IMG/VR virus record: IMGVR_UViG_3300042350_004191
Span: 146,587-210,586 of that record
DNA length: 64,000 bases
Source: a virus
Reading direction: 5' to 3' (one strand)
Under the pieces are notes generated by a model. It was not told where the DNA came from. It was given only the letters and a program-made list of their open reading frames with translations, and ran no database searches. The position numbers and the translations under genes are program-made. Numbering within the stretch: the stretch's first letter is position 1; the number at the start of each line of letters is the position of its first letter. Shown here one piece after another: positions 1 through 64,000 of this stretch.

Positions 1-1
1 C

Positions 2-199
2 AGTATGTACGATGAACTATTTGATTCTGCATTAGATGATGCTGGTTCTGCTAAAGTGTTGGAAATTTTAAAAGAAAATACAGAAAAACATCAAGAATCT
101 GTTTATATTATATCTCATAGTTCTTCCATCAATAAAAATGATGTTAATAAAGTTATTGAATTAGAAAAAATTAACGGCCAAACCAAGATAGTTAATTGA
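2..199 (+). CDS. gp46-like recombination endonuclease subunit, C-terminal fragment
   Basis: Only the last 65 or so codons are in the window; the reading frame is open to the left edge. The visible part carries the end of an SMC/Rad50-type ABC ATPase: a Walker B/D-loop-like stretch (YDELFDSALDDAG) and an H-loop (YIISH). In T4 this protein pairs with gp47 as the Mre11/Rad50-like exonuclease that resects DNA ends for recombination-dependent replication. Its place just before the polymerase and UvsX region fits. Other ABC ATPases of the RecF/SbcC class cannot be excluded because the N-terminal Walker A and coiled coil are missing. Confidence 0.68.
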   Translation, partial: SMYDELFDSALDDAGSAKVLEILKENTEKHQESVYIISHSSSINKNDVNKVIELEKINGQTKIVN

Positions 200-223
200 T
201 TTTTAGTATTTTAGTGATATAAT
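196..223 (+). promoter_or_regulatory. sigma70-like promoter before the glycosyltransferase gene
   Basis: TTGATT and TATAAT are separated by 16 bases. The ATG lies 11 bases after the -10 box, so the predicted 5' leader is only a few bases. Confidence 0.5.
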
Positions 224-234
224 ATTATACAAAC

Positions 235-1539
235 ATGGCTTTAAAAATTAAACAAAACACCGAACAAAACGACAGAAAAACCGTTTATGAATTTTCATGT
301 GTTAGAAGAGCTATCCCATTCCCACCACTAGGAACAACTACTAATTTACTGAATTTTAATTATATTGCCTTAAATGCAATAAAAATACCGCCACCACTAC
401 CAGTAGAAATGCCTGAAACCTCATTACCGAGAGTTTTAAATTATTATGCAGACTATGGTGGTTGTGGTTTTTGGCGAATGATATGGCCTGAATTTCTTTT
501 AAATTTCTATCAGAAGATGGTTTGTACTGGAATGACACAAATGGTCTTAGATACCCGTTTTTATTCCACTATAAGGGCTATAAGGTTCCAAAGACAAGCT
601 ACAGATCATCAAATGATGTTTATTAAAGAGCTTAATAAGGTTAAGAAAGACCTTAACCTAAGATTATTGTATGAAGTAGATGATGTAGTCTTCAAAGAAG
701 ATATTCCAGAATATAATCGTTGTAGAGATGCATTTAATGATGATAAAATTGTCAAAAATATTTTAGAAATCATAGAAATGATGGATGAAATGACAGTAAC
801 TTGTCAATTCATGAAAGATTATTATATCGAAAAAACTGGAAATAAAAAAATTACAGTTATTCCAAATTATGCCCCCAAATTTTGGCTGGATAGATTTTAT
901 AATCCTGAAAAACTAGAAGAGAATTTTGAAAAAAACAAAAAACGCCCAAGAATATTATATTCTGGTTCTGGAACTCATATAGATGTTCTTAATAGAACGG
1001 GTATGAAAGATGATTTTAGTCATGTAATTGACCAAATTATAAAAGCTAGAAAGAAATTTAAGTTTGTTTGGAAGGGTTGTTATCCATTAGCACTAAGACC
1101 CTTCATTGATAGCGGTGAAATGGAATATGTTGATTGGTCGCCTTTACCTGATTACCCTAAAGGTTTGATGGATACAAATTGCAATGCAACTTTTGCACCT
1201 TTAATTGATAATATTTTCAATAAATCAAAAAGTAACATTAAAATGGTTGAATCTGGTGCATTAGGTATGCCCGGTGCATATCAAAATTTATGCACTTATG
1301 AAATGGCCGAACACAGATTTGATAAAGGTACAGATTTAATTGAAAAACTTGAATACATTACCTCTGATGTCGATAGATATATGAAAGAATCACAAAAAGC
1401 ACGAAAATTCGCAGAAGGTCTTTGGTTAGAAGATCATATAAACGAATATGAGGGTCTATATTTGACTGCATGGGGTTCAAAAGAACGTAATGAGAAATAT
1501 CCGAGCTTGATTTCTCTCAATAAAGATCAGATAATATAG
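235..1539 (+). CDS. GT-B-like glycosyltransferase
   Basis: A 434-residue protein that resembles GT-B glycosyltransferases. It has an acidic YEVDDVVF segment near residue 143, a linker with VTCQFMKDYY and VIPNYAP near residue 190-220, and a C-terminal half starting ILYSGSGTH that looks like a nucleotide-sugar-binding Rossmann lobe. It sits directly upstream of the DNA polymerase gene. T4-like phages use such enzymes either to glycosylate hypermodified pyrimidines in their DNA or for surface sugars. The target here is unknown, because no pyrimidine hydroxymethylase is visible in the window. The start ATG follows a promoter with almost no leader. Confidence 0.62.
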   Translation: MALKIKQNTEQNDRKTVYEFSCVRRAIPFPPLGTTTNLLNFNYIALNAIKIPPPLPVEMPETSLPRVLNYYADYGGCGFWRMIWPEFLLNFYQKMVCTGMTQMVLDTRFYSTIRAIRFQRQATDHQMMFIKELNKVKKDLNLRLLYEVDDVVFKEDIPEYNRCRDAFNDDKIVKNILEIIEMMDEMTVTCQFMKDYYIEKTGNKKITVIPNYAPKFWLDRFYNPEKLEENFEKNKKRPRILYSGSGTHIDVLNRTGMKDDFSHVIDQIIKARKKFKFVWKGCYPLALRPFIDSGEMEYVDWSPLPDYPKGLMDTNCNATFAPLIDNIFNKSKSNIKMVESGALGMPGAYQNLCTYEMAEHRFDKGTDLIEKLEYITSDVDRYMKESQKARKFAEGLWLEDHINEYEGLYLTAWGSKERNEKYPSLISLNKDQII

Positions 1540-1546
1540 GCCAATC

Positions 1547-4120
1547 ATGGCATATCGAAATATCGCATACGACAACAATAACTGTTGTATCCATCTCTGG
1601 ACATGGGACGAGGATGGACAGCGTGTTAAGTTAGAAACCTCCTATGAACCTAGTTTGTATGTAGAAAGCGCATCATCCAATGATGCTTTGTCGATATATA
1701 ATACCAATTTAAAGAAAATATCGTTTAAAAACAATTATTACCGATCAAAGTATGTTAATGAAACTCCGATTAAGCGTATTTTCCAAAATTTATCTGTTGA
1801 ACAAGATTTTTTGTTAAATACCTACCGTGACGATTTAAAAGATCCAGATTTTGGTAAACACCCACTAAAGATTTTTTTCTGGGACATAGAAACATATAGT
1901 CCAAACTCTTTTCCAGAACCCAGTAAAGCAGCAGATCCTATTAATCTGATTACACTTTATGACAGTTTATCCAAAAAATATTATAGTTGGGGATTGAAAG
2001 AATATGTTTCTGATGATGAGAATGTAATTTATACACATTGTAAGAGTGAATATTATATAATAGAAAAGTTTTTAACATTTTGGCAACAAGATCCACCAGA
2101 TATTATGTGTGGTTGGAATACAGAATCCTTCGACGTACCTTATTTGATCAATAGAATAAAAAATTTAAAAGGTGAAGACGAATATAAAAGACTTTCTCCT
2201 ATAGAAAACGTCTATTGTAGAGAAGGTGTTGTTATAAACAAGTACAACAAACCAATAGATAAATGGTACATCAGTGGAATTTCTAACCTCGACTACATGA
2301 TCATCTATAAAGCCTTCTCCAGAGGAGATTCAGAATCATATAGCTTAAACTTTATAGCTGAAAAGGAACTTAAGGAAGGTAAAATTGATTTTGGTGGCAG
2401 TAATTTGGCTATGTTAGCAGATAAAGATTGGGATACCTTTGTAAAGTATAATATTCAAGATGTAAAACTTCTTGTAAAATTGGAAGACACCTTAAAATAT
2501 TTGAAGCTAGTACGCAATTTATCATATAAGGGATTCATTCCTTTTGAAAAGGCTACAGGAAAAGTTTCGATGATTACTGGAGCGGTTGCACACGAAGCCT
2601 TGTTACAAGGCAAAATGATCCCCACATTCAAAACGGACAACAACAAAACAGAATTTACAGGCGGTTATGTCCACGAACCTGAAAGAGGCATTCATAATGC
2701 ATTAGTAAGCTATGATGCTAATAGTCTATATCCAAATACGATTATATCCTTGAACATCTCACCAGAAACAAAGATTGGAAAGATTGTAAACAAAGAAGAA
2801 AATGTTTATTCCCTAAGATTAATAAACGGAAAAGTTGTAACTTTGGATAAGGATAAATTTGAAAAGCTTATACACAAAGAAAAATTATGTATATCAGACT
2901 ATGATGTGTTATATACGCAAAAATTTAAAGGCGTAGTTCCGTGTTTGATTGATAAACTTTATAAAGAACGTGTTGATACCAAAAAAGAAATGCAAAAGTA
3001 TCAAACAATCTTAAACAAGGAAAAAGATTTTAAAGTAAAACAACAGATTGAAGAAAAAATACAAGACTTGGATACACAACAAAACGTTTATAAGCTTGTT
3101 TTAAATTCAATATATGGAACCTTTGCTCAAAGATTTTCTCCTTTGTTTGATATTGACCATTCTGCGAGTGTAACATTAACGGGACAGTCAGTGGTTAAAA
3201 AAGCATCCGATATTGTTTATGAATATGCTGTTCAGAAAGGTTTTGTTGGTGACAAAAAAAATATTTATATATACGGTGATACTGACAGCATTTATATAAC
3301 TATAAATCCTATATTAAAAATAACGGGTAAACAGTTTTTAGTGGACAATAAAATAACCGACGAGGCTTCAAAGGTTGTTGATGAGATAGATAATAAATTA
3401 AATACAGATATAATTGAATGGTCGAAACAGAAACACAATTCAATAGACCCAAGATTTGTTTTTAAACGTGAAACTATTTGTGACAAGGCACTTTTCTTGG
3501 AAAAGAAAATGTACATTCTTCATATTATTGATAAAGAAGGTTATAAACCAAAAGATCCATTTGTTTATAAAGGGATAGAACTAGCTCGTTCAACTTTATC
3601 CAAAGAAGTTAAAGATCTTATTAAAAATGTTGTTGAGTCTGTTATTTTATCAGAAGATAAAACTGAAAGTGATAGAATTTTTTTCGATTCTTATAGCAGA
3701 TTTAAAGATATGGACGTAGTAACCATATCTAAACGAGCAAAAGTTTCTGATATAGAAAAATATCAAAGTAGAAGTGATGGCTTTAAAATCTATAAAGGAA
3801 CGCCCATGCATGTTAAAGGATCGATTTATTACAACAATCTACTTAAAAAGTACAGTGTTGATCATTTGTATGAAAGAATAACAAACGGAACCAAAGTTAA
3901 GATTTTTTATGCAAATAAAAACAAATATAATATACAAGTTTTTTCTTTTTTAGATGAAATGCCTGAAGAAATTATAAAAGATGTAGCACCGGATTACGAT
4001 AAAATGTTTCAAAAGAACGTGTTTCCACCATTAGAAAGAATTTATAAATGTATTGGTTGGGATACACCTTCTCTTGTGCAAAACTATTGCACTGATTTAA
4101 CTGAATTATTTAAAGATTAA
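1547..4120 (+). CDS. 43: DNA polymerase, family B (gp43-like)
   Basis: Replicative polymerase of 857 residues (T4 gp43 has 898). The 3'-5' exonuclease Exo I motif FWDIET is at about residue 111-116. Polymerase motif A (YDANSLYPN) is near residue 389, motif B (LVLNSIYGTFAQRF) near 520, and motif C (YGDTDSIY) at 576-583 with catalytic aspartates at 578 and 580. Both proofreading and polymerisation therefore look intact. The gene starts 7 bases after the glycosyltransferase stop, which suggests co-transcription. A clamp and a helicase of the same replisome type are encoded downstream. Confidence 0.97.
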   Translation: MAYRNIAYDNNNCCIHLWTWDEDGQRVKLETSYEPSLYVESASSNDALSIYNTNLKKISFKNNYYRSKYVNETPIKRIFQNLSVEQDFLLNTYRDDLKDPDFGKHPLKIFFWDIETYSPNSFPEPSKAADPINLITLYDSLSKKYYSWGLKEYVSDDENVIYTHCKSEYYIIEKFLTFWQQDPPDIMCGWNTESFDVPYLINRIKNLKGEDEYKRLSPIENVYCREGVVINKYNKPIDKWYISGISNLDYMIIYKAFSRGDSESYSLNFIAEKELKEGKIDFGGSNLAMLADKDWDTFVKYNIQDVKLLVKLEDTLKYLKLVRNLSYKGFIPFEKATGKVSMITGAVAHEALLQGKMIPTFKTDNNKTEFTGGYVHEPERGIHNALVSYDANSLYPNTIISLNISPETKIGKIVNKEENVYSLRLINGKVVTLDKDKFEKLIHKEKLCISDYDVLYTQKFKGVVPCLIDKLYKERVDTKKEMQKYQTILNKEKDFKVKQQIEEKIQDLDTQQNVYKLVLNSIYGTFAQRFSPLFDIDHSASVTLTGQSVVKKASDIVYEYAVQKGFVGDKKNIYIYGDTDSIYITINPILKITGKQFLVDNKITDEASKVVDEIDNKLNTDIIEWSKQKHNSIDPRFVFKRETICDKALFLEKKMYILHIIDKEGYKPKDPFVYKGIELARSTLSKEVKDLIKNVVESVILSEDKTESDRIFFDSYSRFKDMDVVTISKRAKVSDIEKYQSRSDGFKIYKGTPMHVKGSIYYNNLLKKYSVDHLYERITNGTKVKIFYANKNKYNIQVFSFLDEMPEEIIKDVAPDYDKMFQKNVFPPLERIYKCIGWDTPSLVQNYCTDLTELFKD

Positions 4121-4123
4121 TAC

Positions 4124-4151
4124 TTGAAAAAGAAATAGACTGTGATAATAT
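4124..4151 (+). promoter_or_regulatory. sigma70-like promoter, near-leaderless
   Basis: TTGAAA, 16-base spacer, TAATAT; the ATG begins 7 bases after the -10 box. Confidence 0.5.
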
Positions 4152-4158
4152 ATTAAAT

Positions 4159-4566
4159 ATGAGCGATAAAAATAATAAATTAACCGTGTTTTTAGATTAT
4201 GTTGGTAGAACAATTATTGGAGAAATTGTTGAAGAAAATGATTCACAATTTAAAGTTAAAAATCCAGTTATTCTTTCTACTGTAGCAACTCCTGACAACA
4301 GAATGTCAATTCAACTGTTTCCTTTGTTGTTCAGAGAATTCTTGGCTGACAAAGAAGCTGATGCTATTTTCCCTTTTAATAAGAGTTATATTACTCCTAT
4401 TCATGATAATGAAAATAAATTTATCTCTTTAGATTTTAGATTACAAGCACAATATTCTCAAATCTTTAATAAGAGTAATTTGTATGTTCCTACACAACAA
4501 ACTCCTGATGCACCACAACAAAACGCTGGAGCAGATGCTAATGTTGTTAAATTGTTCGATGAGTAA
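4159..4566 (+). CDS. conserved hypothetical protein with Sm-like N-terminal half
   Basis: A 135-residue protein between polymerase and uvsX. The first 50 residues alternate short beta strands (TVFLDYVGRTIIGEIVEEN, then FKVKNPVILST), a pattern like Sm/Lsm or other small barrel folds. The C-terminal 35 residues are rich in Gln, Pro and Ala and probably disordered. It is preceded by its own promoter and followed by a strong intrinsic terminator, so it can be expressed as a single-gene unit. No enzyme motif is visible and the Sm-like reading is an inference from strand pattern only. Confidence 0.55.
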   Translation: MSDKNNKLTVFLDYVGRTIIGEIVEENDSQFKVKNPVILSTVATPDNRMSIQLFPLLFREFLADKEADAIFPFNKSYITPIHDNENKFISLDFRLQAQYSQIFNKSNLYVPTQQTPDAPQQNAGADANVVKLFDE

Positions 4567-4582
4567 ACAAAATTAAAACAAG

Positions 4583-4616
4583 AAAAGCCTGAATCGTAAA
4601 GATTCAGGCTTTTTTA
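4583..4616 (+). terminator. Rho-independent terminator
   Basis: An 11-bp perfect stem (AAGCCTGAATC / GATTCAGGCTT) with a 5-base loop is followed by a T run. It closes the 135-residue gene and precedes the uvsX promoter. Confidence 0.9.
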
Positions 4617-4644
4617 TTGCTTTTTTAAAAAAGTATGTTAGACT
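4617..4644 (+). promoter_or_regulatory. uvsX promoter, leaderless
   Basis: TTGCTT, 16-base spacer, TAGACT; the ATG follows exactly 6 bases after the -10 box. Confidence 0.55.
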
Positions 4645-4650
4645 AATTCT

Positions 4651-5793
4651 ATGGCTAAAAATAAAAAAGAAAATATAAACGATGAGACTCTTGCGATCAT
4701 TGATGATGCATTTAAGGTATTGGATGATTTAAATCCTGATGCAGCCTATCTTAATGAAAATACATTATCTTCCGTAAAAGAATGGATTGATACAGGTTGT
4801 ATGGCATTAAATGCTATTATTTCAGGCTCTTTATATGGTGGCGTTCCTATGGGGCGAATTACAGGCTTTGTTGGACCACAGGCATGTGGAAAAACTATGA
4901 TTGTTAATAAAATCATGGCAAATGCTCAAAAGAAAGGTATGCATATTGCATATTTTGATACAGAAAATGCATTAGATCCAGATACAGCAACTAATCTTGG
5001 TTGTGATACCAAAAAAATTAAACATTGTCCTATTGAAGTTATTGAAGATTGTAGAAATCAGATTGTTAAATTTTTAAAAAGCGTTATTGAACACAATCTT
5101 CATGGTAAGGTTGTTCTTGTGATCGATTCTTTGGGGAATTTGATCTCCGCGAGAGAAGCAAAAGTAATCGAAGATGGAAAAGATTCAGCAGATATGGGTG
5201 CAAGAGCAGTTTCTTTAAAGAGTATGCTTCGCGCAATCACACATACAGCAGCAAAAGCTAACGTTCCTGTTTTGTTTACTAATCATATATACGATAATCC
5301 TGGTGCAATGTACCCAACATTGGTAAAAAGCCAATCTGGAGGTTCTGGACCACTTTATATGAGTTCTGTCTTGGTTCAAATGGCAACTAAACAAGAAAGA
5401 GTTAGTAGATCAGATAATAAGAACGCTAATGATGACAGTACTCCTCTATCAAAGGATGTGAACGGTTTAACAATTCGCGCATTAACAACTAAAAATCGTT
5501 TTATCCCACCATTTTTAGAGTGTGAAATGTATTTAAATTTCAAACAAGGCTTATCAAAGTATGCTGGTTTGCTTGAAATGGCAGAGGGTTATGGTGTAAT
5601 AACCAAACAGGGTCATAGATACGTCATAGGAGAAGATGTTTTAGGTTTCTATAAAGATTGGAGAGAAGACGAGACTGTTTGGGCTAAAGTTCTACCAGCA
5701 TTAGAGAATAAATTAAAAGAACAATTGAAATTTAATAACGAATCTTTAAAGACTTTTACCCCAAAGTCTGAACAAGTGTTATTAAATGAGTAA
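4651..5793 (+). CDS. uvsX: UvsX, RecA-like recombinase
   Basis: A 380-residue RecA/Rad51-family strand-exchange ATPase. Walker A (GPQACGKT) is at residues 75-82, and Walker B (VVLVIDSLGNL) is near 154-164 after an FDTEN segment at about 102-106. It would form filaments on single-stranded DNA coated by the gp32-like protein encoded further on, and drive recombination-dependent replication with the gp46-like nuclease. It has its own leaderless promoter and an intrinsic terminator. Length is close to T4 UvsX (391 residues). Confidence 0.94.
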   Translation: MAKNKKENINDETLAIIDDAFKVLDDLNPDAAYLNENTLSSVKEWIDTGCMALNAIISGSLYGGVPMGRITGFVGPQACGKTMIVNKIMANAQKKGMHIAYFDTENALDPDTATNLGCDTKKIKHCPIEVIEDCRNQIVKFLKSVIEHNLHGKVVLVIDSLGNLISAREAKVIEDGKDSADMGARAVSLKSMLRAITHTAAKANVPVLFTNHIYDNPGAMYPTLVKSQSGGSGPLYMSSVLVQMATKQERVSRSDNKNANDDSTPLSKDVNGLTIRALTTKNRFIPPFLECEMYLNFKQGLSKYAGLLEMAEGYGVITKQGHRYVIGEDVLGFYKDWREDETVWAKVLPALENKLKEQLKFNNESLKTFTPKSEQVLLNE

Positions 5794-5808
5794 ATTGTTA
5801 TTCATACA

Positions 5809-5842
5809 ACAAGGGGATAGGGCAACCTATCCCCTTTTTTAT
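5809..5842 (+). terminator. Rho-independent terminator after uvsX
   Basis: An 11-bp stem (AAGGGGATAGG / CCTATCCCCTT) with a GCAA tetraloop is followed by a T run. Confidence 0.92.
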
Positions 5843-5870
5843 TGACTTTATAGGTAAAAAAGGATAATAT
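5842..5870 (+). promoter_or_regulatory. helicase gene promoter, leaderless
   Basis: TTGACT, 17-base spacer, TAATAT; the ATG begins 6 bases after the -10 box. This is one of the best matches to the window's early consensus. Confidence 0.65.
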
Positions 5871-5876
5871 TTCTAT

Positions 5877-7256
5877 ATGGGAAAATCTCTCGATTTCGAT
5901 TACGAACTTTTTGAAAAAATTATTGTATACAATTATCTGACTGATGCGAATTATTTTGAAACTGTATATGAATATATAAATTCATCATTTTTTACAAACG
6001 AAAATCATAAAACTGTAGTCAAAATTTTAAAAGAATATTATAGAAACAACCAAAAATTTCCAAACCCAACAGAATTAAAATTAAATTTTACTAGTCCAAG
6101 TGATAGACAGGCTCTAAAAGAGGTTTTGTTGAGCTTTAAAGATATTGATAAAAAATATGATAAAGAATTACTTTTAAAAAACACCGAAAGATTTTTTAAA
6201 GAGAAAGCGGTTCATAATACAGTCATTAATACATATGTTAATATTCAAGCTGGTGATATAAACTCGTCAGAAATCTTAAAGTCTTTTGAAAAAGCTTGTT
6301 CTATTTCTTTAGTAGAAAATAAAGGATTTGATTATTTGGAAAAAATTGATGAACATTGCGATGAACTGCAAAAAGTTTTCAAATACATACCTTCTGGTTG
6401 GAAATGGTTAGATGAAAGAATAGGTGGCGGGTTTCTTGCTACAGGAAGAGCTATTTATGTGTTTTATGGTGTAACAAACGTAGGTAAATCGATTTTTCTT
6501 GGTAATATTGCAACAAATATTCTTAGTCAGAATAAAACGGTGGTATTGATTTCAATGGAAATGCCTGAACAAGTGTATGCAAAAAGAATAAGTGCTCAAC
6601 TTACTCAGATTCCTATGGATGATTTATCATCAGAAATTCAATTATTAAAGACTAAATTAAATTCTTACAAATTAAAAAACAAAGAAGCAAAATTAATCAT
6701 TAAGGAATTTCCCCCAAAGACCGTTTCGACTCTCCACATAAAAACATATATTGAAAAATTAAAAAATTCTGGAATAAATCCTGATATAATAATCTTAGAT
6801 TATTTAAACTTAATTGCTCCAGCAGACAAAGGACAATCTTCTTATGATTCGGTGAAACAAATCACTGAGGCGGTAAGGGCCATGTCATACCAGTTTGAAT
6901 GTCCTATAATAACCGCTACACAAGCTAATAGAAGCGCATACAATGAGGCTAATCCGGGTCTTGAGACTACCAGCGAGTCTATGGGCTTGTCTCATACAGC
7001 CGATGCACAATTTTCTATATGGACGGAAAAAGAAGAAATGGATTTAAATTTAATTCATTTAGGTATAACTAAAAACCGCTTCGGTCCTAGAGATTGTCAA
7101 ACTGTATTGGAAATAGATTATCCCACGTTGTCATTAAAAGATCCAGAATCTGATTCAATTGTCTCGACATTTTCTTCATCAAAATCTAGTAAATCAAATT
7201 CAATTAATGATACTGTATCATTATTAGAATCTTTAGGGGATGATGTTGATAATTAA
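5877..7256 (+). CDS. 41: replicative DNA helicase (DnaB/gp41-like)
   Basis: A 459-residue hexameric helicase of the DnaB/gp41 family (T4 gp41 has 475). The N-terminal 170 residues are helical and divergent. The RecA-like motor has Walker A (YGVTNVGKSIFLG, about residue 196-208), an ISMEMPE segment (H1a, about 223) and Walker B (IILDYLNLI, about 304). A glutamine-containing ITATQANRS follows (H3), then a late arginine-rich GITKNRFG region. It unwinds DNA 5' to 3' at the fork for the polymerase and clamp. It is separated from uvsX by a terminator and promoter, so it is regulated independently. Confidence 0.9.
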   Translation: MGKSLDFDYELFEKIIVYNYLTDANYFETVYEYINSSFFTNENHKTVVKILKEYYRNNQKFPNPTELKLNFTSPSDRQALKEVLLSFKDIDKKYDKELLLKNTERFFKEKAVHNTVINTYVNIQAGDINSSEILKSFEKACSISLVENKGFDYLEKIDEHCDELQKVFKYIPSGWKWLDERIGGGFLATGRAIYVFYGVTNVGKSIFLGNIATNILSQNKTVVLISMEMPEQVYAKRISAQLTQIPMDDLSSEIQLLKTKLNSYKLKNKEAKLIIKEFPPKTVSTLHIKTYIEKLKNSGINPDIIILDYLNLIAPADKGQSSYDSVKQITEAVRAMSYQFECPIITATQANRSAYNEANPGLETTSESMGLSHTADAQFSIWTEKEEMDLNLIHLGITKNRFGPRDCQTVLEIDYPTLSLKDPESDSIVSTFSSSKSSKSNSINDTVSLLESLGDDVDN

Positions 7257-7265
7257 AAAATTATA

Positions 7266-7273
7266 TATAAGTA
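7266..7273 (+). promoter_or_regulatory. possible late-type box (TATAAGTA)
   Basis: TATAAGTA lies 5 bases before the next ATG. It differs at one base from the late box seen before structural genes, and chance is possible in such AT-rich DNA. Confidence 0.3.
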
Positions 7274-7278
7274 CTTGA

Positions 7279-8169
7279 ATGACTAATAAATTATATAAAG
7301 TTTTTACCCATGGCGACTTAGATGGTGCCGTGAGTTTATTATGTTTATTATGGTCGAAACCAGAAGCCACAATAGAATACGAAGAGCTTTATAATAATAC
7401 AATTGAAGAACGATTAATAAGTTATAATCAAAAAACAATTAATAAACCAACAACTATAGTAATGGATTTCTCTTTAAGAGAATCATTTTTAAATTTCGAC
7501 TCAAATGAATATGTTTTTATTGATCATCATAAAACTTCAGAAAAATTTGTAGAAAAATTTAAAAACGCTAAAATAATTTATAAAAATAACAATTCAAATA
7601 CAGGGTTAATATATAGCACATTTAATAAATCTCTTAGTTCAATATCAAAAGAACAAAAATATCTTATAGCATTAGCCGATGACTTCGACTCTTATACTTT
7701 AAGACTCCCCCATTCTTATGATTTGAATATTTTATTCTGGACAGAGTACAGAGGTCAGTTTTCTAAGTTTGTTAAGGATTATTCAAACGGATTTAAACCA
7801 TTTACCGAAAAACAAATAAAATTGATCAATTTTGAAAAGAACAGTGCTTGTGAACAATCTCATAAACTTCAAAAGTATGAAGGATCTGTAACTATTAAAG
7901 GAGAAAAATATAAAACACTAGCAGTTATAGGAGAAAAATATAATAATTTAGTGATCGATTGCTTAATAAGAGAGAATGATCCAGATTTATTTTTTTACAT
8001 AAACACAAAATCGGAAAAAGTTAATCTTAGAAAAAAATCTTCGATAACATCTTTTGATTTAGGAACATTTGCAGAGAAAATATGTGAAGGTGGTGGTAAC
8101 ACCAACTCTGCTGGTGGAAAACTAACACCGTTATTTATGGAGTTGACAAAAAATTTAAAACCTGTATGA
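7279..8169 (+). CDS. DHH-family phosphoesterase
   Basis: A 296-residue protein with the DHH superfamily metal sites in order: THGDLDGAVS near residue 10-19, IVMDFS near 61, FIDHHKT near 79-85, and LADDFD near 133. The C-terminal GGGNTNSAGG (about 274-283) is the DHHA1 substrate-binding signature. Relatives are RecJ-type exonucleases and NrnA-type oligoribonucleases or cyclic-dinucleotide phosphodiesterases. The short length and DHHA1 domain favour a nanoRNase-like or small-nucleotide phosphodiesterase over RecJ. It lies in the replication block and overlaps the next gene by 4 bases, so the two are probably translationally coupled. Confidence 0.8.
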   Translation: MTNKLYKVFTHGDLDGAVSLLCLLWSKPEATIEYEELYNNTIEERLISYNQKTINKPTTIVMDFSLRESFLNFDSNEYVFIDHHKTSEKFVEKFKNAKIIYKNNNSNTGLIYSTFNKSLSSISKEQKYLIALADDFDSYTLRLPHSYDLNILFWTEYRGQFSKFVKDYSNGFKPFTEKQIKLINFEKNSACEQSHKLQKYEGSVTIKGEKYKTLAVIGEKYNNLVIDCLIRENDPDLFFYINTKSEKVNLRKKSSITSFDLGTFAEKICEGGGNTNSAGGKLTPLFMELTKNLKPV

Positions 8170-8456
8170 TTATAACATCATATCAACAAATCGAAAAATT
8201 GATAAATCCTTCAAACTCGTTGGATGTAAATGAATTTGAAGAAATCACTTTAAAATTTGGTTCTTTTATGTGTATATGTTATAACAAAAAATTTAACTTT
8301 TTAAATCTTTTAAAAATAATTTTAGAGGACAAAAAAGTACAAAAATTGTATTGTGATTTGTTGGGAGAATACAATTTACAATATGTTATCAAGACATACA
8401 TAGATAATATACCAGGTTTTTATAAGAAAATTTTTCGATCAAAATTCAACAGGTAA
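8166..8456 (+). CDS. hypothetical protein, 96 aa
   Basis: Not recognised. A small helical protein, basic at the C terminus (KKIFRSKFNR). Its ATG overlaps the stop of the DHH gene (ATGA). In T4 the genes just before gene 32 are 33 (late transcription co-activator) and 59 (helicase loader). By position this could correspond to gp33, but I see no clear sequence match. Confidence 0.6.
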   Translation: MIITSYQQIEKLINPSNSLDVNEFEEITLKFGSFMCICYNKKFNFLNLLKIILEDKKVQKLYCDLLGEYNLQYVIKTYIDNIPGFYKKIFRSKFNR

Positions 8457-8461
8457 TAAAC

Positions 8462-9112
8462 TTGAATATAACCGAAAAACAAAAACAGATATATAATTGC
8501 TACCTTAAACATTTACGTAAAGGTCAGCCATACAATCCTAGAAAAAATTTTGATGACCTCAATGGTCAAACAAAAATAGATCTGTATAAACTTCAAAACT
8601 TTTTTAATAAATTTAAACAAATTAGAATGGATTTCTTTTTTGAAGCATTTGCATTTGTTTACCCGAATGACGATTATCCTCAATTGTCTTTTTTTTGTAC
8701 CAGAAAAGCATTAAAGTGTTATTCCTTGTATAAGGAGCATAAAGAAAACCAATCACCAGATACGATGTTGGACGATATTAAGAAGAGCGTAATTTTTATT
8801 GGCTCATTTTGTATGAGAAATAACATTCTTATGCAGAAGTATTTGAAACATAAAACATTATGTATTCCTACATGGATTAAACACTATAAAGAAGGAAACA
8901 TAAACATATATGCAGTAATAGCATTGGGATATTCTAATGAATTGAATTCTTTACAAGAAGATGAAAGAGAACTATGGGTCCCAAACCTGTTACAAAATAT
9001 AACATCTTATAAAATAAGATATAGTAATTGTAAATCTAAAGTTAAGATTATCAAATGGTTAGAAACTACTGAAAATTTTGTCAAAAAGAATTTGACTTTC
9101 GTTGCAGACTGA
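8462..9112 (+). CDS. hypothetical protein, 216 aa, in gene 59 position
   Basis: Not firmly recognised. The frame opens with a TTG start 3 bases after the previous stop; the next in-frame ATG is more than 50 codons later. It is helical, basic and rich in aromatic residues, with no catalytic motif. Its length (216) and its place directly upstream of the gene 32 homologue match T4 gp59 (217 residues, helicase loader). The C-terminal half has a loosely similar helical pattern. This is a synteny-based suggestion only. The promoter for the SSB gene lies inside its 3' end. Confidence 0.6.
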   Translation: MNITEKQKQIYNCYLKHLRKGQPYNPRKNFDDLNGQTKIDLYKLQNFFNKFKQIRMDFFFEAFAFVYPNDDYPQLSFFCTRKALKCYSLYKEHKENQSPDTMLDDIKKSVIFIGSFCMRNNILMQKYLKHKTLCIPTWIKHYKEGNINIYAVIALGYSNELNSLQEDERELWVPNLLQNITSYKIRYSNCKSKVKIIKWLETTENFVKKNLTFVAD

Positions 9113-9120
9113 TTTAATAT
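9092..9120 (+). promoter_or_regulatory. SSB (gene 32) promoter
   Basis: TTGACT, 17-base spacer, TAATAT, lying inside the end of the upstream gene. The ATG at 9132 is 11 bases after the -10 box. The promoter lies between or over the alternative upstream start codons, so it decides the start. Confidence 0.6.
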
Positions 9121-9131
9121 ATAACAAAATT

Positions 9132-10019
9132 ATGAACAAATACTCAAACAACCTATTCGAATCCATCAAAGACGCACTCAATAAGAAAACAACTAACACA
9201 GAGAGCAGTTTTAAGGATTTTATGAAGACAGAAATGAACAAAACATATATTGTTCGTTTACTTCCAAATGTGGAATCTCCAGACAGAACATTTTTCCATT
9301 ATTTTCATCATATGTGGAAAAGCGTATTAACAAATAATATGATTTCTTTTCTTTGTCCCACAACCTATGGGGAAAAATGTCCTCTCGAAGAATATAGAGG
9401 AAAGGCATATCGCAGTAAAAATGAAGCAGAGATTGAGAAAACAAGACCAATCAAAAGAAACGAATCTTGGCTTGCCAATGTTTATGTTATTAAAGATCCA
9501 ACAAATCCTGAAAATGAGGGTAAAGTAAAAATCCTCCGTTTCGGTAAGCAACTTAATAAAATTATCACTGATGCTATTTCCGGTGATGAAAGCGAAGAAT
9601 TTGGTCCAAAAATCTTTGATTTATCTGAAAATGGTTGTAATTTTAAGATTAAAGTAGATTCAAATGAAGGCGGTTATCCAACATATGTTAGTTCAAAGTT
9701 TATGACACCTTCAAAACTCGAAGAGATCACTAATCCAGATGAAGTATATGCACAAGTTAAACAACTTGATAAAATCTTCACTCAAAAATCTTATGAAGAG
9801 ATTAAAGAATTGTTGGATGTTCACTTCCTTGGCTTAGAGAAGGAAGAAAAGCCTTCTATTAATCAGCAGAAACCAGTCCATGAAGAAATTCCTGAAATTA
9901 ATTCGATGGTTGAAGTAGAGTCTACTGATAACTCAAATAAATCAGAAGCCAAAGTAGATTCTATAGGAGATATTGATGATGCTGATGCAAAGATTGAAGA
10001 AATTCTTAAAGGTTTGTAA
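9132..10019 (+). CDS. 32: single-stranded DNA-binding protein (gp32-like)
   Basis: 295 residues from the chosen ATG (T4 gp32 has 301). The core has the aromatic and basic OB-fold pattern of phage T4-type SSBs. A His/Cys cluster (FHYFHHMW, then LCPTTYGEKCP) near residues 46-77 matches the gp32 zinc site. The C-terminal 60 residues are acidic, as expected for the tail that recruits helicase loader, UvsY and polymerase. I prefer the start at 9132 because a consensus promoter ends at 9120. A frame-compatible start 30 bases earlier would lie inside the promoter. Confidence 0.88.
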   Translation: MNKYSNNLFESIKDALNKKTTNTESSFKDFMKTEMNKTYIVRLLPNVESPDRTFFHYFHHMWKSVLTNNMISFLCPTTYGEKCPLEEYRGKAYRSKNEAEIEKTRPIKRNESWLANVYVIKDPTNPENEGKVKILRFGKQLNKIITDAISGDESEEFGPKIFDLSENGCNFKIKVDSNEGGYPTYVSSKFMTPSKLEEITNPDEVYAQVKQLDKIFTQKSYEEIKELLDVHFLGLEKEEKPSINQQKPVHEEIPEINSMVEVESTDNSNKSEAKVDSIGDIDDADAKIEEILKGL

Positions 10020-10023
10020 GAAT

Positions 10024-10842
10024 ATGCCTGTCAAAAAATCCAAAGAAGACATTCTTTATACTGAAAAGAACGTTTCGAAAAACACACCACATCTTATACA
10101 AATAGGATGTGGTGATGTTCATATACCAATTTCTGTTTTAAGAAAAGACGGTTCTACTAATTTTTCACAGGCTATTGTTAATGTGATGGTAGATTTGAAT
10201 CCATCAGTAAATGGATCTAATATTTCAAAAATTTTAAAGATCCTTAATAAGGACGATCATTATACATTCGAAACATTAATTGATTCTTTATTAAGAAACA
10301 TCGATGAATTTAAAATTTATGATAAACAAATCAAAATCAATCTTGATTTTATGTATTTCTTAAGAAAGAAAGCATTAGTTTCTAAAAAAGAGTCTTGGGT
10401 TGGATTTAAAACTACATTCACAGTCCAAAAAATAGAGGAAAACATCAATTATTTTCTTAAAGTATACGTTCCATATGCATCTGTGTGTCCTACATCTAAA
10501 GAAATATCTGATTATGGAGCACACAATCAAAGATCATTAGCTGAAATTGAAGTTCAATTAACTAACTTGGATGATAAAAAAGAATTTTGGGTCGAGGATA
10601 TTGTATATTTGATAGATCATTGTGTATCTTGTCCTGTTTTTAATGTCATTGAACTTGAGGATGAAGCGTTCCAAACAGAGATGATGTATGAAAACCCAAT
10701 GTTTGTCGAGGAAGTTGCAACAAAAATAGCAAAAAGCCTAGATAAACACAAAGACAAACACATTAAAAGCTATAATTTTGTCTTAAATCATTATGAAAGC
10801 ATAAATGATTATACGGTAAAGGCTATTTTACAAAACAATTAA
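10024..10842 (+). CDS. folE2: GTP cyclohydrolase IB (FolE2 family)
   Basis: 272 residues. The family signature is clear: VPYASVCPTSKEIS then DYGAHNQRS (about residues 154-177), which contains the metal-binding cysteine and the GAHNQR loop, and MYENPMFVEE (about 223-232). FolE2 makes 7,8-dihydroneopterin triphosphate from GTP. This is the entry to folate and also to the 7-deazaguanine (queuosine/archaeosine) pathway that some phages use for DNA modification. No queC/D/E or transglycosylase is in this window. Folate support for ThyX is an alternative role. The ATG is 5 bases after the SSB stop. Earlier in-frame starts would overlap the SSB gene by more than 40 bases and are unlikely. Confidence 0.88.
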   Translation: MPVKKSKEDILYTEKNVSKNTPHLIQIGCGDVHIPISVLRKDGSTNFSQAIVNVMVDLNPSVNGSNISKILKILNKDDHYTFETLIDSLLRNIDEFKIYDKQIKINLDFMYFLRKKALVSKKESWVGFKTTFTVQKIEENINYFLKVYVPYASVCPTSKEISDYGAHNQRSLAEIEVQLTNLDDKKEFWVEDIVYLIDHCVSCPVFNVIELEDEAFQTEMMYENPMFVEEVATKIAKSLDKHKDKHIKSYNFVLNHYESINDYTVKAILQNN

Positions 10843-10846
10843 CAAT

Positions 10847-11230
10847 ATGAATACAGAAACAAACGATTTAGCTATGTTAGCAGGTATGGTGAAGGGTAAT
10901 ATGAGAAAAATAGACTCTTTAATGGCCGATAGACCTGATCGACCAGCAGACAATATTGATATTAGAAACTTTATCAATGAACCTAGAGTCGAAACATTAC
11001 CGACAATCACAACAAATTTACCGCAACAACAGGTTTATGTAGAACAATCTGCTATTCACACACCACAACCACAAATATCACAAATTACACACCATAATGA
11101 TGACCAAATTAAGCAAGATATTGAATCTATTAAGTTGACTTTGGAGAAGATTAATGTTAATCTTACAAAACTCACAGGAATGTTTGGAAAAGTGTTTCAG
11201 AGTTTAACCAAGGGCAATAAAAATGGATAA
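10847..11230 (+). CDS. hypothetical protein, 127 aa, C-terminal coiled coil
   Basis: Not recognised. The middle is rich in Pro, Gln and Thr and probably disordered. Residues about 85-120 form an amphipathic helix with heptad-like leucine and isoleucine spacing. It starts 5 bases after folE2 and its end overlaps the sliding clamp start by 8 bases, so it belongs to the same operon. Confidence 0.65.
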   Translation: MNTETNDLAMLAGMVKGNMRKIDSLMADRPDRPADNIDIRNFINEPRVETLPTITTNLPQQQVYVEQSAIHTPQPQISQITHHNDDQIKQDIESIKLTLEKINVNLTKLTGMFGKVFQSLTKGNKNG

Positions 11231-11969
11231 AATATGTTTTGAAAAGGATTTTTTAGTTAAAATACTTAAAACAATCAATAGATTGTGTGATAGTTGTGTT
11301 CTTAAAATAGAGAACAATCGAATATATTCAGTTACATCATCAAGTGACAATGTAATTGTACTGTATATTAATGGTGAATTAGTAGAAAATACTAATTTTA
11401 CTGGTAAAATCAATATCATTGATATTAAAAGATTTTTGTGTGGCTTGGATTGTTTAGATAGTCAAAAAATTGAAATACAATTTAATGATAACTATATTAA
11501 ATGTGTAACAAAAGATAGTAATGATCCAACTCATGTAAAATATCATCTTGTTGATGATAGTGTAATGAGCAAATCTACTTTTAATATTAAGAAAATAACA
11601 CAACTAACGTTTGATACAGAATTTTCTATACCTTTAAGTGTCCAGAAAAAAATTATAACAGCTTACTCTTTCTCTGCTGACTGTCAGAAGGTTTATTTAA
11701 AGGAAAGTGAAGGTAGTATTTACGCAGAAATTAATGATCTAACTCAACACAATAAAGATAGTGTAGAGTTAAAAATTACAGATGAATACAAAGGAGATTT
11801 AATAAAGCAACCAATTCCTATAAACATTGAAATATTCAAAAATTTGATGTACACAAAAAATAGCAATATACAAGTAAAAATAAATAACGAATATAAAGTA
11901 TTAATTTTTAATGTAAAAGAAGATGATACAATAGACGTAAAATATATCATATCAGCACTTGTTAAATAA
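11223..11969 (+). CDS. 45: sliding clamp (gp45-like)
   Basis: 248 residues with the repeated beta-alpha-beta pattern of PCNA/gp45 clamps. There are two similar halves, an interdomain segment around residue 115-135, and a second half beginning FDTEFSIPLSVQKKIITAYS. T4 gp45 has 228 residues. It would form the trimeric ring that tethers the polymerase and, in T4, also activates late transcription through gp33/gp55. Sequence identity to T4 is low. The call rests on fold pattern, length and replisome context. Confidence 0.72.
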   Translation: MDKICFEKDFLVKILKTINRLCDSCVLKIENNRIYSVTSSSDNVIVLYINGELVENTNFTGKINIIDIKRFLCGLDCLDSQKIEIQFNDNYIKCVTKDSNDPTHVKYHLVDDSVMSKSTFNIKKITQLTFDTEFSIPLSVQKKIITAYSFSADCQKVYLKESEGSIYAEINDLTQHNKDSVELKITDEYKGDLIKQPIPINIEIFKNLMYTKNSNIQVKINNEYKVLIFNVKEDDTIDVKYIISALVK

Positions 11970-11990
11970 AAAAATTTAATAATTAATATT

Positions 11991-12314
11991 ATGGCTAAAA
12001 CAAAAATTACTACAGTTAGTTATTTCTTAAAAAGACTGAGAGATAGTGGATATGTTGCTGATAAACTTTATACTAAATACAGTGATGTTGATCCTAGAAG
12101 CTGGACTATAATAGTAGATCCAGAAAATACATCAATTTTTATAACTTGTTTTAACAATAAAAATTTTTTTGGTGAAGAATTTTTTGAAATTTATGATGGT
12201 GGACAATACATACCTGAAAACTTTAGAATAAAGACTTCTTCAATTGAAGTTATTGTAGAATATTTAGTAAAGTTTAACATAAATAATAAGGCACACACTT
12301 ATAAAGGAAAATAA
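11991..12314 (+). CDS. conserved T4-like hypothetical protein, 107 aa
   Basis: Resembles a small protein found next to core genes in cyanophages and related aquatic T4-like phages: TTVSYFLKRLRDSGY at the N terminus, then SDVDPRSWTIIVDP. Function unknown. It looks like a compact alpha/beta domain without cysteines or catalytic motifs. It is followed 1 base later by the next gene. Confidence 0.7.
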   Translation: MAKTKITTVSYFLKRLRDSGYVADKLYTKYSDVDPRSWTIIVDPENTSIFITCFNNKNFFGEEFFEIYDGGQYIPENFRIKTSSIEVIVEYLVKFNINNKAHTYKGK

Positions 12315-12315
12315 G

Positions 12316-12699
12316 ATGTCAACAAACAAAAAATCAAAAAAGAAAGTTGTTTTAGATGCAACTACGGGTATTAATAGTTTGTCTGCCTCAAATCAAGTTC
12401 AAATAACTGAAGATTTAGAACAAAAATTATTTGATACTTTAAATGCAGCAGAATTAAAAAAAAGCATGGATAAGTGGCTTCGTACCGCTGAAGGAAAAAA
12501 TGCAACAATTTTTAGAGATTTATCTATTTTAAAAAGCATTAACGAAGAATATTTAAATAGTTTTATTACTTTAGGTTATACAATGGATGGTGAACGTGTA
12601 ATTCTTCAAAGTTATTCATGTCCAAAAGATAAGGATGCTTTAATGGAATTCTTAAAAGTCATTTTTATTCAAAATCATCAACATTCTTCTGAGGATTAA
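12316..12699 (+). CDS. hypothetical protein, 127 aa
   Basis: Not recognised. A lysine-rich N terminus (KKSKKKVV) leads into a helical domain. A good ribosome-binding site (AAGGA) lies about 8 bases before the ATG, inside the end of the upstream gene. Operon position between the clamp and the structural block is the only context. Confidence 0.65.
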   Translation: MSTNKKSKKKVVLDATTGINSLSASNQVQITEDLEQKLFDTLNAAELKKSMDKWLRTAEGKNATIFRDLSILKSINEEYLNSFITLGYTMDGERVILQSYSCPKDKDALMEFLKVIFIQNHQHSSED

Positions 12700-12706
12700 T
12701 TCGATT

Positions 12707-13504
12707 ATGGATTTTATTAGAAACCCAAGCAATCCAGATATATGTGAATTGCCTAAAGTCTTACCTGATTTTTCTAAGTTTCCAGGTATTACCTCAAATT
12801 TAAATAACTTAAGCGCAAGTATAGAACCTTGGCTTTGCGAAATATTAAAGATTGCAGGAGATGAAAGTAAAGACCCTGTATTAAGACCGGGTAATGAACC
12901 GGATTACAGTCCGTTCTTTGATTCATTAACTGGAATGAAGGGAGTTGGAGATCCTAGAGTTGATTTAGGATTTGTCATGACAAAAACTTTGGAAAAATAT
13001 TTGCCACTATTAGATGTTAAATTGAAAGTTCTCCAAGAGGGTTGTCAAATTATAGAAGAAACCTTGTGCGATAGTGACGGAAAACCTGTATATAAATTAA
13101 AGAGTGACTGTGATTATGGCGAGGAAATAACATTTGATAGCGTTGCACAGTTTACTCAAAATATTTGGGAAGAAGAAACAACTAAAGCAGCCAATTCTTT
13201 TGCTGATTTTATTAAAAGAACATATGTAGACAAAAACTGGAGCGTAGAGCTTTATGCTATGGGTGATGGTAATCTACTAAAAATTGCTAGAGGACAAAGT
13301 ATACCGATCTTTTATGTGAGAGCATCATCAGGTAATCAGATAAAGTTTCACAAATATTATTTTGATGCTAGAGAAAAAGTATCTAAAGCTCTCAATATTA
13401 AATTGAATATAAAAGATTATAATTTGTTTAACAACGTTAACAATTTTCAAGAAAATACACAATTAATGCAAGTTTTAAGTGGCCCTTATTGGCCTGAGAA
13501 CTAA
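12707..13504 (+). CDS. hypothetical protein, 265 aa, possibly virion-related
   Basis: Not recognised. It has proline-rich and Asn-rich loops, several cysteines and an acidic bias. It ends by overlapping the stop of the convergent spike gene by 4 bases. It is the last gene of the plus-strand replication block, and I see no enzyme motif. Confidence 0.65.
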   Translation: MDFIRNPSNPDICELPKVLPDFSKFPGITSNLNNLSASIEPWLCEILKIAGDESKDPVLRPGNEPDYSPFFDSLTGMKGVGDPRVDLGFVMTKTLEKYLPLLDVKLKVLQEGCQIIEETLCDSDGKPVYKLKSDCDYGEEITFDSVAQFTQNIWEEETTKAANSFADFIKRTYVDKNWSVELYAMGDGNLLKIARGQSIPIFYVRASSGNQIKFHKYYFDAREKVSKALNIKLNIKDYNLFNNVNNFQENTQLMQVLSGPYWPEN

Positions 13505-16500
13505 CATTTTGTATCATCGACTATAATATCAATATTACCATCTGGTAAGCGTTTAAATCTGATATTGCTGCTTTGTAAACGTGTATTTGTAAAACCGGGT
13601 ACTTTATCTCCGATTCCGAAGGAATTCATTTTGTTATAATTGAAACGGCGACCACCAGAACCACCACCCCAACCACCAAATCCACCGCAACCAGCCAATG
13701 TTTTAGGACCACCATCAGGCCCCTGACCATTGCTTCTTGCTTTGGTTGGAATAGGTCCCGGTTCTACCGCAGAATTCCTTACACCCTGAACATCATCATA
13801 ATAATTCCCCTTTGGTTGAGTGTAATCATGATGGTGAGGTTTTGGATCTTCTAATTGATTATGATGCCAGTTCCAGATCCAGCCCCAAGAAACACCCGGT
13901 CCTGCTGCATTACAACAAAAACCCAAATACAATCCAGTAGGCACTGGTTCAATTACTGTATTGATATAAATTGTATTATAAATTTGCATAACAGCTTTAA
14001 CAATGTTTGTGAGGTTTAGCATAGCACCCGGCATTGCATAGTGTGTTAAAGCTGTCCTTACAGTATTTAAAATATCATTAGTCTGTGCAGGGCCAGTTGC
14101 CCAAGTTGTAAAAGGTATTCTTTGATCTGGTGAACTTCCTTGGTCTGATTGGGTTCGTTGTCCAACTGTATTTAAAAACGGCACAGACAACTCTCCATCC
14201 AATCTCATCCCACCAACAACACCTACGTTTCCGGTTGCACTAAATCCTTTGCAAACCATAGTGGGTGAATTTATTTCCACACCACCTTTATTAGTCCTAT
14301 CATTTGCGTCTATGGTAACTACTCTACCTTTTAAAGTAGTATGATTTTTTGATCCGAAAACCATTTCACCGTCTGAAGCTAAAAGTTCAACAGAACCACA
14401 ATTTAATTTTAATCTTCCTTTAGTATTTAATTCTATGCCAGCAGCACCAGCAACTATTTGTACAGAATTTCCGCCACGCAACATAAGATTACCGGGTAAA
14501 TTGATCGGTGGGGTATAAACAACGTTTTTTATTTCAGCAGATTTATGCCTTTGTGCAATGGTTTGTCCATCATTTGATTTTGTTTGTGTACCAACAGAAA
14601 CTGACTTATTAACAGTTTCTGCATAACATGGCGCATCGTTCATTCCTCCGGGTAATCCAGCAGAAATCACAACATCTTTTGATGCTGTAACTGTAAAACT
14701 TCCACCATTTCCTAACTGTTGTTCTGCATCAGCAATTTCTTTTTGTTTACTTGATAACTTTTTAGCCGCTTCTTTATTTGCATTTTCTATGGGTTTTTGT
14801 GGTGAAGGTATTTCGCCTTTATCACAATCAGGATTACCACATTTACCTAAGACATGCCCCGGTACAACCGAAGTAAATGGAACTAATATTAATCCCAATA
14901 AAAATTGGAAAACGTCTATAGCATACGAAAAATAAGGTGGTAATAAATTTCTTAAAAAGTTAAATGCTCTTTTTGCAAAACTTGATGCTCTGTCCACAGC
15001 ATATGATGTGGAACATAAAGGACACGGAACTTTTTCTCCGCTTTTTGCTGTATTTTTTATCTGTTCTACTTTTTCTTTTTGAACAGTTTCGGTTATAGTT
15101 TTTAATTTTTCTATAGCAGCTATTTCTTTATCCGTCATTCTACCAGCATTTATAAAAATATCTGACTCAACATCTGTATGAGATGTTGTGCCTATTCTTG
15201 CATTATAAGAGCCTCCTAATGATGTAAAAGCATCTGCTCTAGATTGAATATTTAAAGTATCTTGAGCTACCAATGACGTACCAGCACCATGAACCATTAA
15301 ACCAGATCCTCTAGCCAACACTTCAAAAGAACTTGTATCTGTTATTAAATTTCCATCTTTTAATTTTGTATCGGTCATTGACATTTTAACTGGGCCTGAT
15401 GCAAAAACGTTACCAACTCTAGCTGAATCTACATCAAGACCAATAACCGAATCAGAACCTGTTTGTATCATTTTTTTCATTGTTTCGGGTTCCAATGAAT
15501 TTGCAAAATATATAGGTTTTTGAATGTCACCAGCTAAAAAGAATACAAATACTTTTGCACCAGGAAATGGTATCGATATCATTCCTGATGCTTGATCACC
15601 AGCAAGACCAGGATCCGTTATCGGAGCATGAAAATTCGGGTTTGGAGAAGTTTGTGATCCTCCTCTAGCAGCAGCATAACCTGTTTTACCCTCTAATACA
15701 TCACCCTTCCCTGCTGCTATTAAATCTTCAGCGGCAGATGCACCGGGTGGCACAGTACCATATTTTGCAAGCTGTGCTTTGACATCTTCAGCACTTTTAC
15801 CTATCGTAGATTCTCTCCCTAAAACTTCAAAATTTACATTACTTACAGTATTATTAACGTTATACGTACTTCGATCAACATACATGTCTATTGTAGATCC
15901 TTGATTTGAATTTCCGTGTACGTCTGAAACTATATATACATAATTTGTTCTAGTATCTCGAATCACAGTTCCTACTGGTAAAAATTTATTATTTTGTGGA
16001 ACTGCAATGATGCCTGGTGTTAGATTTTGTCCTTGAGAAGAATATCCTTTAGAAGTCCAAGAATCTGTTGTTTCATCGCCTACTGTTGTATATTGAAATA
16101 CTTTGTCAGCAACAAAACTTCCTTGAACTTCTGGAGATTCTGTTGTTGTTGCGTCTTTTACTTCCAGACTTCCTTCGGTTGCTGTACTATGTGGATTTAC
16201 TGTTGTTCCAGCAACACTTTCGGATGGTTGCGTTATATCACCTCCATAATTCGGATCGAATTTGCCGTGTAAAATCTCAAATCGTCTACCATCGGGTAAT
16301 TCAAATGTAGCTCTATCTCCTACTTCTCCATTTTTAAATGTCATAGAAGAATTGTCTACCCATCTAGCTCCATTACTAAGAGTTAATGCTGCCTGTCTAT
16401 TACCAAAAGCAAAATCCCATCCACTGTGAGTACGTGTTCCCCCGTCCCTAGATGCATAAAAAGTTCCACCTGATGTAGTGGTTCCAGATGAAAGAGGGCT

Positions 16501-16962
16501 ACCATCTACTTGTACATATTGGTCTAAATCAGTTCTTTCAAAAAATCCTCTACCAACTTGTTTAATATCATAATGGCCTATTTTATTACGGGGTGATCCT
16601 ATTTTTCCTTGTATATAAGCACCTTTTTGTGGATCTGTTACAGGAAAAGTTCTACCAGCATATGTGTCAGTTATACCTGTATTTGGATTATATGTCGCAG
16701 AAGTACCTCCACCAAATATAGGACTAGCACATTCAGCCCAAGGTAAAACAGTTTTTAATTCTTCTACTAATTCAGGAGTTAATGAACCAGAATCATGAAT
16801 ATGTTTGAAATTTTTGTTACTTAAATCTTTATTCCAACCAGCATGTAAAGTATTTGTTAAATAAGGAATCCATATTTGTACACGGCCTCTGAATTCTGGA
16901 TCTTTATTATTAACAACAATTCCTAAATGATTACCATAAATTGGTTCTTTTGAGAGACTCAT
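13501..16962 (-). CDS. gp5-like baseplate spike with embedded cell-wall modules
   Basis: 1153 residues. Residues about 10-35 (NHLGIVVNNKDPEFRGRVQI) are the OB-fold start of gp5/VgrG-type spikes. A segment near 175-235 has HSGWDFAFG and EILHGKF, an M23-like metal-site arrangement, though the second motif has a single histidine. Residues about 290-370 look like a 3D (MltA-type double-psi barrel) domain, with LTPGIIAVP and VSDVHGN. An insert at about 640-715 carries CPLC and CGNPDC pairs flanking a hydrophobic stretch. Residues about 780-960 alternate short strands like the gp5 beta-helix, and the C terminus is Gly-rich. It would pierce the outer membrane and attack peptidoglycan during tail contraction. 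It is the last gene of the late tail operon. Confidence 0.75.
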   Translation of the reverse strand: MSLSKEPIYGNHLGIVVNNKDPEFRGRVQIWIPYLTNTLHAGWNKDLSNKNFKHIHDSGSLTPELVEELKTVLPWAECASPIFGGGTSATYNPNTGITDTYAGRTFPVTDPQKGAYIQGKIGSPRNKIGHYDIKQVGRGFFERTDLDQYVQVDGSPLSSGTTTSGGTFYASRDGGTRTHSGWDFAFGNRQAALTLSNGARWVDNSSMTFKNGEVGDRATFELPDGRRFEILHGKFDPNYGGDITQPSESVAGTTVNPHSTATEGSLEVKDATTTESPEVQGSFVADKVFQYTTVGDETTDSWTSKGYSSQGQNLTPGIIAVPQNNKFLPVGTVIRDTRTNYVYIVSDVHGNSNQGSTIDMYVDRSTYNVNNTVSNVNFEVLGRESTIGKSAEDVKAQLAKYGTVPPGASAAEDLIAAGKGDVLEGKTGYAAARGGSQTSPNPNFHAPITDPGLAGDQASGMISIPFPGAKVFVFFLAGDIQKPIYFANSLEPETMKKMIQTGSDSVIGLDVDSARVGNVFASGPVKMSMTDTKLKDGNLITDTSSFEVLARGSGLMVHGAGTSLVAQDTLNIQSRADAFTSLGGSYNARIGTTSHTDVESDIFINAGRMTDKEIAAIEKLKTITETVQKEKVEQIKNTAKSGEKVPCPLCSTSYAVDRASSFAKRAFNFLRNLLPPYFSYAIDVFQFLLGLILVPFTSVVPGHVLGKCGNPDCDKGEIPSPQKPIENANKEAAKKLSSKQKEIADAEQQLGNGGSFTVTASKDVVISAGLPGGMNDAPCYAETVNKSVSVGTQTKSNDGQTIAQRHKSAEIKNVVYTPPINLPGNLMLRGGNSVQIVAGAAGIELNTKGRLKLNCGSVELLASDGEMVFGSKNHTTLKGRVVTIDANDRTNKGGVEINSPTMVCKGFSATGNVGVVGGMRLDGELSVPFLNTVGQRTQSDQGSSPDQRIPFTTWATGPAQTNDILNTVRTALTHYAMPGAMLNLTNIVKAVMQIYNTIYINTVIEPVPTGLYLGFCCNAAGPGVSWGWIWNWHHNQLEDPKPHHHDYTQPKGNYYDDVQGVRNSAVEPGPIPTKARSNGQGPDGGPKTLAGCGGFGGWGGGSGGRRFNYNKMNSFGIGDKVPGFTNTRLQSSNIRFKRLPDGNIDIIVDDTKC

Positions 16963-16966
16963 AATA

Positions 16967-18673
16967 TTATGTTCCAGTTGTATTGGAATCTAATCCAAAA
17001 TTATTTGTAGGTGTACCAAAATCACTCGGAGAACCAGCTAATGTTTTTGCGACATTATAAACACCTTCATTTATATAATTTTTACCTTTAACTAAATCTC
17101 TACCCATATTATCCAACGATCTTTGAACATTACCTCTAAATTCTGTTAAAAATTCTGGCATTACTACATTTCTGGAGGGGGAATTTGGGTCGAATAATTG
17201 TACTTGTCCAGTTATTCCATATTTTCTAAATACCGCTGCTAAAGGATATAAAACAGGTGCTTGTGAACCAAACTGGTTTAAAAGACCGCCCATAACATCG
17301 CCTTTTAGATAATAAGCCATGTATGTATATCCATACTCCGATAAAACAGAACCCAAATAACCTAAAGGATCATTTCCTACACTGTTAACAATATTCATTA
17401 TATTTTGTACTTCTTCAGGCAAGTAAGATGTCAAACTTCCGACTGGATCTGATAAAAATTCAGTTATTTCTGGGGCAATACCAAATTCTTCCAAAATGTC
17501 TGATATTTTAAGAGAACTTGAAAACCATTGCGTAAACATAGTTAAATCTCCAGCGAAAATAGATATAATATCCAAAATGAAACATATAATTTCCAAAGGT
17601 ATAATTCTATCCAGTAAAGTTAATAACCATTGCATAATAACACCAGCAATTGAATCTAGTGCAGCAACAAATTCTTTCACTAATTTTAATGCTCCTTGAT
17701 AAATTTCATTTATCATTTGAGCTATGTATGCCACCACTCCTGTTATATAGTTAATAGCATATTGAATAGAACCTAATACACCAGCAGGAAGTGCTAAATA
17801 TGCTTTTCCTTTTAAAACATTTATATATTTTTCTAATTCTTCTGTAAATTTTGGATGAATTTTATTTAATGCTTGTTCTAGTAAAGACGGAACTTGTTTT
17901 TCAGAACCAGTCATTGGATTGTTAGGTAAATTATCAGTACTAGAAACAAGAGTGTTTCCTATTGCTCCTATGTCTTCGAAAAATTTATTTTTATATGCTG
18001 GTGTTTTTTTAAAAATAGCTTGTAAGGTTGGATTATAATATCCTTTAGTGATAGCATTACCTCTATACCACATGTACATTAACATGTTACCTTCTATTGA
18101 TACTGGCTGATCTTTTAAATTTCGATTTACACTACTTTGAATTGTTTTACCCGCTGCTGCTGCACCATTTAACAAAAGATAAACCCATGCTGACAATAAA
18201 TTATAATTCGTACCAGTTAATGATGATGCTAATACACAAAGATCGTTTAATGTCAATCCCGCCGCTCTACCTACAGTATCATAATCTATAGATATTATTT
18301 CTCCCGTAGTACCTGTTTTGGTTTCAAATTGTGTTCTTGTTCCTTGATTTAAAGATTTAGCAGTTTCGGGTGTAACTCCCCTAGGAGCATCTGGATCTTC
18401 AGGACCCGGCGCAGACCCCACTGCCAATCTACCACCACCAGATACTGCATCAAAGTCATCTTGTGAGATCAATTCATTAGACCAGTCCATAGGAGATTCA
18501 AAACCACCGCTTGAACTAGATCCTGATGTATCTACAGTAGGCCCTGTTGAGGCCGAAGTTTGGGTTATTCCACGACCATATTGTGATCGATCCCCTGATG
18601 TAACAATAGGACCTCCTTGCGAAGTTACATCTTCAGCAGTAGTTGGTAATGGAATTATTTTATTATCGCCCAT
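16967..18673 (-). CDS. virion-associated hypothetical protein, 568 aa
   Basis: Not recognised. The N-terminal 110 residues are rich in Ser, Gly, Thr and Pro and likely disordered. Residues about 300-400 contain long hydrophobic or amphipathic helices (AINYITGVVAYIAQM, IICFILDIISIFAG). It sits between a zinc-ribbon protein and the spike gene in the late tail operon and has its own TATAAATA box. A baseplate component or an injected membrane-active protein is plausible; neither can be shown. Confidence 0.6.
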   Translation of the reverse strand: MGDNKIIPLPTTAEDVTSQGGPIVTSGDRSQYGRGITQTSASTGPTVDTSGSSSSGGFESPMDWSNELISQDDFDAVSGGGRLAVGSAPGPEDPDAPRGVTPETAKSLNQGTRTQFETKTGTTGEIISIDYDTVGRAAGLTLNDLCVLASSLTGTNYNLLSAWVYLLLNGAAAAGKTIQSSVNRNLKDQPVSIEGNMLMYMWYRGNAITKGYYNPTLQAIFKKTPAYKNKFFEDIGAIGNTLVSSTDNLPNNPMTGSEKQVPSLLEQALNKIHPKFTEELEKYINVLKGKAYLALPAGVLGSIQYAINYITGVVAYIAQMINEIYQGALKLVKEFVAALDSIAGVIMQWLLTLLDRIIPLEIICFILDIISIFAGDLTMFTQWFSSSLKISDILEEFGIAPEITEFLSDPVGSLTSYLPEEVQNIMNIVNSVGNDPLGYLGSVLSEYGYTYMAYYLKGDVMGGLLNQFGSQAPVLYPLAAVFRKYGITGQVQLFDPNSPSRNVVMPEFLTEFRGNVQRSLDNMGRDLVKGKNYINEGVYNVAKTLAGSPSDFGTPTNNFGLDSNTTGT

Positions 18674-18680
18674 TTAAGAA

Positions 18681-18688
18681 TATTTATA
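18681..18688 (-). promoter_or_regulatory. T4-type late promoter box TATAAATA
   Basis: A perfect TATAAATA, 7 bases before the start of the 568-residue virion gene. Confidence 0.7.
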
Positions 18689-18702
18689 ATATAAAAATGG
18701 GA

Positions 18703-19014
18703 TTACCACTTACCAACAGGACACTTTTCAGCTTTCAAATAAGTTTTAACAGACAAATAACAACCACATTTTTGACATCTTTGTGCTTCAGCAGAAAAAA
18801 ATTCACAACCTTGACAAATTGATAATCTTCTATTAGCCTCTGCTGGATCTATTCTTAAAGCATTTCCTTGAGCAACGCTTGCTGCATTTCTAACAACGCT
18901 TTGAGCAGCATTAGCAGCCATTCTACCTAAAGAAGGCATCTGTGGCTTATTGGAAGACTGTAATTGTCTTAATCTCGTCTGTTCTAATCTTTGTTTTAAA
19001 TAATCAGGATTCAT
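18703..19014 (-). CDS. small zinc-ribbon protein of the tail operon
   Basis: 103 residues. The C-terminal 35 residues hold a Cys-rich ribbon (CQGCEFF, RCQKCGCYL, then EKCPVGKW) seen in small proteins of T4-like phages. The N-terminal part is basic and Ala/Gln-rich. It lies 3 bases after the hub-like gene in the late operon, so a structural or assembly role is inferred; the precise function is unknown. Confidence 0.7.
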   Translation of the reverse strand: MNPDYLKQRLEQTRLRQLQSSNKPQMPSLGRMAANAAQSVVRNAASVAQGNALRIDPAEANRRLSICQGCEFFSAEAQRCQKCGCYLSVKTYLKAEKCPVGKW

Positions 19015-19017
19015 AAA

Positions 19018-20643
19018 TTACCAATTTTTATCGTCTAAAACAGACCAATGGTTATGTAAACCATCGATTTTATTTGCATAAACGTCTGTAATGTATTTAC
19101 TACTATCGAAATAATGTACAACTTTATTAATGAGCCATTGTCCCAAAAACTTATCATCAAATGCATTTTTATCGGATGAGTCTGATCTGTCGATAAACAA
19201 AAATGTACCGGGTTGTCTTAGCGTCAATCCTTCTGTTTGAAAATATAATGCTTGATTTAAAAATATTGCATCTTTTAACATTTTTACCATCATCATGTCA
19301 GGTGGACCTTGTGTGTAAAATGCATTTTCTACACTCAAACCTTCCAATTTAGTTTTGTTTATATTTAACCAAATCTGATTTGGTCCATTTGTATTGTTCA
19401 AGAAAGAATACAATCCTTTTTTTCCTAATGTCTCTAAATTTTCAAATATTTTTTCGGCTTTATTTTCTTCAAAATGAATACTGTATGTTCCCGTATTAAA
19501 ATCCATTGTATGTGTTGGTCTATTAATTAAACGCATATCATCCACAGGAGCCATAGCTGCAAATTTATAGTTTTTCATCACAGATGTTCTTCCAGAAAAA
19601 ATATTTAAAATCTTTTCATTATTATCATCAAATAAAGCAGCCCTAGCAATATAGGCTAATGTTTGTGGTTCCAGTCCGTCTTGAAGAGTCATTCTTTCAA
19701 TTTGTTTGGCTTTTGAAAAAATATCACTTAATGATATTAATGACCATTTTTTATTATATCTATCTAATCTTAAAAACACTGGATCATTATCGAACCCTTT
19801 AGCATAAGACATCATAAATTTTATGTCATCTATTGTTTTTGCGTTTGCTGGTGACGTATAAAACACAAGATTATTAGGGTCGTTAGTATTTGTTATATTC
19901 CAATTATCCTCATCAATATTATCAAAAGGTAAATTTGGGTTGTCAATAGAACCGCCGCTATCAAAACCTACTTTTAATTCACTAGTTTGTTCTTTTCCTA
20001 GAGTAAAATCGTTACATGCGGCAGTTTTTATAATAGATTTAATTGATTCGTTAGGATTCCACTTTCTTTCTATGTCTGTAAGATAAGAAACAGAAACATT
20101 CCTCTGCTTTGCAATATCGTTTGCTGGTCCATGAGTAGACGTTGACCATGGAATATTTCTTTCTGATAAAATTTGATATCTTTCATCTATAAAATAAATT
20201 TTTTTAAGTTTGGCTGTAGCTGAATTAGTTTCAATATCTTCAACATCATATACAACAAAATCATAATCCATTGTCCATGTTTCAGGTTTTATTAAAGGAT
20301 TTCCATTAGATAATGTTTCTATTTTGATATTAATACGGTTTCTACCATCGTGTCTAAAAACAAAAAAAGCATCTGTGCTTGTAGTATTTTGATTTTTCTC
20401 GGTATCTGATACTGTTTTAGCTGTGGTAGATCTTTCTATTACTTCAAAATCGTTTTTTAATATAATCCAACCTTTTGTCCACCAATTTGTTAAACTTTCT
20501 TCTATAACCAAACTATCTACAATCTTGAACGGAAGGCTTAAAGGTTTTTTTGTTACAGTATTGAAAAAAACAATTCTTATGAGATAATATTGGTCTTTTA
20601 TTAAGACAATATCACCTTTATTTTTATTTAATTCTCCAGCCAT
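19018..20643 (-). CDS. baseplate hub protein (gp27-like)
   Basis: 541 residues, between a tube-fold protein and the spike gene, where a gp27-type hub is expected. The C-terminal region has a segment GTFLFIDRSD followed by FLGQWLINKVVHYF, a pattern I associate with T4-like hub proteins whose barrel domain meets the spike. It would join the tail tube to the gp5-like spike. Sequence alone does not prove the assignment. Confidence 0.55.
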   Translation of the reverse strand: MAGELNKNKGDIVLIKDQYYLIRIVFFNTVTKKPLSLPFKIVDSLVIEESLTNWWTKGWIILKNDFEVIERSTTAKTVSDTEKNQNTTSTDAFFVFRHDGRNRINIKIETLSNGNPLIKPETWTMDYDFVVYDVEDIETNSATAKLKKIYFIDERYQILSERNIPWSTSTHGPANDIAKQRNVSVSYLTDIERKWNPNESIKSIIKTAACNDFTLGKEQTSELKVGFDSGGSIDNPNLPFDNIDEDNWNITNTNDPNNLVFYTSPANAKTIDDIKFMMSYAKGFDNDPVFLRLDRYNKKWSLISLSDIFSKAKQIERMTLQDGLEPQTLAYIARAALFDDNNEKILNIFSGRTSVMKNYKFAAMAPVDDMRLINRPTHTMDFNTGTYSIHFEENKAEKIFENLETLGKKGLYSFLNNTNGPNQIWLNINKTKLEGLSVENAFYTQGPPDMMMVKMLKDAIFLNQALYFQTEGLTLRQPGTFLFIDRSDSSDKNAFDDKFLGQWLINKVVHYFDSSKYITDVYANKIDGLHNHWSVLDDKNW

Positions 20644-20646
20644 ATT

Positions 20647-21252
20647 TTATTTGCATACATTTTCATTCACATTAGACTCCAAGCTAACATTGATTTGATT
20701 ATAACTGAAAGATGCTGTGCTTGTAATTTCGACACCATCTTGATGTGAATAATTAATTCCACCCAAAGAAGTTATAAATGCTCCTTCATATTCAAATCTT
20801 ATAAGTTTTCTATTATATTCATCTAATGTTATAATTGTTAATGTCGTAGTATAATCAGGAAATTGATTTTCTAATTCTAACTCTGGATTTGGTGGGACTT
20901 CGGCTGATCTTAAAATTTCACTAGAAGAATTTCTAGAATCATTAAAAAGATTTAACCAATTCCAAAGAATATAATAATTATGATACCCGTTATCTATAAA
21001 AAATCTAATATCCATTGATGGATAATCTGGTCTTGAGAAAGAACTGGTTTTATAAGTTTGTCCACCGTATCCTAAACTTATAGACGGAATACTAATATCA
21101 GGTACTGACATGTTGTATATACTCAATTGAACTTTATCGTCATTAAAATCAGATTTTAATTTAGGATCATAAAGATTGTCTAATGCTTTGGGTAAAGCAA
21201 AAAGAAATATAAATTTATCGTTTCTAGACTTGTTTAAAATAGATTGGTTCAT
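20647..21252 (-). CDS. tail-tube-fold baseplate protein
   Basis: 201 residues, beta-rich. The VPDISIPSISLGYGGQTYK stretch and an MDIRFFIDNGYHNYYILWNW region match the general pattern of gp19-type tube folds. It sits between the terminase and hub genes. It may be a tube initiator or hub-ring protein (gp54-like), separate from the main tube protein further up the operon. Confidence 0.55.
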   Translation of the reverse strand: MNQSILNKSRNDKFIFLFALPKALDNLYDPKLKSDFNDDKVQLSIYNMSVPDISIPSISLGYGGQTYKTSSFSRPDYPSMDIRFFIDNGYHNYYILWNWLNLFNDSRNSSSEILRSAEVPPNPELELENQFPDYTTTLTIITLDEYNRKLIRFEYEGAFITSLGGINYSHQDGVEITSTASFSYNQINVSLESNVNENVCK

Positions 21253-21255
21253 ATA

Positions 21256-23091
21256 TTAAAATAAAATAACAGGAGAATTGTTTTCTTCATTTAAAGAATT
21301 TTCCGTTTTTTCTCCATCTTTATTACTTATATTAGGTTTACCGTCCCAAAGGTTACTAATCCAATTAAATAGTTCCATTTGATCATTTGTTGTTGGTCCA
21401 ATTTCATCTTGTCCTATAAAGGATAATGGTCTATAATTGTTTTCTGTTTTTTTATAAAGACTACTTTTACCTAAAAATAAAGAACTCTTTTTTATTAGCT
21501 CAGAATTGTTTACAAATGGTTTAATTTTTAGTGGTCTACCTTGATCATCAACATCATGAATATAAAAATATTTTTCTACTATAGAAGGATCTAAAATGAA
21601 AAGACACCAAATTAAAGCAAAAACTCTGTCATCAAAATCATCATTTGTTCTTTTACTATATGTATAGTTTGGGTGTTGAATAAAGTTATTAATTTCTAAA
21701 AGTGTATCTAAATCATAAAACTCAACAGCATTTAGAGAATTTATCCAATATCTAAGATTTGCAGTTCCTCTATATTTTGTATTAGTATGACTATGTATTC
21801 CTAGTCTATTATCATTTTTATAAAATTTGCTCATACCTTCGCTATAGTATGATACAATATTTTCATAATTATGAATTTTACCTAAAACATCTAAAACCTG
21901 TTGACCACTATTATTGTTTTCAATTAACACAGGAGGTCTTCCCCAATCGTCTAAAATACCCATTAAACGTGTACCGAAATGATATGGACTAATTTCATTA
22001 TTAGCATAAATGGCTGCTTGTTTTATGTTGGTCAAATCCGAAACGTTCATAATCTGGACAACAGTATTTGATCTACCTATACCTTCACCTACGTCTACGC
22101 CCACTACATAAAAATCATTTTCTTTAGGAAAATCGAATATTTTATATGAACCTTCGTCTAAAATTAAAACAGGCTCTTTACATTTAGCTTTTAATTCTTC
22201 TAAAAGTTTTGTATCAATAACAGCTTTACCTTTTGTAAAAAATTGATTTCCAAATTCTTGTTCAAAATCTTGTTCAGAACCTAATTGAGCTATAGTTGAG
22301 CGTTTCCATTCTTCATCTCTACCGGGCACATCCCACCAATCAACTCTTTCTAAATTCCAATCATTATTTTCTTTTAATGATTCTTGATATATTTCGTAAA
22401 ATTTATTATCTGTCCCGTTAGGTGTACTAATAACAATTATTTGTGAGTTTTTAGAAGATGAAATAATAGGTATTGCAGACTTCCACAATTCTTTCATAAC
22501 TTCATTTGGACAATGTGCCATCTCATCGATAAGAAGAAGATTGCTAGTAGATCCGCGAGGTCCAGCACTTGATGTTGTGCTGACTTGTATAGCAGAACCA
22601 TTACCTAAAGCAAATCCGTTTTTTCTCCAAGACTTAACTGGTGGTTTTAAATATAAAGGCAATTCTTCAAATGCCATTTTAATACGTGCAAAAATTTCTT
22701 CAGCAGTATCGGCTTTGTTTGCAACTATAGTAATTCTTTTGTCATCAAAAAAACAAGTAAGCCATAATGCATAAATTGTTATAGTTGTAGTTTTTCCACT
22801 CTGACGGCTTGATAATATAATGTTAAATCTATTAGATTTATAAGATTTTAATAATCTTTTTTGGTATTTATAAAGTTCAATTTTTCTTCTACCCTCATCA
22901 AGAGTTAATATAAAAAAATGATTTTCAGCAAAATGGAGAATACTTTTTCTGCATAAACGCAGATCGTCTTCCATTTCTTTTGTCCACTTTAATGTAGCAT
23001 TTCCTCTTAAAAGGTTTTCATTACCTTTATAAAATGCTGCATCTACCAAAATGTCATCTGGATCTACAGGTTTTACATTTGTTTTTGGCAT
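21256..23091 (-). CDS. 17: terminase large subunit (gp17-like)
   Basis: 611 residues (T4 gp17 has 610). The ATPase has Walker A SSRQSGKTTT near residue 95-104 and Walker B LLLIDEMAHC near 185-194, with a coupling STPNG motif near 222. The RNase H-like nuclease starts VVGVDVGEGIG near 326, with LIENNNSGQ near 391 and a later aspartate-rich DDFDDRVFAL near 479. It packages DNA into proheads through the portal. The gene is oddly placed inside the tail and baseplate block, not next to portal or capsid genes. Confidence 0.95.
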   Translation of the reverse strand: MPKTNVKPVDPDDILVDAAFYKGNENLLRGNATLKWTKEMEDDLRLCRKSILHFAENHFFILTLDEGRRKIELYKYQKRLLKSYKSNRFNIILSSRQSGKTTTITIYALWLTCFFDDKRITIVANKADTAEEIFARIKMAFEELPLYLKPPVKSWRKNGFALGNGSAIQVSTTSSAGPRGSTSNLLLIDEMAHCPNEVMKELWKSAIPIISSSKNSQIIVISTPNGTDNKFYEIYQESLKENNDWNLERVDWWDVPGRDEEWKRSTIAQLGSEQDFEQEFGNQFFTKGKAVIDTKLLEELKAKCKEPVLILDEGSYKIFDFPKENDFYVVGVDVGEGIGRSNTVVQIMNVSDLTNIKQAAIYANNEISPYHFGTRLMGILDDWGRPPVLIENNNSGQQVLDVLGKIHNYENIVSYYSEGMSKFYKNDNRLGIHSHTNTKYRGTANLRYWINSLNAVEFYDLDTLLEINNFIQHPNYTYSKRTNDDFDDRVFALIWCLFILDPSIVEKYFYIHDVDDQGRPLKIKPFVNNSELIKKSSLFLGKSSLYKKTENNYRPLSFIGQDEIGPTTNDQMELFNWISNLWDGKPNISNKDGEKTENSLNEENNSPVILF

Positions 23092-23096
23092 GATTT

Positions 23097-23450
23097 TTAT
23101 TTATTAATTTGTTTTGATATTTCAGCCAGAACTACCCCAACGTAATTGGGTCTTAAATATTTTATAAGCGTTTTTGATTTTATTTTCTCAAAGGGGTCTA
23201 AAACACTATTATATAAACATATTAACCACCACAAATTCATATTACCATAAATTCTATGAGATATGGAGTACCATGTATCAGTGTAGTCTGATATATATTC
23301 TCCTTCCAATTCACTGTTATTTGACGGGAAAATTGATATATTTTTTAATAAATTAAAAAAACGAAACCCTTGGTCATTTTCGTATATATTAAAAAAATTT
23401 TCGTAACTAAAAGAACTACTATTAATTTCTGGTATATCTGTTTTTCTCAT
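23097..23450 (-). CDS. 53: baseplate wedge protein gp53-like
   Basis: 117 residues. The centre has a LysM-like arrangement typical of gp53 and other short wedge proteins: DYTDTWYSISHRIYGNMNLW, then a proline-containing end (LRPNYVGVVLAEI). In T4, gp53 clamps neighbouring wedges into the baseplate ring. It is co-transcribed with the terminase (5-base gap). Confidence 0.7.
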   Translation of the reverse strand: MRKTDIPEINSSSFSYENFFNIYENDQGFRFFNLLKNISIFPSNNSELEGEYISDYTDTWYSISHRIYGNMNLWWLICLYNSVLDPFEKIKSKTLIKYLRPNYVGVVLAEISKQINK

Positions 23451-23464
23451 TTTAATTATTAACC

Positions 23465-24523
23465 TTATTCAGGTCCACCTCTTGTATTTGGTCCACCCCC
23501 AAAAGGATTAGTTCCAACTACTTCCACTTTAGCACCACCAACAGCCCCTTGGAAAATATTGGTACTTTGTGGTAACATTTCCTGTAATGTTATATTAACA
23601 TCATATGCCTCTGGTACTAGTACGGTTTTACCGGGTATTATATCATCGGTGATTTGTCTAACAGTTCCTATATTATTAATTTTTAATTCTCTCATATATG
23701 CTATAGGCATATATACACCATTCATACCTTCACAAGATACTGTATATACTGATGGTGGAACATATGTAACAAGGGATGTTCTGTTTTTTAGATTTTGATA
23801 AGTCAATAGTATGGTAAAGTAAAAATTATCTATTGTAGATTGAATATTAAAAGTATTATATAAAGGAAATCTTATATTAAGTGTCATACAATTGGTAGTA
23901 GAAAAGGTATAGATGGGATCTACTTCTATACCTGGTGTTAGAAAACCAGCCGCACCACCTATTGCTCCACCAAAAAATTGAGAAAGTTTAGAATTAGGTG
24001 CTCCGGTACTACTGCTACTACTTCTCGGTGAAAACCCCTTATTATCATTCCAAGTATTTGTTATACTTCTCAAATTACTACCGCTATTTAACAACCATGG
24101 TATTCTGTATTTGAATGGACTGTTATTTTGTTCTATAACATACAATTGAGCATATGGCTCAGACATAGCTGCTTCAAAAGATTCGTTTTGTGCAGTGTCG
24201 ATAACATTTCTAAAAGTATTAATAACATTAGATATTGTTGCAGCTATTCCTCTCATGGCTAAAGTTTTTTCTTCTAAAATCAAGGACGGAACTTCATTTA
24301 GTACGGAATCATCTTGTGCTTCTGAAGAATTTCTCCATTTAAAACCATTTCTAATGTCTACCATGTTACCATTAGATCTTAGTCTAATTCTTTTTAAAAA
24401 ATTAGTTACTGCTGTATCACCTGATCCAGCAAGTGTTTCTGAATATTTTTCTAAAGTAAACAAATTATTTTGTTGACTTACAGCACTTTCAAACAAGGAA
24501 TAATCTTTATCAAAATCTGCCAT
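23465..24523 (-). CDS. baseplate tail-tube junction protein (gp48-like)
   Basis: 352 residues (T4 gp48 has 364). The N-terminal third is helical, followed by a Gly/Ser-rich linker, then a beta-rich C-terminal domain with VPEAYDVNITLQEML, a strand that matches tube-cap proteins gp48/gp54. It follows the tape measure gene and overlaps it by 14 bases, as expected for a protein that starts tube polymerisation on the baseplate. Confidence 0.62.
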   Translation of the reverse strand: MADFDKDYSLFESAVSQQNNLFTLEKYSETLAGSGDTAVTNFLKRIRLRSNGNMVDIRNGFKWRNSSEAQDDSVLNEVPSLILEEKTLAMRGIAATISNVINTFRNVIDTAQNESFEAAMSEPYAQLYVIEQNNSPFKYRIPWLLNSGSNLRSITNTWNDNKGFSPRSSSSSTGAPNSKLSQFFGGAIGGAAGFLTPGIEVDPIYTFSTTNCMTLNIRFPLYNTFNIQSTIDNFYFTILLTYQNLKNRTSLVTYVPPSVYTVSCEGMNGVYMPIAYMRELKINNIGTVRQITDDIIPGKTVLVPEAYDVNITLQEMLPQSTNIFQGAVGGAKVEVVGTNPFGGGPNTRGGPE

Positions 24524-27500
24524 ATGTATTACTCCTTAGAAACTCTGTTCTTGATAAATATATTTCGTCTCTGCCACCGCTTATTTTTACTTTTTCTGAA
24601 GCATTTTCCATACTACCGTTATTATTATTTATAATAATAGGTTCTGTTGGGGTGTTATCTATTTCTGGATTTCTTCTTTGATTTAACATATCGATCTCTT
24701 TAGACATTAATAGTCTTTCCATTTTTTTAGATAAATTTTCTACACTATTGGTTAAATTAATAAATGTTTTGTCTACAGCATCTCCTTTTTTAGATGCAAA
24801 AATAGTGTCATCAGAAGACAGTTGAATAGCATTACCACTTCTGTCTAATATTATTTTTCCGTCTTTTGAATCAAATCTTTTTTCTATAAATGAAGATTTT
24901 GAAGGACCTTCAAAAGCAGTGTCTTCTAATAACATATTTGAAAGTTTTTTATCATCGGTATAAAAATTAGCTTTTTCTGGTTCAATAACTTCTTTGTTTT
25001 TTTTATCCATCAATTCTTGAAGCTCTTGTCTCAACAAGTTTAATTTTTGTCCTTTGGTTCTGTCCCTAGATTGACTGATTTTTTCAATTTTTTCTTCTAT
25101 CAATGAAATTTGTTTGTCTAATTCAGTCTCTGGCAATACCCCTAAATCTTCAGCAGTCGTAACTTGTTTACCTTCCTTCAGTTCTTCATATCTTTTGAGT
25201 TTGTAATTTAATGCTTTTTGAGATTCTAATATATTCTCTCTTTGTCTTTCTAACATTTCTATTTTTCTATCATCTCTTGATATAAAATTTTTGTTTTTTT
25301 CTTCTTCAATAGAAGCTTCTAATTCTTTTCGGTTGGAGATTAATCCTTTTGCATTATCTTTTAATTCAGTCTCATCTTTTTCATTGTATTCGGTTGGAAG
25401 ATTTCTTATAACATTCTTTTCAACTCCAGACATTTTTGGTTGTTTAATCTCAGATATTGGAGCATTATTTTCTACAAGTTCTTTTGTCTTTTCATCGTAT
25501 GTATATCCAAACATACTAGCAAACCAAGATTTTATACCGAATCCTTCTGGGAAAAAATTTACTAAATTTTTATACAAGTTCTTTTTTAAATTGTCTGCTA
25601 ATTTAGTAAATGAAAATTTTGTAGTAGTTACGCCTGTTTTTGAATCGGTTGTGGTTTCAAATGCATCTAATATTGATAAAAATGTTCCTGCTACAGAACC
25701 GAAAAATGGTAATTCATTGATCAATTCTAAACCCTCACGTATATTGCCTGTAAACAAAGAATATAGACCTTCACCAGCTTTGATTAAGGTTCCTACCAAA
25801 TAACTTTCTCTGAGATATTTGTAAAAAGAACCAAACCAGTTTCCCATAATAGAAGCTTTACCAGTAGATGTATCTGAACCTTGTTGGTAATCTAAAACGC
25901 TGTTTAATATATCTATACCTATAGCCAACGTTGTACCTACACCGGGAACAAACGCAGCAATGCCTGATACTATATCCAAAACACCGCCTAAGATATCGTT
26001 TTGTTGAAACCTTCCCCATGCTAAACCAAAACTTAAAAGAGAACCAATAACAGGTATAAATTTTAATTTACTTCCTATTTTAGCTACCCAACCTACGGCT
26101 TTCATTAGCATCGCTGTTATGCTCAATCCTGTCTCGGCCTTTTGTTCTTTTTCTTCACCGCCCTTTAAGTCGATAAAGGTATTTAAAAGGCTTAAACCTA
26201 TAGACAGAGCAGTTCCTACACCGGGAACCAAACCAGTGACTCCAGCGGCTATGTCTATCAAACCTTGCATATATTCACCTTCACGAAACCTTGCCCAAGC
26301 CTGACCAAAGCTAATAACTGTGCCTATTAATGGAATGGCTTTTAATGCGGTCAAAGATACACCTTTCAAAAGTAAACCAGCACCTCTAGCTAAAAGACCT
26401 TTTAAATTACGTCCCACAGTAGATCCAGCCACTTTTCCACCAACTTCAGCACTTTCACCTATGATATTATCAAACACACCAGAAAACATTTGAGTAGCAT
26501 ATGTTGCCAGCTTTTCACTAATACTACCAAAGAATGTACCAACGGTCTTAAAAGCATTCCCAAAGGTCATTTGGAGTCCACCCATAGTAAAAAATTTACT
26601 CATGGCATTCACTACTCCTTGAAATTTATCAAAAGTTTCAGCAGCCTTATCGCCAAATTTCTCACTAATGTAATTTTTAATTTCAGGCCAATAAAAGGAT
26701 GTAATAGCTCCTATGCCACCTATAGCCGCCATAGCACCTCCAATCAAACCAGCAACGCCACCTAGACCATTTAATAAACCACCAAACAAACCACCAAACA
26801 AACCACCACCTTGTTGTATTGTAACATTCGATGTTTCTTCGGATTTTTCTTTTAAAATTTTATCTACTAATTTAGATAAAAAATCACTTGTCTGAGTAGA
26901 AAAAGTTATAATTGTTTCTGTTGGTTTGTTTTCAAATAATTTTTGTTCTTCTGAAGTTGTTTGTGTGTTATTTGTTGGATTTTCGTTATTGGCTTTAATG
27001 AATTCTAGCGTGTTATTTTTTTGTAAATCTAAAACATTTACTAAATTACCAATCAGATTATTGTTGTTTTCGTTGTTTAAATTGAAAATATTTTTAATAT
27101 CAAAAATAAAACTTTTAAGAGTATCACTTAAATCGAATTTTTGATTTTTTAAAATATTTTTGTTATTGAGTGTTTCAACATCTGTCGTTTCTTCCGTATT
27201 TTTTTTCTGATAAGCTTCTTTTATTTTAGAAAAAATATCTGAAAATATATTTTGATAGTCGGTTAAGAAATTAAAATCTGTTTGAACATTTGTATCTTTT
27301 ACGGGTTGTTTAGGCTGTTCAACTAATCTCGGAGACTCTTTGGATGATTTAGCTTGAATGTCGGTTACTTCTTTGTCTTTGGTTTGAACTTTTTGAATTA
27401 ATGTGTTCAGCTTTTCATATATCTCAGTAGCCCTTTCAGAAGAATTTTCAACATTATCTGTTAAAGTTTTCCATTTTTTGACCAACTTTTCTAATATATT

Positions 27501-27638
27501 CCGTTTAAAATCTCTTCGAATTAACTGTAAATCTTGATCGTTGACAAATATCTTTACAAGAACATCTAAAGGATTTTCCTTTAATCCCTTTTCTGTAAAT
27601 TCTTTTATAAAGCTTTCTATGTCAGGATTCGCTACCAT
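24510..27638 (-). CDS. tape measure protein with repeated hydrophobic modules
   Basis: 1042 residues, the longest coiled-coil protein of the window. The N-terminal 230 residues and residues about 750-900 are charged helices. A Gly-rich hydrophobic run (GGLFGGLFGGLLNGLGG) lies near residue 277. Two copies of a similar module follow at about 425-500 and 520-595, each with IPLIG or IPVIG, FGxAWxRF, LVPGVGT or FVPGVGT, and a final helix. A weaker third copy (LPFFGSVAGTFLSIL) follows. It would set tail length and leave through the tube at infection, so the modules could act in the host membrane. Position between chaperone-like genes and the gp48-like gene is standard. Confidence 0.82.
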   Translation of the reverse strand: MVANPDIESFIKEFTEKGLKENPLDVLVKIFVNDQDLQLIRRDFKRNILEKLVKKWKTLTDNVENSSERATEIYEKLNTLIQKVQTKDKEVTDIQAKSSKESPRLVEQPKQPVKDTNVQTDFNFLTDYQNIFSDIFSKIKEAYQKKNTEETTDVETLNNKNILKNQKFDLSDTLKSFIFDIKNIFNLNNENNNNLIGNLVNVLDLQKNNTLEFIKANNENPTNNTQTTSEEQKLFENKPTETIITFSTQTSDFLSKLVDKILKEKSEETSNVTIQQGGGLFGGLFGGLLNGLGGVAGLIGGAMAAIGGIGAITSFYWPEIKNYISEKFGDKAAETFDKFQGVVNAMSKFFTMGGLQMTFGNAFKTVGTFFGSISEKLATYATQMFSGVFDNIIGESAEVGGKVAGSTVGRNLKGLLARGAGLLLKGVSLTALKAIPLIGTVISFGQAWARFREGEYMQGLIDIAAGVTGLVPGVGTALSIGLSLLNTFIDLKGGEEKEQKAETGLSITAMLMKAVGWVAKIGSKLKFIPVIGSLLSFGLAWGRFQQNDILGGVLDIVSGIAAFVPGVGTTLAIGIDILNSVLDYQQGSDTSTGKASIMGNWFGSFYKYLRESYLVGTLIKAGEGLYSLFTGNIREGLELINELPFFGSVAGTFLSILDAFETTTDSKTGVTTTKFSFTKLADNLKKNLYKNLVNFFPEGFGIKSWFASMFGYTYDEKTKELVENNAPISEIKQPKMSGVEKNVIRNLPTEYNEKDETELKDNAKGLISNRKELEASIEEEKNKNFISRDDRKIEMLERQRENILESQKALNYKLKRYEELKEGKQVTTAEDLGVLPETELDKQISLIEEKIEKISQSRDRTKGQKLNLLRQELQELMDKKNKEVIEPEKANFYTDDKKLSNMLLEDTAFEGPSKSSFIEKRFDSKDGKIILDRSGNAIQLSSDDTIFASKKGDAVDKTFINLTNSVENLSKKMERLLMSKEIDMLNQRRNPEIDNTPTEPIIINNNNGSMENASEKVKISGGRDEIYLSRTEFLRSNTYGRF

Positions 27639-27643
27639 AATAA

Positions 27644-27650
27644 TATTTAT
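27644..27650 (-). promoter_or_regulatory. late promoter box ATAAATA before the tape measure gene
   Basis: CATAAATATTA context; the box ends 5 bases before the ATG. Confidence 0.5.
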
Positions 27651-27670
27651 GGCCGATTACTGTTATAGTG

Positions 27671-28483
27671 CTACATTAGGAACAAAAGATTATCTAATGT
27701 TAGAGTCTTTTTATACTCTCCATTCTTAGAAGAAACTGTTAAAAAAGAATCTAATTCGGTTTTCCAGTCTGCAATTTTTTGTAGTACTTTTTGAGTCAAA
27801 TCAGCAGTCAAAAGTTCTGTTAATTTTATTCTCTGGTTTATAGTAAGTCCTTCTAAACTAATGACTTTATCATCGAATGCTATTTTACTTATAAATTTAG
27901 ATACTTCACCAATAAATGCATCTGACAAAAGTGTTCCCATGTCATTTACATTTTTAACATCATCTATTTTTTTATAAGTTTTTGATAATTCTAATTCATA
28001 TTTCGATTCCAAAGTTATTGTCGGGATTAAAACTTCGACGTTTATAGATACTCCATCTTTTACAATATTGATACTTTCAGTAGAAGGGTGATTATACTTT
28101 AAGCTGTTATCAATTATTGGCTGCAATTCTACAGATTCAGAGTAAACGGGATTTTCATTAAAAACCACATTTAAGTTATTAGATATTTTTGATCTTAAAA
28201 ATAAACCTATATAAACTTTATCGTAGATTGTTAGTTTTTCTACTTCTACACCTTCGGTAATTAAATTCTCTTTAATAATTTTTAAAAAATTTTGGGTGAA
28301 TTTACTTTTATATATTGATGTATCAGTTACCGTTTCCAATAAATCTTTTTGTTGTTTTGTATTAAGTTCTTTAAACTCAACGTTTTTCTTAAGAGAAGGT
28401 ATATATACAGATAAACTAAAAGTATTTGATATATCTGTTAATGATTTTAAAATATCATTAAAATTTTGTGTATTATCGCTCAT
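27671..28483 (-). CDS. gp26-like baseplate/tail assembly protein
   Basis: 270 residues, helical and acidic. Residues about 30-45 (VEFKELNTKQQKDLLET) match a motif that also occurs in the next upstream gene and in T4 gp26-type baseplate proteins, where a conserved Phe-Lys pair is characteristic. It is encoded directly before the tape measure gene, the usual place for tail chaperones. No frameshift signal joins it to its neighbour; the two genes are separate, with a 12-base gap. Confidence 0.6.
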   Translation of the reverse strand: MSDNTQNFNDILKSLTDISNTFSLSVYIPSLKKNVEFKELNTKQQKDLLETVTDTSIYKSKFTQNFLKIIKENLITEGVEVEKLTIYDKVYIGLFLRSKISNNLNVVFNENPVYSESVELQPIIDNSLKYNHPSTESINIVKDGVSINVEVLIPTITLESKYELELSKTYKKIDDVKNVNDMGTLLSDAFIGEVSKFISKIAFDDKVISLEGLTINQRIKLTELLTADLTQKVLQKIADWKTELDSFLTVSSKNGEYKKTLTLDNLLFLM

Positions 28484-28495
28484 TTATTAAAATAA

Positions 28496-29401
28496 TTATA
28501 AATTCACGTTAGAATTCAAGTCAGAATTTTGATTAGACTTGGTTATTTGCTCAACATATTCATGAATATAGTCAGCCTTCTCTAATGGTGTTAAATTATT
28601 AATTTCTTCCAATGAAAAATTATATTTTTTCAAAAAAATATTTTCTTGTAAAATAGATCTTTCATCACCAGAAAATATAAATCTAATTAAATCTTGCATT
28701 GTTGCATTAAAAAATTCTAATTTATATTCATTAAATTCTTTTATTTCAAAAAGAGGTATAACAGAAATTTCTTTGAGTAAAGAAAGAACATTTGTTTGAA
28801 TAATTTGTTTTATTGATAACGGTATAGATTCTAACAAAGTATTTTTTTGTTTTGCATCAAATTTTTTAAATTCAAAGTTTTTATCTTTGATAATTATTTT
28901 TTCAATAAACAACGGTAAAGATTTTAAAAATTTATCTAATTGATCATTTGTTAAATTTTCTAAAAAGAACTCTTCGTCTTTTAACATCGGCCAATTTAAG
29001 TGTATTTCTATATTTTCGTCTTTTATAATTTTATATTTTTTGATATTTTCAGCTATATCATAAACAGATTTTAATAAATCAAAAAAGTTTATAATAATTT
29101 TAGTATTTTTTGTTTCTTCGTTTTTTATGGAAAGTTCTACTGTATGTCCAACAGATATTGTTCTTAGACGAATACAAAACATTAAAAATTCTACAATATT
29201 TAAATCAAAAATTTTTTCTTTATCCTTTAAACATTCAGATAAAATATTTATAATGGTATAATGATAATCTATTCTGTAGTCTGCTTCTGGTGGTAAATTA
29301 GTATTACTCTTTATTAGATTATGATATTGCTTATTATTAAATTCTTTAAAATGTAAAACTGTATTAGTATATGGAAACTGTAATGCGTGTGTATAAAACA
29401 T
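28496..29401 (-). CDS. gp26-like baseplate/tail assembly protein, paralogue
   Basis: 301 residues, helical and Lys/Ile/Asn-rich. It contains LHFKEFNNKQYHNLIKS near the N terminus and FKKFDAKQKNTLLESIP near residue 178, both similar to the motif of the downstream gene. That suggests an internal or tandem duplication of one assembly-factor domain. It lies between the tube-fold genes and the tape measure gene. A hub-assembly or chaperone role is inferred. Confidence 0.58.
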   Translation of the reverse strand: MFYTHALQFPYTNTVLHFKEFNNKQYHNLIKSNTNLPPEADYRIDYHYTIINILSECLKDKEKIFDLNIVEFLMFCIRLRTISVGHTVELSIKNEETKNTKIIINFFDLLKSVYDIAENIKKYKIIKDENIEIHLNWPMLKDEEFFLENLTNDQLDKFLKSLPLFIEKIIIKDKNFEFKKFDAKQKNTLLESIPLSIKQIIQTNVLSLLKEISVIPLFEIKEFNEYKLEFFNATMQDLIRFIFSGDERSILQENIFLKKYNFSLEEINNLTPLEKADYIHEYVEQITKSNQNSDLNSNVNL

Positions 29402-29449
29402 TATATTATAGCTTATTCTACAAAGCTTGAAAATAAAGGCTTTTGTTTA

Positions 29450-30163
29450 CTATCTTGTTAAATTTAATAAATTTGGTGTGTTTTGATCTCTTACGTAATA
29501 TTGATCATATACAAAATCTACAGAGGTATATTTCATATCATCGGCCATATATGAATATTGTTCTCCATCAATACCCACCGGAACAATATTGTTAAATCTA
29601 TAAGTTTTTCGTATGGCTTGTTTATTACCACTACCTACTCTTGCCATTAAGTTAACATCACAGTATGAACACTTTACGTTTCTTGTGCTATCAAAATCTC
29701 TAGATATTAAACCATAATACGAAGACAATACCATCCAAGGTCTTATTACTAGATCAACAAAAGACGCATTTGTTTCCAAGAAAGTTATTCTTAATTTTGA
29801 ATATTTTGTTCTAGTATTAGATGTTGCTGGTGGTAAAAATCCACCATATTCTAATCCAGTATTTCCAGCATCAATACCATCATTTGGAAGATTTACTTGT
29901 CTTGCAAATACACAGCCAACGCCATATTGTGTATTATATTCCCAATCAGTTAATTTAGTAATACTGTCTTGTTTAACATGCCAACCAGCCTGACCAAAAT
30001 TTGACTCAATTGCATTTAATCTCTTAGTTACGTCTCCTTGCAAAGCAGGTACACTGTCTATATCGAATATTAGCCACCATTGACTAGCAGACGCAAGAGC
30101 AGTAGGCCACGCAGCTAAAGACTTGAAATAATTTTCATAAGGATAAGGATCTTCACTAGCCAT
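29450..30163 (-). CDS. tail-tube-fold structural protein, 237 aa
   Basis: Beta-rich protein with a central LRITFLETNASFVDLVIRPW and a C-terminal strand-helix pattern that resembles tube-fold proteins. It follows the main tube gene in the late operon, and a GATAAGTA late-like box lies about 10 bases before its ATG. It may be a tube terminator, tube initiator or second tube protein. No sequence motif distinguishes these. Confidence 0.55.
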   Translation of the reverse strand: MASEDPYPYENYFKSLAAWPTALASASQWWLIFDIDSVPALQGDVTKRLNAIESNFGQAGWHVKQDSITKLTDWEYNTQYGVGCVFARQVNLPNDGIDAGNTGLEYGGFLPPATSNTRTKYSKLRITFLETNASFVDLVIRPWMVLSSYYGLISRDFDSTRNVKCSYCDVNLMARVGSGNKQAIRKTYRFNNIVPVGIDGEQYSYMADDMKYTSVDFVYDQYYVRDQNTPNLLNLTR

Positions 30164-30195
30164 ATGCTATATGAATTACTTATCCTTAAGTAAAA

Positions 30196-30735
30196 TTATT
30201 CTACTCTCCAGTATTGGTAAGCAATAGTAGCTGGAACTGTGACAATATCACCAGCAGTGCCAACATTCAGTGTCATTTCTCCCAAATTAGTAATATAGCA
30301 ACCATAGAGATGATATCTTCTAAGTCTGTTACCATTTTTACCAATCAAGTCGAGAGTTGTAACACCTTCATCACCAGCGGGAATAGAATATTCTCCGGTG
30401 CTGGTTTCATCATCAAAGATGCTCTTCATCCAATCTTCAAGTTTGTCACGGACATCAAGCTCTGCATCCATTCTCATAGTAACCTGCCATGCGTTACTAT
30501 TTGGATACTGAACCGTACCGGGAACATTGAATTGAAGTCCCATATAAGGAACTTGAATGTTGTTTATTGTCTTGCTAGGGAGTGTTGTTGATTCGATGTA
30601 AAGCAAATCATCATCGTTGAAGAAGTTTGCTCCACCGAATGCAATTACTCTAAAAAGATTTTGTCTGAAGAAATCTTTTCTACCAGCAACTTCGTGGAAG
30701 TTTCTAATGCCTTGTTGATCTAATATTCCTGCCAT
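30196..30735 (-). CDS. 19: tail tube protein (gp19-like)
   Basis: 179 residues (T4 gp19 has 163). The pattern is characteristic: RKDFFRQNLFRVIAFGG, a IESTTLPSKTINNIQVPYMG strand pair, WQVTMRMD, a central helix (RDKLEDWMKSIFDD), then LYGCYITNLGEMTL and a final YQYWRVE. It polymerises as hexameric rings into the inner tail tube. It is the second gene of the late tail operon, directly after the sheath. Confidence 0.88.
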   Translation of the reverse strand: MAGILDQQGIRNFHEVAGRKDFFRQNLFRVIAFGGANFFNDDDLLYIESTTLPSKTINNIQVPYMGLQFNVPGTVQYPNSNAWQVTMRMDAELDVRDKLEDWMKSIFDDETSTGEYSIPAGDEGVTTLDLIGKNGNRLRRYHLYGCYITNLGEMTLNVGTAGDIVTVPATIAYQYWRVE

Positions 30736-30740
30736 AATTT

Positions 30741-30748
30741 TATTTATC
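30741..30748 (-). promoter_or_regulatory. late promoter box GATAAATA before the tube gene
   Basis: GATAAATA lies 5 bases before the tube ATG. It would give the tube gene its own strong late transcript. Confidence 0.6.
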
Positions 30749-30762
30749 CTTTTATTCTATAA

Positions 30763-33459
30763 TTAGTTGATTAATGCATCTAAGTCTGTACCAGTTCTGG
30801 TAGCAACGAAGTCAGCCAAGATAAATTCAGCGGCTCTAACAGGTTGAATATATATTGCAACTCTGAGTTCGTTTCTATCGATTGTGTCTGGTGTGTTATT
30901 TCTTTCATCACAGATAATTCTGTAATCATAGATGCCTTCTCTTGTCTTTGCTCTTTCGAATAAAGGTGTTAATCTAAGAACAACTCTGTTTCTTGTTGTG
31001 ATTGTATTTGGTTCAAATACAAATCTATTTAAGATAGTTGTTGTGCTCTTTTCTAACCATAAGAAGAGGTTTCTTACATTCAATCTATCGAATGCTGTTT
31101 GATAATTTATGAATGTTTTTTGACCATAAACTACCATACCTTCTCTTGGGAAGTTAACGATAGGATTGTAGGAATGTCTATAAAGAAGATCTCTTTGTCT
31201 TTGATTTGGGTTGAGTGCTAGATCTACAACGCCAGTCAATCTTCCATAATTAAATCCTGCTGGAGCTAACCATGGTGCTCTTCTTCTGGTATTGAGGAGA
31301 ACTCTACCAGCAAAGCCTGATGGTGGCAACCAAACAAATTCGTCTGAGGCTGCATCATAACGTCTCATCCAGTTTGCATATGTTGCCATGTATGTTGAGC
31401 GACCAATTTTTGCATAAAGCACATTCAGAGGTCTTAAAACATCATCAACGAAGTTGAATGTTCTTGAATCGGCTATTTTAGCGTTTTTGCCTTTGACAAA
31501 AACATACCTCAATGGATCAGAAATAAATACGTGATTTTTTCTATTTTGTGCATAATTTCTGAATTTTCTCTGAACATCAACGTAAGCTTCTCTTACGACA
31601 TCAAACTCTTGGTAATAAGCTCTCCAGTTCTTAGGAATGACTTTAAGATTGTTGACATCGACATCTCTTGTGTCATCAAAGTGACCCGCGAGATCTGAAC
31701 CAACATATGGGTTAAATCTTGCAGCACTTAATGCTACGTTTATTGTGCCTAAACCAGCTTCACAAACAATGTCTATGAATGTACTTTCATTTTCAGTTAA
31801 TTCATATGTTTGGAAAACTCTGTCTAATTTAAGACTGAGATCACCAATATTTTTGTTTTTATTATCAACTGATGTAGGTGAGAACAGACTGTGACACCAA
31901 ATAGCTTTGGTTCCTTCAGCAACTCTTACCTTCTTGACAGGTCTACCAAATTGATCGATCCATACGCCTGTTTCAGATATGTTAGGATTAGTTACAAATT
32001 TAATTCTAGAATTGAGATTATTTTCAATTCTATTTTCGATGTTGAAGCTAACTAATCTTCCACCGCGAGGGTCATTTTGCTTTCTCTTGGCATACAATGA
32101 ACCAGCATATGCTTCCACTGTGCTATAATCTAAAGTTATAGCATCCTGAAGGAAAGGTGAAGTGTTTAATCTGTATACAAACAGTTTCAAGGAATCATTG
32201 AATGCATCATCTGAGAAATCATAAGCAGGGAATCTTGACATTCTTTCAGAAACACTTTGGAATGTTACACTTGAATAAGACTCTGTTAATGTGAAGTTTA
32301 ATCTTTCATCAGGAATTCTATAGAAAGACTGACCGACATTATTTCCAGAATTAACTGCGAAAATTGATGTTACAGAACTAAAATCTGTATAAGGAGTATC
32401 ATCTGAATTATCTGCAAGGGCAATGTAAAACCCTTCAAACATATCATTAACCCCTAATTTATCACTGTTGATGATAACAATACCAGCCTTACTTAAATCT
32501 TCTGGGCCATTGATTGTTAATGCGTTTAATGATCTCTTATCATGATAGTTAAGATCATATGATATTACAGTTCCTACACCATTACTGTTACTTGAAACAT
32601 AATTTGTCCAAGAACTTAATGTGTTTAAATCTGTGTTTACTGTTGCCCAAGCAATAGGAGCACCGCCAACCAAGTTTTTATCTAACTTGTTGGCATCATT
32701 TATAAGCCCATTGTCAGCAGCAACAATTCCATCAATATAATCTTGAACTCTTTGATTAAAGTATGCTTGGATATTGAATGCTGTTAAAGGTCTTTGTACT
32801 ACTTGTTGGTTTGGTAAAACAGCAGGACCTTGATATGCATTAGGAGCATATGGGAAATATTTATTGACTTCAGAAACATCACTAACTCTTAAATCATTAA
32901 CTACGTCTAAGAATAAAGCACTAGCTACTGTTCTGTTTAAAGTGAAGGTTTGGTTTGCTACTGTTGATACAGAACTTACTTGTGTACTCCATGTTACACT
33001 TCCTTCTCTGATGTATTTATCGTATTGATTTTGGTCAAATTTAACAGATTTAGGAGGAAGAATGTAATATGCTTCTGCATCAGAATAAGTTTTACCGTGT
33101 GGTAAAACTGGAAATACTAAGGCACTATAATGATTCTGAGGATCTTCTTCTCCTCCATTGGCACCATAGGGCATTCTTGTTACATGAACATCAGAACCAG
33201 TACTAACCAATTGTTCTACAGTATGGGAGAGATAACGCTCTGCGGCTGTTTCAGGTAAGCCGAAAACGGTATTAAATTGAGCCATGCTTGTGATTCTAAC
33301 AACTTGTTCAGTAGGACCCTGTGAAGCGAAACCAGTAACAACTGCGGCTGGTCTAATTGCTGCACCTCCTCCACTAGGTAGTCTTGTTAAGTCAGTTTCA
33401 GTAATTTGAACTCCGGGTGATTCAATTCTTCTTGGTGTTTGTATAATTCTTGTTGCCAT
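30763..33459 (-). CDS. 18: contractile tail sheath protein (gp18-like)
   Basis: 898 residues, larger than T4 gp18 (659), so it probably carries extra surface domains in the middle. The N terminus is a typical sheath start (RIESPGVQITETDLTRLP, then AAVVTGFASQGP). The C-terminal 250 residues have the conserved core with a nucleation strand (RVVLRLTPLFERA; VRAAEFILADFVAT). It forms the sheath around the tube that contracts to drive injection. It is the first gene of the late minus-strand tail operon. Confidence 0.93.
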   Translation of the reverse strand: MATRIIQTPRRIESPGVQITETDLTRLPSGGGAAIRPAAVVTGFASQGPTEQVVRITSMAQFNTVFGLPETAAERYLSHTVEQLVSTGSDVHVTRMPYGANGGEEDPQNHYSALVFPVLPHGKTYSDAEAYYILPPKSVKFDQNQYDKYIREGSVTWSTQVSSVSTVANQTFTLNRTVASALFLDVVNDLRVSDVSEVNKYFPYAPNAYQGPAVLPNQQVVQRPLTAFNIQAYFNQRVQDYIDGIVAADNGLINDANKLDKNLVGGAPIAWATVNTDLNTLSSWTNYVSSNSNGVGTVISYDLNYHDKRSLNALTINGPEDLSKAGIVIINSDKLGVNDMFEGFYIALADNSDDTPYTDFSSVTSIFAVNSGNNVGQSFYRIPDERLNFTLTESYSSVTFQSVSERMSRFPAYDFSDDAFNDSLKLFVYRLNTSPFLQDAITLDYSTVEAYAGSLYAKRKQNDPRGGRLVSFNIENRIENNLNSRIKFVTNPNISETGVWIDQFGRPVKKVRVAEGTKAIWCHSLFSPTSVDNKNKNIGDLSLKLDRVFQTYELTENESTFIDIVCEAGLGTINVALSAARFNPYVGSDLAGHFDDTRDVDVNNLKVIPKNWRAYYQEFDVVREAYVDVQRKFRNYAQNRKNHVFISDPLRYVFVKGKNAKIADSRTFNFVDDVLRPLNVLYAKIGRSTYMATYANWMRRYDAASDEFVWLPPSGFAGRVLLNTRRRAPWLAPAGFNYGRLTGVVDLALNPNQRQRDLLYRHSYNPIVNFPREGMVVYGQKTFINYQTAFDRLNVRNLFLWLEKSTTTILNRFVFEPNTITTRNRVVLRLTPLFERAKTREGIYDYRIICDERNNTPDTIDRNELRVAIYIQPVRAAEFILADFVATRTGTDLDALIN

Positions 33460-33470
33460 ATGTTATGAAA

Positions 33471-33479
33471 ATATTTATC
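33471..33479 (-). promoter_or_regulatory. late promoter box before the sheath gene
   Basis: GATAAATAT, 11 bases before the sheath ATG. It is divergent from a plus-strand late box at 33518 in the same 72-base gap. Confidence 0.6.
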
Positions 33480-33517
33480 TTATTTAAGTACCAATTTACG
33501 TAAAATTATAAAAAAAT

Positions 33518-33524
33518 GTAAATA
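33518..33524 (+). promoter_or_regulatory. late promoter box GTAAATA
   Basis: GTAAATA, 7 bases before the ATG of the 107-residue gene. Confidence 0.5.
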
Positions 33525-33531
33525 GTAGTAT

Positions 33532-33855
33532 ATGAAATCATATAATGAACTTTATACACAGTTACTTAGTGAATATCAAAATACAAATACGGATGTCCAA
33601 AATCCCAATTTTTTAAAATTACAAAATTATTTTAAGCAACTTGGCCAAAATATCGATCCTAAAACTATAGAAGGAATTCTAAAAACATTGGAAGATAAAT
33701 CTGAAAATGTTACGCAAAATACAAATGCAACAGAAAACGAAGAAGACCAAAATCAACCAGAAGTTCCAAAAGAAAAACAAACTTCCCCTAATGTTAGTCC
33801 AGTAATGAATAACCCATTGAACCCTTTCAATAAAAATCAACAAGCAACAGTATAA
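33532..33855 (+). CDS. small late protein with capsid-targeting-like N terminus
   Basis: 107 residues. It begins MKSYNELYTQLLSE, which resembles the T4 internal-protein leader (MKTYQEFIAE) and ends in LSE, fitting the [LI]xE cleavage rule of T4-type prohead protease. The rest is Asn/Gln/Pro-rich and probably disordered. A late box precedes it. Packaging inside the head is inferred; the function after delivery is unknown. Confidence 0.62.
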   Translation: MKSYNELYTQLLSEYQNTNTDVQNPNFLKLQNYFKQLGQNIDPKTIEGILKTLEDKSENVTQNTNATENEEDQNQPEVPKEKQTSPNVSPVMNNPLNPFNKNQQATV

Positions 33856-33858
33856 ATA
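33851..33858 (+). promoter_or_regulatory. late promoter box TATAAATA
   Basis: A perfect TATAAATA overlapping the end of the upstream gene, 6 bases before the next ATG. Confidence 0.7.
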
Positions 33859-33864
33859 TAATAT

Positions 33865-34149
33865 ATGTTACCAGAAAATTTCGATAATTTAGTAACTGAG
33901 CTTTTGGAAGAAGCCAAATGCACAGGACCAACGAAAAAAGCTTCATCTACAGCCAAGGGTAAAAAGTGGATGAAGTGTGTAAAAAACCCAAGTGGTGGTG
34001 GATATAAAAGAATACATTGGGGTCAAAAAGGTGTTCGTGTAACTGGTAAATCCGGTAACACAAAACGTAAAAAATCATTTCGTGCAAGACATAAATGCTC
34101 TGGAGCAAAGGCTGGCACACCACGTTACCAAGCGTGTAAAGATTGGTAA
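33865..34149 (+). CDS. small basic late protein, capsid-targeting-like, DUF5872-like
   Basis: 94 residues. The N terminus NFDNLVTELLEEAK fits a capsid-targeting helix ending in LEE. The mature part is strongly basic, with many Lys, Arg, Gly and Ser residues and cysteines (KWMKCVKNPSGGGYKRIHWG; HKCSGAK; YQACKDW). It belongs with small proteins common in cyanophage-like myoviruses, some annotated DUF5872. A basic, packaged DNA-binding protein is the simplest reading. Confidence 0.65.
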   Translation: MLPENFDNLVTELLEEAKCTGPTKKASSTAKGKKWMKCVKNPSGGGYKRIHWGQKGVRVTGKSGNTKRKKSFRARHKCSGAKAGTPRYQACKDW

Positions 34150-34157
34150 CTTCTTCA

Positions 34158-34958
34158 ATGAAGTCAAAAAAAAGTAAAAAGAAACAGACAGACTCTGTTC
34201 AAAAAAGCCATTCTCAAAACCGTGAGGATACTTCTCCTTATGTATACCAAAGAGAAAAAATTAATTTTGAATTTGGTATTAGGGAACTACCGTGGACAAA
34301 TAAACAAAAAGAACTAATTGAAGCTATTTTAGATAAACATACAAGATGTGTTTTTATTGAAGGGCCAGCAGGTACATCAAAGACATTAACTGCTGTTTAT
34401 GCCGCACTGAACCTTTTGAAAAATAAAAAAATTTCTGACATAATCTTTGTAAGAAGTGCTGTTGAAAGTGCTGATTCTAAAATAGGTTATTTACCCGGTT
34501 CTATTGATGAAAAATTTGAAGCGTATATGGTTCCCTTTATGGAAAAACTTGAAGAACTTTTAGATAAAGGTGCATTGAATAGATTAAGACATGACGAAAG
34601 ATTTAGTGCAACGCCTGTGAATTATATCCGAGGTTTACATTGGGCAGCAAAAACGATCATCGTTGACGAAGCACAAAACATCACATTCAGAGAATTGGTA
34701 ACAACTATTACTAGAATGGGTGAATTTTCAAAAATTATTTTTTGTGGAGATCCTATGCAATCAGATTTACCAGAAGCAAAAGCTGGTGGTTTTTCTAAAA
34801 TGTGTGATTTATTTTCAGATGATGAATGTAAAAAATACGGTATTCATCATTTTAGATTTACAAATGAAGACGTTGTACGATCTGAGTTTGTGAAATTTAT
34901 TGTTAATCGCCTTGAAAATGAAAAAGACACTTGGAAACCAAAAAATGTAAGTAAATAA
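34158..34958 (+). CDS. phoH: PhoH-like ATPase
   Basis: 266 residues from the ATG at 34158; an in-frame TTG 15 bases earlier is less likely. A Lys/Ser-rich N-terminal tail precedes a PhoH P-loop domain: Walker A FIEGPAGTSKTLT near residue 70-82, Walker B TIIVDEAQNI near 171-180, and a sensor segment FCGDPMQSD near 200-208. PhoH proteins are RNA helicase-like ATPases often carried by aquatic phages. Their role in infection is not settled. It sits within the group of small late genes. Confidence 0.88.
   Translation: MKSKKSKKKQTDSVQKSHSQNREDTSPYVYQREKINFEFGIRELPWTNKQKELIEAILDKHTRCVFIEGPAGTSKTLTAVYAALNLLKNKKISDIIFVRSAVESADSKIGYLPGSIDEKFEAYMVPFMEKLEELLDKGALNRLRHDERFSATPVNYIRGLHWAAKTIIVDEAQNITFRELVTTITRMGEFSKIIFCGDPMQSDLPEAKAGGFSKMCDLFSDDECKKYGIHHFRFTNEDVVRSEFVKFIVNRLENEKDTWKPKNVSK
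34951..34957 (+). promoter_or_regulatory. late promoter box GTAAATA
   Basis: GTAAATA overlapping the phoH stop codon region, 5 bases before the next ATG. Confidence 0.5.
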
Positions 34959-34962
34959 TAGA

Positions 34963-35133
34963 ATGGATCAAAATCAACAAAAAGTAGATTATAACAAAGT
35001 ATCAAACAGACCAGTTACATGTATTTATTGTGGTGCTACAGTTGTAGGAAGAGTTCAAAAAACACCACAAGGAGAACAAATAAAGTGGATTTGTGATAGA
35101 TGTAATCAACTAGTAAAAGTAGGAAATGTATGA
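34963..35133 (+). CDS. small zinc-ribbon protein, 56 aa
   Basis: MDQNQQKVDYNK start, then two cysteine pairs (TCIYCGAT near residue 19-26 and WICDRCNQ near 42-49), forming a zinc ribbon. Its stop overlaps the next gene (ATGA), so the two are translationally coupled, and a late box precedes it. It is too short to name; zinc ribbons of this size may bind nucleic acid or a partner protein. Confidence 0.7.
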   Translation: MDQNQQKVDYNKVSNRPVTCIYCGATVVGRVQKTPQGEQIKWICDRCNQLVKVGNV

Positions 35134-35534
35134 ATTTAAAGGATATTATTGAAGAAACTATTACGAATGCGGGTAGCATGAAAGCATATTCTGCTTATGA
35201 ACAACCTGCTCGTAAAGACTTCATTCCTTTAAATCAATCAGATTATAATTTTCAATACAATCAAAATGTAAGACCCGGTGGAGAAAGACTTCCAGAACCA
35301 CCTATACAAGGAGCCGTTCCTTGGCCTTTAGAGGGTGTTGTAGACGATTTTACTAGTAGTTATGTAAATCTCTACACCGCTGGTCAAAAAATCAATGCTT
35401 CAATAAAAGCTAATAAGGCATTATCTGATAATCAAAAAGAAGAATTAAAAAAGTTTTTAAAAGATATTAAAACTATTTTAAATCATATAAAAACACTTGG
35501 GTCTAAAATAGTAGACGTTTCCAAGATCAATTAA
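35130..35534 (+). CDS. small late protein with capsid-targeting-like N terminus, 134 aa
   Basis: Begins MNLKDIIEETITNAG, a short amphipathic helix ending in IEE, matching the [LI]xE prohead-protease rule. The middle has a proline-rich loop (GERLPEPPIQGAVPWP) and the end is a basic helix. It is coupled to the zinc-ribbon gene. Function unknown. Confidence 0.65.
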   Translation: MNLKDIIEETITNAGSMKAYSAYEQPARKDFIPLNQSDYNFQYNQNVRPGGERLPEPPIQGAVPWPLEGVVDDFTSSYVNLYTAGQKINASIKANKALSDNQKEELKKFLKDIKTILNHIKTLGSKIVDVSKIN

Positions 35535-35542
35535 AAATTTTC

Positions 35543-35571
35543 TTGACCTTACAAGAAAATTCTAGTAATCT
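35543..35571 (+). promoter_or_regulatory. sigma70-like promoter, leaderless
   Basis: TTGACC, 17-base spacer, TAATCT; the ATG begins 8 bases after the -10 box. Confidence 0.55.
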
Positions 35572-35579
35572 CGTTATAG

Positions 35580-35981
35580 ATGAAAAATCTTATAAGATCT
35601 ATCTCTATTAATTTAATAGTTTCTGCTTTATTCGGATTGGCCAATGTACTGTTTGGTGGTAATTTTCTTTACGTATTTGCGTTTGCTTTTTTAATTCAAT
35701 ACGTACTTTACTCTGTAATAGCAACTATCATAATAAACTATTATAGAGAAAAAACAAAACAAATAGAATTAAATAAATTAGAAAATTTATCGACTATTCT
35801 TGAGTGTGCTTATTGTAAGCAAAAAAATTTATTAACATTTATACCTGAACAAAATGAAAGAACAGAGTTTATCTGTACTTCTTGTAATAAAGAAAACGCT
35901 GTGATTATTAATTTTACAGTTGCCAGAATCACAGATTCTTTGCCAATCAATTCACTTTTAACTGATGAAGACAAAAAATAA
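35580..35981 (+). CDS. two-TM membrane protein with cytoplasmic zinc ribbon
   Basis: 133 residues. Two hydrophobic segments at about 9-29 and 33-54 are followed by a positively charged stretch and a CAYCKQKN plus CTSCNKEN zinc ribbon. The charge pattern puts both termini in the cytoplasm. It has an early-type leaderless promoter, unlike its late-box neighbours, so it may act early at the host membrane. Function unknown. Confidence 0.7.
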   Translation: MKNLIRSISINLIVSALFGLANVLFGGNFLYVFAFAFLIQYVLYSVIATIIINYYREKTKQIELNKLENLSTILECAYCKQKNLLTFIPEQNERTEFICTSCNKENAVIINFTVARITDSLPINSLLTDEDKK

Positions 35982-36258
35982 AACTAAACAAACTAACATT
36001 GACCTGTCCGGTAAAAATATATACGAAGAAACTATGTATTATGCTAGATGGATAGCTTTATACGAAGCAATCAACATGATTGCTGAAGAAGCAAAACAGA
36101 GAAAAAAAGAGTTTGATGTTCTCAAACTTAGTCCAGTTAAGATTAAAAAATACATTTCTAGTGTAGAAGATCATATTCAAAAAAGACTTTTACAAGAAAA
36201 ATTAGGTGTTGATTTTTATATTAAAGACAAAGATAAAGAAAAGACCTATTCTGTCTAA
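35965..36258 (+). CDS. hypothetical protein, 97 aa
   Basis: Not recognised. Basic N terminus, then helices (YYARWIALYEAINMIAEEAKQ). It overlaps the upstream gene by 17 bases and converges on the neck protein gene. Confidence 0.62.
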   Translation: MKTKNKTKQTNIDLSGKNIYEETMYYARWIALYEAINMIAEEAKQRKKEFDVLKLSPVKIKKYISSVEDHIQKRLLQEKLGVDFYIKDKDKEKTYSV

Positions 36259-36884
36259 TAATCACCATAGACATTATCATTACTACAGGGGTTCTGTAGG
36301 TATGAAAAATTTTCTTGGGAGTCTTGTTCGATAGTATCATTGTCACTGACATTGGTATTATTTCCAACACCAGCACCGGGACCACCTGTTTCGTGGCTGT
36401 AATCATACCTACGACCCTTGAAGAACCAAAGATAATGTCCAGCTATAGGATTTATTTGAAACTCGTCTATAACCTCTGTTAATTCAAATACATTAGCACC
36501 ACGTTTCGGAAAGTGTATTCTATCAGCACCAAATTCTGTCAATTCAATAACATCACCAGCTTTGGGTTCACTACCGACACCAAATAATGCTTCAAACATT
36601 TCAGGATGAATAACACCATTTATATCACTATCGGCTACAATACCAAATTTAGAAAGAAGATATGAATCATTGTTAAGATTTAATAGAACAACAAGTTCTT
36701 TCCCTTCACCAAAACCCGAAACCGTATCTTCACCATATAAATCGTCAGCAGAAGATAAAGAAGTTAAATTAGAAAAAAACTTAACTTCTTGACCAAACAT
36801 TTCAATTTGTTCTTTGTTCCAACGATTGAAGTTTGACCTTTCGTTAGCATTAATTTTTTTATTTAAAAATCTAACCTTTTCCAT
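36255..36884 (-). CDS. neck protein (gp14-like)
   Basis: 209 residues (T4 gp14 has 256). Residues about 40-90 hold the pattern DDLYGED, then LLSKFGIVADSD. Later, GDVIELTEFGADRIHFPKRG and NPIAGHYLWFFKGRRYDYSHE follow the order seen in T4-type gp14. In T4, gp13 and gp14 form the neck ring that seals the filled head and receives the tail. The C-terminal 45 residues are Asn/Asp/Gly-rich and probably disordered. No gp13 homologue is obvious next to it. Confidence 0.66.
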   Translation of the reverse strand: MEKVRFLNKKINANERSNFNRWNKEQIEMFGQEVKFFSNLTSLSSADDLYGEDTVSGFGEGKELVVLLNLNNDSYLLSKFGIVADSDINGVIHPEMFEALFGVGSEPKAGDVIELTEFGADRIHFPKRGANVFELTEVIDEFQINPIAGHYLWFFKGRRYDYSHETGGPGAGVGNNTNVSDNDTIEQDSQENFSYLQNPCSNDNVYGDY

Positions 36885-36887
36885 ATT

Positions 36888-37241
36888 TTATTTTTTACGT
36901 ACAACAAAATATTTTGTACCCTTTCTTACTAAAAATAAATCTGTTCTTCCTAGAGATTTTTTAAAATCACCAGTTTCTTTTTCTATATTTCGTCTAAAAA
37001 TTTTTGCTAACTCTTTTGCTACTGTAAGTGGAATTTTATCAAATTTTAAATTTTTATTCATTTTAAATCTTTTGATAATATAATGTGATCGTTTAATATT
37101 ATCAGAATCAGGAACAAAATTTAAACCTTTTTTACGGTCTATCGTATTTCTATTTAAAGACTGTGTGTGTTTTCTAGAATTTTTTGTAGGTTTTACAATA
37201 TCAGATTTTTGGTTATAAAAATTTTTAAAGCTAGAAATCAT
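36888..37241 (-). CDS. small basic late protein, 117 aa
   Basis: Not recognised. It is strongly basic throughout, starts MISSFKNFYNQ and ends YFVVRKK. It has a perfect TATAAATA late box and is followed 3 bases later by the neck gene, so it is a late structural or head-associated gene by context. Confidence 0.65.
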   Translation of the reverse strand: MISSFKNFYNQKSDIVKPTKNSRKHTQSLNRNTIDRKKGLNFVPDSDNIKRSHYIIKRFKMNKNLKFDKIPLTVAKELAKIFRRNIEKETGDFKKSLGRTDLFLVRKGTKYFVVRKK

Positions 37242-37246
37242 ATATC

Positions 37247-37254
37247 TATTTATA
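37247..37254 (-). promoter_or_regulatory. T4-type late promoter box TATAAATA
   Basis: A perfect box, 5 bases before the ATG of the basic late protein. It partly overlaps the terminator of the upstream gene. Confidence 0.65.
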
Positions 37255-37290
37255 AAAAAACTCCATCTTTTCAGATGGAGTTTTCTTTTT
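37254..37290 (-). terminator. Rho-independent terminator (likely bidirectional)
   Basis: A 12-bp stem (AAAACTCCATCT / AGATGGAGTTTT) with a 4-base loop and a T run on both sides. On the minus strand it ends the prohead-core-like gene. Confidence 0.85.
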
Positions 37291-37307
37291 TAATTTTTAT
37301 TAATTAA

Positions 37308-38156
37308 TTATTTGTTGTCAATTATTCCTTTGCCAACATTTACTGCTGCTACTTTGTTATTTTTGTTTTGTAAAGATTTTCCAGCAGAATCACTTTGTTT
37401 TGTTAATTCGCCTTTGAATCCTTTACCAGTAGAAGGAACTTGAGCTTTCTTTTTATGAGCCTTGATTGTGCTCTTAACAACGTTATTAGAAGGTTTGTTC
37501 ATTCCTTTAAGAAGTTTTTCTTGGTCAACCAATGCATGACCAACGACTTCTGCATCAACCTCTTCTTTAACGGTTTCTTCTTCGTCTTCAGATTCTTCAT
37601 TTTCTTCGTCAGAAGCACCGAAATCAAATTCTTCATCTTCAGATTCTTCATTTTCAGATTCTTCGTCTTCAGATTCACCGCCAATAGCAGTTTGAAGAAC
37701 GTCGATAAGTTTTTGGGCAGTTTCTTTATCAAGGGTAAGAGTTACTTCTTCAGATTCTTCTTCTTCTTCTTCAGATTCTTCTTCAGACTCATCAGAATTT
37801 TCGAGTGAAGGAACTTCATTGTCGATTTCTCCCATACCATTATCACTACCATTTTCAATTTCCCATCCAAAAGCGTCTTCTTGAAGAATTTTGTTATACA
37901 AATCTTCAAAAGGATTAGCAGCTTCTTTATAGGTAGGAGCTTTTTCTAAAGCACCGTCTTTTTCACCTTTTTCGTCACTAGAATTTCTTTTATCTTCGAC
38001 AGGTTTATCAAGATCAACATTTACATCAGCTTCATCAGCTTTGTTAAGTTTTTCAGTGCCTTCAAACGAATTTCCTGTTTTTAAAGTTGTTTTAACAACA
38101 CCAGTATCATTGCCTTCGTTTAAAACTTCTAAGTATTTTTCGGTTAATGGGTCCAT
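37308..38156 (-). CDS. acidic prohead core/scaffold-like protein
   Basis: 282 residues, extremely acidic: residues about 115-215 are mostly Glu, Asp and Ser, with two internal repeats of the ESEDEE type, and the C-terminal 60 residues are basic. The N terminus MDPLTEKYLEVLNEG ends in LNE. An internal LYNKILQED also fits an [LI]xE protease site. Such charge blocks and sites are typical of T4 prohead core proteins (gp22, gp67, gp68), which are degraded during maturation. The exact homologue cannot be decided. Confidence 0.55.
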   Translation of the reverse strand: MDPLTEKYLEVLNEGNDTGVVKTTLKTGNSFEGTEKLNKADEADVNVDLDKPVEDKRNSSDEKGEKDGALEKAPTYKEAANPFEDLYNKILQEDAFGWEIENGSDNGMGEIDNEVPSLENSDESEEESEEEEEESEEVTLTLDKETAQKLIDVLQTAIGGESEDEESENEESEDEEFDFGASDEENEESEDEEETVKEEVDAEVVGHALVDQEKLLKGMNKPSNNVVKSTIKAHKKKAQVPSTGKGFKGELTKQSDSAGKSLQNKNNKVAAVNVGKGIIDNK

Positions 38157-38174
38157 AATTTTTGTTTGTAATAA

Positions 38175-38181
38175 TATTTAC
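38175..38181 (-). promoter_or_regulatory. late promoter box GTAAATA
   Basis: GTAAATATTA context, 18 bases before the core-protein ATG, a longer leader than for other late boxes. Confidence 0.4.
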
Positions 38182-38182
38182 T

Positions 38183-39028
38183 CTATTTAGGTACATTTTC
38201 ATCAAAAAATGACTCTTTGTTTAAAATAAACTCTGCTTCCTTTTCCAAATCCAACGGTTTGATTATTTGATAATCTTTATTTTCAGGAAACCATACGATG
38301 TATAAGTCATCTACTTTATAACCAGAATTTTTTTCGACTATTTTTTTATAAATGTGTAATTGTAAAGAATATTTACTCAACTCACAATCTTGTAAATGAG
38401 ACAAACCATTTAGCATAGTTTTTCCGTTGAATCCTTCAGTTTTGATCGATTGGTTGGTTTTATAATCAAAAATAGATAAGTTTTTTGTTTTTCTATTATA
38501 TGAAAGATTATCAATTGTACCACAAATTTTACTACCAACATCACCTACAACAAATTCTGATCTTATACAATAATATGATTCATCATACCATTTATAAAAA
38601 TTTAAAAAGTTTTTAACCATGAAACGCATCGTTTCTCGATACTGTTCTTTCTTTTTTTCAGCATCCAATTCTTGCCCTTCTTGAAAAAGCATATAATGAA
38701 ACCCGTCCATATCTAAAGACACAAATTTTTTATTTAAAAAGTTTTCAACATATTTGTGAAAATCAGTTCCTTTAAAACAAGCATATTCTTTTTTGAAATT
38801 CCATTCTTTTAAAATATCTTCTACAGGTCTTCCTTGTTTAAAGGCTACATTTTTAGCCACACCCGCAGAATCAAATTCTTCTGCATAATTTTTGAGAAGT
38901 GTCGTAACCGAATATTTGCAAAGTTCTCCATTTATTTTATATTTGTGATCTTTCTCGTAAAATTTTACTTTTTTAAAAGTCTCTTCGAGAAGTAAAAGGT
39001 CATCAAAAGTTTTTATTGCTTTTAGCAT
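38183..39028 (-). CDS. RecB/Cas4-like PD-(D/E)XK nuclease
   Basis: 281 residues. The nuclease core is visible as EFVVGD (about 160), CGTIDNL (about 169-175), then LSIFDYKTNQ (about 184-193; the D and K of motifs II/III) and YSLQLHIYKK (about 222-231; the QxxxY motif). This is the RecB/Cas4-type exonuclease order. The likely role is DNA end processing or host DNA degradation. It has a leaderless promoter facing away from the methyltransferase gene, so the two genes are divergent. Confidence 0.75.
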   Translation of the reverse strand: MLKAIKTFDDLLLLEETFKKVKFYEKDHKYKINGELCKYSVTTLLKNYAEEFDSAGVAKNVAFKQGRPVEDILKEWNFKKEYACFKGTDFHKYVENFLNKKFVSLDMDGFHYMLFQEGQELDAEKKKEQYRETMRFMVKNFLNFYKWYDESYYCIRSEFVVGDVGSKICGTIDNLSYNRKTKNLSIFDYKTNQSIKTEGFNGKTMLNGLSHLQDCELSKYSLQLHIYKKIVEKNSGYKVDDLYIVWFPENKDYQIIKPLDLEKEAEFILNKESFFDENVPK

Positions 39029-39034
39029 CCAAAG

Positions 39035-39063
39035 AGTCTATCATAATTCGTCAACCAATGCAA
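39035..39063 (-). promoter_or_regulatory. nuclease gene promoter, leaderless
   Basis: TTGCAT, 17-base spacer, TAGACT; the ATG begins 6 bases after the -10 box. The same -10 box (TAGACT) serves uvsX. Confidence 0.5.
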
Positions 39064-40143
39064 ATATATTCACAAGAAAAATGGTCTGAAATTTTAACAA
39101 AATATCCTAAACCAGAAGATCTTATAAAAGAAGATATTTGGATTAAAACCAGAGGATTAGATCTTAAAAAAGAGATAACATTAGACCAAGCTAAAGATGA
39201 TTTTAATTTATTAAAGTCGTTAGAAACAAATAATTTAATCAAAGAAAGAAATATCTTTTCAAGATATGATTATAAATGGGAATTGGGAAGCAAATATATA
39301 GACTCTTGTAATATTGGTAACAAATCTTCGAATTATTTTCATCAAGCTACTCGTTGGAAGTGTGATTCGATTAACTCACCGTCACCAGAAAGAAATTGGA
39401 ATGAAAAGAAGTTCTTTTTTACTTTATTAAACTCTCTGTGGTCATTAAAGGTTAAAGAAGTTTCTTTGGATACATTAAGAACATGTATGTCCATGAGAAA
39501 ATATGTAGCAAGCCAATTTAGACCATCTGCTGCAAAATGTTTATATGATCATTTTAAAGCTAAAAGAGTTTTAGATTTTAGTTCGGGTTGGGGTGATCGT
39601 TTATCAGCAGCAATGAGTTCTGAAACTGTAGAACAATATGTGGGTATTGATCCAAACGAAGAGCTTTTTGAGAATTATAAAAGACAAATTAATTATTTTA
39701 ATACAAATAAAAATATTCAACTTATAACTGCACCAGCAGAAGAAGTGTTTCAAAATTCACTAATAACAAAAGAAGATATCGAACCTGATCTTGTATTCAC
39801 TTCACCACCATATTTTATAGTTGAAAGGTATTCAAAGAGCGATACTCAATCATGGGTTAGATATAAAAAAATAGATAAATGGTTAACGGGATTTTTGTTT
39901 CCTGTTATAGCTGGAAGCTTAAATATATTAAAGACCAATGGTATTTTGGCAATAAACATAAGTGATGTTTATTGTAATCATACTGTTAATCAAATTTGCG
40001 ATCCTATGAATGATTATATTCAAAGTCTAGGTCTAGCTGACAAGATTGAAAATATTAATTATAGAATGGCAAAGAGAACAAATAGTAAATCGAACAAACA
40101 AGGAATATTTGTAGAACCTATTTGGATATGGAGAAAAAAATGA
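39058..40143 (+). CDS. amino-type (N4C/N6A) DNA methyltransferase
   Basis: 361 residues from the ATG at 39058. A TTG 42 bases earlier would put the start inside the divergent nuclease gene. The SAM-binding motif I is VLDFSSGWGDRL (about 165-176) and the catalytic motif IV is FTSPPYF (about 242-248). The D/N/S-PPY form is typical of amino-methylating enzymes acting on adenine N6 or cytosine N4. No partner restriction enzyme is present, so protection of phage DNA from host restriction is the likely role. A promoter-like TTGCTT/TATCAT pair lies just upstream. Confidence 0.72.
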   Translation: MQIYSQEKWSEILTKYPKPEDLIKEDIWIKTRGLDLKKEITLDQAKDDFNLLKSLETNNLIKERNIFSRYDYKWELGSKYIDSCNIGNKSSNYFHQATRWKCDSINSPSPERNWNEKKFFFTLLNSLWSLKVKEVSLDTLRTCMSMRKYVASQFRPSAAKCLYDHFKAKRVLDFSSGWGDRLSAAMSSETVEQYVGIDPNEELFENYKRQINYFNTNKNIQLITAPAEEVFQNSLITKEDIEPDLVFTSPPYFIVERYSKSDTQSWVRYKKIDKWLTGFLFPVIAGSLNILKTNGILAINISDVYCNHTVNQICDPMNDYIQSLGLADKIENINYRMAKRTNSKSNKQGIFVEPIWIWRKK

Positions 40144-40478
40144 AATTTACAACCAGACAATTAAACAAACTTTATTCTGATTGCTTGAATTTATTAAAAA
40201 AGCAAAAACCAGATTTTTTTCATTTAAGAAAAATGAGAGGTATATGGGGTCTGTGTTATGATGATAAATTAGAATTCGATTACAGATACTCAATAATTCC
40301 AACAATGTTTCATGAGTGTATTCATTTTTTATACCCCAACTGGTCTGAAACAAAGGTTTTACAAGCAGAATCTAGACTTATGAATTTTATTACACCATTA
40401 CAAGTCGCGGAGTGTTTAAAAATTTTTGCTAACAAACTTTATCGAAGTGAGCTTAAAAAGTCATTTTTTAATGAGTGA
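40140..40478 (+). CDS. putative zinc metalloprotease (HExxH), 112 aa
   Basis: The ATG overlaps the methyltransferase stop (ATGA), which favours it over earlier starts. A clear HECIH zinc motif is at about residue 58-62. Acidic residues about 12 and 18 positions later (ETKVLQAESR) could be the third ligand. Small SprT-like or WLM-like peptidases have this form. Substrate unknown. A second HExxH protein is encoded near 52.2 kb. Confidence 0.6.
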   Translation: MKFTTRQLNKLYSDCLNLLKKQKPDFFHLRKMRGIWGLCYDDKLEFDYRYSIIPTMFHECIHFLYPNWSETKVLQAESRLMNFITPLQVAECLKIFANKLYRSELKKSFFNE

Positions 40479-41216
40479 ATGGAATGGACATTTTTCTATT
40501 GAGTAAGACTTCTTTGCTCTAAAGTTATTTTTATAGATATTAAAAAACGAAGCACTTGCTTTGTACCAACGATAAAGCAAACTGTTATCATACTTTTTAA
40601 ATCTCAATTTAAAATTTTCGCGTTTAAATGGAATTATTTGAGCAATAGGTGTTCCTTTTGGAATTAAACCAACGAAATCTTTTTTCAAAAAGAATGGAAA
40701 ATTTACCGACAAAGGAAAATTATCAGTATCTACTAAACCTCCTAATGTTCTAAAAGGTAAGTCTTCATAATAAGAAGGATGTGTGAAGATACAAGACCAA
40801 TTCGGCGGGGTTTCTATAATCCAAAAATTATTAAATTTAAATGGCATTTTTTCAAATTCTTTATGTATAGGATAGCCTTTAGATTGAATTTCCATATGAG
40901 GCTCGATCAATGGTAAATTATCCAAGGCCCACCGAAAATTTACACTCTGATTACCGCCATCATCAAATGTTCTTTCAACCCAAACATCACAAGGTAATGG
41001 AATATGATAACCACACGATATTAAATCTCTTACAGGCATACAATTTTTAATTGTAGCTGTGGGCATATTAAATTGATCTAAACTTTTTTCTTTTGTGTAA
41101 TATAAAGAGATATTTTTTATCCAATCCGGCAATTTTGAATTTGCTGGATATGGTTTTTCTAAAAACTCAGCATATTCGTTTCTAACAGGATAAATTTTTA
41201 ATCTGATACTAGACAT
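40461..41216 (-). CDS. conserved phage hypothetical protein, 251 aa (DUF6065-like)
   Basis: Contains a pattern that recurs in T4-like aquatic phages: NFRWALDNLPLIEPH, then WSCIFTHPSYYEDLPFRTL, GGLVDTDNFPLSVNFPFFL and GTPIAQIIPFKRE. It looks like an all-beta cupin-like or jelly-roll domain, but no function is established. The N terminus carries PDWIKN. It has a textbook promoter and converges with the metalloprotease gene, overlapping it by 18 bases. Confidence 0.72.
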   Translation of the reverse strand: MSSIRLKIYPVRNEYAEFLEKPYPANSKLPDWIKNISLYYTKEKSLDQFNMPTATIKNCMPVRDLISCGYHIPLPCDVWVERTFDDGGNQSVNFRWALDNLPLIEPHMEIQSKGYPIHKEFEKMPFKFNNFWIIETPPNWSCIFTHPSYYEDLPFRTLGGLVDTDNFPLSVNFPFFLKKDFVGLIPKGTPIAQIIPFKRENFKLRFKKYDNSLLYRWYKASASFFNIYKNNFRAKKSYSIEKCPFHSLIKK

Positions 41217-41223
41217 GTGTGTA

Positions 41224-41252
41224 ATATTAAAACATTTTTATGTAAATGTCAA
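41224..41252 (-). promoter_or_regulatory. consensus sigma70 promoter, leaderless
   Basis: TTGACA, 17-base spacer, TAATAT; the ATG begins 7 bases after the -10 box. It has a perfect -35 box. Confidence 0.7.
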
Positions 41253-41291
41253 ATACTTGCTTTCTTAAAAAAAGAAATAATTAAAAACACA

Positions 41292-41489
41292 ATGGAATAC
41301 GTCTATTTTATTTTAGCTTATTTCTTTTTTCTTTTAGGTGATATTTGTAGCAAAATTCCAACCCAAACTTTTTTTATTTTATATCAAAGATTTATGAATA
41401 TTTCGTTAACCCTTGATTCTAAGAGTGGTTACAAAATCTGGAAATTACCAAAGAAAAAACATTGCAAAAAAGCTAAAAAGGTGCAATAA
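41292..41489 (+). CDS. small single-TM membrane protein, 65 aa
   Basis: The ATG at 41292 is chosen because a TTGCTT-containing promoter-like region lies just upstream, and an earlier in-frame start has no support. One hydrophobic segment (YVYFILAYFFFLLGD) is followed by a YQRFMNISLTLDSKSGYKIW stretch and a basic tail. This layout recurs in small phage membrane proteins near RNR genes. Function unknown. Confidence 0.6.
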   Translation: MEYVYFILAYFFFLLGDICSKIPTQTFFILYQRFMNISLTLDSKSGYKIWKLPKKKHCKKAKKVQ

Positions 41490-41490
41490 T
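41462..41490 (+). promoter_or_regulatory. RNR promoter
   Basis: TTGCAA, 17-base spacer, AATAAT. The ATG lies 13 bases after the -10 box. Confidence 0.45.
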
Positions 41491-41503
41491 TATAGAACAA
41501 TTT

Positions 41504-43483
41504 ATGGAAAAAATCATCACTGACGAGTTTATCAAAAAATATGAAAATAAAACTACCAATTGGGGTTTTAATGGCTTGGGTTATATCGTTTATAAAAGAA
41601 CTTATTCTAGAGTCAAAGAAAACGGTCAGAAAGAAGAGTGGTATGAAACAATTCAACGTTGTATCAACGGCGCACAGAAATTAGGAGCACAATATACTCA
41701 AGAAGAAGCCGAGAGACTTTTTGATCACATTTTCAATCTTCGCTGTAACTATGCAGGAAGAATGCTTTGGCAATTAGGGACAAACACCGTCGATAGATTT
41801 GGTGCAAATTCTCTTCTTAATTGCTGGAATGTTTCCATGAATGAACCAAAAGCGTTTTTGTTTTTATTTGAAAACTTAATGCTTGGTGGTGGTGTTGGGT
41901 TTTCTATTCGCAGAGAAGATATTCACGAACTTCCCAAAATTAAAAAAGGAGTAACTGTAATTCATGAATGCACAAAAGATGCAAAGTTTATTGTTCCCGA
42001 TAGCCGTGAAGGTTGGATTGAACTCCTTGATCGTGTTCTTCATGCTTACTACGTAAGTGGAAAATCTTTCAACTATTCTACAATTCTCATTCGTGGTGCA
42101 GGAGAAAAAATTCAAGGTTTCGGTGGTCAGGCTAGTGGTGCTGGTATCTTGATTGAAGGTATTGATAAGATTTCAAAAATCTTTCAACAAAGAGAAGGTA
42201 AAAAACTTCGCTCAATTGATGTGTTGGATATTTGTAATATTATCGGCAGTATTGTTGTTTCTGGTAACGTAAGACGATCTGCACAGATTGCTCTTGGTGA
42301 TCCTGATGATTACCTCTATCTTAGAGCTAAGAATTGGTCTTTAGGAAATATTCCTAACTGGAGAGCAATGTCTAACAATACAATCTATGCTGATGATTTC
42401 TCTCATATTTCAAACGAGATTTGGCAAAATGGTTATACCACAGATAAAGAAACTGGATTCGCCAAAGGTGAACCATATGGTTTTTTCAATCTTCCTCTTT
42501 CACAAAAGTATGGAAGAATTAAAGATGGTCTAATGAAAGATTCTAGTCTTTATCCAACAGACGAAGATAACGTTGTCGGAACAAACCCATGTGGGGAAAT
42601 TAGTCTTGCATCATATGAGTGTTGTAATCTTTCAGAATTATATCTTAACAACATTTCCTCTAAAGAAGAATTAATTGACTGTGCTAAATTGCTTTATAAA
42701 ACACAAAAAGCAATTGCAGCACTTCCGTTCATTCATGAAGAAACAAATAAGATCGTTCATAAGAACATGCGTCTTGGTCTTGGAGTAACAGGTGTTTGTC
42801 AATCACTTGATAAAGTTGATTGGCTAGATGAATGTTATAAAGAGCTTCGTAAATTTGATAAAGAATGGAGCAAACAAAAAGGATTTCCTCGTAGTATTAA
42901 ACTTACTACAATCAAGCCTAGCGGAACCTTGAGTCTTCTTGGTGGGGCAACGCCGGGTGTCCATCCAGCATACTCAAAATATTATATTCGCCGTGTCCGT
43001 ATGGCAAGCAATGATTCTTTGGTTCAATATTGTAGAGATATTGGATATCATACCGAATATGTAATCAATTTTGATGGATCAGAAAATCATGATACTGTTG
43101 TAGTTGAATTTCCGTGTGAAACACCAGATGGTGCAATTTTTGCAGCAGACATGGGTGTTATCAAACAACTTGAGACTGTAAAGAAATTGCAAACAGTTTG
43201 GTCTGATAATGCCGTCAGTGTTACAGCATATTATGCTGAAGAGGAACTTCCAGAACTTAAAAAATGGTTGGAAGAAAATTATCAAAATTCAATTAAGTCG
43301 GTTAGTTTCTTGTTAAGACAAAATCATGGTTTTAAACAAGCACCTTACGAAGAGATTGATAAAGAAACTTACGAAAGACTTAAATCAAAAGTAAAACAAC
43401 CTAAAGCCGTGGAATTCGACGGTATTGGTGATACTGCTCTTGAAGGCTTGGAGTGTGAAGGTGGTGCATGTCCTATTAAATAA
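41504..43483 (+). CDS. nrdJ: adenosylcobalamin-dependent (class II) ribonucleotide reductase
   Basis: 659 residues, monomeric RTPR type like the Lactobacillus leichmannii enzyme. The active-site segment TNPCGEISL is near residue 359-367. An N-terminal cysteine (LLNCWNVS, about 108) is the redox partner, and the extreme C terminus ECEGGACPIK (650-659) holds the swinging cysteine pair. It reduces ribonucleotides using B12-generated radicals, so no oxygen or separate small subunit is needed. Cobalamin must come from the host or environment. It leads a group with dUTPase and GMP reductase. T4 itself uses class I and class III enzymes. Confidence 0.93.
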   Translation: MEKIITDEFIKKYENKTTNWGFNGLGYIVYKRTYSRVKENGQKEEWYETIQRCINGAQKLGAQYTQEEAERLFDHIFNLRCNYAGRMLWQLGTNTVDRFGANSLLNCWNVSMNEPKAFLFLFENLMLGGGVGFSIRREDIHELPKIKKGVTVIHECTKDAKFIVPDSREGWIELLDRVLHAYYVSGKSFNYSTILIRGAGEKIQGFGGQASGAGILIEGIDKISKIFQQREGKKLRSIDVLDICNIIGSIVVSGNVRRSAQIALGDPDDYLYLRAKNWSLGNIPNWRAMSNNTIYADDFSHISNEIWQNGYTTDKETGFAKGEPYGFFNLPLSQKYGRIKDGLMKDSSLYPTDEDNVVGTNPCGEISLASYECCNLSELYLNNISSKEELIDCAKLLYKTQKAIAALPFIHEETNKIVHKNMRLGLGVTGVCQSLDKVDWLDECYKELRKFDKEWSKQKGFPRSIKLTTIKPSGTLSLLGGATPGVHPAYSKYYIRRVRMASNDSLVQYCRDIGYHTEYVINFDGSENHDTVVVEFPCETPDGAIFAADMGVIKQLETVKKLQTVWSDNAVSVTAYYAEEELPELKKWLEENYQNSIKSVSFLLRQNHGFKQAPYEEIDKETYERLKSKVKQPKAVEFDGIGDTALEGLECEGGACPIK

Positions 43484-43494
43484 TCTTTTAATAG

Positions 43495-43502
43495 GATAAG
43501 TA
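43495..43502 (+). promoter_or_regulatory. late-like box GATAAGTA
   Basis: GATAAGTA, 8 bases before the next ATG. The same variant occurs before the 237-residue tube-fold gene. Confidence 0.4.
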
Positions 43503-43510
43503 CTATAATC

Positions 43511-43945
43511 ATGAATGATTTTGAACAAAAGAAACTCGCAGAGGTATACCAAAAAGTATACAATAAAACAAATTTAAAAGAGGCTATAGATGTTTCTTTT
43601 GGTTCAGACTTCTTAACACAAGTTGTTCCTGCTTGGACAGCCGTAGGTTCTAGTGTTATGGCACTTGTTTTAGGTAACAAATATGCTGAAAATATTAAAA
43701 ATTTCTTAAACAAATTTGTTACAAAATATGCTATTAAAGAATTAGAAAATAATTCAGAGTTTAAAAGTTTAATTGAGCAAAGAACTAAAAGCCAAGACAA
43801 CCAAGAAAGAAGTCAGTTAACGACTAAAATTTATGAAATGATGTTGGATACTTTTGCAAACAGTTCTTTATTATCCAAGCTCAGAATTAGTCCTCAACAA
43901 AAACAACAAATAATTAATACTTTTAGAGAAAAAATAGTGAAATAA
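43511..43945 (+). CDS. small late protein with capsid-targeting-like N terminus, 144 aa
   Basis: Starts MNDFEQKKLAEVYQK; LAE at residues 9-11 fits the prohead-protease rule. A hydrophobic stretch near 43-58 (AWTAVGSSVMALVLG) is followed by charged helices. It is set between nucleotide-metabolism genes but carries a late-like box. Function unknown. Confidence 0.6.
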   Translation: MNDFEQKKLAEVYQKVYNKTNLKEAIDVSFGSDFLTQVVPAWTAVGSSVMALVLGNKYAENIKNFLNKFVTKYAIKELENNSEFKSLIEQRTKSQDNQERSQLTTKIYEMMLDTFANSSLLSKLRISPQQKQQIINTFREKIVK

Positions 43946-43949
43946 GTTC

Positions 43950-43978
43950 TTGCATTATTCCACCTTTTATTATAGAAT
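43950..43978 (+). promoter_or_regulatory. dUTPase promoter, leaderless GTG
   Basis: TTGCAT, 17-base spacer, TAGAAT; the GTG start follows 6 bases later, so the transcript should begin at the start codon. Confidence 0.6.
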
Positions 43979-43984
43979 AAAAGG

Positions 43985-44404
43985 GTGAAAGTTAAACTCT
44001 TAAATATAAATGCAGAGATACCTACTAAAGGTTCACAAAATGCTGCTGGATATGATCTTTATTCAACAGAAGCTGGTGTAATCAAACCCAAGGAAAGAAG
44101 ATTAATTAAGACGGGTTTGGTATTAGAAATACCATCTGGCTATTATGGTAGAATAGCACCAAGATCAGGTTTAGCATTTAAAAGTGGCATAGATGTTATG
44201 GCTGGTGTGATTGATTCTGATTATAGAGGAGAAATTGGAGTGATTCTTTATAATAGTGATAGCTATAGTGATTTTATTTTCGGTATGGGAGATAAAATTG
44301 CACAAATAATTTTTGAAAAACACTATGACTTCGATATGAGTCTTATAAATGATTTAAGTGAAACTAAAAGAGGAGATGGTGGTTTTGGTTCAACTGGAAT
44401 TTAA
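43985..44404 (+). CDS. dut: dUTP diphosphatase
   Basis: 139 residues, trimeric dUTPase with all five motifs: AAGYDLYS (20-27), RIAPRSGLAF (56-65), GVIDSDYRGEIG (74-85), GDKIAQIIF (102-110) and RGDGGFGSTG (129-138). It hydrolyses dUTP to dUMP, which prevents uracil incorporation and feeds ThyX. It starts with GTG on a predicted leaderless mRNA. The next gene starts 3 bases after its stop. Confidence 0.95.
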   Translation: MKVKLLNINAEIPTKGSQNAAGYDLYSTEAGVIKPKERRLIKTGLVLEIPSGYYGRIAPRSGLAFKSGIDVMAGVIDSDYRGEIGVILYNSDSYSDFIFGMGDKIAQIIFEKHYDFDMSLINDLSETKRGDGGFGSTGI

Positions 44405-44407
44405 AAA

Positions 44408-45343
44408 ATGAAAAACAAAGCATTATCATATGATGAGGTATATCTAGTTCCGCAATATTCGGAATTAGAAACACGAAAAGAAGCAAACACAAGTATTACA
44501 TTAGGTAAACATACGTTTAAACTACCAGTATTTCCATCAAACATGAAAACTGTTATTGATGAAAAGTGGTCTGAACAGTTTTCCTATAATGGCTATTTTT
44601 ATGCTATGCATAGATTCGATAGTGTGACAGTACCTTTTGTTCAAAAAGCTAACGAAAAAGACTTTAAGGTTATTAGTATTAGCACTGGTGTAAATGACGA
44701 TTCTTATCAAGAATTGTTAGACATTTATTACAAAAACTGGAGAGTAGATTATATCACAATTGACGTAGCTCATGGACATCATTTGAAAGTAAAAAATAGA
44801 ATTGAAGAAATTAGAAAATTATTTCCTAATGTTTTTATTATTGCTGGAAATGTAACCACACCAGAAGGTGTTGAGTTTTTAGAGGCATCTGGTGCAGATG
44901 CTACACGGATCGGTATAGGACCCGGTAAAGCCTGTACGACCAAATACCAAACAGGCTTTCATGTTCCGATGTTCAGTGCATTATTGGAATGCTCACAGGT
45001 AGCCAAAAAGCCAATGATTGCTGATGGTGGTGTAAACTATTATGGAGACGTAGCCAAAGCATTAACTGCTGGAGCAAGTCTTGTAATGGCTGGATCTATG
45101 TTTGCATCATGTTCAGATTCTCCAGCACCTACAATTAACGGAAGAAAGATATATTATGGTTCAGCTAGTTCACACAATAAAGGACATAACAATCATATTG
45201 AAGGAACTTTATTAGAATTAGAAACTCAAATTTCTTTGGAAGAAAGAATTAAAGAAATTACTCAAGCATTGCAAAGTTCAATTAGCTATGCTGGAGGTAA
45301 AGACTTGTCTTGTTTTCAAGGAATAAAATATGTTACAATTTAA
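44408..45343 (+). CDS. guaC: GMP reductase (IMPDH/GMPR family)
   Basis: 311 residues, a TIM barrel without the CBS domains found in most IMP dehydrogenases. YDEVYLVPQYSE at the N terminus and the catalytic loop RIGIGPGKACTTKYQTGF (about 167-184, Cys 176) are family hallmarks. The loop and the short length favour GMP reductase, which deaminates GMP to IMP with NADPH. Further evidence is GGVNYYGDVAKAL near 205. Together with the adenylosuccinate synthetase at 58 kb it forms a G-to-A conversion route. IMP dehydrogenase remains a less likely alternative. Confidence 0.85.
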   Translation: MKNKALSYDEVYLVPQYSELETRKEANTSITLGKHTFKLPVFPSNMKTVIDEKWSEQFSYNGYFYAMHRFDSVTVPFVQKANEKDFKVISISTGVNDDSYQELLDIYYKNWRVDYITIDVAHGHHLKVKNRIEEIRKLFPNVFIIAGNVTTPEGVEFLEASGADATRIGIGPGKACTTKYQTGFHVPMFSALLECSQVAKKPMIADGGVNYYGDVAKALTAGASLVMAGSMFASCSDSPAPTINGRKIYYGSASSHNKGHNNHIEGTLLELETQISLEERIKEITQALQSSISYAGGKDLSCFQGIKYVTI

Positions 45344-45384
45344 CTTGAGATTTTTAAAAATTTCAGGATAAATCATTAATATAG

Positions 45385-45742
45385 ATCTTTGACAAAAAAA
45401 ATCACGATTCGGTAGCAGTTCATTACCGAATCAGGATAACAATCTTTTCTTGTTGGTGCGTTGGGAAAGTTATCCGAGCTAGGGGAGCCAAGCTGCGTTA
45501 AGCTATGATCCTATGCATTGATACAACACAAGATATGGACGAAGTTGTGTTCTGCGTATCGCGGAGCCTTCGTTGAGTGATAGGACAAATTCTAGGATAA
45601 AACCTATCAAAACCAACATTTGGGTTAATTCTGTAAATGGAGCCGACATGAGTATAAGGGTGATCTTAAGCAGTCTTATATCTCCACATACGAGTGGTTG
45701 GAATTAGTCCTGAATCGTCGCGGGTAAACGATTCAATTTTTT
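45385..45742 (+). ncRNA. unidentified structured RNA upstream of tRNA-Ser
   Basis: About 360 bases without a plausible gene, markedly more GC-rich than the flanks. Clear helices include GATTCGGTA/TACCGAATC (45406-45432), GGATAAC/GTTATCC (45434-45475), TCCTAT/ATAGGA (45509-45585) enclosing GATAC/GTATC (45520-45560) and AACAC/GTGTT (45525-45551), and TATAAG/CTTATA inside TGGAG/CTCCA near 45637-45685. It ends in an intrinsic terminator one base before tRNA-Ser. A promoter-like TTGAGA/GATAAA pair lies at 45345-45372. I could not match it to tmRNA, RNase P RNA or a group I intron. Confidence 0.58.
45711..45742 (+). terminator. Rho-independent terminator of the structured RNA
   Basis: Stem TGAATCGT/ACGATTCA with a 9-base loop, followed by ATTTTTT. 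Confidence 0.75.
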
Positions 45743-45743
45743 A

Positions 45744-45828
45744 GGAAGCGTACTCAAGCGGCTTAAGAGAACTGTCTACTAAACAGTCGAACAGAAATGT
45801 TCCGTGAGTTCGAATCTCACCGCTTCCG
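45744..45828 (+). tRNA. tRNA-Ser, apparent anticodon ACU
   Basis: 85 bases with a 7-bp acceptor (GGAAGCG/CGCTTCC), D-arm with GG, anticodon stem ACTGT/ACAGT, a long class II variable arm (GAACA-GAAA-TGTTC), T-loop TTCGAAT and discriminator G, all as in serine tRNAs. The loop CTACTAA gives anticodon ACU at 45778-45780 in place of the usual GCU. CCA is not encoded. Confidence 0.88.
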
Positions 45829-45841
45829 TATATTAATACCA

Positions 45842-45870
45842 TTGATTTTTTATAACAACCTTGTTAATTA
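45842..45870 (+). promoter_or_regulatory. sigma70-like promoter, leaderless GTG
   Basis: TTGATT, 17-base spacer, TAATTA; the GTG start is 5 bases after the -10 box. The promoter covers an alternative upstream TTG start, which is therefore unlikely. Confidence 0.5.
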
Positions 45871-45875
45871 TTAAT

Positions 45876-46094
45876 GTGAAAAAATACGCAATTAATATTA
45901 AATTCAAAAATCGTAATTTTAAATTAAATATTCTACCAAAAGGACATGATTCTTTTGATTTAGAAATGGAAGTTAAAGGAGTTTTAACAGGTCAAGATTT
46001 TCAAGAACTAAGAAAGTATCTTATTGATGAAGGTTATGTTGATGCAGCGAAAAGTTGGATTAAAGGTGAGAGCTATTTAGCTGAAGAATTATAG
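45876..46094 (+). CDS. hypothetical protein, 72 aa
   Basis: Not recognised. A small alpha/beta protein (basic N-terminal strands, then an acidic helix, LRKYLIDEGYVDAAKSW). The GTG at 45876 is chosen over a TTG 15 bases upstream because the promoter -10 box overlaps that TTG. It lies between two tRNA genes; its stop is just before tRNA-Asp. Confidence 0.62.
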   Translation: MKKYAINIKFKNRNFKLNILPKGHDSFDLEMEVKGVLTGQDFQELRKYLIDEGYVDAAKSWIKGESYLAEEL

Positions 46095-46168
46095 GGAGTT
46101 ATAGCTCAATTGGTTAGAGTGTCGCCCTGTCACGGCGAAGGTTGCGAGTTCGAGCCTCGTTGACTCCG
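46095..46168 (+). tRNA. tRNA-Asp (GUC)
   Basis: 74 bases; acceptor GGAGTTA/TGACTCC, anticodon loop CTGTCAC (GTC at 46129-46131), T-loop TTCGAGC, discriminator G. CCA is not encoded. It begins immediately after the stop of the upstream gene. Confidence 0.94.
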
Positions 46169-46180
46169 TTTTAACGATAG

Positions 46181-46187
46181 GTAAATA
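46181..46187 (+). promoter_or_regulatory. late promoter box GTAAATA
   Basis: GTAAATA, 6 bases before the ATG of a 41-residue gene. Confidence 0.5.
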
Positions 46188-46193
46188 CTGTTA

Positions 46194-46319
46194 ATGGAGC
46201 TAAAAAAATACAATTTAAAAGAATTGTATGAAATTGCAGAATGGGCTGCTAATATAGGTTTTTATTTCTTAACGAAAGAAATTATCAAGGAAATAAAAAA
46301 CAGGAAAGATAAAAATTAA
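46194..46319 (+). CDS. small late protein, 41 aa, capsid-targeting-like
   Basis: The sequence starts MELKKYNLKELYEIAEWAAN: an amphipathic helix ending in IAE, identical in its last three residues to the T4 internal-protein leader. The remainder is a short basic helix. A late box at the usual spacing supports its reality. It overlaps the stop of the convergent gene by 4 bases. Confidence 0.55.
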   Translation: MELKKYNLKELYEIAEWAANIGFYFLTKEIIKEIKNRKDKN

Positions 46320-46903
46320 GCTACATATCTCGTTATGTAGTATTGGATTTTTTGAATAAAACCCGAAAACTTGTAAAGTAATTTTGCTACGATATTCCAA
46401 AACTTTTCCCAACCAATTTTTCTTAAGACTTTTTTGATTCGATTCCATAATTTTTTTTGTTCTTCGTTATGTTCTTTTTGCCATTCTTCAATAGAAAATT
46501 TGTTAGATTCTGTTCTTTTAAATTCTAACAATTCAATTTTATCTAACTTTCCATAGATAAAATATGCAGCGAAATCTACCCAAAAATCTTCTTTATCGTT
46601 AAGCTCTTCGTAAGCATAGAACTTTAACACACCGTGAAAGTCTATTTTTTTATTATAACGCTTTTTCTCTTCAAAATCTGCAACATGCCAAGGAACATCC
46701 CTTTGATCTTCTGGTACAGGGATCCAATCTCCTTCGACTACTTCTTCAAAAAGATAACCTCTTTTATCAATAAAATAATGTCCCATATAGTTTTCCAAAG
46801 CTTTTGTTTGGAAGCTGACCTTATCCCAATTAATATTAAGATCTTTGAGTTCCTTACTTAAAGGAAGCTTTCTTTTAATTTTTATTGAATCAAACATTCC
46901 CAT
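46316..46903 (-). CDS. conserved phage hypothetical protein, 195 aa
   Basis: The N terminus (MGMFDSIKIKRKLPLSKELK, then VSFQTKALENYM) recurs in unrelated large phages, but the function is unknown. The C-terminal 60 residues form basic, tryptophan-rich amphipathic helices that could contact membrane or nucleic acid. A strong Shine-Dalgarno site (GGAGGA at 46912-46917) lies 8 bases before the ATG, in contrast to the leaderless genes of the window. Confidence 0.7.
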   Translation of the reverse strand: MGMFDSIKIKRKLPLSKELKDLNINWDKVSFQTKALENYMGHYFIDKRGYLFEEVVEGDWIPVPEDQRDVPWHVADFEEKKRYNKKIDFHGVLKFYAYEELNDKEDFWVDFAAYFIYGKLDKIELLEFKRTESNKFSIEEWQKEHNEEQKKLWNRIKKVLRKIGWEKFWNIVAKLLYKFSGFIQKIQYYITRYVA

Positions 46904-46904
46904 T

Positions 46905-47069
46905 TTATTGTTCCTCCCACTTTGGTAATTCTACATCGTTAATTGGTGCGAAATATTCATCTATCTTTTTTTCAATTCTAGAAAAACGATATTCGCTAGA
47001 AATTAAAAATCCTAGTTGGATTATTAAAATAGACATTATAGCAAATGTTACAGTATTAAAGTTTTTCAT
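46905..47069 (-). CDS. small single-TM protein, 54 aa
   Basis: MKNFNTVTFAIMSILII start, one hydrophobic segment at residues about 6-24, then a charged coiled-coil-like helix and an acidic C terminus (VELPKWEEQ). Its 3' end contains the Shine-Dalgarno site of the next gene. Function unknown. Confidence 0.58.
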   Translation of the reverse strand: MKNFNTVTFAIMSILIIQLGFLISSEYRFSRIEKKIDEYFAPINDVELPKWEEQ

Positions 47070-47085
47070 ATCTTATATAGTATCA

Positions 47086-47937
47086 TTACTTGTTATAGTT
47101 TTCAATAGCCTTTTTCATAGCTGTTTTGATATCAGATAAACCTAATCCCAAATCATTGATTTTTTTGGTACTTAAAACACAGTTACTTCTAGCAACTCTA
47201 AAATTGGCATCTTGCAATGAAACAAAGTTCCAGTTGGGATTTTCAAGATTGTTTTCTTTAAGAAGATCAACCACTTCTTGTGCATTGATTGTACCACTAT
47301 TCACAACATTATACACACCAGTTGGTGGTCTTTCTTTAAAGCAGCAGCAAGAAATAAACTTATAAGTGAAATTAACAAGTTCATCAATATTTGTTAAAGA
47401 ATTTTTCATATTGATGAGATTGTTATAATTCAACAATTTCCACAGGTAATTTTTAGGCTCTGCAACCGAATTAAAAGGAATTCTGATTCTGAAAATATAA
47501 CGATCCATGTGTGCTGTTAATTTCTCGAAGATATCTTTTGTTTTAGAATAAAAAGAACTATAGTATTGTTCAATACCAAAATTTGAAGGATCTTCTTCAG
47601 TAAATTCTTTATCATAACCATTATAGATACAGCCAGAACCTATATGAATAATAGGTATTCTCATTTTATTAGCAGCCTTGGTTAATAGTATAGGGACTTC
47701 TACATTATATTTGAAACACTCTGCTTTTTGATCTTCACAAGCGTCTACATTTGGCTTTCCGGTAAAACCAGAAGTATTAACAATATATTCTGGTTTTTCA
47801 CTTACTAAAAATTCTTTAAACGCCGAAAAGTTTGAATAGTCTAAACTTCTTTTTGAGTGATGAATAATTTCGTGGTTTGTATTGGCTTTTGCTAAATAGT
47901 TTCCAATATATCCTTTTCCTAAGATTGCAATTTTCAT
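47086..47937 (-). CDS. NAD(P)-dependent epimerase/dehydratase or RmlD-like reductase
   Basis: 283 residues, extended short-chain dehydrogenase fold. The Rossmann glycine motif is GKGYIGNYL (residues 7-15), the catalytic serine region is HIGSGCIYNG (about 97-106), and the YxxxK motif is YSSFYSKTK (about 125-133). Relatives reduce or epimerise nucleotide sugars such as dTDP-rhamnose precursors. It could serve surface-sugar synthesis together with the glycosyltransferase at the window start, but no other sugar-nucleotide enzymes are near. It overlaps the upstream gene by 4 bases. Confidence 0.8.
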   Translation of the reverse strand: MKIAILGKGYIGNYLAKANTNHEIIHHSKRSLDYSNFSAFKEFLVSEKPEYIVNTSGFTGKPNVDACEDQKAECFKYNVEVPILLTKAANKMRIPIIHIGSGCIYNGYDKEFTEEDPSNFGIEQYYSSFYSKTKDIFEKLTAHMDRYIFRIRIPFNSVAEPKNYLWKLLNYNNLINMKNSLTNIDELVNFTYKFISCCCFKERPPTGVYNVVNSGTINAQEVVDLLKENNLENPNWNFVSLQDANFRVARSNCVLSTKKINDLGLGLSDIKTAMKKAIENYNK

Positions 47938-48176
47938 ATAAAATTTAATTTTTCTTTTTTAGATTCTTCTAAGAGTTTATCTTTTAAAAAATCTAGTATA
48001 AGTTTAACATCATCATCGTCTAAGTCAAGTTCTAGTTTTGATTCATCATATTTCGAACCATAATTAAATTCCAAAATTAATTTCACAGGAGGTTCTACCC
48101 AATTTAAAAGTTTTCCTGAAAAGTCCGAATAGTATACAGCTTCTTCGTTTTCGGAAGGTTTTGTAACTTTTTTCAT
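47934..48176 (-). CDS. hypothetical acidic protein, 80 aa
   Basis: Not recognised. Acidic, with an LELDLDDDDVKLILDFLKD stretch. It is translationally coupled to the SDR gene downstream. No motif suggests a function. Confidence 0.6.
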   Translation of the reverse strand: MKKVTKPSENEEAVYYSDFSGKLLNWVEPPVKLILEFNYGSKYDESKLELDLDDDDVKLILDFLKDKLLEESKKEKLNFI

Positions 48177-48199
48177 TAAAATACTTTACATTATTAAAA

Positions 48200-48475
48200 T
48201 TAATATTCAATACCTAATACTGTAAAAACGTTGGACTTCAATTCTCCACCAAAATGATTATAATCAAATGTAATCTTTCCGCCTAAATAGAATATCCACT
48301 TTTTATGTAGTGGTTCGTATAGATTTAATCGATATTCTGGACCAAATCTATGTGTAAGTTTTTCTTCATCTCCTTGTTTAGTATATGTAGTATCACCTTT
48401 AAACTTAACATCTAAATCTACGGCATAACTAATGTTAGCCATAACTATCAATATTAATAAAGTTTTTATACCCAT
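48200..48475 (-). CDS. exported beta-rich protein with signal peptide, 91 aa
   Basis: Residues 1-18 are a typical signal peptide (KTLLILIVMANISYA, cleavage after Ala-18). The mature part has alternating hydrophobic strands (YRLNLYEPL, WIFYLGGKITFDYN, VFTVLGIEY) ending in an aromatic residue, as in outer-membrane or periplasmic beta proteins. Its start overlaps the thyX stop. An envelope role such as superinfection exclusion or lysis support is possible but unproven. Confidence 0.68.
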   Translation of the reverse strand: MGIKTLLILIVMANISYAVDLDVKFKGDTTYTKQGDEEKLTHRFGPEYRLNLYEPLHKKWIFYLGGKITFDYNHFGGELKSNVFTVLGIEY

Positions 48476-49113
48476 GATAATGCTTTTGATGTGTTGGGAA
48501 AATTATTTATAAAAATATCTTTAATTTTAAAAGCGATTTCTCTGTGCTCTTTCTGTGTATCTTCGTTAGCTCTTAAGTCTATGTAATGAATCCAAGAACG
48601 AATAGAACCAGACATATACATAGTTGTACTAGTGTTTAACGGTAAAACCATTCTTGCACATTCTTTAGCAATTCCTTTACTAATTAATTTATTATATAAA
48701 TCTAAACTTTGGTGTTGTAAACGATCTATATCTTCAAATACTTCCAAATGTTCTGAAATATTAATAGGCTCATCACCAACTTGTCTATTTGTTTTACCTT
48801 GTTTTCGTAATTCAATCCTTTCTAGTTCTGTTGCGGTTGAATAACGTTGACTAAATTCTTGAAATGAAAAACTGCGATGTCTTAAAATTTGTGCAGCAAT
48901 AGCTCTACTTGTTTGTATTTCCATACACATAGAAACCATTTCAAAAGGACTCCAGTGTTTATGTTTAATAAGATAGCTCAAAAGCTTTGGAGCAGTTTCT
49001 GTGTTAAGTTGGTTAGAAGGATTACTAACCCTTGCACAGTAAGCTATTAATTCTTCAGGACTGCTCATACCAGTTGTTACTGGGTTTGATAAGGATATAA
49101 GTTTAACGTTCAT
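48466..49113 (-). CDS. thyX: flavin-dependent thymidylate synthase
   Basis: 215 residues. The ThyX signature is complete: RHRSFSFQEFSQRYS (residues 78-92). It methylates dUMP to dTMP using FAD, NADPH and methylene-tetrahydrofolate and returns tetrahydrofolate, so no phage dihydrofolate reductase is required. It completes the route from dUTPase to thymine. It overlaps the genes on both sides (4 and 10 bases), forming a tight operon. Confidence 0.95.
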   Translation of the reverse strand: MNVKLISLSNPVTTGMSSPEELIAYCARVSNPSNQLNTETAPKLLSYLIKHKHWSPFEMVSMCMEIQTSRAIAAQILRHRSFSFQEFSQRYSTATELERIELRKQGKTNRQVGDEPINISEHLEVFEDIDRLQHQSLDLYNKLISKGIAKECARMVLPLNTSTTMYMSGSIRSWIHYIDLRANEDTQKEHREIAFKIKDIFINNFPNTSKALSWV

Positions 49114-49325
49114 GATTTTCTAGGTAACAAAATAGCATATTCATCAGAATCATCTAAATTAACTTCTCTATATTCCCCCATCCAAGGCTTATGATCCTTG
49201 TTATATTCAATAGGAACATATTCAATATGCGTAACTTCATCAAAATCTCCCTCATAGCCATCTACGACAACTTTTAAGTCTTGATCTTGTTGTTTTAAAA
49301 TCTCAATAAGTTTTCTTACTGTCAT
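49110..49325 (-). CDS. conserved hypothetical protein, 71 aa
   Basis: VRKLIEILKQQDQDLKVVVDGYEGDFDE is a pattern common to small bacterial and phage proteins of unknown function. It is coupled to thyX and to the small membrane protein upstream (overlaps of 4 and 23 bases). Confidence 0.7.
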   Translation of the reverse strand: MTVRKLIEILKQQDQDLKVVVDGYEGDFDEVTHIEYVPIEYNKDHKPWMGEYREVNLDDSDEYAILLPRKS

Positions 49326-49470
49326 TTTCTTTTAAAATTCTAATCTCTTCTAATGTTTCTTGTTTGAATTTTTCAAAATCTTCTTTGAAAAAGAGATCAA
49401 TAAAAATGTTAGTTAATACATACGCTAACACAGGTATACATAAAAAAGTTATAATCAATATTTTTTTCAT
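49303..49470 (-). CDS. small membrane-anchored protein, 55 aa
   Basis: Starts MKKILIITFLCIPVLAYVL: either a signal peptide without a clear cleavage site or an N-terminal anchor. It is followed by an acidic coiled-coil-like helix (FKEDFEKFKQETLEEIRILK). It overlaps both neighbouring genes. Its layout resembles the 54-residue protein at 47.0 kb. Confidence 0.55.
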   Translation of the reverse strand: MKKILIITFLCIPVLAYVLTNIFIDLFFKEDFEKFKQETLEEIRILKENDSKKTY

Positions 49471-49622
49471 ATACAAACTAATGCTTTTTTATCTTTTGGT
49501 TCTATAGGTTTTGGTGTCTGATCATTTTGATCAGAACCAAAACACTCTATTAAAAAAACTATTAATATCAGCAAGCCAAAAGCAAACCAAAATTTCCATG
49601 TATTCTTAAAATAAGAATTCAT
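49467..49622 (-). CDS. small single-TM protein, 51 aa
   Basis: MNSYFKNTWKFWFAFGLLIL start; one hydrophobic segment at residues about 10-30, then an acidic, proline-rich tail. An in-frame upstream ATG would overlap the preceding gene by 62 bases and is less likely. It overlaps the next gene by 4 bases. Confidence 0.55.
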   Translation of the reverse strand: MNSYFKNTWKFWFAFGLLILIVFLIECFGSDQNDQTPKPIEPKDKKALVCI

Positions 49623-49623
49623 A

Positions 49624-50385
49624 TTATGTCCAGAAAAACTCTCTGTTTTTAACAAACCAATTAATAGTTTTTGTGTCTGTATCAAACAATTCTTTTTCGA
49701 GTTTGTTATGTTTACTATATGTTGCTTCGTAATTAAAAACGCCTTTTTTCTCTACAGGTTTTTTTGTTGCTTCATCTAAAGCTATCTCAATTTTTTGTAG
49801 ATGTTTTGGTCTATTAATCTCGATCCATTCAATAACTTGTTTAAGTTCTTTATAAAACTTTTTATGAGTTTTATCGGACTCCCAATTAACATGTCCCTGT
49901 GAAACTTCTTCATGAAAGAAATCTGAAATAAGAGCGAAATTTGAAGTTACGACTAAATCAGTAATATCGCCCCACTCATGCCTCGGTAAAACTTTTCTCC
50001 AACGAGGGTGACATGGTTTAATGTAATTTCTTACAGCCCATTTTAAATCACGCAACGGCCAGTAGAGTTTAGTCTTAACGAGTGCATAAGCAGGGTTAGA
50101 GTAGCTAAAAATCCAATAACGAAAAAAATATTGAATAGGGTATTCTTGTTTAATTTGTTTATAGAAATCTGCCCATCCTTTTTCTTTTGTTTCTTTTCTT
50201 CCAAAAAAATCAAAAGGTAAAGAAATAGGAGGTTTGTATAAACCATACCATTCTCTTTCTTTTTTAGACTTAGAGAAATATTCATCAACAGTTTTTACAT
50301 TGATACTCGGAATTCTTAAAAGATTAAATCTTTTTTTTCTCATATCAGGTAAGTTTATACTTTTAGTAAGTGTGTCTTTATTCAT
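49624..50385 (-). CDS. conserved phage hypothetical protein, 253 aa
   Basis: Tryptophan- and lysine-rich. The central YIKPCHPRWRKVLPRHEWGD segment recurs in large phages, but the function is unknown. There is no P-loop or recognisable metal site. It may be cytoplasmic, since no membrane segment is seen. Confidence 0.7.
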   Translation of the reverse strand: MNKDTLTKSINLPDMRKKRFNLLRIPSINVKTVDEYFSKSKKEREWYGLYKPPISLPFDFFGRKETKEKGWADFYKQIKQEYPIQYFFRYWIFSYSNPAYALVKTKLYWPLRDLKWAVRNYIKPCHPRWRKVLPRHEWGDITDLVVTSNFALISDFFHEEVSQGHVNWESDKTHKKFYKELKQVIEWIEINRPKHLQKIEIALDEATKKPVEKKGVFNYEATYSKHNKLEKELFDTDTKTINWFVKNREFFWT

Positions 50386-50406
50386 AGTTAAAATGTATAT
50401 ATGCTT

Positions 50407-50682
50407 TTAAAGTTCCCAAGCATCCGCATCACAGTCCCAATGTCTATTATCATAAAAATTTAATGTAAATTCTAGTCCTAAGAAACAAATCTCAAAACGA
50501 ATACCCGCATGATCTTTGCCTGTGAAGCTCATATCTAATTCTAATTTAAATAAAAAATAATTAGAATATAAAATTTCAAGTTCTAATGATTTATTTTTTG
50601 TTAAAGGTCTGTAAAAAGATAATAGAGTTTTAAATTTGTTTTTCTTTTGGAAGAAATTATAAACATGTATTAAAACTAGCAT
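50407..50682 (-). CDS. conserved phage hypothetical protein, 91 aa
   Basis: The C-terminal half (SFTGKDHAGIRFEICFLGLE, then NFYDNRHWD) is a motif found in small proteins of many large phages, function unknown. It has a consensus leaderless promoter. Confidence 0.7.
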   Translation of the reverse strand: MLVLIHVYNFFQKKNKFKTLLSFYRPLTKNKSLELEILYSNYFLFKLELDMSFTGKDHAGIRFEICFLGLEFTLNFYDNRHWDCDADAWEL

Positions 50683-50688
50683 TGTGTT

Positions 50689-50717
50689 ATAATAATATAA
50701 CTGGCAATAAAAGTCAA
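50689..50717 (-). promoter_or_regulatory. sigma70-like promoter, leaderless
   Basis: TTGACT, 17-base spacer, TATTAT; the ATG begins 6 bases after the -10 box. It is back-to-back with the late box at 50727. Confidence 0.6.
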
Positions 50718-50726
50718 GAAATTTGG

Positions 50727-50733
50727 GTAAATA
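50727..50733 (+). promoter_or_regulatory. late promoter box GTAAATA
   Basis: GTAAATATTT context, 6 bases before the ATG of a three-gene set of small late proteins. Confidence 0.5.
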
Positions 50734-50739
50734 TTTTAT

Positions 50740-50910
50740 ATGAATAAATCATTCGAAACTTTCTTTGGAGAAATTATTGAAGAAGAAAAAGCAAAAAGAG
50801 ATCGCTGTTTAAAAAAAGCTGATCAAGTCTATGGTAAAAAAACAAGTGCATACAAATCTGGTGCTGTAGTAAAATGTCGCCAAGGTAAAATATGGAAAAA
50901 GAAAAAATAA
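50740..50910 (+). CDS. small basic late protein, 56 aa, capsid-targeting-like
   Basis: Starts MNKSFETFFGEIIEEEK: an amphipathic helix ending in IEE. The mature part is basic, with cysteines (RCLKKADQVYG; VVKCRQGKIWKKKK), a pattern common in small cyanophage-like proteins. It overlaps the next gene by 19 bases. It is probably packaged and DNA-binding. Confidence 0.62.
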   Translation: MNKSFETFFGEIIEEEKAKRDRCLKKADQVYGKKTSAYKSGAVVKCRQGKIWKKKK

Positions 50911-51167
50911 ACCTAAAAGAAATCTTATTTGAAGTTTTAGAAGAAGGTTTTGAAAAAGAAGAGAAGCAAGGTCTTCATGGTTGGTTTTCTAGAAATAAGG
51001 GTAAGGGTTGGGTAGATTGTAAAACTGGAAAGCCTTGTGGTAGACAGAAAGGTGAAAAAAGAAGAAGTTATCCTGCTTGCCGCCCAACCAAATCTATGTG
51101 CAATTCTAGAAAAAGACATAAAAAAGGATCTAAAAGAATTTCTTGGAAAAAAGGAGATAAAGCATGA
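50892..51167 (+). CDS. small basic late protein, DUF5872-like, capsid-targeting-like
   Basis: 91 residues. N terminus INLKEILFEVLEEGF (ends LEE). The mature part LHGWFSRNKGKGWVDCK, PCGR and YPACRPTKSMC is the pattern of the DUF5872-type proteins common in T4-like cyanophages. It is strongly basic with five cysteines. It overlaps both neighbours, forming a late three-gene operon. Confidence 0.7.
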   Translation: MEKEKINLKEILFEVLEEGFEKEEKQGLHGWFSRNKGKGWVDCKTGKPCGRQKGEKRRSYPACRPTKSMCNSRKRHKKGSKRISWKKGDKA

Positions 51168-51391
51168 ATTTAATAAAAATTATAGAAGAGGAGTTATCTG
51201 AGAAAAAAACTTATGTTGTTTCTAGTTATAAATTTGGATATAAAAAAGAGACACAAGCTTCTTCTGAAAGAGAAGCAAAAAGTAATGTAGCTTTTAATTT
51301 TGCTGAAGAGTTTTCTAAAAAAACTGGAAAACCTGAAGGAGTTCTTAGAAAAGATTTTTTTAATTCTGCTACAGTTAGAATTAAAAAGTAG
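51164..51391 (+). CDS. small late protein, 75 aa, capsid-targeting-like
   Basis: Starts MNLIKIIEEELSEKK, very similar to the start of the 134-residue protein at 35.1 kb (MNLKDIIEE). A good Shine-Dalgarno site (AAGGAG) lies upstream, inside the previous gene. The rest is basic and beta-poor. It converges on tRNA-Met. Confidence 0.62.
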   Translation: MNLIKIIEEELSEKKTYVVSSYKFGYKKETQASSEREAKSNVAFNFAEEFSKKTGKPEGVLRKDFFNSATVRIKK

Positions 51392-51460
51392 CGGGAGAGG
51401 GAATCGAACCCCCGACCTTCTGGTTATGAGCCAGACTATCTACCACTGATAATATCCCGC
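51391..51460 (-). tRNA. tRNA-Met or Ile2 (CAU)
   Basis: About 70 bases; acceptor GCGGGA/TCCCGC, anticodon loop CTCATAA (CAU), T-loop TTCGATT. The D-arm is short and the seventh acceptor pair is irregular. Initiator, elongator and lysidine-type Ile cannot be distinguished with confidence. Confidence 0.82.
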
Positions 51461-51468
51461 AATTTAAA

Positions 51469-51540
51469 AGCCCCTGTAGAGATTTGCGCTCTACTCTCCC
51501 GATTACAAATCGGGTGCATCGCTATCTATGCTTCAAGGGC
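51469..51540 (-). tRNA. tRNA-Thr (UGU) with unusual T-loop
   Basis: 72 bases; acceptor GCCCTTG/CAGGGGC with one G-U pair, anticodon stem CCCGA/TCGGG with loop TTTGTAA (UGU). The T-arm stem TAGAG/CTCTA encloses CGCAAAT where TTCRAAT is expected. Confidence 0.82.
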
Positions 51541-51546
51541 GATATT

Positions 51547-51795
51547 TTACTTACTTTTCTTTTTTGTTTTCTTTTTTAAAGCTGACAATTCTTTACTTAA
51601 TTGTTTAGATGTTGTGCGAATATATGAATTTGTATCTTTTTTAGGTCCACTAAATTCTATTAAATATCTAAACCAACGAAAACCGATTTTAAAATAAGAA
51701 CCACCATTAAAGTATGATAATTTAGGAATGGGTTTTGAATCAAAAACAGGAATTTTACCAGACCACACCGAATACTTAGAAAAATTTAAAATCAT
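51547..51795 (-). CDS. hypothetical protein, 82 aa
   Basis: Not recognised. Aromatic- and lysine-rich with a basic C-terminal tail (KKKTKKKSK). It follows the metallopeptidase-like gene by 1 base. Confidence 0.6.
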   Translation of the reverse strand: MILNFSKYSVWSGKIPVFDSKPIPKLSYFNGGSYFKIGFRWFRYLIEFSGPKKDTNSYIRTTSKQLSKELSALKKKTKKKSK

Positions 51796-51796
51796 A

Positions 51797-52381
51797 TTAT
51801 TTGTATAAATTTAGATACTTCTCGTAATTTTTCAAGTATTCATTTTTAGGTAAAAAAACTTTTGGCATTTTTCCATAAATTTTTTTATTTTGATACGGAA
51901 ACGGATACCATTTTTTATCTCTATAAGTTGCCCAATACGACAAAATATACGCATTCGCTTTTTGAATGTATGTTTCTTTATCAAATGGAATTTTATATTT
52001 TATATATTTTTTAACAGTTCTTATTTCACAATCAAGTTCCAATAAAATTGCGCTATTAATAGATTTTAATAGGTTTTTTTCTTTTATATTTTCACCCTTT
52101 AACCATTTATCTAAAGAATCTATCGGGTCTGAATTTTTAACCCATAAAGATTTTTTATCTAAAAATTGGTCCATGTGACAAGATTCATGAATAAGAATAG
52201 AAATCCATTCAGATTCTTTTTTGTTTACCGATGCAGCCAAAGTTGTTTCATCAAAAAAACCACTACATTCGATCTGTTCATTAAGTCGAATGGTTTTTTC
52301 AGCAACCAAACTAAGATTAATTTTGTTTTTGATACAAGTGACAGCTATATCACCTAATAAGTTTTTAAGATTGTTTTTCAT
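51797..52381 (-). CDS. putative zinc metallopeptidase (HExxH), 194 aa
   Basis: HESCHMDQF at about residue 64-72 is a zinc-binding helix. A later LLELDCE (about 113-119) could give the third ligand, as in gluzincin-type folds. No signal peptide, so it is probably cytoplasmic. It overlaps the upstream gene by 17 bases. Substrate unknown. Confidence 0.62.
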   Translation of the reverse strand: MKNNLKNLLGDIAVTCIKNKINLSLVAEKTIRLNEQIECSGFFDETTLAASVNKKESEWISILIHESCHMDQFLDKKSLWVKNSDPIDSLDKWLKGENIKEKNLLKSINSAILLELDCEIRTVKKYIKYKIPFDKETYIQKANAYILSYWATYRDKKWYPFPYQNKKIYGKMPKVFLPKNEYLKNYEKYLNLYK

Positions 52382-52829
52382 TTAAGGAGTCCCAATATTT
52401 GGCTACGTCTGGATTAGTTGGTGCATAATCTACTTTATCGGCTTCTTCTTTTGAAAGAATTTTTATATATCCTTGTGTTGATTGGCATTTGTAACCAGCT
52501 TTACCTGTATTTTCACAGATATGTGCGCTTTGTTTTTCTGCATCTTGAATTATAGCCGAAAAAATACGATTAATAGTATCAGTATAAGTTTCTACTCTAT
52601 AGTAGAATCGAAGCGTTCCAAATTTTTCTTTAATTTGTTCTGCAACTAATTGCACATGTGTAATGTCACACATATACTGAATTTTATGCATAGTTTCATC
52701 AAGAAGTTCATACCAACCATCATTACATTCCATACCCCAATGCATACAAGTTTTTTTCTTGTCACCACCATATTCTTTTAGAATTTTAGGATATTTCTCA
52801 ACAAGCTTGAGTTCTAATTCTTTAGTCAT
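52365..52829 (-). CDS. conserved phage hypothetical protein, 154 aa
   Basis: Carries ECNDGWYELLD and EQIKEKFGTLRFYYRVE, a pattern found in proteins of many phages and some prophages, function unknown. Several cysteines (CMHWGMEC; HICENTGKAGYKC) could bind metal. Confidence 0.72.
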   Translation of the reverse strand: MTKELELKLVEKYPKILKEYGGDKKKTCMHWGMECNDGWYELLDETMHKIQYMCDITHVQLVAEQIKEKFGTLRFYYRVETYTDTINRIFSAIIQDAEKQSAHICENTGKAGYKCQSTQGYIKILSKEEADKVDYAPTNPDVAKYWDSLNEKQS

Positions 52830-52843
52830 TTCCGTTAATATTA

Positions 52844-53941
52844 CTATAATTTGTCAGAAATGTCAAAGTATTCTTTTATCAAAGTTATATATTGTTTTTT
52901 ATTCGGTTCTTTATTATCCAATAAATTAAAAACTAAAGAAGAATATTCTGATTTGTAATTTTGTAAAATAGCTTCGGCTTGTTCTTTTCTGGTTTCATAT
53001 TTTTGAATGACCAAAACAAATCTTTTCATTTTATCAATCGCTGTTTTAACCTTTTCACTCGCTTCCACCAATTTAAGGATTTGTGAGGATAACTGTTCGG
53101 CAATTTCATAATCAAAATTTTTCTCTATAATATCATAAAAATCTTGATAATTTGGCATGTTGTTATCAACATAATATTCAATCAAATTATTTTCAGAACT
53201 TAATTGAGACTTTATTTTATGGAGAAAACAGTACCAGTCTGATTTAATTTTAATTTTATTTTGATTATTGTTATAGCTTACTACTATTCCCTCTTTACCT
53301 TTCCAGTCTTTTATAAGTTTAGAAATTTCCAAGAGACTTTGGTTGTCCTCGAATTTGTAATGTTTAGGTGTTGGAGGGTTTCCAATAGCTTGTTTAATTT
53401 CTTCTAATGCTGCTAAAGGTAACATTTTTAATGTATCTTTATCTACCGCACCTAAAAAACAAAAATCAACATCTTGGGGTCTTATAACAATAACATTATT
53501 AGGAGTTACAATTTCAAACAATAAAGAAAGTTTGGAATCGAAAGGAAAATATTCTAAAATTTTAGGATATTTTTCTGGTAAAAGTTCAAAGTCTTTCCAG
53601 TTTTCTTGGGTCAGATAAGAAGCAGTTCCTCTGGTTCTCATGTTAAATCGACCATTTACATAATCACATATTACAAGAGAACCATCTATTTTTTCTTCGA
53701 CATACCAAGTAAATTTTTCTGGATCTGGATAACAATCTGGTTTTTCCCCTAAATTAAAAAATTTAGGAAAACCTGAAGATAATACATAACCTTCTTTATC
53801 TACGATTAAAGAGCGATAAATTAAATTTTCTGCATTCCATTCAGCATCTATTTTTGGGATTATTAAATACGAAGAAATGCCACAAAATTCGTGTTCATAT
53901 AAACCAAAACCCTTATCTGGATCTGGTAATTTAACTTTCAT
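52844..53941 (-). CDS. RNA ligase (T4 Rnl1-like)
   Basis: 365 residues. The nucleotidyltransferase motif I is EEKIDGSLVI (about 92-101), preceded by the family's SSGFPKFFNLGE segment. Motif III/IIIa-like LLFEIVTPNN is near 147, motif IV EGIVV near 223 and motif V KIKSDWY near 235. The C-terminal domain is helical. It would seal RNA ends such as cleaved tRNA anticodon loops. It is the last gene of a tight set with a kinase and a phosphatase. Confidence 0.85.
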   Translation of the reverse strand: MKVKLPDPDKGFGLYEHEFCGISSYLIIPKIDAEWNAENLIYRSLIVDKEGYVLSSGFPKFFNLGEKPDCYPDPEKFTWYVEEKIDGSLVICDYVNGRFNMRTRGTASYLTQENWKDFELLPEKYPKILEYFPFDSKLSLLFEIVTPNNVIVIRPQDVDFCFLGAVDKDTLKMLPLAALEEIKQAIGNPPTPKHYKFEDNQSLLEISKLIKDWKGKEGIVVSYNNNQNKIKIKSDWYCFLHKIKSQLSSENNLIEYYVDNNMPNYQDFYDIIEKNFDYEIAEQLSSQILKLVEASEKVKTAIDKMKRFVLVIQKYETRKEQAEAILQNYKSEYSSLVFNLLDNKEPNKKQYITLIKEYFDISDKL

Positions 53942-53943
53942 AA

Positions 53944-54354
53944 TTAAAAGTCTTCAACTCTAAAAAACTCTCTTCTATTTTTCATTTTTTCCACAACTTC
54001 TTGAGGAACATCGTGAATATTTTTATATTCAGTTGTTAAGTGTTCGATTATGATGTTATATCCATGTTTTTTGGCTAATTCAATATAAGGCTTTGCTTCT
54101 TTTTTGGTTGTCATAGTATTAGAAACAATAACAGCCTCACCTAATTCCATGGCCTTTTCTGTTGCTTTTCTGCACCAAGAATGACATTCGCCTAATTTTT
54201 TAGGAGAAAACCAGTAATCACCATTACGATTGATCATCAACATATCAGCTTCATAATGATGCCTAATACCTTTTTCGTGCATTAATTTTTTAGCGCGAGT
54301 AGTTTTACCTGCGCCAGAATGTCCAGTTATCAAATATAATAATTTTTGTTTCAT
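53944..54354 (-). CDS. P-loop polynucleotide kinase-like protein
   Basis: 136 residues. Walker A GHSGAGKTT (11-19), an ADML segment near 36, KKLGECHSWCRKAT near 52-65, and VSNTMTT near 77-83. This is the small AAA_33/zeta-type kinase pattern shared with T4 Pnk N-terminal and bacterial Pnkp kinase domains. It would phosphorylate 5'-OH RNA ends. It is linked by 2 bases to the ligase gene and overlaps the phosphatase gene by 4 bases. Confidence 0.75.
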   Translation of the reverse strand: MKQKLLYLITGHSGAGKTTRAKKLMHEKGIRHHYEADMLMINRNGDYWFSPKKLGECHSWCRKATEKAMELGEAVIVSNTMTTKKEAKPYIELAKKHGYNIIIEHLTTEYKNIHDVPQEVVEKMKNRREFFRVEDF

Positions 54355-55049
54355 ATTCTATACTCCCATATTTCGTTAATATTTAAAAGTTTGTGAAAAC
54401 AGTCATTTATTTCCTCTGACCAACTGCTATGAAAATGCCCATAACAATGTATCTTGGGTCTGCAAATAGCAAACAATTGATCCATTTTGCTTCTTTCTTC
54501 TAATAAATCAGAGATTAAATTTTTATCTTCCTTGGACCAACCATAAACTATTTCATTAAACTTTTGAGGAAAACAATATGAAGGTGCTGTGTGAGTAATT
54601 AAAAAATCTACCTTTTCACATTTATCAGGCTGATAGTCAACTTTTTCCCCAGACCAATATGATACACCTTCTCTGCGAGCCAGTCTATCAATAGAAGTTG
54701 CACCGCCTATAAATTGAATTTTTTTATCACCATATTGAGCTACTGTATAATCTTCTATTAATTCAAAATTACTCAGAACAACTCTGTTATCGCCTTTAAA
54801 GTAAGAAGGGTCTGAATGGTTTCCTCTTATACTCAGATAATTTATATTTTTTTCTTTAAACTTATCATTTAAAGATTCAAATTGTTTCATCTGTTGATCT
54901 TTTGGAGAAAACCCTTCACCACCATCACCGACATGAATTAAATAACAATCTCTTATATCGTAGTTATTGATATAAAAAAATACTTCATACCAATTACCAT
55001 GGGTATCGCCTAAAACGTAGATAGGAAGAAATGAATCTAAAATTTTCAC
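54351..55049 (-). CDS. calcineurin-type metallophosphoesterase (Pnkp phosphatase-like)
   Basis: 232 residues. All binuclear-metal motifs are present: GDTHGNW (about 14-20), VGDGGEG, IRGNHSD, LITHTAP and YGHFHSSW near the C terminus. Bacterial Pnkp uses this fold to remove 2',3'-cyclic or 3' phosphates before ligation. It starts with GTG on a predicted leaderless transcript and heads the RNA-repair operon. Confidence 0.82.
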   Translation of the reverse strand: MKILDSFLPIYVLGDTHGNWYEVFFYINNYDIRDCYLIHVGDGGEGFSPKDQQMKQFESLNDKFKEKNINYLSIRGNHSDPSYFKGDNRVVLSNFELIEDYTVAQYGDKKIQFIGGATSIDRLARREGVSYWSGEKVDYQPDKCEKVDFLITHTAPSYCFPQKFNEIVYGWSKEDKNLISDLLEERSKMDQLFAICRPKIHCYGHFHSSWSEEINDCFHKLLNINEIWEYRI

Positions 55050-55055
55050 CCATCA

Positions 55056-55084
55056 TTTATATCAGATAATTGGTAGCGTGTCAA
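55056..55084 (-). promoter_or_regulatory. RNA-repair operon promoter, leaderless GTG
   Basis: TTGACA, 17-base spacer, TATAAA; the GTG start follows 6 bases after the -10 box. Confidence 0.68.
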
Positions 55085-55087
55085 GTA

Positions 55088-55294
55088 TTAAAGACCGTCT
55101 TTCTTTTTTATATCGAATGTAAAGTTTTGATACATTTTAATATGATCAGATCTAAAATGTAAAATACTACCACCATCTTCCATAACAACAGTCCATATAT
55201 CATTTTCAAACGTCCCTCCGTTTGTAACATATATAGCATATGCATTACCCACAGGAGTAACTACTGGTATAGGTGTTCTAAATTCTAACATCAT
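55088..55294 (-). CDS. hypothetical protein, 68 aa
   Basis: Not recognised. Beta-rich (VGNAYAIYVTNGGTFEND, WTVVMEDGG). It overlaps the upstream gene by 4 bases. Confidence 0.62.
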   Translation of the reverse strand: MMLEFRTPIPVVTPVGNAYAIYVTNGGTFENDIWTVVMEDGGSILHFRSDHIKMYQNFTFDIKKKDGL

Positions 55295-55551
55295 TTTATG
55301 ATATTTAAAAACACTGGGGTTTGTTCTCCTACATAGGCTCCCTGAACATTAAACTCGAAATATTCTTCAGCTTCCTCTTCGGACATGTCTTTCATTAATT
55401 CTTTGATACAAAGTGACCTATCATAGATTGCTATAGGTGTTCTAAACTGCCAACCTATACCAACAAAAGCTTTTTCAAAACCATCAGCCAATAATACTGT
55501 TTCATCTTCAGATAAAACATTTTTAATTTGATTTTTAATTTTTTTATTCAT
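55291..55551 (-). CDS. conserved phage hypothetical protein, 86 aa
   Basis: The pattern LADGFEKAFVGIGWQFRTPI, then CIKELM and MSEEEAEEYFEFNVQGAY, is common to small phage proteins of unknown function. It is coupled to the phosphoesterase gene upstream (4-base overlap). Confidence 0.72.
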   Translation of the reverse strand: MNKKIKNQIKNVLSEDETVLLADGFEKAFVGIGWQFRTPIAIYDRSLCIKELMKDMSEEEAEEYFEFNVQGAYVGEQTPVFLNIIK

Positions 55552-56234
55552 TTGCTAAAAGGAGTTGAAGCATTACCATCATGATGATCAGTTTTAAATT
55601 TTGATTTATTACGCATAATAGTTGCTATTTCACCATAGGTTAGTGGGTATGGATTGACCTCTACGGATACTTCCAAGTTAGTTCCACCGTTATTGACATA
55701 CATACGTCCTAGTTCGCTGTTTGTAAGAGAACCGTGGACATGACTAAAAAGCATCCAAGAACCCTTTCCTGCACCATTCCAAGACAAAACCGGATAGTGG
55801 CACATGACAATAGGTTGACCATTAATATATGCTTCCAAATAGTTTGGAACAAATATTACTTCTTTATGATAACCATCAATATAAAGTGTATTATCTTTGA
55901 TACTTTCAAATGCTTGTTTCCAACCCGCTGTGTGATTTCCAGACATGATAAACAAACGCTGAAACTTTAAACGGCGCATGAGCTTTGTAAATTCTTCTAG
56001 TCCACCATAACCAAACATGGTGTCACCAAGAAGAAATCCAATAGTTTTATCTGATGCTTTACTATTCCAGTTTAAAACAATAGCTTCATCATGCTCCTGT
56101 ACAGAATCAAAACCTCTGCGTTTCCAAATAGGGATATCCCACTTTGGATCGTGATGCCAGTGCAAGCAACCCCAAAAAAGAATTTCGTGGTTCTTTGCTT
56201 CTTGGCGTACATAATTATAAAATAGACCCTTCAT
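55548..56234 (-). CDS. metallophosphoesterase, second copy
   Basis: 228 residues, calcineurin fold: WGCLHWHHD (metal site 1), LLGDTMFG (bridging Asp), MSGNHTAGW, CHYPVLSW and FSHVHGS. It is distinct in sequence from the RNA-repair phosphatase. Relatives are broad phage phosphoesterases of unknown substrate (nucleic acid, cyclic or dinucleotide). It overlaps the upstream AbrB-like gene by 20 bases. Confidence 0.8.
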   Translation of the reverse strand: MKGLFYNYVRQEAKNHEILFWGCLHWHHDPKWDIPIWKRRGFDSVQEHDEAIVLNWNSKASDKTIGFLLGDTMFGYGGLEEFTKLMRRLKFQRLFIMSGNHTAGWKQAFESIKDNTLYIDGYHKEVIFVPNYLEAYINGQPIVMCHYPVLSWNGAGKGSWMLFSHVHGSLTNSELGRMYVNNGGTNLEVSVEVNPYPLTYGEIATIMRNKSKFKTDHHDGNASTPFSK

Positions 56235-56517
56235 CTTCGTCCTTATGATCTTCGCAGAATTTGGTCAAAGAGTCAACAACAAAATCTTCAAAAGTCATAT
56301 CTGCTTTATTTGCAGCAACAATAATATTGATTAATTCTTCTTTGGAAAACTCATTCAAATCAATTTCAAGTTCTTCGTGAGGAGTTAATTTCAAACCACT
56401 TTTGTCTTCGCTTAATTCAATAGTAAATTTTGTATTAGGTTTAAATCCAAGTTGATCCATTTCTTCATCTGTAAATTGGATAAAGTATTCTTCTTTTTTC
56501 TGTACAGTTTTGATCAT
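56215..56517 (-). CDS. hypothetical acidic protein, possible AbrB/MazE-like N-terminal half
   Basis: 100 residues. The first 45 residues (FIQFTDEEMDQLGFKPNTKF, then IELSEDKSGLKLTP) have the strand-turn layout of SpoVT/AbrB domains; the rest is an acidic helical tail. This could be a DNA-binding or antitoxin-like regulator, but the match is by pattern only. Confidence 0.6.
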   Translation of the reverse strand: MIKTVQKKEEYFIQFTDEEMDQLGFKPNTKFTIELSEDKSGLKLTPHEELEIDLNEFSKEELINIIVAANKADMTFEDFVVDSLTKFCEDHKDEDEGSIL

Positions 56518-56526
56518 AGTATTTAA

Positions 56527-56554
56527 AATATAACAGGAAAAAAATTAAATGCAA
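56527..56554 (-). promoter_or_regulatory. sigma70-like promoter, near-leaderless
   Basis: TTGCAT, 16-base spacer, TATATT; the ATG lies 9 bases after the -10 box. Confidence 0.5.
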
Positions 56555-56555
56555 A

Positions 56556-56954
56556 TTAAATCTTTGGTAAAAATTTAGCAGTAGTATTGTTTTTATCTTG
56601 ACCCCAATCTACTAATAAAACATCAATCTTTGCCATTATACAAAGAGTGCAAACTTCAACACTGTCATCAATATGAAGTTCACTTTTGAGTTGTTTTAAA
56701 AATGGAACTTTATTTGTTCCTTCTGTGCATACAATTGATTTAATAGGAATTTTATATCCTTTACAGAAATCATTTACTTGTTCTTTGTTTGACCAATTTC
56801 TAAAAGTTACTATATGAATCTCAGATCCTTTTTTGTGTTGATCCATAAGATAGTTAATCACCCTTGGAACAGGCGTTAATGTTTCACCACCCCAAGCACC
56901 GTTTGAAGTAGCGGCAATCGTATCATCAAAATCGCAAGTGATTACCTTTTTCAT
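56556..56954 (-). CDS. HAD-family phosphatase
   Basis: 132 residues. Motif I CDFDDTIAA (7-15), motif II IVTFRNW (about 48-54), a lysine in NKVPFLKQL (about 81-89) and motif IV LHIDDSVEV (about 93-101). Small phage HAD proteins include 5' nucleotidases and the phosphatase half of T4 Pnk. The substrate cannot be told. It overlaps the nuclease-like gene upstream by 4 bases. Confidence 0.8.
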   Translation of the reverse strand: MKKVITCDFDDTIAATSNGAWGGETLTPVPRVINYLMDQHKKGSEIHIVTFRNWSNKEQVNDFCKGYKIPIKSIVCTEGTNKVPFLKQLKSELHIDDSVEVCTLCIMAKIDVLLVDWGQDKNNTTAKFLPKI

Positions 56955-57463
56955 AACAATTCTAAATCTTTCATTCCTACGATATAATTGACTGGATAGT
57001 TTGGTTTATATTGTTTAATTCTTTTATGTTTATCAAATTTCTCGCGGGTAATCTCACCTAAAACGTCTATTGTCCTGAAAGCATCTTCGTTTATTCTGAC
57101 CAATACATATTTTTTTGGAAACTTGGTTTCAAAGTGTTTTTTCTCAACCTTTAATTCAATATCATCAGATAGTCTTGTGGAAGCTTTAACTTCCACATCG
57201 TCCACATCAGAACCTGTATCTCTTACTTTATAGATGTTTTCGTCTATTTGCTTATCTGTTATTTTAGCATAAGCCATTTCACCTAATATTCCTAGAAAAT
57301 GTGCTTTGTGTGTTGGGTGTTTAACAAACAAATCTACTTTGGTTTTTTTGGTAAAATCACCTAGCCTTCTTTTATTTTTAAAAGACGAATGTTTTGCTTC
57401 GTGTCTTTTTTCTGCTAAGTCTCTAGCAAATAACAATTCTTGATCTGTGAATTTAACTTTCAT
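56951..57463 (-). CDS. PD-(D/E)XK-like nuclease, 170 aa
   Basis: FLGILGEMAYAKI (about 57-69) gives the helix-borne glutamate. GSDVDDVEVKAST (about 84-96) supplies the aspartate and E-x-K of a restriction-like nuclease core, followed by a strand (KKYVLVRI). This is a compact endonuclease pattern. It is first in a small operon whose leader follows tRNA-Tyr. Confidence 0.58.
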   Translation of the reverse strand: MKVKFTDQELLFARDLAEKRHEAKHSSFKNKRRLGDFTKKTKVDLFVKHPTHKAHFLGILGEMAYAKITDKQIDENIYKVRDTGSDVDDVEVKASTRLSDDIELKVEKKHFETKFPKKYVLVRINEDAFRTIDVLGEITREKFDKHKRIKQYKPNYPVNYIVGMKDLELL

Positions 57464-57472
57464 ATTAAAAAG

Positions 57473-57556
57473 TGGGTAAGATAGGATTCGAACCTATTCA
57501 GCCGACAGGCAAAAGATTTACAGTCTTTCGTAACTCTCCAACTTTACCGCTTACCC
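57473..57556 (-). tRNA. tRNA-Tyr (GUA)
   Basis: 84 bases with a long variable arm; acceptor GGGTAAG/CTTACCC, anticodon loop CTGTAAA (GUA), T-loop TTCGAAT, discriminator A. Confidence 0.93.
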
Positions 57557-57560
57557 AAAA

Positions 57561-57631
57561 CTGGCTCGCATAGACTCGAACTATGAATAAGAGATCCAAA
57601 TTCTCTGGTGTTACCATTACACTACGAGCCA
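57561..57631 (-). tRNA. tRNA-Gln (UUG)
   Basis: 71 bases; acceptor TGGCTCG/CGAGCCA, anticodon loop ATTTGGA (UUG), T-loop TTCGAGT, discriminator G. Confidence 0.92.
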
Positions 57632-57667
57632 TCATCTTTACTAATTTATCATTTAATCAGTAAAATA

Positions 57668-57856
57668 TCAATTTTTCTTTTTTCTGCTTTTAAGCCATGG
57701 TGTTTTAAACTTCATTGTCCAATCAATTACTGCTCTTGCAAAACCAATATCATATCCCGCTTTTTCGGATTCGTACCACTTATGTTTCATGATTTCTTCT
57801 TTCATTGCTATGAATTCTTTGTATAAAGAAGTATTTGCCACGTTCACTATATTCAT
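57668..57856 (-). CDS. conserved phage hypothetical protein, 62 aa
   Basis: The ATG at 57856 is preferred; an upstream in-frame start would overlap the purA end by 37 bases. WYESEKAGYDIGFARAVIDW is a motif found in small proteins of many phages, function unknown. The C terminus is basic (KSRKKKN). Confidence 0.65.
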   Translation of the reverse strand: MNIVNVANTSLYKEFIAMKEEIMKHKWYESEKAGYDIGFARAVIDWTMKFKTPWLKSRKKKN

Positions 57857-57866
57857 ATTTATCTTT

Positions 57867-58880
57867 TTAAATGTTTGTCTGATCACCAGAAAAAATAATA
57901 TCATTTGGTTTTAATCCATTAATATTTTGATTAACCAAATCTTTTTTAATAATATCTTTTAATTGATCAAAGGAACCTGCTTCCAATGATGTTTCATAAA
58001 AATTATTAATTCGAAATATTCCTACTTTTTCAAATACATCACATTTGTTGATGATTACTTTGGTCGCACCTGAAAGATTTACAGCCTTATTTAATCTTCC
58101 AAAGTTTAACCAATTCACAAGTCTTTTTCTACCTGTGGTAGAACCAAACTCTTGACCAAGTTCAATTAATTGGTTGAGTTTTTCATCATTCCAAAGACAT
58201 TCTGGAAACAATGGATCGACACCACTTTTGGTATCATAAATTTTTGCTACACCGATAATGTCACGAATTTTCTTCGGTGAAAATCCAAGTGAACACGCAT
58301 TATGGGGAAATGTTTCAGAACTTGTTACATAAGGATAATTTCCATAGTTAACATCCAACCATATGCTTTGAGCACCTTCACAAAGAATTTTTCCTTCTAG
58401 TTTTCCATCCCAAAGAAAGTCTTTTAATGGATTAAAATTTGCTTTGCTAATCTGAATGCCAACACGATTTGCTTTGTCTGCATAACAAGGGGCAATACCC
58501 TGACCAGTAGTTCCAAGTTTAGGTTTCAGATGTTTCAGATCATATTCGATATGTGCATCTGTGATCACATGAACATTTGGATGAACTTTTACCAAAGACG
58601 TATCAAAACCATTTTGTTTTAAGTATTCAATTTCTTTGAGAAATTTATCGACATTCAAAACACAGTTTGGACCGATAACAGATTTTTTTCCGTGAAAAAC
58701 ACCAGAAGGAATCAGATGAGTTTTATATTTTTTCCCATCAAGATAAACAGTATGACCAGCATTTGGTCCACCATTCCAGCGACAGACCATATCATAGTCT
58801 TTCGCCATTGCGCTTGAAATTTTACCCTTGCCTTCATCCCCCCAAGCAAGACCGACAATTACATCAACATGTTTAATCAT
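57867..58880 (-). CDS. purA: adenylosuccinate synthetase, short archaeal/phage type
   Basis: 337 residues from the ATG at 58880; two in-frame ATGs 6 and 24 bases upstream are possible. It is shorter than bacterial PurA (about 430) and like archaeal PurA and phage PurZ forms (about 340). The P-loop is GLAWGDEGKGKI with the catalytic Asp kept (Ser or Gly in canonical PurZ). Further sites are GGPNAGHTVYLDG (catalytic His), GTTGQGIAPCYADK, YPYVTSSETF and GSTTGRKR. It joins IMP and Asp using GTP to make adenylosuccinate. A PurZ0-like role with dGMP cannot be excluded. The start overlaps the SemiSWEET-like gene. Confidence 0.85.
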   Translation of the reverse strand: MIKHVDVIVGLAWGDEGKGKISSAMAKDYDMVCRWNGGPNAGHTVYLDGKKYKTHLIPSGVFHGKKSVIGPNCVLNVDKFLKEIEYLKQNGFDTSLVKVHPNVHVITDAHIEYDLKHLKPKLGTTGQGIAPCYADKANRVGIQISKANFNPLKDFLWDGKLEGKILCEGAQSIWLDVNYGNYPYVTSSETFPHNACSLGFSPKKIRDIIGVAKIYDTKSGVDPLFPECLWNDEKLNQLIELGQEFGSTTGRKRLVNWLNFGRLNKAVNLSGATKVIINKCDVFEKVGIFRINNFYETSLEAGSFDQLKDIIKKDLVNQNINGLKPNDIIFSGDQTNI

Positions 58881-59145
58881 ATTCATTAAATTTAAACCAA
58901 GCATACACCAAAATACTGCACATAATCAAACCTACAGTATAATTTAAAAACCACCAAAGACCAAAAGTGGTCAAGAACATATAAACCATTCCTGAAATAT
59001 AGCCACCAATAGACATTAAAATTAACATTAAAGAAACATCTTTAGATGATTTATTTTTGAATATTTTTACGATTTGTGGAATATAACAAAGCATAAAAAA
59101 CAGCATCATCAATATTCCGAAGAATTCTGCTAAAATAGTTTTCAT
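58873..59145 (-). CDS. SemiSWEET/PQ-loop-like membrane protein
   Basis: 90 residues with three predicted membrane helices (about 5-24, 38-60, 65-84). A PQ motif in the first (MLCYIPQIVKIFKNKSSKDV) matches SemiSWEET and PQ-loop sugar-transporter families, which dimerise to form a pore. Substrate unknown. It overlaps the genes on both sides, so it is part of the purA operon. Confidence 0.75.
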   Translation of the reverse strand: MKTILAEFFGILMMLFFMLCYIPQIVKIFKNKSSKDVSLMLILMSIGGYISGMVYMFLTTFGLWWFLNYTVGLIMCSILVYAWFKFNEYD

Positions 59146-59303
59146 TCTTGAGTTATAAAATCATTAGGAACCCAAAGAGTTTGTGGAATATTATCACAAT
59201 AGTAACAGATATAACTCTGGGATTCTGCTACATCTAAAATAGAATGAAGTTGAATTTTAGTTCCATCTGGAAAATTACAAAACTTATTAATTACTGTATT
59301 CAT
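59142..59303 (-). CDS. small protein with CxxC motif, 53 aa
   Basis: MNTVINKFCNFPDGTKIQLH start, then YICYYCDNIPQTLWVP, giving a possible metal site with only one cysteine pair plus an earlier Cys. It is the first gene of the purA operon with a near-leaderless promoter, and its stop overlaps the next ATG. Function unknown. Confidence 0.62.
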   Translation of the reverse strand: MNTVINKFCNFPDGTKIQLHSILDVAESQSYICYYCDNIPQTLWVPNDFITQE

Positions 59304-59311
59304 ACATTACC

Positions 59312-59339
59312 ATAATACATTAAAAATATAAGATGTAAA
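59312..59339 (-). promoter_or_regulatory. purA operon promoter, near-leaderless
   Basis: TTTACA, 16-base spacer, TATTAT; the ATG lies 8 bases after the -10 box. Confidence 0.55.
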
Positions 59340-59358
59340 GAAAATTTTTACAACTTAA

Positions 59359-59401
59359 TTAACTAATGTCACTAAAATTTGACGATTGACATTAGTTAAT
59401 C
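59359..59401. repeat. 14-bp perfect inverted repeat
   Basis: ATTAACTAATGTCA and its exact complement flank a 15-base centre. It lies between the HNH gene end and the purA operon promoter. It has no adjacent T run on either strand, so it is not a standard terminator. Confidence 0.8.
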
Positions 59402-59405
59402 TTTG

Positions 59406-59428
59406 CCAAAAATTTATTATTTTTGGCG
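59406..59428 (-). terminator. hairpin over the stop of the HNH gene, possible terminator
   Basis: GCCAAAAAT/ATTTTTGGC stem with a short AT loop overlapping the HNH stop codon. The flanking T run is weak. Confidence 0.4.
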
Positions 59429-59980
59429 TTGGTTAATAGGTTGATAAATTTTTAATTTTTTTAATCTTTTTATAACTGCAACATCAGAAGCACCAACTAT
59501 TTTTCCTATTTTAAGATTACTTAATTTTTGAATTACGTGTAAATCATATAAATCAAAATTATCCCATTCGATTTGAGATTTTCTTTTTGCGGCACAAGTT
59601 TTTGAACAAGTTATAAGATAATTTGCTTTTTGCTTATTACAAATTGGACAATATGTTTTTCTTTTTCTTTTTTCTTTTAAATCTACAAATTTTGGAATAT
59701 TTTTTGGGATATTAGTTTTACCCGCATGATATTCTCTGTGACAGTTAGCACACAATAAAACACAATTTTCTAACTCTTTTAATAATAATTTCCATTGTTT
59801 AGGATTGGCTCTTATTCCACCAAAAGATAATGTTTTTTGTGAAGGATCAATATGATGTATATCAAAAGCTTCTTCACATTTATCATAACCACATATACAA
59901 CACTTTCCACCAAATCCCTCAACAATTAAATTTTTAGTATCTTTTCTCCAAGCCTTAACACGATCTGCATTTATACTCAT
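59417..59980 (-). CDS. HNH endonuclease with C-terminal zinc/DNA-binding region
   Basis: 187 residues. A zinc-framed HNH domain: KCCICGYDKCEEAFDIHHID (about 26-45), then CVLLCANCHREYHAG (about 73-87). A second Cys cluster follows (YCPICNKQ; CSKTC), then a helix-turn-helix-like end (KIGKIVGASDVAVIKRLKKL). This is the layout of free-standing homing endonucleases of T4-like phages. It lies downstream of tRNA-Asn and the large RNA on the same strand. Confidence 0.88.
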   Translation of the reverse strand: MSINADRVKAWRKDTKNLIVEGFGGKCCICGYDKCEEAFDIHHIDPSQKTLSFGGIRANPKQWKLLLKELENCVLLCANCHREYHAGKTNIPKNIPKFVDLKEKRKRKTYCPICNKQKANYLITCSKTCAAKRKSQIEWDNFDLYDLHVIQKLSNLKIGKIVGASDVAVIKRLKKLKIYQPINQRQK

Positions 59981-60039
59981 ATATAATACTTACATATTAT
60001 ATGTAACATTTTATATAAAGGTTTAGATATTCGTAAAAG

Positions 60040-60113
60040 CTCCTTGGGCTGGATTCGAACCAGCATGATGAACAAATTAACAGTTTGTTGGCTTACCGTT
60101 AGCCCACCAAGGA
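60040..60113 (-). tRNA. tRNA-Asn (GUU)
   Basis: 74 bases; acceptor TCCTTGG/CCAAGGA, anticodon stem ACAAA/TTTGT with loop CTGTTAA (GUU), T-loop TTCGAAT, discriminator G. It lies at the 3' end of the large structured RNA, probably in one transcript. Confidence 0.93.
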
Positions 60114-60834
60114 ATTAAATTTTCGGCTGTTTTTATCCGCCATCATTTTCTTATCCAGAATCAAGCGGGACTCCCTATCTTTTCAGACGAGTCAACTGAC
60201 GCACACCGTATGCGAGTCATGGCAACTATCCCCCTTATTGCTGTAACGAACAGCTTCTATTCATCAGTGGGTTCTGACTAGAATCTCGTTAGGATTCTCG
60301 GATTAATTATGAGACGGAAGATCGTGAGGAAGTGGCACTTTAGGCTATGTGCCTAACGCCGAACCAACAGCCGAAGCACCGCATCTTCACCCTTTCGGTT
60401 AACACGGTTTGTATTTCTACAACGTCTCAAAAATTGGTGTTTTTGTCGCAAACGGGACCAGACTGATGATTAAGTTGCGCCTTAATCGGCTGGCTTCTGG
60501 TTGGCAATATGCCAACATCAGAAAAACACAGAACCCTTATACAAGGGTTTTAGGTACTATCGACCTTTGGCTTTTTCCTTACCCAGAACCTACACTCTTC
60601 TTTTTTGACTCTCATTAGTAGTCTTATTCACTGTGGAACTCTATATGTCTGCCAGAACACGGACACGTATCCGTTACATAGAGAGGTAGAGTTGCATACC
60701 TTTTTATAAACCAATCCATTTATTACAGAGTTGTTAATTGGTTAGATCTTTCTCTGACCTGACGGGTTTCTCGGCAGGGTTTGTTTGATGTCGGCTAATC
60801 ACCCCGACACCAAAGATTAAAATTTTCAAAGAAC
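60114..60834 (-). ncRNA. large structured RNA (GOLLD/ROOL-like candidate)
   Basis: About 720 bases with no credible gene, far richer in G and C than any neighbour. It is preceded by a consensus promoter and runs into tRNA-Asn. Many strong helices are visible: TGTCGG/CCGACA (60789-60809), AACCCTT/AAGGGTT (60532-60549), GATTAAG/CTTAATC (60468-60487), TTGGC/GCCAA (60501-60515), and CTCTATATGT/ACATAGAG enclosing CGGA/TCCG near 60640-60685. Size, ornate folding, phage location and tRNA adjacency match the GOLLD and ROOL classes. The exact class needs a covariance search. Confidence 0.7.
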
Positions 60835-60840
60835 TAATAT

Positions 60841-60868
60841 ATCTTATCAGAAACTGAAAAAGAGTCAA
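60841..60868 (-). promoter_or_regulatory. promoter of the large structured RNA
   Basis: TTGACT, 16-base spacer, TAAGAT; predicted start near 60834. Confidence 0.65.
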
Positions 60869-60916
60869 TAAATATTATCGGTGAAATATTATTTTTTAGC
60901 TTTTTTCTTTTGGTAT

Positions 60917-61141
60917 TTATTGTTTAGACTTTTCTTTTAACTTTTGATATTCTTCGTAATACCAATCTCTCTGATCTACTAGTTCCCAAAAATCTTTCAT
61001 ATTTAACTCTACAAGCTTTTCACACATTGTAAGTTCTTTTCTTAAATCAAGGTTAACCTTCTTGTACAATTCTAAATCCTCTTTAAGACGTTCATAGTCT
61101 TTAAGAATAAAGTCTTTATATTGTTCATCGATCATACCCAT
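60917..61141 (-). CDS. coiled-coil hypothetical protein, 74 aa
   Basis: Almost entirely charged helix (YERLKEDLELYKKVNLDLRK; DWYYEEYQKLKEK) with heptad spacing. It is the last gene of the crowded small-gene operon. Function unknown. Confidence 0.6.
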   Translation of the reverse strand: MGMIDEQYKDFILKDYERLKEDLELYKKVNLDLRKELTMCEKLVELNMKDFWELVDQRDWYYEEYQKLKEKSKQ

Positions 61142-61142
61142 A

Positions 61143-61472
61143 CTATTCTTTAATTAATTCTGATCCAATATCTTTTAGACAAAGACGAGCTTTGTGTGCA
61201 GATGCATAAAACCCATCTTCGTCGGACATATAAAGTTCATTTTTAATTTCAAAACATTGCCAAATATTATAAAGAGTTTCTTCCATTTTTTTAACCATTA
61301 TCGCTAAATCTTCATTAGCTACCTTTAAAACGTGATTGTGAAGTTTTAAAGAATCAGAATTATCCAATTCTTTATATGGTTCATTAAGAGCCGTATTTAA
61401 AGGAACAACCCTACCAACAACTAAATCATTCATCGCATTTTCAAAAGATTCTGGAATATTATTTTCTTTCAT
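61143..61472 (-). CDS. hypothetical protein, 109 aa
   Basis: The ATG at 61472 overlaps the previous gene by 14 bases; a longer frame upstream would overlap it by 71. Helical, acidic. Not recognised; the MNDLVVGRVVPLNTAL segment has a beta-like feature. Confidence 0.58.
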   Translation of the reverse strand: MKENNIPESFENAMNDLVVGRVVPLNTALNEPYKELDNSDSLKLHNHVLKVANEDLAIMVKKMEETLYNIWQCFEIKNELYMSDEDGFYASAHKARLCLKDIGSELIKE

Positions 61473-61713
61473 AATTTGCAGGATATTGTGCGGGTAAACC
61501 AGCAATTTCAAACATTTTGGCACATGCAATTTGTGAGTCGTATCGGTTTTTAGTTTTGTAGAATTTTTTAATAGCTTCGATTAAAAGTTTATTTTCTTGC
61601 TCAAGAAGACGCAATCTGTCTTCGAGATTAGCCATCTCATCAAAGATATTGATTTTTCCTTGTTGCCATCTTTCAACAGCTTCTTGTGTAATTGGATTTT
61701 TTTCAGATTTCAT
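61459..61713 (-). CDS. coiled-coil hypothetical protein, 84 aa
   Basis: Starts MKSEKNPITQEAVERWQQG. A coiled coil (LEDRLRLLEQENKLLIEAIKK) lies at about residues 30-50. Not recognised. Confidence 0.58.
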   Translation of the reverse strand: MKSEKNPITQEAVERWQQGKINIFDEMANLEDRLRLLEQENKLLIEAIKKFYKTKNRYDSQIACAKMFEIAGLPAQYPANYERK

Positions 61714-62092
61714 TTTTATCGACCTTTTCTAATAACATTCTATCTGCAATTTTATAAACTTCAAAAAAATCTTTTTTCTCATCTTCTTCAATATAAAGCA
61801 ATCTATCTCCTACTGATTCGAGGTTTGTGCAATTTTCTTTAGAACAATATTTCAAAAATGCTATAACATAATGAGTTTCTTTGTTTTCAAAACAATTTTT
61901 ACTAATAGAACAATTATTATGATAGATAGCATCGCCCCGATCTTCCCAACCATCTTTAAGATAATTTTCTAGCTCTCCATAATATCTGTTAGGATGATAC
62001 TTTACAATAGAGCATTCATACTTCGCAACCTTGGAAGTTTTGCCAATATATGCTACAGACTCTGTACCAATGTTATTGATTCGAACTTTCAT
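61703..62092 (-). CDS. hypothetical protein, 129 aa
   Basis: Not recognised. Mixed alpha/beta with several cysteines (NNCSISKNC; YCSKENC) that could bind metal. It overlaps the L12-like gene by 20 bases. Confidence 0.58.
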   Translation of the reverse strand: MKVRINNIGTESVAYIGKTSKVAKYECSIVKYHPNRYYGELENYLKDGWEDRGDAIYHNNCSISKNCFENKETHYVIAFLKYCSKENCTNLESVGDRLLYIEEDEKKDFFEVYKIADRMLLEKVDKNEI

Positions 62093-62204
62093 CTTTTTTA
62101 TCTTCTGGTGTAAAAATAGGTTCTAAACTTTTGATAAGTTCATTAAGTTCAGTAATTGTTAGTTTACTGATTTCTTCCATAATTTGTTTTAATTTATCGC
62201 TCAT
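62073..62204 (-). CDS. L7/L12 N-terminal-domain-like protein, 43 aa
   Basis: The sequence KLKQIMEEISKLTITELNEL, then IKSLEPIF, closely matches the dimerisation domain of ribosomal protein bL12 (in bacteria, ISxLTxxELxELVKxLEExF). The C-terminal factor-binding domain is absent: the protein ends after a short charged tail. Full-length bL12 has been reported in aquatic phages. A domain-only form could bind L10 on the ribosomal stalk and displace host L12. It overlaps the genes on both sides. Confidence 0.6.
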   Translation of the reverse strand: MSDKLKQIMEEISKLTITELNELIKSLEPIFTPEDKKDESSNQ

Positions 62205-62485
62205 GTTGTTATTTCATTATACAAAGATTCTATGTTGTGGCAAATTTCTTTTCCTTCTTTGTCCCAAGCTTTCATATCTTCTCTACCGTCTTTTTCGTAG
62301 ATATACCAATTAATCCATTCTACTCCTTCTTTACCAAACGCTTCGACCATCAAAGGATGCACTACTTTTCTGTAATAATCCTCATTAAAGGATAACAAAT
62401 CCACTCCATGTTTATAAATTTCATGAGTCTTGTTATTTTGATTCTGAATACCTTCAATCAAAGTTTTAAATTTGTCTAGAGTCAT
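62201..62485 (-). CDS. hypothetical protein, 94 aa
   Basis: The ATG at 62485 gives MTLDKFKTLIEGIQ; an ATG 15 bases upstream is also possible. The middle (FGKEGVEWINWYIYEKDG) recurs in phage proteins of unknown function. Confidence 0.62.
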   Translation of the reverse strand: MTLDKFKTLIEGIQNQNNKTHEIYKHGVDLLSFNEDYYRKVVHPLMVEAFGKEGVEWINWYIYEKDGREDMKAWDKEGKEICHNIESLYNEITT

Positions 62486-62487
62486 AA

Positions 62488-62748
62488 TCAAATTTCCCAA
62501 ATTGTCCAGCTTACACTATCTCCACATTGATCGCAAGGTTCTTTTTCATATTTGTAATCATTATATTCAAACATTTCAACCACATCCAGTAATTGAATTT
62601 CACGATTATCAAACATCTCCCTTATTCTTTCAATAAGATAATCAAAGATTGCATATTCTTTTTCTCTTGGAATATCAGCAACGGATTCACCATCAACAGT
62701 GAAATCATAAGCCGTACAACCTTCTGTTTTTAAAAACTTATGTTTCAT
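62488..62748 (-). CDS. hypothetical protein with CxxC, 86 aa
   Basis: Acidic. The C-terminal EPCDQCGDSVSW carries one cysteine pair. Not recognised. Confidence 0.58.
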   Translation of the reverse strand: MKHKFLKTEGCTAYDFTVDGESVADIPREKEYAIFDYLIERIREMFDNREIQLLDVVEMFEYNDYKYEKEPCDQCGDSVSWTIWEI

Positions 62749-62935
62749 GAATTATAGTTTTAACTTTATCATTATGTTGCAATCTTGCTACATGTTTGGA
62801 CGCTTCTTCGAATGTATTAAAGTCGGCAGGGAAATAATGACAACCAGCATCAACCCAAAACAGTCCAAACATCTTCCATTGAACTTGGAATCTCGACCCA
62901 TCGTAATATTGATATTCTTTAATTCTGTATTTCAT
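62738..62935 (-). CDS. MKYRIKE-family protein, copy 1
   Basis: 65 residues. Shares MKYRIKEYxxYxG, a FGLFWVD core and an EAS...A.L.HN...I.HE end with the gene at 63.3 kb. The first 21 bases of its coding strand match those of the other two family members. Small alpha/beta domain, function unknown. Confidence 0.65.
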   Translation of the reverse strand: MKYRIKEYQYYDGSRFQVQWKMFGLFWVDAGCHYFPADFNTFEEASKHVARLQHNDKVKTIIHET

Positions 62936-63160
62936 TTATGATATATGGGAATGATACAATATCTGTTTAGAGCTATCAAGCTTTTTCTTGTTTAGTGCAT
63001 CTTTAAAGATTTCAATATGATCTCTGGCTCCTTTTAAATGAGGATATACTACTGGATCACTTTTTATTGTGGTCATATTTCTCCAGAAAAGGATTTTTTT
63101 ATACTGAGGGTAAAAGTAATGTTTACCCATCTTTATTTCTTCTTTAATTCTGTATTTCAT
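62936..63160 (-). CDS. MKYRIKE-family protein, diverged copy 2
   Basis: 74 residues. It begins MKYRIKEEIKMGKHYFYPQY; only the N terminus and a general strand-helix plan are shared with the other copies, so it is diverged or a mosaic. Confidence 0.58.
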   Translation of the reverse strand: MKYRIKEEIKMGKHYFYPQYKKILFWRNMTTIKSDPVVYPHLKGARDHIEIFKDALNKKKLDSSKQILYHSHIS

Positions 63161-63326
63161 TTGCTCCTAATTGTGCTAGTTCTGAAAGCTCATCCCATTT
63201 ACTGTTCTGTGACAGGTAGTCAATGAATTCACTTGTGCTGATCCATTTATTGTCTACAAGAATTTCTCTAGGGCGAACTTTGTAAATAGTATCTTTAATC
63301 TTTATAAAGGTATTATCAGATTTCAT
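63144..63326 (-). CDS. hypothetical protein, 60 aa
   Basis: Not recognised. It overlaps both neighbours and is set between two members of the MKYRIKE family. N-terminal beta part (FIKIKDTIYKVRPREILVDN), C-terminal helix. Confidence 0.55.
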   Translation of the reverse strand: MKSDNTFIKIKDTIYKVRPREILVDNKWISTSEFIDYLSQNSKWDELSELAQLGANEIQN

Positions 63327-63516
63327 GAACTATGGGTTTGGCATTTTTGTTATGTATAAGCATAGCAGCAAATTCAGATGCTTCAGTTAAAGTGTTAAAT
63401 TCTGGAACATATCCACCTAAAGATTCATAATCAACCCAAAAAAGACCAAATATCTTTTGTTGCACATAGTATTTTGGACCATTATACCAATTGTATTCTT
63501 TAATTCTGTATTTCAT
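63316..63516 (-). CDS. MKYRIKE-family protein, copy 3
   Basis: 66 residues; the closest relative of copy 1: MKYRIKEYNWYNGP, then IFGLFWVDYE, FNTLTEASEFAAML and IVHEI. Tandem duplication is the likely origin. Confidence 0.66.
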   Translation of the reverse strand: MKYRIKEYNWYNGPKYYVQQKIFGLFWVDYESLGGYVPEFNTLTEASEFAAMLIHNKNAKPIVHEI

Positions 63517-63680
63517 TTTTTTCTTATTTTTTTCTTTAATGCTTTATCTAACCTCTCTTGTAATATTTTAGCTATTTTTAAATCTACAACTCTGATATAT
63601 CTTTCTCCTCTTCCCCAAGGTTCAATGCCATTAAAAGTATCATGAAGAAAACTTATTTTATCTAAATCAAATTTGTTCAT
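63513..63680 (-). CDS. hypothetical protein, 55 aa
   Basis: MNKFDLDKISFLHDTFNGIE start, PWGRGERYIRVVD core, basic C terminus (KALKKKIRKK). It is the first gene of the small-gene operon and has a leaderless promoter. Its stop overlaps the next ATG. Confidence 0.6.
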   Translation of the reverse strand: MNKFDLDKISFLHDTFNGIEPWGRGERYIRVVDLKIAKILQERLDKALKKKIRKK

Positions 63681-63687
63681 TCTTCTA

Positions 63688-63716
63688 AGTATATCGGAAC
63701 CTTAAGGGCAAAGCAA
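63688..63716 (-). promoter_or_regulatory. small-gene operon promoter, leaderless
   Basis: TTGCTT, 17-base spacer, TATACT; the ATG begins 7 bases after the -10 box. Confidence 0.6.
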
Positions 63717-63731
63717 GAATTAAATTAATTG

Positions 63732-63962
63732 TCATTCTTCGTTCTCTTCCACTACAATCGGCACATCAGTCCAATGCGGCTTTCCACATTCAAGGCATCG
63801 CACCCCTTGCTGAAGTGTGTCTTGATAGTATACTCCACCGCTATTGAGTTTACCCCCAACCGCCTTGCGAACCCAACGCAAACCAGCGAATACGCCGCCT
63901 GTGACGCAATAATGCTTACCCATGGTTACTGTATCTCCTGTAACAATGTAATCTTGACTCAT
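63732..63962 (-). CDS. GC-rich hypothetical protein with CxxC, 76 aa
   Basis: Starts MSQDYIVTGDTVTMGKHYCV. A Gly-rich middle and RCLECGKPHW provide one cysteine pair plus a His. Base composition is close to half G+C, unlike all neighbouring genes, and it uses GC-ending codons. A recent acquisition is likely. Function unknown. Confidence 0.6.
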   Translation of the reverse strand: MSQDYIVTGDTVTMGKHYCVTGGVFAGLRWVRKAVGGKLNSGGVYYQDTLQQGVRCLECGKPHWTDVPIVVEENEE

Positions 63963-64000
63963 ATTATTTTATCCTCTTCCATCTAAATCCAAAGAATAAG

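Follow-up and report, generated by a model that had tools for sequence, protein, structure and literature searches.

The 400-nucleotide gap between a metabolic gene and a tRNA gene in a T4-like phage raises the question of what is retained there: a structured RNA of a new class ending in a terminator, as the initial annotation proposed, or something else. The DNA analysed (the window) is a 64 kb stretch that forms the end of a 210,586-base record and carries T4-type genes, namely a T4-type terminase, a family B DNA polymerase, a RecA-family recombinase and a tail sheath gene. Positions 45344–45743 run from the stop of a gene resembling IMPDH/GMP reductase to tRNA-Ser (ACU), which begins at 45744. 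The description of this stretch as gene-free, GC-enriched and structured is borne out: it contains no open reading frame of at least 60 amino acids, its GC content is 0.40–0.44 compared with 0.25–0.32 for most of the intervals around it, and its fold beats 100 of 100 dinucleotide shuffles (z = −3.46). The locus is laid out as follows.

44408–45343, + strand: upstream IMPDH/GMP-reductase-like gene (PF00478, E = 1.9e-54)
45405–45619, + strand: element I, a multi-pseudoknotted structured RNA of ~215 nt (R2 match 228.5 bits; 15 distinct homologues)
45622–45734, + strand: element II, a second separable RNA of about 105–125 nt (R1 match 98.8 bits; 11 distinct homologues)
45744–45828, + strand: tRNA-Ser (ACU), a neighbour outside both RNAs
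45876–46094, + strand: 72-aa open reading frame, family unknown, close to one or other element in the initial set of four phages; no match in Pfam or PHROG

Two separable RNAs and their homologues

Known RNA families do not account for the stretch. Neither at the gathering score nor in a permissive scan did Rfam 15 match positions 45344–45743, and even permissive scans yield just tRNA and antisense-of-tRNA noise. The novelty suggested by the initial annotation therefore stands, as does its statement that the RNA is not a tmRNA, an RNase P RNA or a group I intron, given that permissive scanning of the window and the homologues returned no Rfam family. For tmRNA (RF00023), the window gave no match at either threshold and ARAGORN found none; a true tmRNA is encoded elsewhere in record G009. 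RNase P RNA, group I introns and the other Rfam 15 families are matched by neither element, in the window or in the homologues, and two permissive-scan matches, to the ALIL pseudoknot (E = 1.1) and Pedo-repair (E = 5.9), were rejected. Elsewhere in the window, the Rfam model finds a tRNA at 51469–51540 (− strand) that ARAGORN misses, and similar unusual tRNAs occur in the arrays of relatives.

Homologues were found among uncultured phages. A blastn search of 50,697 phage records with the stretch and its divergent homologues gave no match, a related-locus search with the upstream IMPDH-like protein as query returned nothing, and nothing was found by one exact-pattern scan for the core motif of element I across 84,980 bacterial and archaeal genomes. 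We fetched 80 related IMG/VR loci via the terminase and searched the larger records whole with the RNA sequence, which recovered G036 (78% identity), the 5′ part only in G011 (75%) and the 3′ part only in G009. These partial matches show that the region splits. Both sets then grew through scans for sequence patterns, a search by neighbouring gene and a pair of covariance models (R1, element II; R2, element I); R2 was built from seven sequences, with two of the helices described below (J and C) deliberately left out. R2 matched G045–G048 at 159–170 bits and G026 at 89.5 bits, and later L172, L183, L184, L185 and L242 at 125–157 bits; beyond its building set, R1 matched G042, G052, G050 and G053. 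A weak R1 match in G002 (20.4 bits) and pattern matches in L109, L118, L120 and L121, none with tRNAs around it, were attributed to chance. In all, the tRNA arrays of T4-like IMG/VR phages yielded 15 distinct copies of element I and 11 of element II.

The two elements are distributed as separate units. Four records carry element I with no match to element II (G011, G026, G051 and the fragment G043). In L122, L123, L125, L126 and L185, element II is flanked by tRNA-His and tRNA-Ala and has the size of a gene, and in G044 a deletion extending into the following open reading frame cuts it short. G009 carries both, ~830 nt apart, and the fused arrangement is common to the window, L103 and L112. 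Element I is present in nearly all records that have element II, the exception (G049) being a 75-kb fragment. The stretch almost certainly comprises two separate RNAs of conserved structure that accompany the tRNA arrays of phages. The novelty and the conserved structure of the proposed RNA class are thus upheld, and its unity is not, as there are two RNAs.

Further observations concern neighbouring or partial structures. An AT-rich 10-bp hairpin at 45344–45367, directly after the stop of the upstream gene and 5′ of element I, has no counterpart in the upstream 60 nt of relatives. In L172, a second, partial element I (3′ part only, 11602–11801) lies downstream of the full copy, beside an assembly gap of N. 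A much longer gene-free structured region sits beside tRNA-Asn at 60114–60880 (− strand); it is 75–91% identical in DNA sequence in G011, G036, G042 and G044, has no noteworthy Rfam match, and is probably another new phage RNA. R1 and R2 each match just one place in the window, in agreement with the initial view that the stretch before tRNA-Ser is not a copy of the RNA at 60 kb.

Conserved folds

The homologue search in metagenomes and the covariation analysis that had been suggested were both carried out, and both elements show changes on the two sides of predicted pairs. The alignment of element I (A9) holds 15 distinct sequences, of which the other 14 are 57–86% identical to the window copy. 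Its helices, and the loop discussed below, are as follows.

45406–45412/45426–45432, + strand: helix A, 5′ hairpin, GATTCGG/CCGAATC; 99% paired, 4 of 7 pairs changed on both sides
45415–45419/45492–45496, + strand: helix L, loop–loop tertiary contact of the loop of A (GCAGT) with the loop of K (GCTGC); 97% paired (n = 15)
45434–45440/45469–45475, + strand: helix B, GGATAAC/GTTATCC, crossing J and C; 90.5% paired, 6 of 7 pairs changed on both sides
45448–45453/45528–45533, + strand: helix J, pseudoknot, TCTTGT/ACAAGA; complementary in 15 of 15, four pairs with double-sided changes
45454–45457/45612–45615, + strand: helix C, pseudoknot closing the domain, TGGT/ACCA, alternating with TAGT/ACTA; complementary in 15 of 15
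45480–45483/45510–45513, + strand: helix K, TAGG/CCTA; complementary in 15 of 15, all four pairs changed on both sides
45551–45556/45560–45565, + strand: helix D, hairpin, TCTGCG/CGCGGA; 98.8% of scored cells paired and 6 of 6 pairs with double-sided changes, in an alignment that is imperfect here in five sequences
45579–45584/45603–45608, + strand: helix G, hairpin, GATAGG/CCTATC; 97.8% paired, 6 of 6 pairs with double-sided changes
45589–45598, + strand: apical loop of G, ATTCTAGGAT in the window, self-complementary over 10 nt allowing G-U; candidate kissing-dimer site

The alignment contains 45 pairs in these eight helices, and 97.6% of 665 cells are paired. Double-sided changes affect 33 of the 45 pairs, compared with 16.8 in shuffles and 9–12 when partners are slid; the fit of A9 drew on A, B, K, D and G, whose counts lean towards the model, and J, C and L are free of this bias, the model used for fitting holding most, not all, of the helices counted. 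In C and in the loops, pairs that never vary carry no covariation information. J and C, absent from the search model, pair in every new R2 match, and in the distant G026 helix J reads GCTCAT/ATGAGC. Helix K occurs in eight versions, all complementary (TAGG, TGGA, TGGG, TAGT, TAGA, CGGA, CGGT and TAAC). A scan for covarying columns supports the contact between loops A and K: GCAGN/NCTGC is replaced by GTAGN/NCTAC, and L112 has a private compensatory version, GCAGG/CCTGC. Helices B, J and C mutually cross. As read from these comparisons, element I is a compact multi-pseudoknot RNA with an unusual crossing-helix topology.

Comparison with relatives also separates the helices that had been named at the outset. 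The 5′ hairpin, initially given as 9 bp, is real and conserved and corresponds to helix A. The nested domain formed by TCCTAT/ATAGGA, GATAC/GTATC and AACAC/GTGTT did not survive, with 60, 49 and 52% paired across the 15 homologues, nor did the TGGAG/CTCCA domain, which is 38% paired across 11. A helix enclosing D ('E', ACGAAG/CTTCGT) was also set aside, being only 51% paired on the alignment; its ACG/CGT core, which seems present by eye, is almost invariant and remains a candidate.

The apical loop of G suggests that element I associates with itself. Among 13 distinct G loops, 11 contain a Watson–Crick palindrome of at least 6 nt (TCTAGA, TCCGGA, CCTAGG, TGCGCA or longer), and the remaining two, those of the window and of L145, become self-complementary once G-U pairs are allowed. 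Shuffled loops give a mean of 1.9, and none of 20,000 sets reaches 11, a test that overstates independence because the loops are related. A short intramolecular stem fits only some of the loops, which makes a kissing homodimer the better reading, and we consider it likely that element I dimerises through this loop.

Element II is smaller, and its features are listed here.

45622–45632/45700–45710, + strand: helix H, GGGTTAATTCT/GGAATTAGTCC; several pairs are broken in L112 and L185
45637–45649, + strand: inner hairpin ATG-GAGCCGA-CAT within H, beside a variable arm; the GAGCCGA loop is nearly invariant
45712–45734, + strand: hairpin I, GAATCGT-CGCGGGTAA-ACGATTC; 4 of 7 stem pairs covary
45737–45742, + strand: T run after hairpin I; T content is variable among homologues

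Helices H, h1 and I pair across the homologues. In the alignment of 11 sequences (A11), 93.5% of cells are paired and 11 of 21 pairs show double-sided changes, compared with 5.5 in shuffles and 1–7 when partners are slid; like A9, A11 was fitted to a model that holds most, not all, of the helices counted. The apical sequence of hairpin I, GTCGCGGGTAAAC (loop CGCGGGUAA, GUCGCGGGUAAAC), is invariant in 11 of 11 sequences. Hairpin I is the structure that had been taken for an intrinsic terminator ending just before tRNA-Ser. Its conserved loop, and the tRNA genes that lie on both sides of element II elsewhere, do not suit a plain terminator; the stem covaries and the T run varies, and to call it a terminator is mistaken or, at most, a secondary reading.

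Genomic setting, expression and possible roles

Almost every homologue of element I is found within or close to a cluster of tRNA genes, and the genes 3′ of the elements vary between phages (tRNA-Ser, tRNA-Pro and various open reading frames). This variation favours action in trans over cis regulation, and both elements probably act in trans, on the evidence of gene order. In seven records (L103, L104, L112, L114, L119, L145 and L183), a sigma70-like promoter ends 4–8 nt 5′ of helix A; it consists of TTGACA (CTGACA in L183) and a −10-like hexamer 16–18 nt apart, and individually 0–24 of 500 shuffles are as good. Such a promoter is absent at L108, L146, L148, L172 and L185, where element I follows other tRNA-array sequence. 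The window copy also lacks the promoter seen in close relatives, which makes read-through from the upstream gene possible, and element I may rely on it here. Among the other genes of these loci are tmRNAs in L105 (5495–5953, − strand) and L125 (676–1135, + strand), one with the predicted tag ADEELLLAA, and, upstream of element I in L103 (2277–2492) and L104 (3051–3275), a small basic open reading frame that by eye resembles ribosomal protein S21.

A clue to function comes from a neighbour. In five relatives (G053, G045, G050, G009 and G052), element I is followed directly on its 3′ side by an abiF-like motif (RF03085), with scores of 36.1, 35.3, 35.1 and 30.7 bits (E = 5.6e-7 to 3.8e-5 per record; gathering score 37) and weak matches in G009 and G052 (19.9 and 13.6 bits). 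In G050 the motif recurs behind a partial element I. On the fetched loci, these orphan motifs are placed at L148 (1727–1762), L172 (11161–11196 and 11887–11922) and L185 (1406–1441). An Abi_2 toxin gene was not found among the 15 records searched, the motif is absent from the window's phage record, and elements I and II themselves match neither the abiF model nor any known Rfam type III antitoxin. The abiF RNA is the antitoxin of AbiF, and an abiF-motif RNA neutralises the AbiF toxin in Clostridioides difficile (PMC12373285); an abiF sRNA has been annotated in cyanophage S-CREM1 (PMC9964418). The orphan abiF-like RNAs are candidate RNA antitoxin mimics. A conserved stretch, GCGTGATAACAAAACCGGTACA ... 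GGGACGCCTTCGGTTT ... ACAAAAACACGCC, is found beside the abiF-like motif downstream of element I in L108, L148, L184 and L185 and also follows the partial copy in L172; it is possibly one more RNA.

There are precedents for phage RNAs that act against host defences. The lytic phage PhiTE can evade the type III toxin ToxN by means of an RNA mimic, pseudo-ToxI (PMC3475682), and phage tRNAs have been proposed as counter-measures against host tRNases (PMC10264068). Together with the abiF-like neighbour, these precedents favour a decoy or antitoxin-like role for elements I and II, a counter-defence function that we put forward tentatively and by analogy, the clue being one of guilt by association from a subclade other than that of the window's phage. 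Under our preferred reading, the two elements would be independent genes of T4-like phages for noncoding RNAs that act in trans, adjacent to each other and ahead of a tRNA gene. Both RNAs would be excised from tRNA-array transcripts, or element I would be initiated at its own promoter where one is present, and both would then accumulate as stable RNAs. As decoys or antitoxin-like RNAs, they would bind a host defence protein, for example a toxin that cleaves RNA or tRNA, and weaken its action, as pseudo-ToxI does with ToxN; this is the weakest step. We assign this reading as a whole a probability of about 0.4. Its bolder extension seems doubtful: that element I founds a class of kissing-loop-dimerising multi-pseudoknot RNAs which, with element II and the abiF-like RNAs, make up counter-defence banks against RNA-cleaving toxins within tRNA arrays.

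Other roles have to be weighed against counter-defence. The RNAs could aid phage translation or tRNA biogenesis by binding ribosomes, tRNAs or processing enzymes, as the position of element I in or near tRNA clusters, the tmRNA in the same array in two of the phages and the binding of ribosomes by GOLLD, a tRNA-island RNA, in pull-downs (PMC12286853) would suggest; however, Rfam detects no likeness to tRNA, tmRNA, RNase P or other translation RNAs, and counter-defence RNAs could also be expected in tRNA arrays (PMC10264068). We regard this role as rather unlikely. Less probable still is an RNA-only scaffold in which a homodimer or oligomer of element I is the working form, for sequestration, packaging or a cage, as for OLE, ROOL and GOLLD. 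The self-complementarity of the G loop is kept by compensatory change, the tertiary contacts (L, B, J and C) are dense, and these three RNAs are homo-oligomeric, with ROOL and GOLLD found in phages near tRNA islands (PMC12286853). Yet element I, at ~215 nt, falls far short of GOLLD and ROOL in size, and the single self-complementary loop found suffices for a dimer, not for a closed cage.

Two further explanations relate the elements to the tRNA genes themselves. As cis-acting parts of the tRNA operon, they would be processing spacers, attenuators or terminators before tRNA genes. In several genomes the 3′ ends of both elements are close to tRNA genes, and hairpin I has a T run behind it in the window and in some of its relatives. 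We nevertheless judge this improbable: the downstream genes vary, element I is far from the next tRNA in L145 and L183, element II lies between close same-strand tRNA genes and is presumably transcribed through, and a large pseudoknotted fold with invariant loops exceeds the needs of a spacer. Alternatively, the elements could be orthologues of rnaC (species 1) and rnaD (species 2), two small stable RNAs encoded at a similar site in the T4 tRNA cluster (70908–71171). This is very improbable and, as homology, largely refuted, as neither R1 nor R2 gives a candidate match on T4 (NC_000866) and rnaC has a tRNA-like 3′ arm that elements I and II lack.

Relation to known phage RNAs

Noncoding RNAs of phage tRNA arrays have been known since T4 species 1 and 2, and almost none has a function; the roles of rnaC and rnaD are unknown (PMC3014915). 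Elements I and II resemble this pair as two small RNAs at the tRNA cluster of a T4-type phage, and differ from it in fold, with no similarity in sequence or by model. With GOLLD and ROOL (PMC12286853) they share a place in or near phage tRNA arrays, pseudoknots and self-association, which is predicted here. The differences are size (215 and 110 nt compared with several hundred), helices and the lack of an Rfam match; GOLLD, ROOL and OLE were rejected as identities on covariance-model match and size.

Comparison with antitoxin RNAs is of a different kind. The abiF-like motif lies directly 3′ of element I in relatives; unlike abiF RNA, the phage motif is a separate neighbour that scores below the gathering threshold and comes without a toxin gene. 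Pseudo-ToxI provides the precedent of a lytic phage RNA that serves as an antitoxin mimic. It copies short ToxI-type repeats, whereas neither element I nor element II is built of repeats. In some relatives, the orphan abiF-like RNA next to element I offers a concrete hypothesis, antitoxin mimicry, for RNAs kept among phage tRNAs, and the crossing topology and self-complementary loop of element I lead to clear structural predictions. Elements I and II are thus two new families of a known kind, the RNAs of phage tRNA arrays, with defined conserved structures in many uncultured T4-like phages in which current annotation does not see them.

Follow-up and report, generated by a model that had tools for sequence, protein, structure and literature searches.

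The DNA analysed here, the terminal 64 kb of a 210,586-base IMG/VR virus record from a large uncultured phage (the window), encodes a kinase (KIN), an RNA ligase (LIG) and two metallophosphoesterases (PE1 and PE2) that, judged by family, motif and neighbourhood evidence, probably form a phage kit of separate proteins for healing and sealing RNA ends, in which two modules are joined. The initial annotation had described PE1, KIN and LIG as a split form of the bacterial repair enzyme Pnkp. This finding is real and sensible, and it is too narrow: two recurrent phage RNA-repair modules meet at this locus, which is not a one-off split Pnkp.

Features of the locus and of related loci (positions refer to the window unless a locus name precedes them)
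Feature	Position	Strand	Description
PE1	55049-54351	-	Calcineurin-like metallophosphoesterase, GTG start, 232 aa
KIN	54354-53944	-	P-loop polynucleotide-kinase-like protein, 136 aa
LIG	53941-52844	-	Rnl1-family RNA ligase, 365 aa, K84xDG nucleotidyl site
PE2	55548-56234	-	Second metallophosphoesterase, 228 aa, family phrog_547
Promoter-like TTGACA-N17-TATAAA	55056-55084	-	End of -10 box to PE1 GTG, 6 nt
HAD-like gene	56556-56954		Weak HAD-like match
Putative metallopeptidase	51797-52381		DUF6782/SprT-like
tRNA-Ser	45744-45828		Unusual anticodon ACT; ARAGORN call alone
tRNA	51469-51540		Rfam call alone
PE3	L013:3941-4792, L016:3928-4776, L018:4007-4792, L029:2151-2939		Third metallophosphoesterase, ~280 aa, in near relatives
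DUF7831 protein	L016:6071-6463		Between KIN and LIG in near relatives
DUF7831 protein	L136:8634-9032		~1.5 kb downstream of LIG in a PE1-LIG phage

The order and coupling of the three genes were as first described, with PE1 and KIN overlapping by 4 nt (ATGA) and a 2-nt gap between KIN and LIG; they are three ORFs separated by stops, rather than the single polypeptide of Pnkp. Their identities as phosphoesterase, P-loop kinase and KxDG ligase are backed by Pfam, PHROGs and active-site motifs. The sequence upstream of PE1 had been called a strong leaderless promoter. Since the pattern TTGACA-N17-TATAAA occurs once in the window where 0.42 occurrences are expected by chance, it proves little alone and we do not retain the word strong; leaderless is plausible, because -10 boxes lying 2-9 nt from starts are enriched in the window. 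Boxes of at least 10/12 ending at that distance 5' of the start were found for 7 of 69 genes across the whole window, as against 0-3 at other offsets. This mild enrichment of sigma70-like -10 boxes suggests that leaderless or near-leaderless transcripts occur in this phage.

ARAGORN and Rfam together account for all seven tRNA genes reported for the window, two of them called by one program each. The HAD phosphatase reported nearby corresponds to a gene that is present, with an HAD-like match that is weak. Downstream of the set lies a putative metallopeptidase gene, which stays near LIG in relatives at 42-45% identity. A 24-kb part of the window had no megablast match among described phages.

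KIN matches AAA_33 (PF13671, 6e-13) and phrog_2071 (4e-34), and also Zeta_toxin (2e-8, Pfam). When a profile of ten relatives was compared with solved proteins, T4 polynucleotide kinase (1ltq) came first with an E value of 4.8e-9, followed by the kinase domain of Clostridium thermocellum Pnkp (4gp7, 8e-6) and Pnkp1 (4xrp, 1e-5). The P-loop K17 and the catalytic-site D37 are invariant in the alignment, so that KIN has both the P-loop and the general-base Asp within a Pnk-like domain. It consists of the kinase domain only, without the fused HAD phosphatase of T4-type Pnkp. Three residues past the catalytic Asp the alignment places Met in KIN, where T4 Pnk and CthPnkp carry an arginine that is required in both kinases, and the lid has an invariant H-x-V-P in place of the T4 arginine pattern, a form that may resemble the kinase domain of animal N4BP2. 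LIG matches RNA_lig_T4_1 (PF09511, 2e-10) and phrog_562 (2e-43). Its likeness to T4 Rnl1 (2c5u), claimed from the start, is borne out at 1e-8 as a single sequence and 2.4e-30 as a profile. The ligase motifs are K84xDG, E143, E217G and K231xK233, of which K84, G87, E143, E217, G218, K231 and K233 are invariant across 11 relatives. Because of these profile matches and motif residues we take KIN and LIG, with good confidence from sequence, as a predicted RNA 5'-kinase and a predicted RNA ligase of the T4 Rnl1 family. PADLOC matches of KIN and PE1 were weak and generic.

PE1 matches Metallophos (PF00149, 4e-9) and phrog_1649 (6e-23). The binuclear metallophosphoesterase motifs DxH, GD, GNH, H and GHxH are all present (D15xH17, D42, N77H78, H153, H205xH207), and the metal ligands are invariant in 26 homologues. 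Searches of PDB sequences with PE1 or PE2 as single proteins found no real relative. A predicted model of PE1 (pLDDT 89) lies, among the folds listed, nearest to phosphodiesterases: Dbr1 ranked first (Z 16.0, rmsd 3.8, 205 residues; again first in Foldseek, 2.5e-8), followed by Rv0805 (Z 15.0), MPPED2, GpdQ and Mre11, with sequence identities to Dbr1 and Rv0805 of 14-18%. Dbr1, the RNA lariat debranching enzyme, works on 2' linkages of RNA, and Rv0805, grouped with SpdA among the 2',3'-cNMP phosphodiesterases, works on 2',3'-cyclic nucleotides; its activity on 2',3'-cNMP is ~150x that on 3',5'-cNMP (PMC4222275). Since a Z gap of 1 is about a tie, the fold suggests a diesterase for RNA-like substrates, and no more. 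PE1 as a Dbr1 debranching enzyme was ruled out: all 26 aligned homologues have D15 at the first metal-ligand position, where Dbr1 has an invariant Cys that is needed for activity (PMC4176325), and PE1 is much shorter than Dbr1. By sequence, PE1 is an unstudied type of phosphoesterase that in related phages goes with the ligase rather than with the kinase.

PE2, which lies 500 bp upstream of the trio and was absent from the first account, belongs to phrog_547 (2e-33), with relatives in 825 phage records. Its closest solved relative is 1xm7 (8e-21 by profile, Z 14.1 by structure). All metallophosphoesterase motifs are present except that the first Asp is Cys23, giving CxH instead of DxH; this change is limited to the clade of the window (W-G-C-L-H), and PE2 relatives in other phages have Asp. 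PE2 shares the Cys-for-Asp change with Dbr1, although its fold is not close to that of Dbr1. We considered that Cys23 might mark a dead enzyme and dropped this idea, since Dbr1 requires its Cys and the residue need not mean inactivity.

A split kinase, ligase and phosphoesterase is not peculiar to this phage. KIN relatives occur in 609 phage records, and separate genes for kinase, ligase and phosphoesterase as neighbours are common in phages. We sampled 13 described phages, seeking the three genes within 8 kb of fetched sequence, and found the KIN, PE2 and LIG families as neighbours in all 13, in varying order. Seven of these phages played no part in building the profiles, for which the other six were used (Pseudomonas Amme-3, Aeromonas PAc, Vibrio PS17B-2, Acinetobacter Liucustia, Escherichia FV3 and Vibrio JSF10). 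In the described phages the genes are annotated 'ATPase', 'phosphoesterase', 'RNA ligase' or hypothetical. At 79 further KIN loci in IMG/VR, found with the KIN alignment and lying outside the profile seeds, PE2 was present within 2.5 kb at 27, LIG at 27 and both at 13, and PE1 at none. Searches of whole records showed KIN and PE2 to be jointly present or absent in 11 of 12; in one record (G009) a weak PE2-profile match beside LIG, at the position of PE1, was scored as PE1, and another (G003), possibly partial, lacks LIG while encoding KIN and PE2. A literature search found no functional account of the set, for which a prior description in a 2016 review (10.1093/nar/gkw722) is possible. At four loci of described phages (L004, L009, L225, L227) the KIN/Rnl1/PE2 set adjoins genes for ribose-phosphate pyrophosphokinase and nicotinamide/nicotinate phosphoribosyltransferase, which belong to NAD synthesis, as if RNA repair were linked with the restoration of NAD.

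LIG has a different regular neighbour. From 44 dereplicated close LIG loci we counted the 32 with at least 2.5 kb of upstream sequence, and 26 of the 32 have PE1 on the strand of LIG and upstream of it, mostly no more than 500 nt away, often at 0-50 nt and sometimes directly abutting. These loci nearly always lack KIN, which is found there only in the window and its near-identical copies. The search for the trio in relatives thus gave a divided answer: PE1-KIN-LIG is restricted to these copies, and PE2, KIN and LIG together are widespread. No polynucleotide kinase was found in most PE1-LIG records, including the 203-kb G006, where none exceeded the cut-off, and the P-loop proteins near LIG at PE1-LIG loci include none resembling a polynucleotide kinase. 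Because most of these records show no kinase, the pair apparently manages there without KIN for the healing of 5'-OH ends, and the PE1-LIG module is apparently able to exist without a kinase; these counts come from HMMs whose seeds were few and which overlook distant members, from loci of which many are contig fragments and from long records of uncertain completeness.

The window is, on this sequence comparison, the meeting point of the PE1-LIG pair and the PE2/KIN set. PE1 linkages are spread across the clade in the LIG tree, and the window groups with KIN-bearing relatives inside this PE1-marked clade. In the nearest KIN-bearing relatives KIN and LIG are 1.3-1.8 kb apart, and PE1 was not found in the entire records of G001-G003. 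The simplest history would be an old PE1-LIG pair to which one subclade added PE2 and KIN, some of its members later losing PE1; the window phage would have retained both modules, with KIN sitting between PE1 and LIG. In near relatives a third metallophosphoesterase (PE3, with PDVHQR...GDWFDS) lies ~210 bp upstream of KIN, at the place that belongs to PE1 in the window. PE3 was not accepted as a member of the set, as it lies upstream of KIN in G001 and G002 but beside the SprT-like gene in G003. A DUF7831 protein is encoded near LIG both in near relatives and in a PE1-LIG phage.

In the repair that we consider probable, a host defence ribonuclease, for example an anticodon nuclease, would cut tRNA or other RNA to leave 2',3'-cyclic phosphate and 5'-OH ends. 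The KIN-linked PE2, the LIG-linked PE1 or both would clear the cyclic or linear phosphate at the 3' side, KIN would phosphorylate the 5'-OH, and LIG would join 5'-phosphate to 3'-OH RNA ends via an enzyme-AMP at K84. tRNA as the likeliest substrate, the reactions catalysed by PE1 and PE2 and the way in which these two share the work are our inference. The repair reading is supported by the seven tRNAs of the window, by the lack of any match to the RtcB and RlaP families in eight records and by the precedent of active Dbr1 for the Cys of PE2. It is weakened by the PE1-LIG records that gave no kinase, by the missing LIG of G003 and by the Met of KIN at the arginine position, and also in that a metallophosphoesterase fold does not fix the substrate and that the activities of all four proteins are predicted.

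The repair kit has to be weighed against the initial reading, in which PE1, KIN and LIG by themselves supply what bacterial Pnkp combines, its activities split over three genes, with PE1 as the 3'-phosphatase. Gene order, coupling and the shared promoter-like site speak for it, as do a KIN without a phosphatase domain of its own and the complete metal ligands of PE1, and part of it holds: there is a Pnk-type kinase and an Rnl1 ligase, encoded by separate genes in one likely unit. The role given to PE1 is not supported: the recurrent partner of KIN is PE2, both in the sampled phages and at the IMG/VR loci, and PE1 pairs with LIG and was seen next to KIN in this phage and its near-identical copies alone. 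LIG is moreover of the Rnl1 and not the Pnkp type, the fold of PE1 is closest to phosphodiesterases, and the frame of three Pnkp activities leaves PE2 unexplained, as it does those PE1-LIG phages whose searched records gave no polynucleotide kinase. We consider it quite unlikely that the trio alone makes up the system. Less credible by far is that KIN is a small AAA_33/zeta-toxin-like kinase acting on something other than RNA and LIG a tail-fibre attachment factor. The Zeta_toxin match of KIN would fit, as would the name 'RNA ligase and tail fiber protein attachment catalyst' borne by many LIG-family records; but this name goes back to T4 Rnl1, whose RNA ligase activity is proven, the top matches of the KIN profile are polynucleotide kinases, and the surroundings (phosphoesterase, HAD-like, dUTPase, SprT-like and tRNA genes) include no recognisable tail gene.

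Two further proposals concern PE1, and we regard each as possible but improbable. PE1, and perhaps PE2, could be a counter-defence phosphodiesterase that destroys host alarm nucleotides, its position reflecting the clustering of anti-defence genes. Calcineurin-like and other phosphodiesterases of jumbo phages have been proposed to target defence nucleotides (PMC7824862); the fold of PE1 is near that of cyclic-nucleotide phosphodiesterases, there are PE1-LIG phages without a kinase found, and no ligase lies beside the PE1 relatives of those Mycobacterium and Streptomyces phages that were examined. What stands against a role apart from the ligase is the tight pairing with LIG, on the same strand and upstream in each of the 26 loci and often within 50 nt. 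The other proposal, which we advance tentatively, is that PE1 and LIG form a kinase-independent pair for repair or processing of non-classic RNA damage, in which a Dbr1/Rv0805-like diesterase would prepare the RNA 3' or 2' end at damage other than the 5'-OH/2',3'-cyclic break. With KIN and PE2 added, the window would then cover two kinds of break.

The probable repair kit resembles known systems in part. Like T4, where Pnkp and Rnl1 counter PrrC of E. coli, the window has separate kinase and Rnl1 ligase genes; unlike T4, where the 3'-phosphatase is an HAD domain fused to the kinase, it has a stand-alone kinase, with two calcineurin-like proteins as candidates for the phosphatase. With bacterial Pnkp (C. 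thermocellum; Pnkp1-Rnl-Hen1, PMC4411300) it shares a Pnk-type kinase, a calcineurin-like phosphoesterase and a KxDG ligase, and differs in having separate proteins, an Rnl1-type ligase and phosphoesterases that may be of another type. Vequinta-, Seuna-, Pakpuna-, Phapecocta-, Otago-, Saclay-, Thalassa- and Jesfedecavirus phages share the KIN, PE2 and Rnl1 families as neighbours, and no PE1 above chance scores was found beside KIN or LIG in them. In six aligned described phages the ligases, at ~300 aa, are shorter than in the window and carry KxNG where LIG has KxDG; their PE2 proteins have DxH where that of the window has CxH. The general scheme of such repair has already been proposed for jumbo phages: the survey by Iyer et al. 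2021 (PMC7824862) predicts that Rnl1, kinase and phosphoesterases jointly treat cut tRNA, and notes calcineurin-like phosphatases in few phages. The combination described there, an ATP-dependent RNA ligase with a healing kinase and a phosphoesterase, is found among the families of the window; the passages of the survey consulted here describe neither PE1-LIG nor KIN-PE2-Rnl1 neighbourhoods.

In several hundred phages with sequenced genomes these genes go by names such as 'ATPase' and 'phosphoesterase'. The PE1-LIG phages raise the question of which RNA breaks a ligase and a phosphodiesterase could mend without a kinase. When the genes are recognised as sets that heal RNA ends, at least two families, phrog_2071 and phrog_547, acquire a function that can be put to the test, with the phrog_1649-like PE1 as a third candidate, and the sets offer new enzymes acting on RNA ends.

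Follow-up and report, generated by a model that had tools for sequence, protein, structure and literature searches.

A mosaic of structured RNA modules upstream of tRNA-Asn in a T4-type phage and its relatives

A large structured non-coding RNA, with a secondary structure backed by covariation, is encoded directly 5′ of a tRNA-Asn gene in the 64,000-nucleotide stretch of phage DNA analysed here (the window; bases 146,587-210,586 of a 210,586-base IMG/VR virus record). Both its structure and its modularity are well supported: the RNA is built as a mosaic of structured modules, each self-contained and gained or lost whole. It matches no known family in the searches described below and appears to represent a new viral RNA class.

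The phage is of the large T4 type and encodes a gp43-type DNA polymerase, UvsX and a DnaB-type helicase, with the Gp23 major capsid protein encoded outside the window in the same record. Because it carries an adenylosuccinate synthetase assigned to a PurZ-type PHROG (phrog_1211; 57867-58904, minus strand), the phage may have diaminopurine DNA; its polymerase is of the gp43 type. Elsewhere in the window, positions 63701-63950 have a G+C content of 0.48-0.49 against 31% for the genome and overlap short ORFs; a small gene acquired recently may lie here.

The RNA unit upstream of tRNA-Asn

On the minus strand a promoter (60868-60841) is followed by a boxA-like element (60836-60823), about 700 nt of G+C-rich non-coding sequence and tRNA-Asn(GTT) (60113-60039), which begins 8 nt past the conserved 3′ end of the RNA. 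The structured unit runs from 60836 to 60122 (~715 nt), with the strand and coordinates given in the original prediction, which had proposed a large structured RNA feeding into this tRNA; homologues and covariation bear out that part of it. Its elevated G+C content, also noted there, is 38-47% across 60125-60750 compared with 22-33% in most flanking segments. No credible gene crosses the region in the window or in the homologues, again as predicted: the longest open stretch on the sense strand is 40 codons in the window and 40-53 in the homologues, and an ORF on the plus strand (60409-60618) has 69 aa and a TTG start.

The sigma-70-type promoter, TTGACT-16-TAAGAT, is as the prediction described it but weak on its own since the region holds fewer promoter-like sites than shuffles do (2 vs 4.1); support comes from the relatives, which keep a promoter at the same place (L004, L007, L009 and L084; TTGACT-16-TAAATT in relatives). 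Folding energy is likewise a weak argument. The unit folds moderately better than shuffles and without strand specificity (single-sequence z of -2.9 on the minus and -2.6 on the plus strand, 20 shuffles), so the case for a structured RNA is carried by homologues and covariation, not by folding alone.

Retrieval guided by PurA/PurZ placed the long form directly 5′ of tRNA-Asn in six other contigs; the copy in L003 is cut at its 5′ end, and one more contig, L002, has the same sequence as the window. L004, L005 and L006 are identical across the RNA, which leaves as independent forms the window, L004 and L007/L009. Long invariant blocks persist among these forms, other parts are gained or lost whole, and double changes occur in 12 helical pairs within this small set. 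The tRNA-Asn behind the long form has two different sequences. The genes at L007:7931-8004, L009:9062-9135 and L084:6451-6522 differ from the one in the window and occupy the same place behind the RNA, so that within the tRNA cluster one gene has replaced another. Upstream of purA in L087-L091, GC-rich spots were considered as further copies of the RNA and rejected, as they are tRNA clusters. Separately, Rfam marks tmRNAs at L086:3754-4206 and L089:12963-13404 that ARAGORN does not report, and phage tmRNAs with a near-identical 24-residue tag occur in other purA relatives (L097, L099, L112, L116 and L121).

From its 5′ end the RNA carries hairpin H1 (GGTGTCGG..CCGACATC; 60784-60815), with compensatory changes in the relatives (columns 94-103 with 113-122 of alignment A2). 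This is followed by a 51-nt pseudoknot-like module (60707-60757) in which CAGAG/CTCTG is interleaved with AACCAAT/ATTGGTT in alignments A1 and A2, a pairing read off the sequence, as the stems are invariant and so give no covariation test. The module is missing as a clean gap in L004, L005 and L006. Next come a 5′ structured region with a conserved CGGATACGTGTCCG hairpin (60612-60706) and a middle structured region (60430-60600), where the alignment of relatives shows a GATTAAGGCGCAACTTAATC hairpin with an A-U to U-A switch and another hairpin is replaced in L004. No copy of the 5′ region or of the middle region (model R2) was found outside the window's own lineage. Modules M2 and M1, discussed below, complete the RNA; all of these elements lie on the minus strand.

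The boxA-like element, TAGTTCTTTGAAAA (60823-60836, minus strand), is the sole exact match in the window. It lies just downstream of the promoter and is kept in the homologues (L004, L007 and L009), and its identity as boxA is suggested by motif resemblance only; at two mismatches the short motif occurs 20 times in the window against 12.2, a modest over-representation. Among more distant relatives, most arrays have one boxA-like element on the sense strand, with TAGTTCTTTTACA occurring once in L159, L161, L163, L164, L168, L169, L171, L175 and L176; the motif has no match in L160, L166, L167 or L173. A motif scan of the window also located a second such element, TAGATCTTTGACAA (45382-45395, plus strand), at the head of a second structured RNA of ~350 nt (45395-45740, plus strand) with tRNA-Ser(ACT) downstream (45744-45828, plus strand). 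This second RNA has a fold z of -3.97, no Rfam match and homologues in L004/L006, L007 and L009, and its first hairpin is switched from GATTCGGTA/TACCGAATC to GATTTGGT/ACCAAATC. The phage thus has at least two units with the layout of boxA-like element, structured RNA and tRNA.

Modules and their exchange between phages

The conserved 3′ domain, module M1 (60122-60306, minus strand), ends in CAGCCGAA and is defined by a covariance model, covariation and 14 aligned copies; it measures ~140-200 nt, with a compact core of 100 nt. The model detected a copy in L084 at E 2e-15; an nhmmer profile of the whole RNA, built from a single lineage, had given no match there. The predicted L084 transcription unit consists only of promoter, boxA-like TAGTTCTTTTACAA, M1 and tRNA-Asn and, at about 165-170 nt, is the shortest relative. 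A DNA pattern for the P2 hairpin yielded 10 further contigs, and the model confirmed each of them (L159-L169, E 1e-16 to 2e-24), while L177, found via another module, has a diverged M1 with a different P2 sequence. Two M1 copies lie ~4 kb apart in the record of L166 (G033:C1:52769-52872 and 56815-56919).

Compensatory changes are present in three helices of M1. Across the copies P1, P3 and P5 have 8, 10 and 7 distinct stems, and for each helix the arms pair far better with their own partners than with permuted ones (0/5000). P2 and P4, taken alone, give no significance in this permutation test; P2 hardly varies, in part because most of the distant copies were collected via the P2-hairpin pattern. 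In a MAFFT alignment not fitted to structure, 93.4% of P2-P5 cells are paired, and double-change cells number 25 against 8.8 ± 2.2 in shuffles, so that the covariation among homologues expected of such an RNA is present. The P2-P5 score of 0.318 exceeds the 0.16 of shuffles and the at most 0.095 of slid controls, relatedness being controlled by the latter and not by the shuffles, and the signal is lost on sliding.

Each of the 14 copies has YAGCCG at its end, 35-86 nt past P5 whatever intervenes, and the terminal GCCG is complementary to the P5 loop CGGY (Y, either C or U, facing G). This pairing is probably a pseudoknot that closes M1; because it hardly varies, the evidence for it is complementarity and not covariation. 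Behind M1 stands a tRNA-Asn (two different genes), a tRNA-Cys or no tRNA (L160, L163, L165 and L167), and in L166 an antisense tRNA. Having various tRNAs or none behind it, M1 is an independent element. A hammerhead-like CTGATGA..GAA within M1 was rejected by eye, as CTGAT pairs in hairpin P2 and no Rfam hammerhead is found; nor does the RNA match group I or II introns or any other Rfam ribozyme.

Module M2 (60311-60428, minus strand; 118 nt bounded by GAGACG..CGTCTC) occurs within the lineage in the window only, being missing from L004, L007 and L009, and has homologues in other phages. One, at 79% over 106 nt (E 2.5e-18), lies in L159; a pattern scan revealed those in L170 and L171. In these three, M2 does not adjoin M1, as it does in the window; M3 follows it or other modules lie alongside. 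Module M3 is present in L159, L161, L163, L164, L168, L169, L171, L175, L176 and L177, stands alone in L173, lies upstream of the M1 promoter in L084 and has 16 double-change cells vs 4.9. The modules have their own closing stems and are separated by short A/T-rich linkers, and they can stand alone, M1 in L084, L160 and L166 and M3 in L173. Chance pattern matches in coding-like sequence were rejected for M2 (L172) and M3 (L174). By eye, the arrays contain at least five other structured elements that recur and alternate 5′ of M1 or M3 (L159, L161, L163, L164, L168, L170, L171, L175 and L177). Exchange at this mosaic locus could be driven by the adjacent homing-type HNH nuclease, whose gene (59417-59980, minus strand) lies just downstream of tRNA-Asn.

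The carriers of M1 differ in their capsid gene content. Gp23 was found in 3/3 records of the window lineage and in 0/9 other records with M1, several of which measure 113-178 kb, although the contigs are partial, so its absence is no proof of unrelatedness. A polymerase query gave no match in 16 other M1-bearing records, in a search run without a positive control. Given the nine records in which Gp23 was not found, M1 is not simply inherited with the T4-type core.

A proposed mechanism and its alternatives

The reading we prefer, with a probability of roughly 0.45, is a stable, RNase P-trimmed, Nus-antiterminated phage RNA of shuffled portable domains that acts in trans and most likely binds host factors. 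It builds on the conservation of the RNA, the covariation of M1 and M3, the gain and loss of modules, their presence in phages in which no Gp23 gene was found and the order of promoter, boxA-like element, RNA and tRNA; transcription, antitermination, processing and host binding in trans would be linked as follows. Transcription would start at the promoter at 60868-60841, and the boxA-like element would recruit host NusB/S10-type antitermination factors. In rRNA operons, antitermination of the boxA/NusB/S10 type operates across long untranslated structured RNA, and we propose that here too it would enable RNA polymerase to cross a long untranslated, highly structured region. RNase P, cutting at the 5′ end of tRNA-Asn, would define the 3′ end of the RNA just past M1. 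In trans the RNA would then offer a set of binding sites, most likely acting on host RNA-binding or defence factors as a decoy or scaffold; this role would keep the folds under selection, and recombination would swap whole domains (M1, M2, M3 and others) between phages. It speaks against host binding that none of the modules is similar to a host RNA known to Rfam. Nor can antitermination and RNase P trimming apply throughout, because L160, L166, L167 and L173 have no boxA match and in L160, L163, L165 and L167 no tRNA stands behind M1.

More tentatively, phages may share a pool of several or more unrelated portable RNA domains, carried in varying order on long, non-coding, antiterminated transcripts beside tRNAs, with each domain targeting a different host factor. 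If true, this pool would be the RNA counterpart of modular anti-host islands.

Other explanations account for parts of these data. In the window, L004, L007, L009 and L084 the RNA unit is flanked by promoter/boxA on one side and tRNA on the other, and the second unit precedes tRNA-Ser in the same layout, as would suit a cis-acting leader of a tRNA operon that modifies RNA polymerase or guides processing in the manner of rRNA leaders or HK022 put elements. We consider this unlikely, as M1 has no tRNA behind it in L160, L163, L165 and L167 and an antisense one in L166, M1 is kept across lineages that differ in the tRNA behind it, and ~700 nt far exceeds what a leader needs. Less probable again is that the modules are cut apart into an array of small RNAs that act singly, for example as antisense or protein-titrating sRNAs. 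In long arrays, a single unit with one boxA holds several modules, which speaks against separate RNAs even though closing stems, A/T-rich linkers and the stand-alone copies of M1 (L084, L160 and L166) and M3 (L173) would fit them.

GOLLD and ROOL are RNA cages (PMC12286853), and the RNA might act as they do without being homologous, with kissing loops and A-minor contacts building an RNA-only multimer (a cage or ring) during infection. Self-complementary tetranucleotides in conserved hairpin loops (GCGC in AAGGCGCAACTT, ACGT in CGGATACGTGTCCG) could kiss, and the size range, phage location, tRNA neighbourhood and, as in GOLLD, a conserved 3′ and variable 5′ part (PMC12286853) agree. Size is no argument for a multimer, however, because raiA is large yet monomeric (PMC12286853), and the idea seems doubtful to us given an L084 RNA that is M1 alone (~170 nt), whole-domain gain and loss that would alter any fixed quaternary geometry, and no homology to either family. 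The original prediction had gone further, naming the RNA a GOLLD/ROOL member or a new relative. This identification did not stand, and what resemblance there is (large, near tRNAs, conserved 3′ and variable 5′) is analogy only. For GOLLD (RF02032, cut-off 150 bits) the window gave no match at gathering or at E<=10, and for ROOL (RF03087, cut-off 99.1 bits) neither the window nor its relatives gave one, in searches run without a positive control from a GOLLD or ROOL genome. Whole-record searches with both models returned nothing in the window's record and nothing above cut-off in 13 related records; RF02032 had no match in G000, G001, G004 or G006 and reached at best 7.7 bits elsewhere (G030). 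A member too diverged for the Rfam models, which size and location would favour, is hardly credible, since these searches and permissive scans of the region and three homologue regions were empty and M1, with its compact 100-nt core, can stand alone.

The distribution of the modules suggests that horizontal exchange of RNA domains is a general process among viruses, and the conserved boxA-like element leads to a simple prediction on how phages transcribe long untranslated RNA. Stand-alone M1 (~165-170 nt) offers a small, tractable unit for structural, pull-down and knock-out work.

Comparison with known RNAs

Permissive Rfam scans (E<=10) of the window region and three homologue regions returned only tRNA above chance, and matches to Plastid-ycf2, rli22, DLEU1 and others were rejected as chance hits far below cut-off. 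The arrays of the other phages gave nothing above threshold; a sub-threshold SNORD126 match at L171:2985-3051 (minus strand; 34.5 bits, E 7e-4) is probably chance. At the DNA level, blastn against 50,697 GenBank phage records found nothing comparable, the window RNA, L171, L163 and L160 as queries giving tRNA matches or nothing. A pattern scan of 84,980 prokaryote species revealed no credible M1, its sole match (L178, from GTDB) being rejected as coding-like sequence with no model support.

To our knowledge, the giant phage RNAs known so far are single families of one architecture each, and their functions are still unknown; here, in contrast, is a locus of exchangeable domains in phages with different capsid genes. 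GOLLD forms an RNA-only 14-mer cage and ROOL an RNA-only 8-mer cage. ROOL is, like the RNA described here, a phage RNA near tRNA islands, of ~600 nt and with several pseudoknots proposed, but it gives no match and is not modular in the sense found here. GOLLD is a large structured phage or prophage RNA, often near tRNAs, with a conserved 3′ and a less conserved 5′ part (PMC12286853); it matches in neither sequence nor structure the present RNA, in which a conserved module of ~140-200 nt can stand alone and modules shuffle. The lncRNAs of Staphylococcus phage K and the ~800-nt ncRNA of Vibrio phage ICP1 are likewise large phage non-coding RNAs and have been likened to GOLLD and ROOL on position, size or abundance (PMC9241854, PMC7567579), but the M1 model (R3) has no match in either genome. 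T4 RNAs C and D (annotated rnaC and rnaD) are small stable RNAs encoded among the clustered tRNA genes of a T4-type phage; they lie downstream of tRNA-Arg and have no M1 match, the best scores being background elsewhere in the locus and R3 finding none. The boxA leaders of bacterial rRNA operons are a parallel in layout. The RNA is not rRNA (no Rfam match) and its boxA is one by likeness of motif, yet both systems bring together a promoter, a boxA-like element, a long structured untranslated RNA and a tRNA in one unit.
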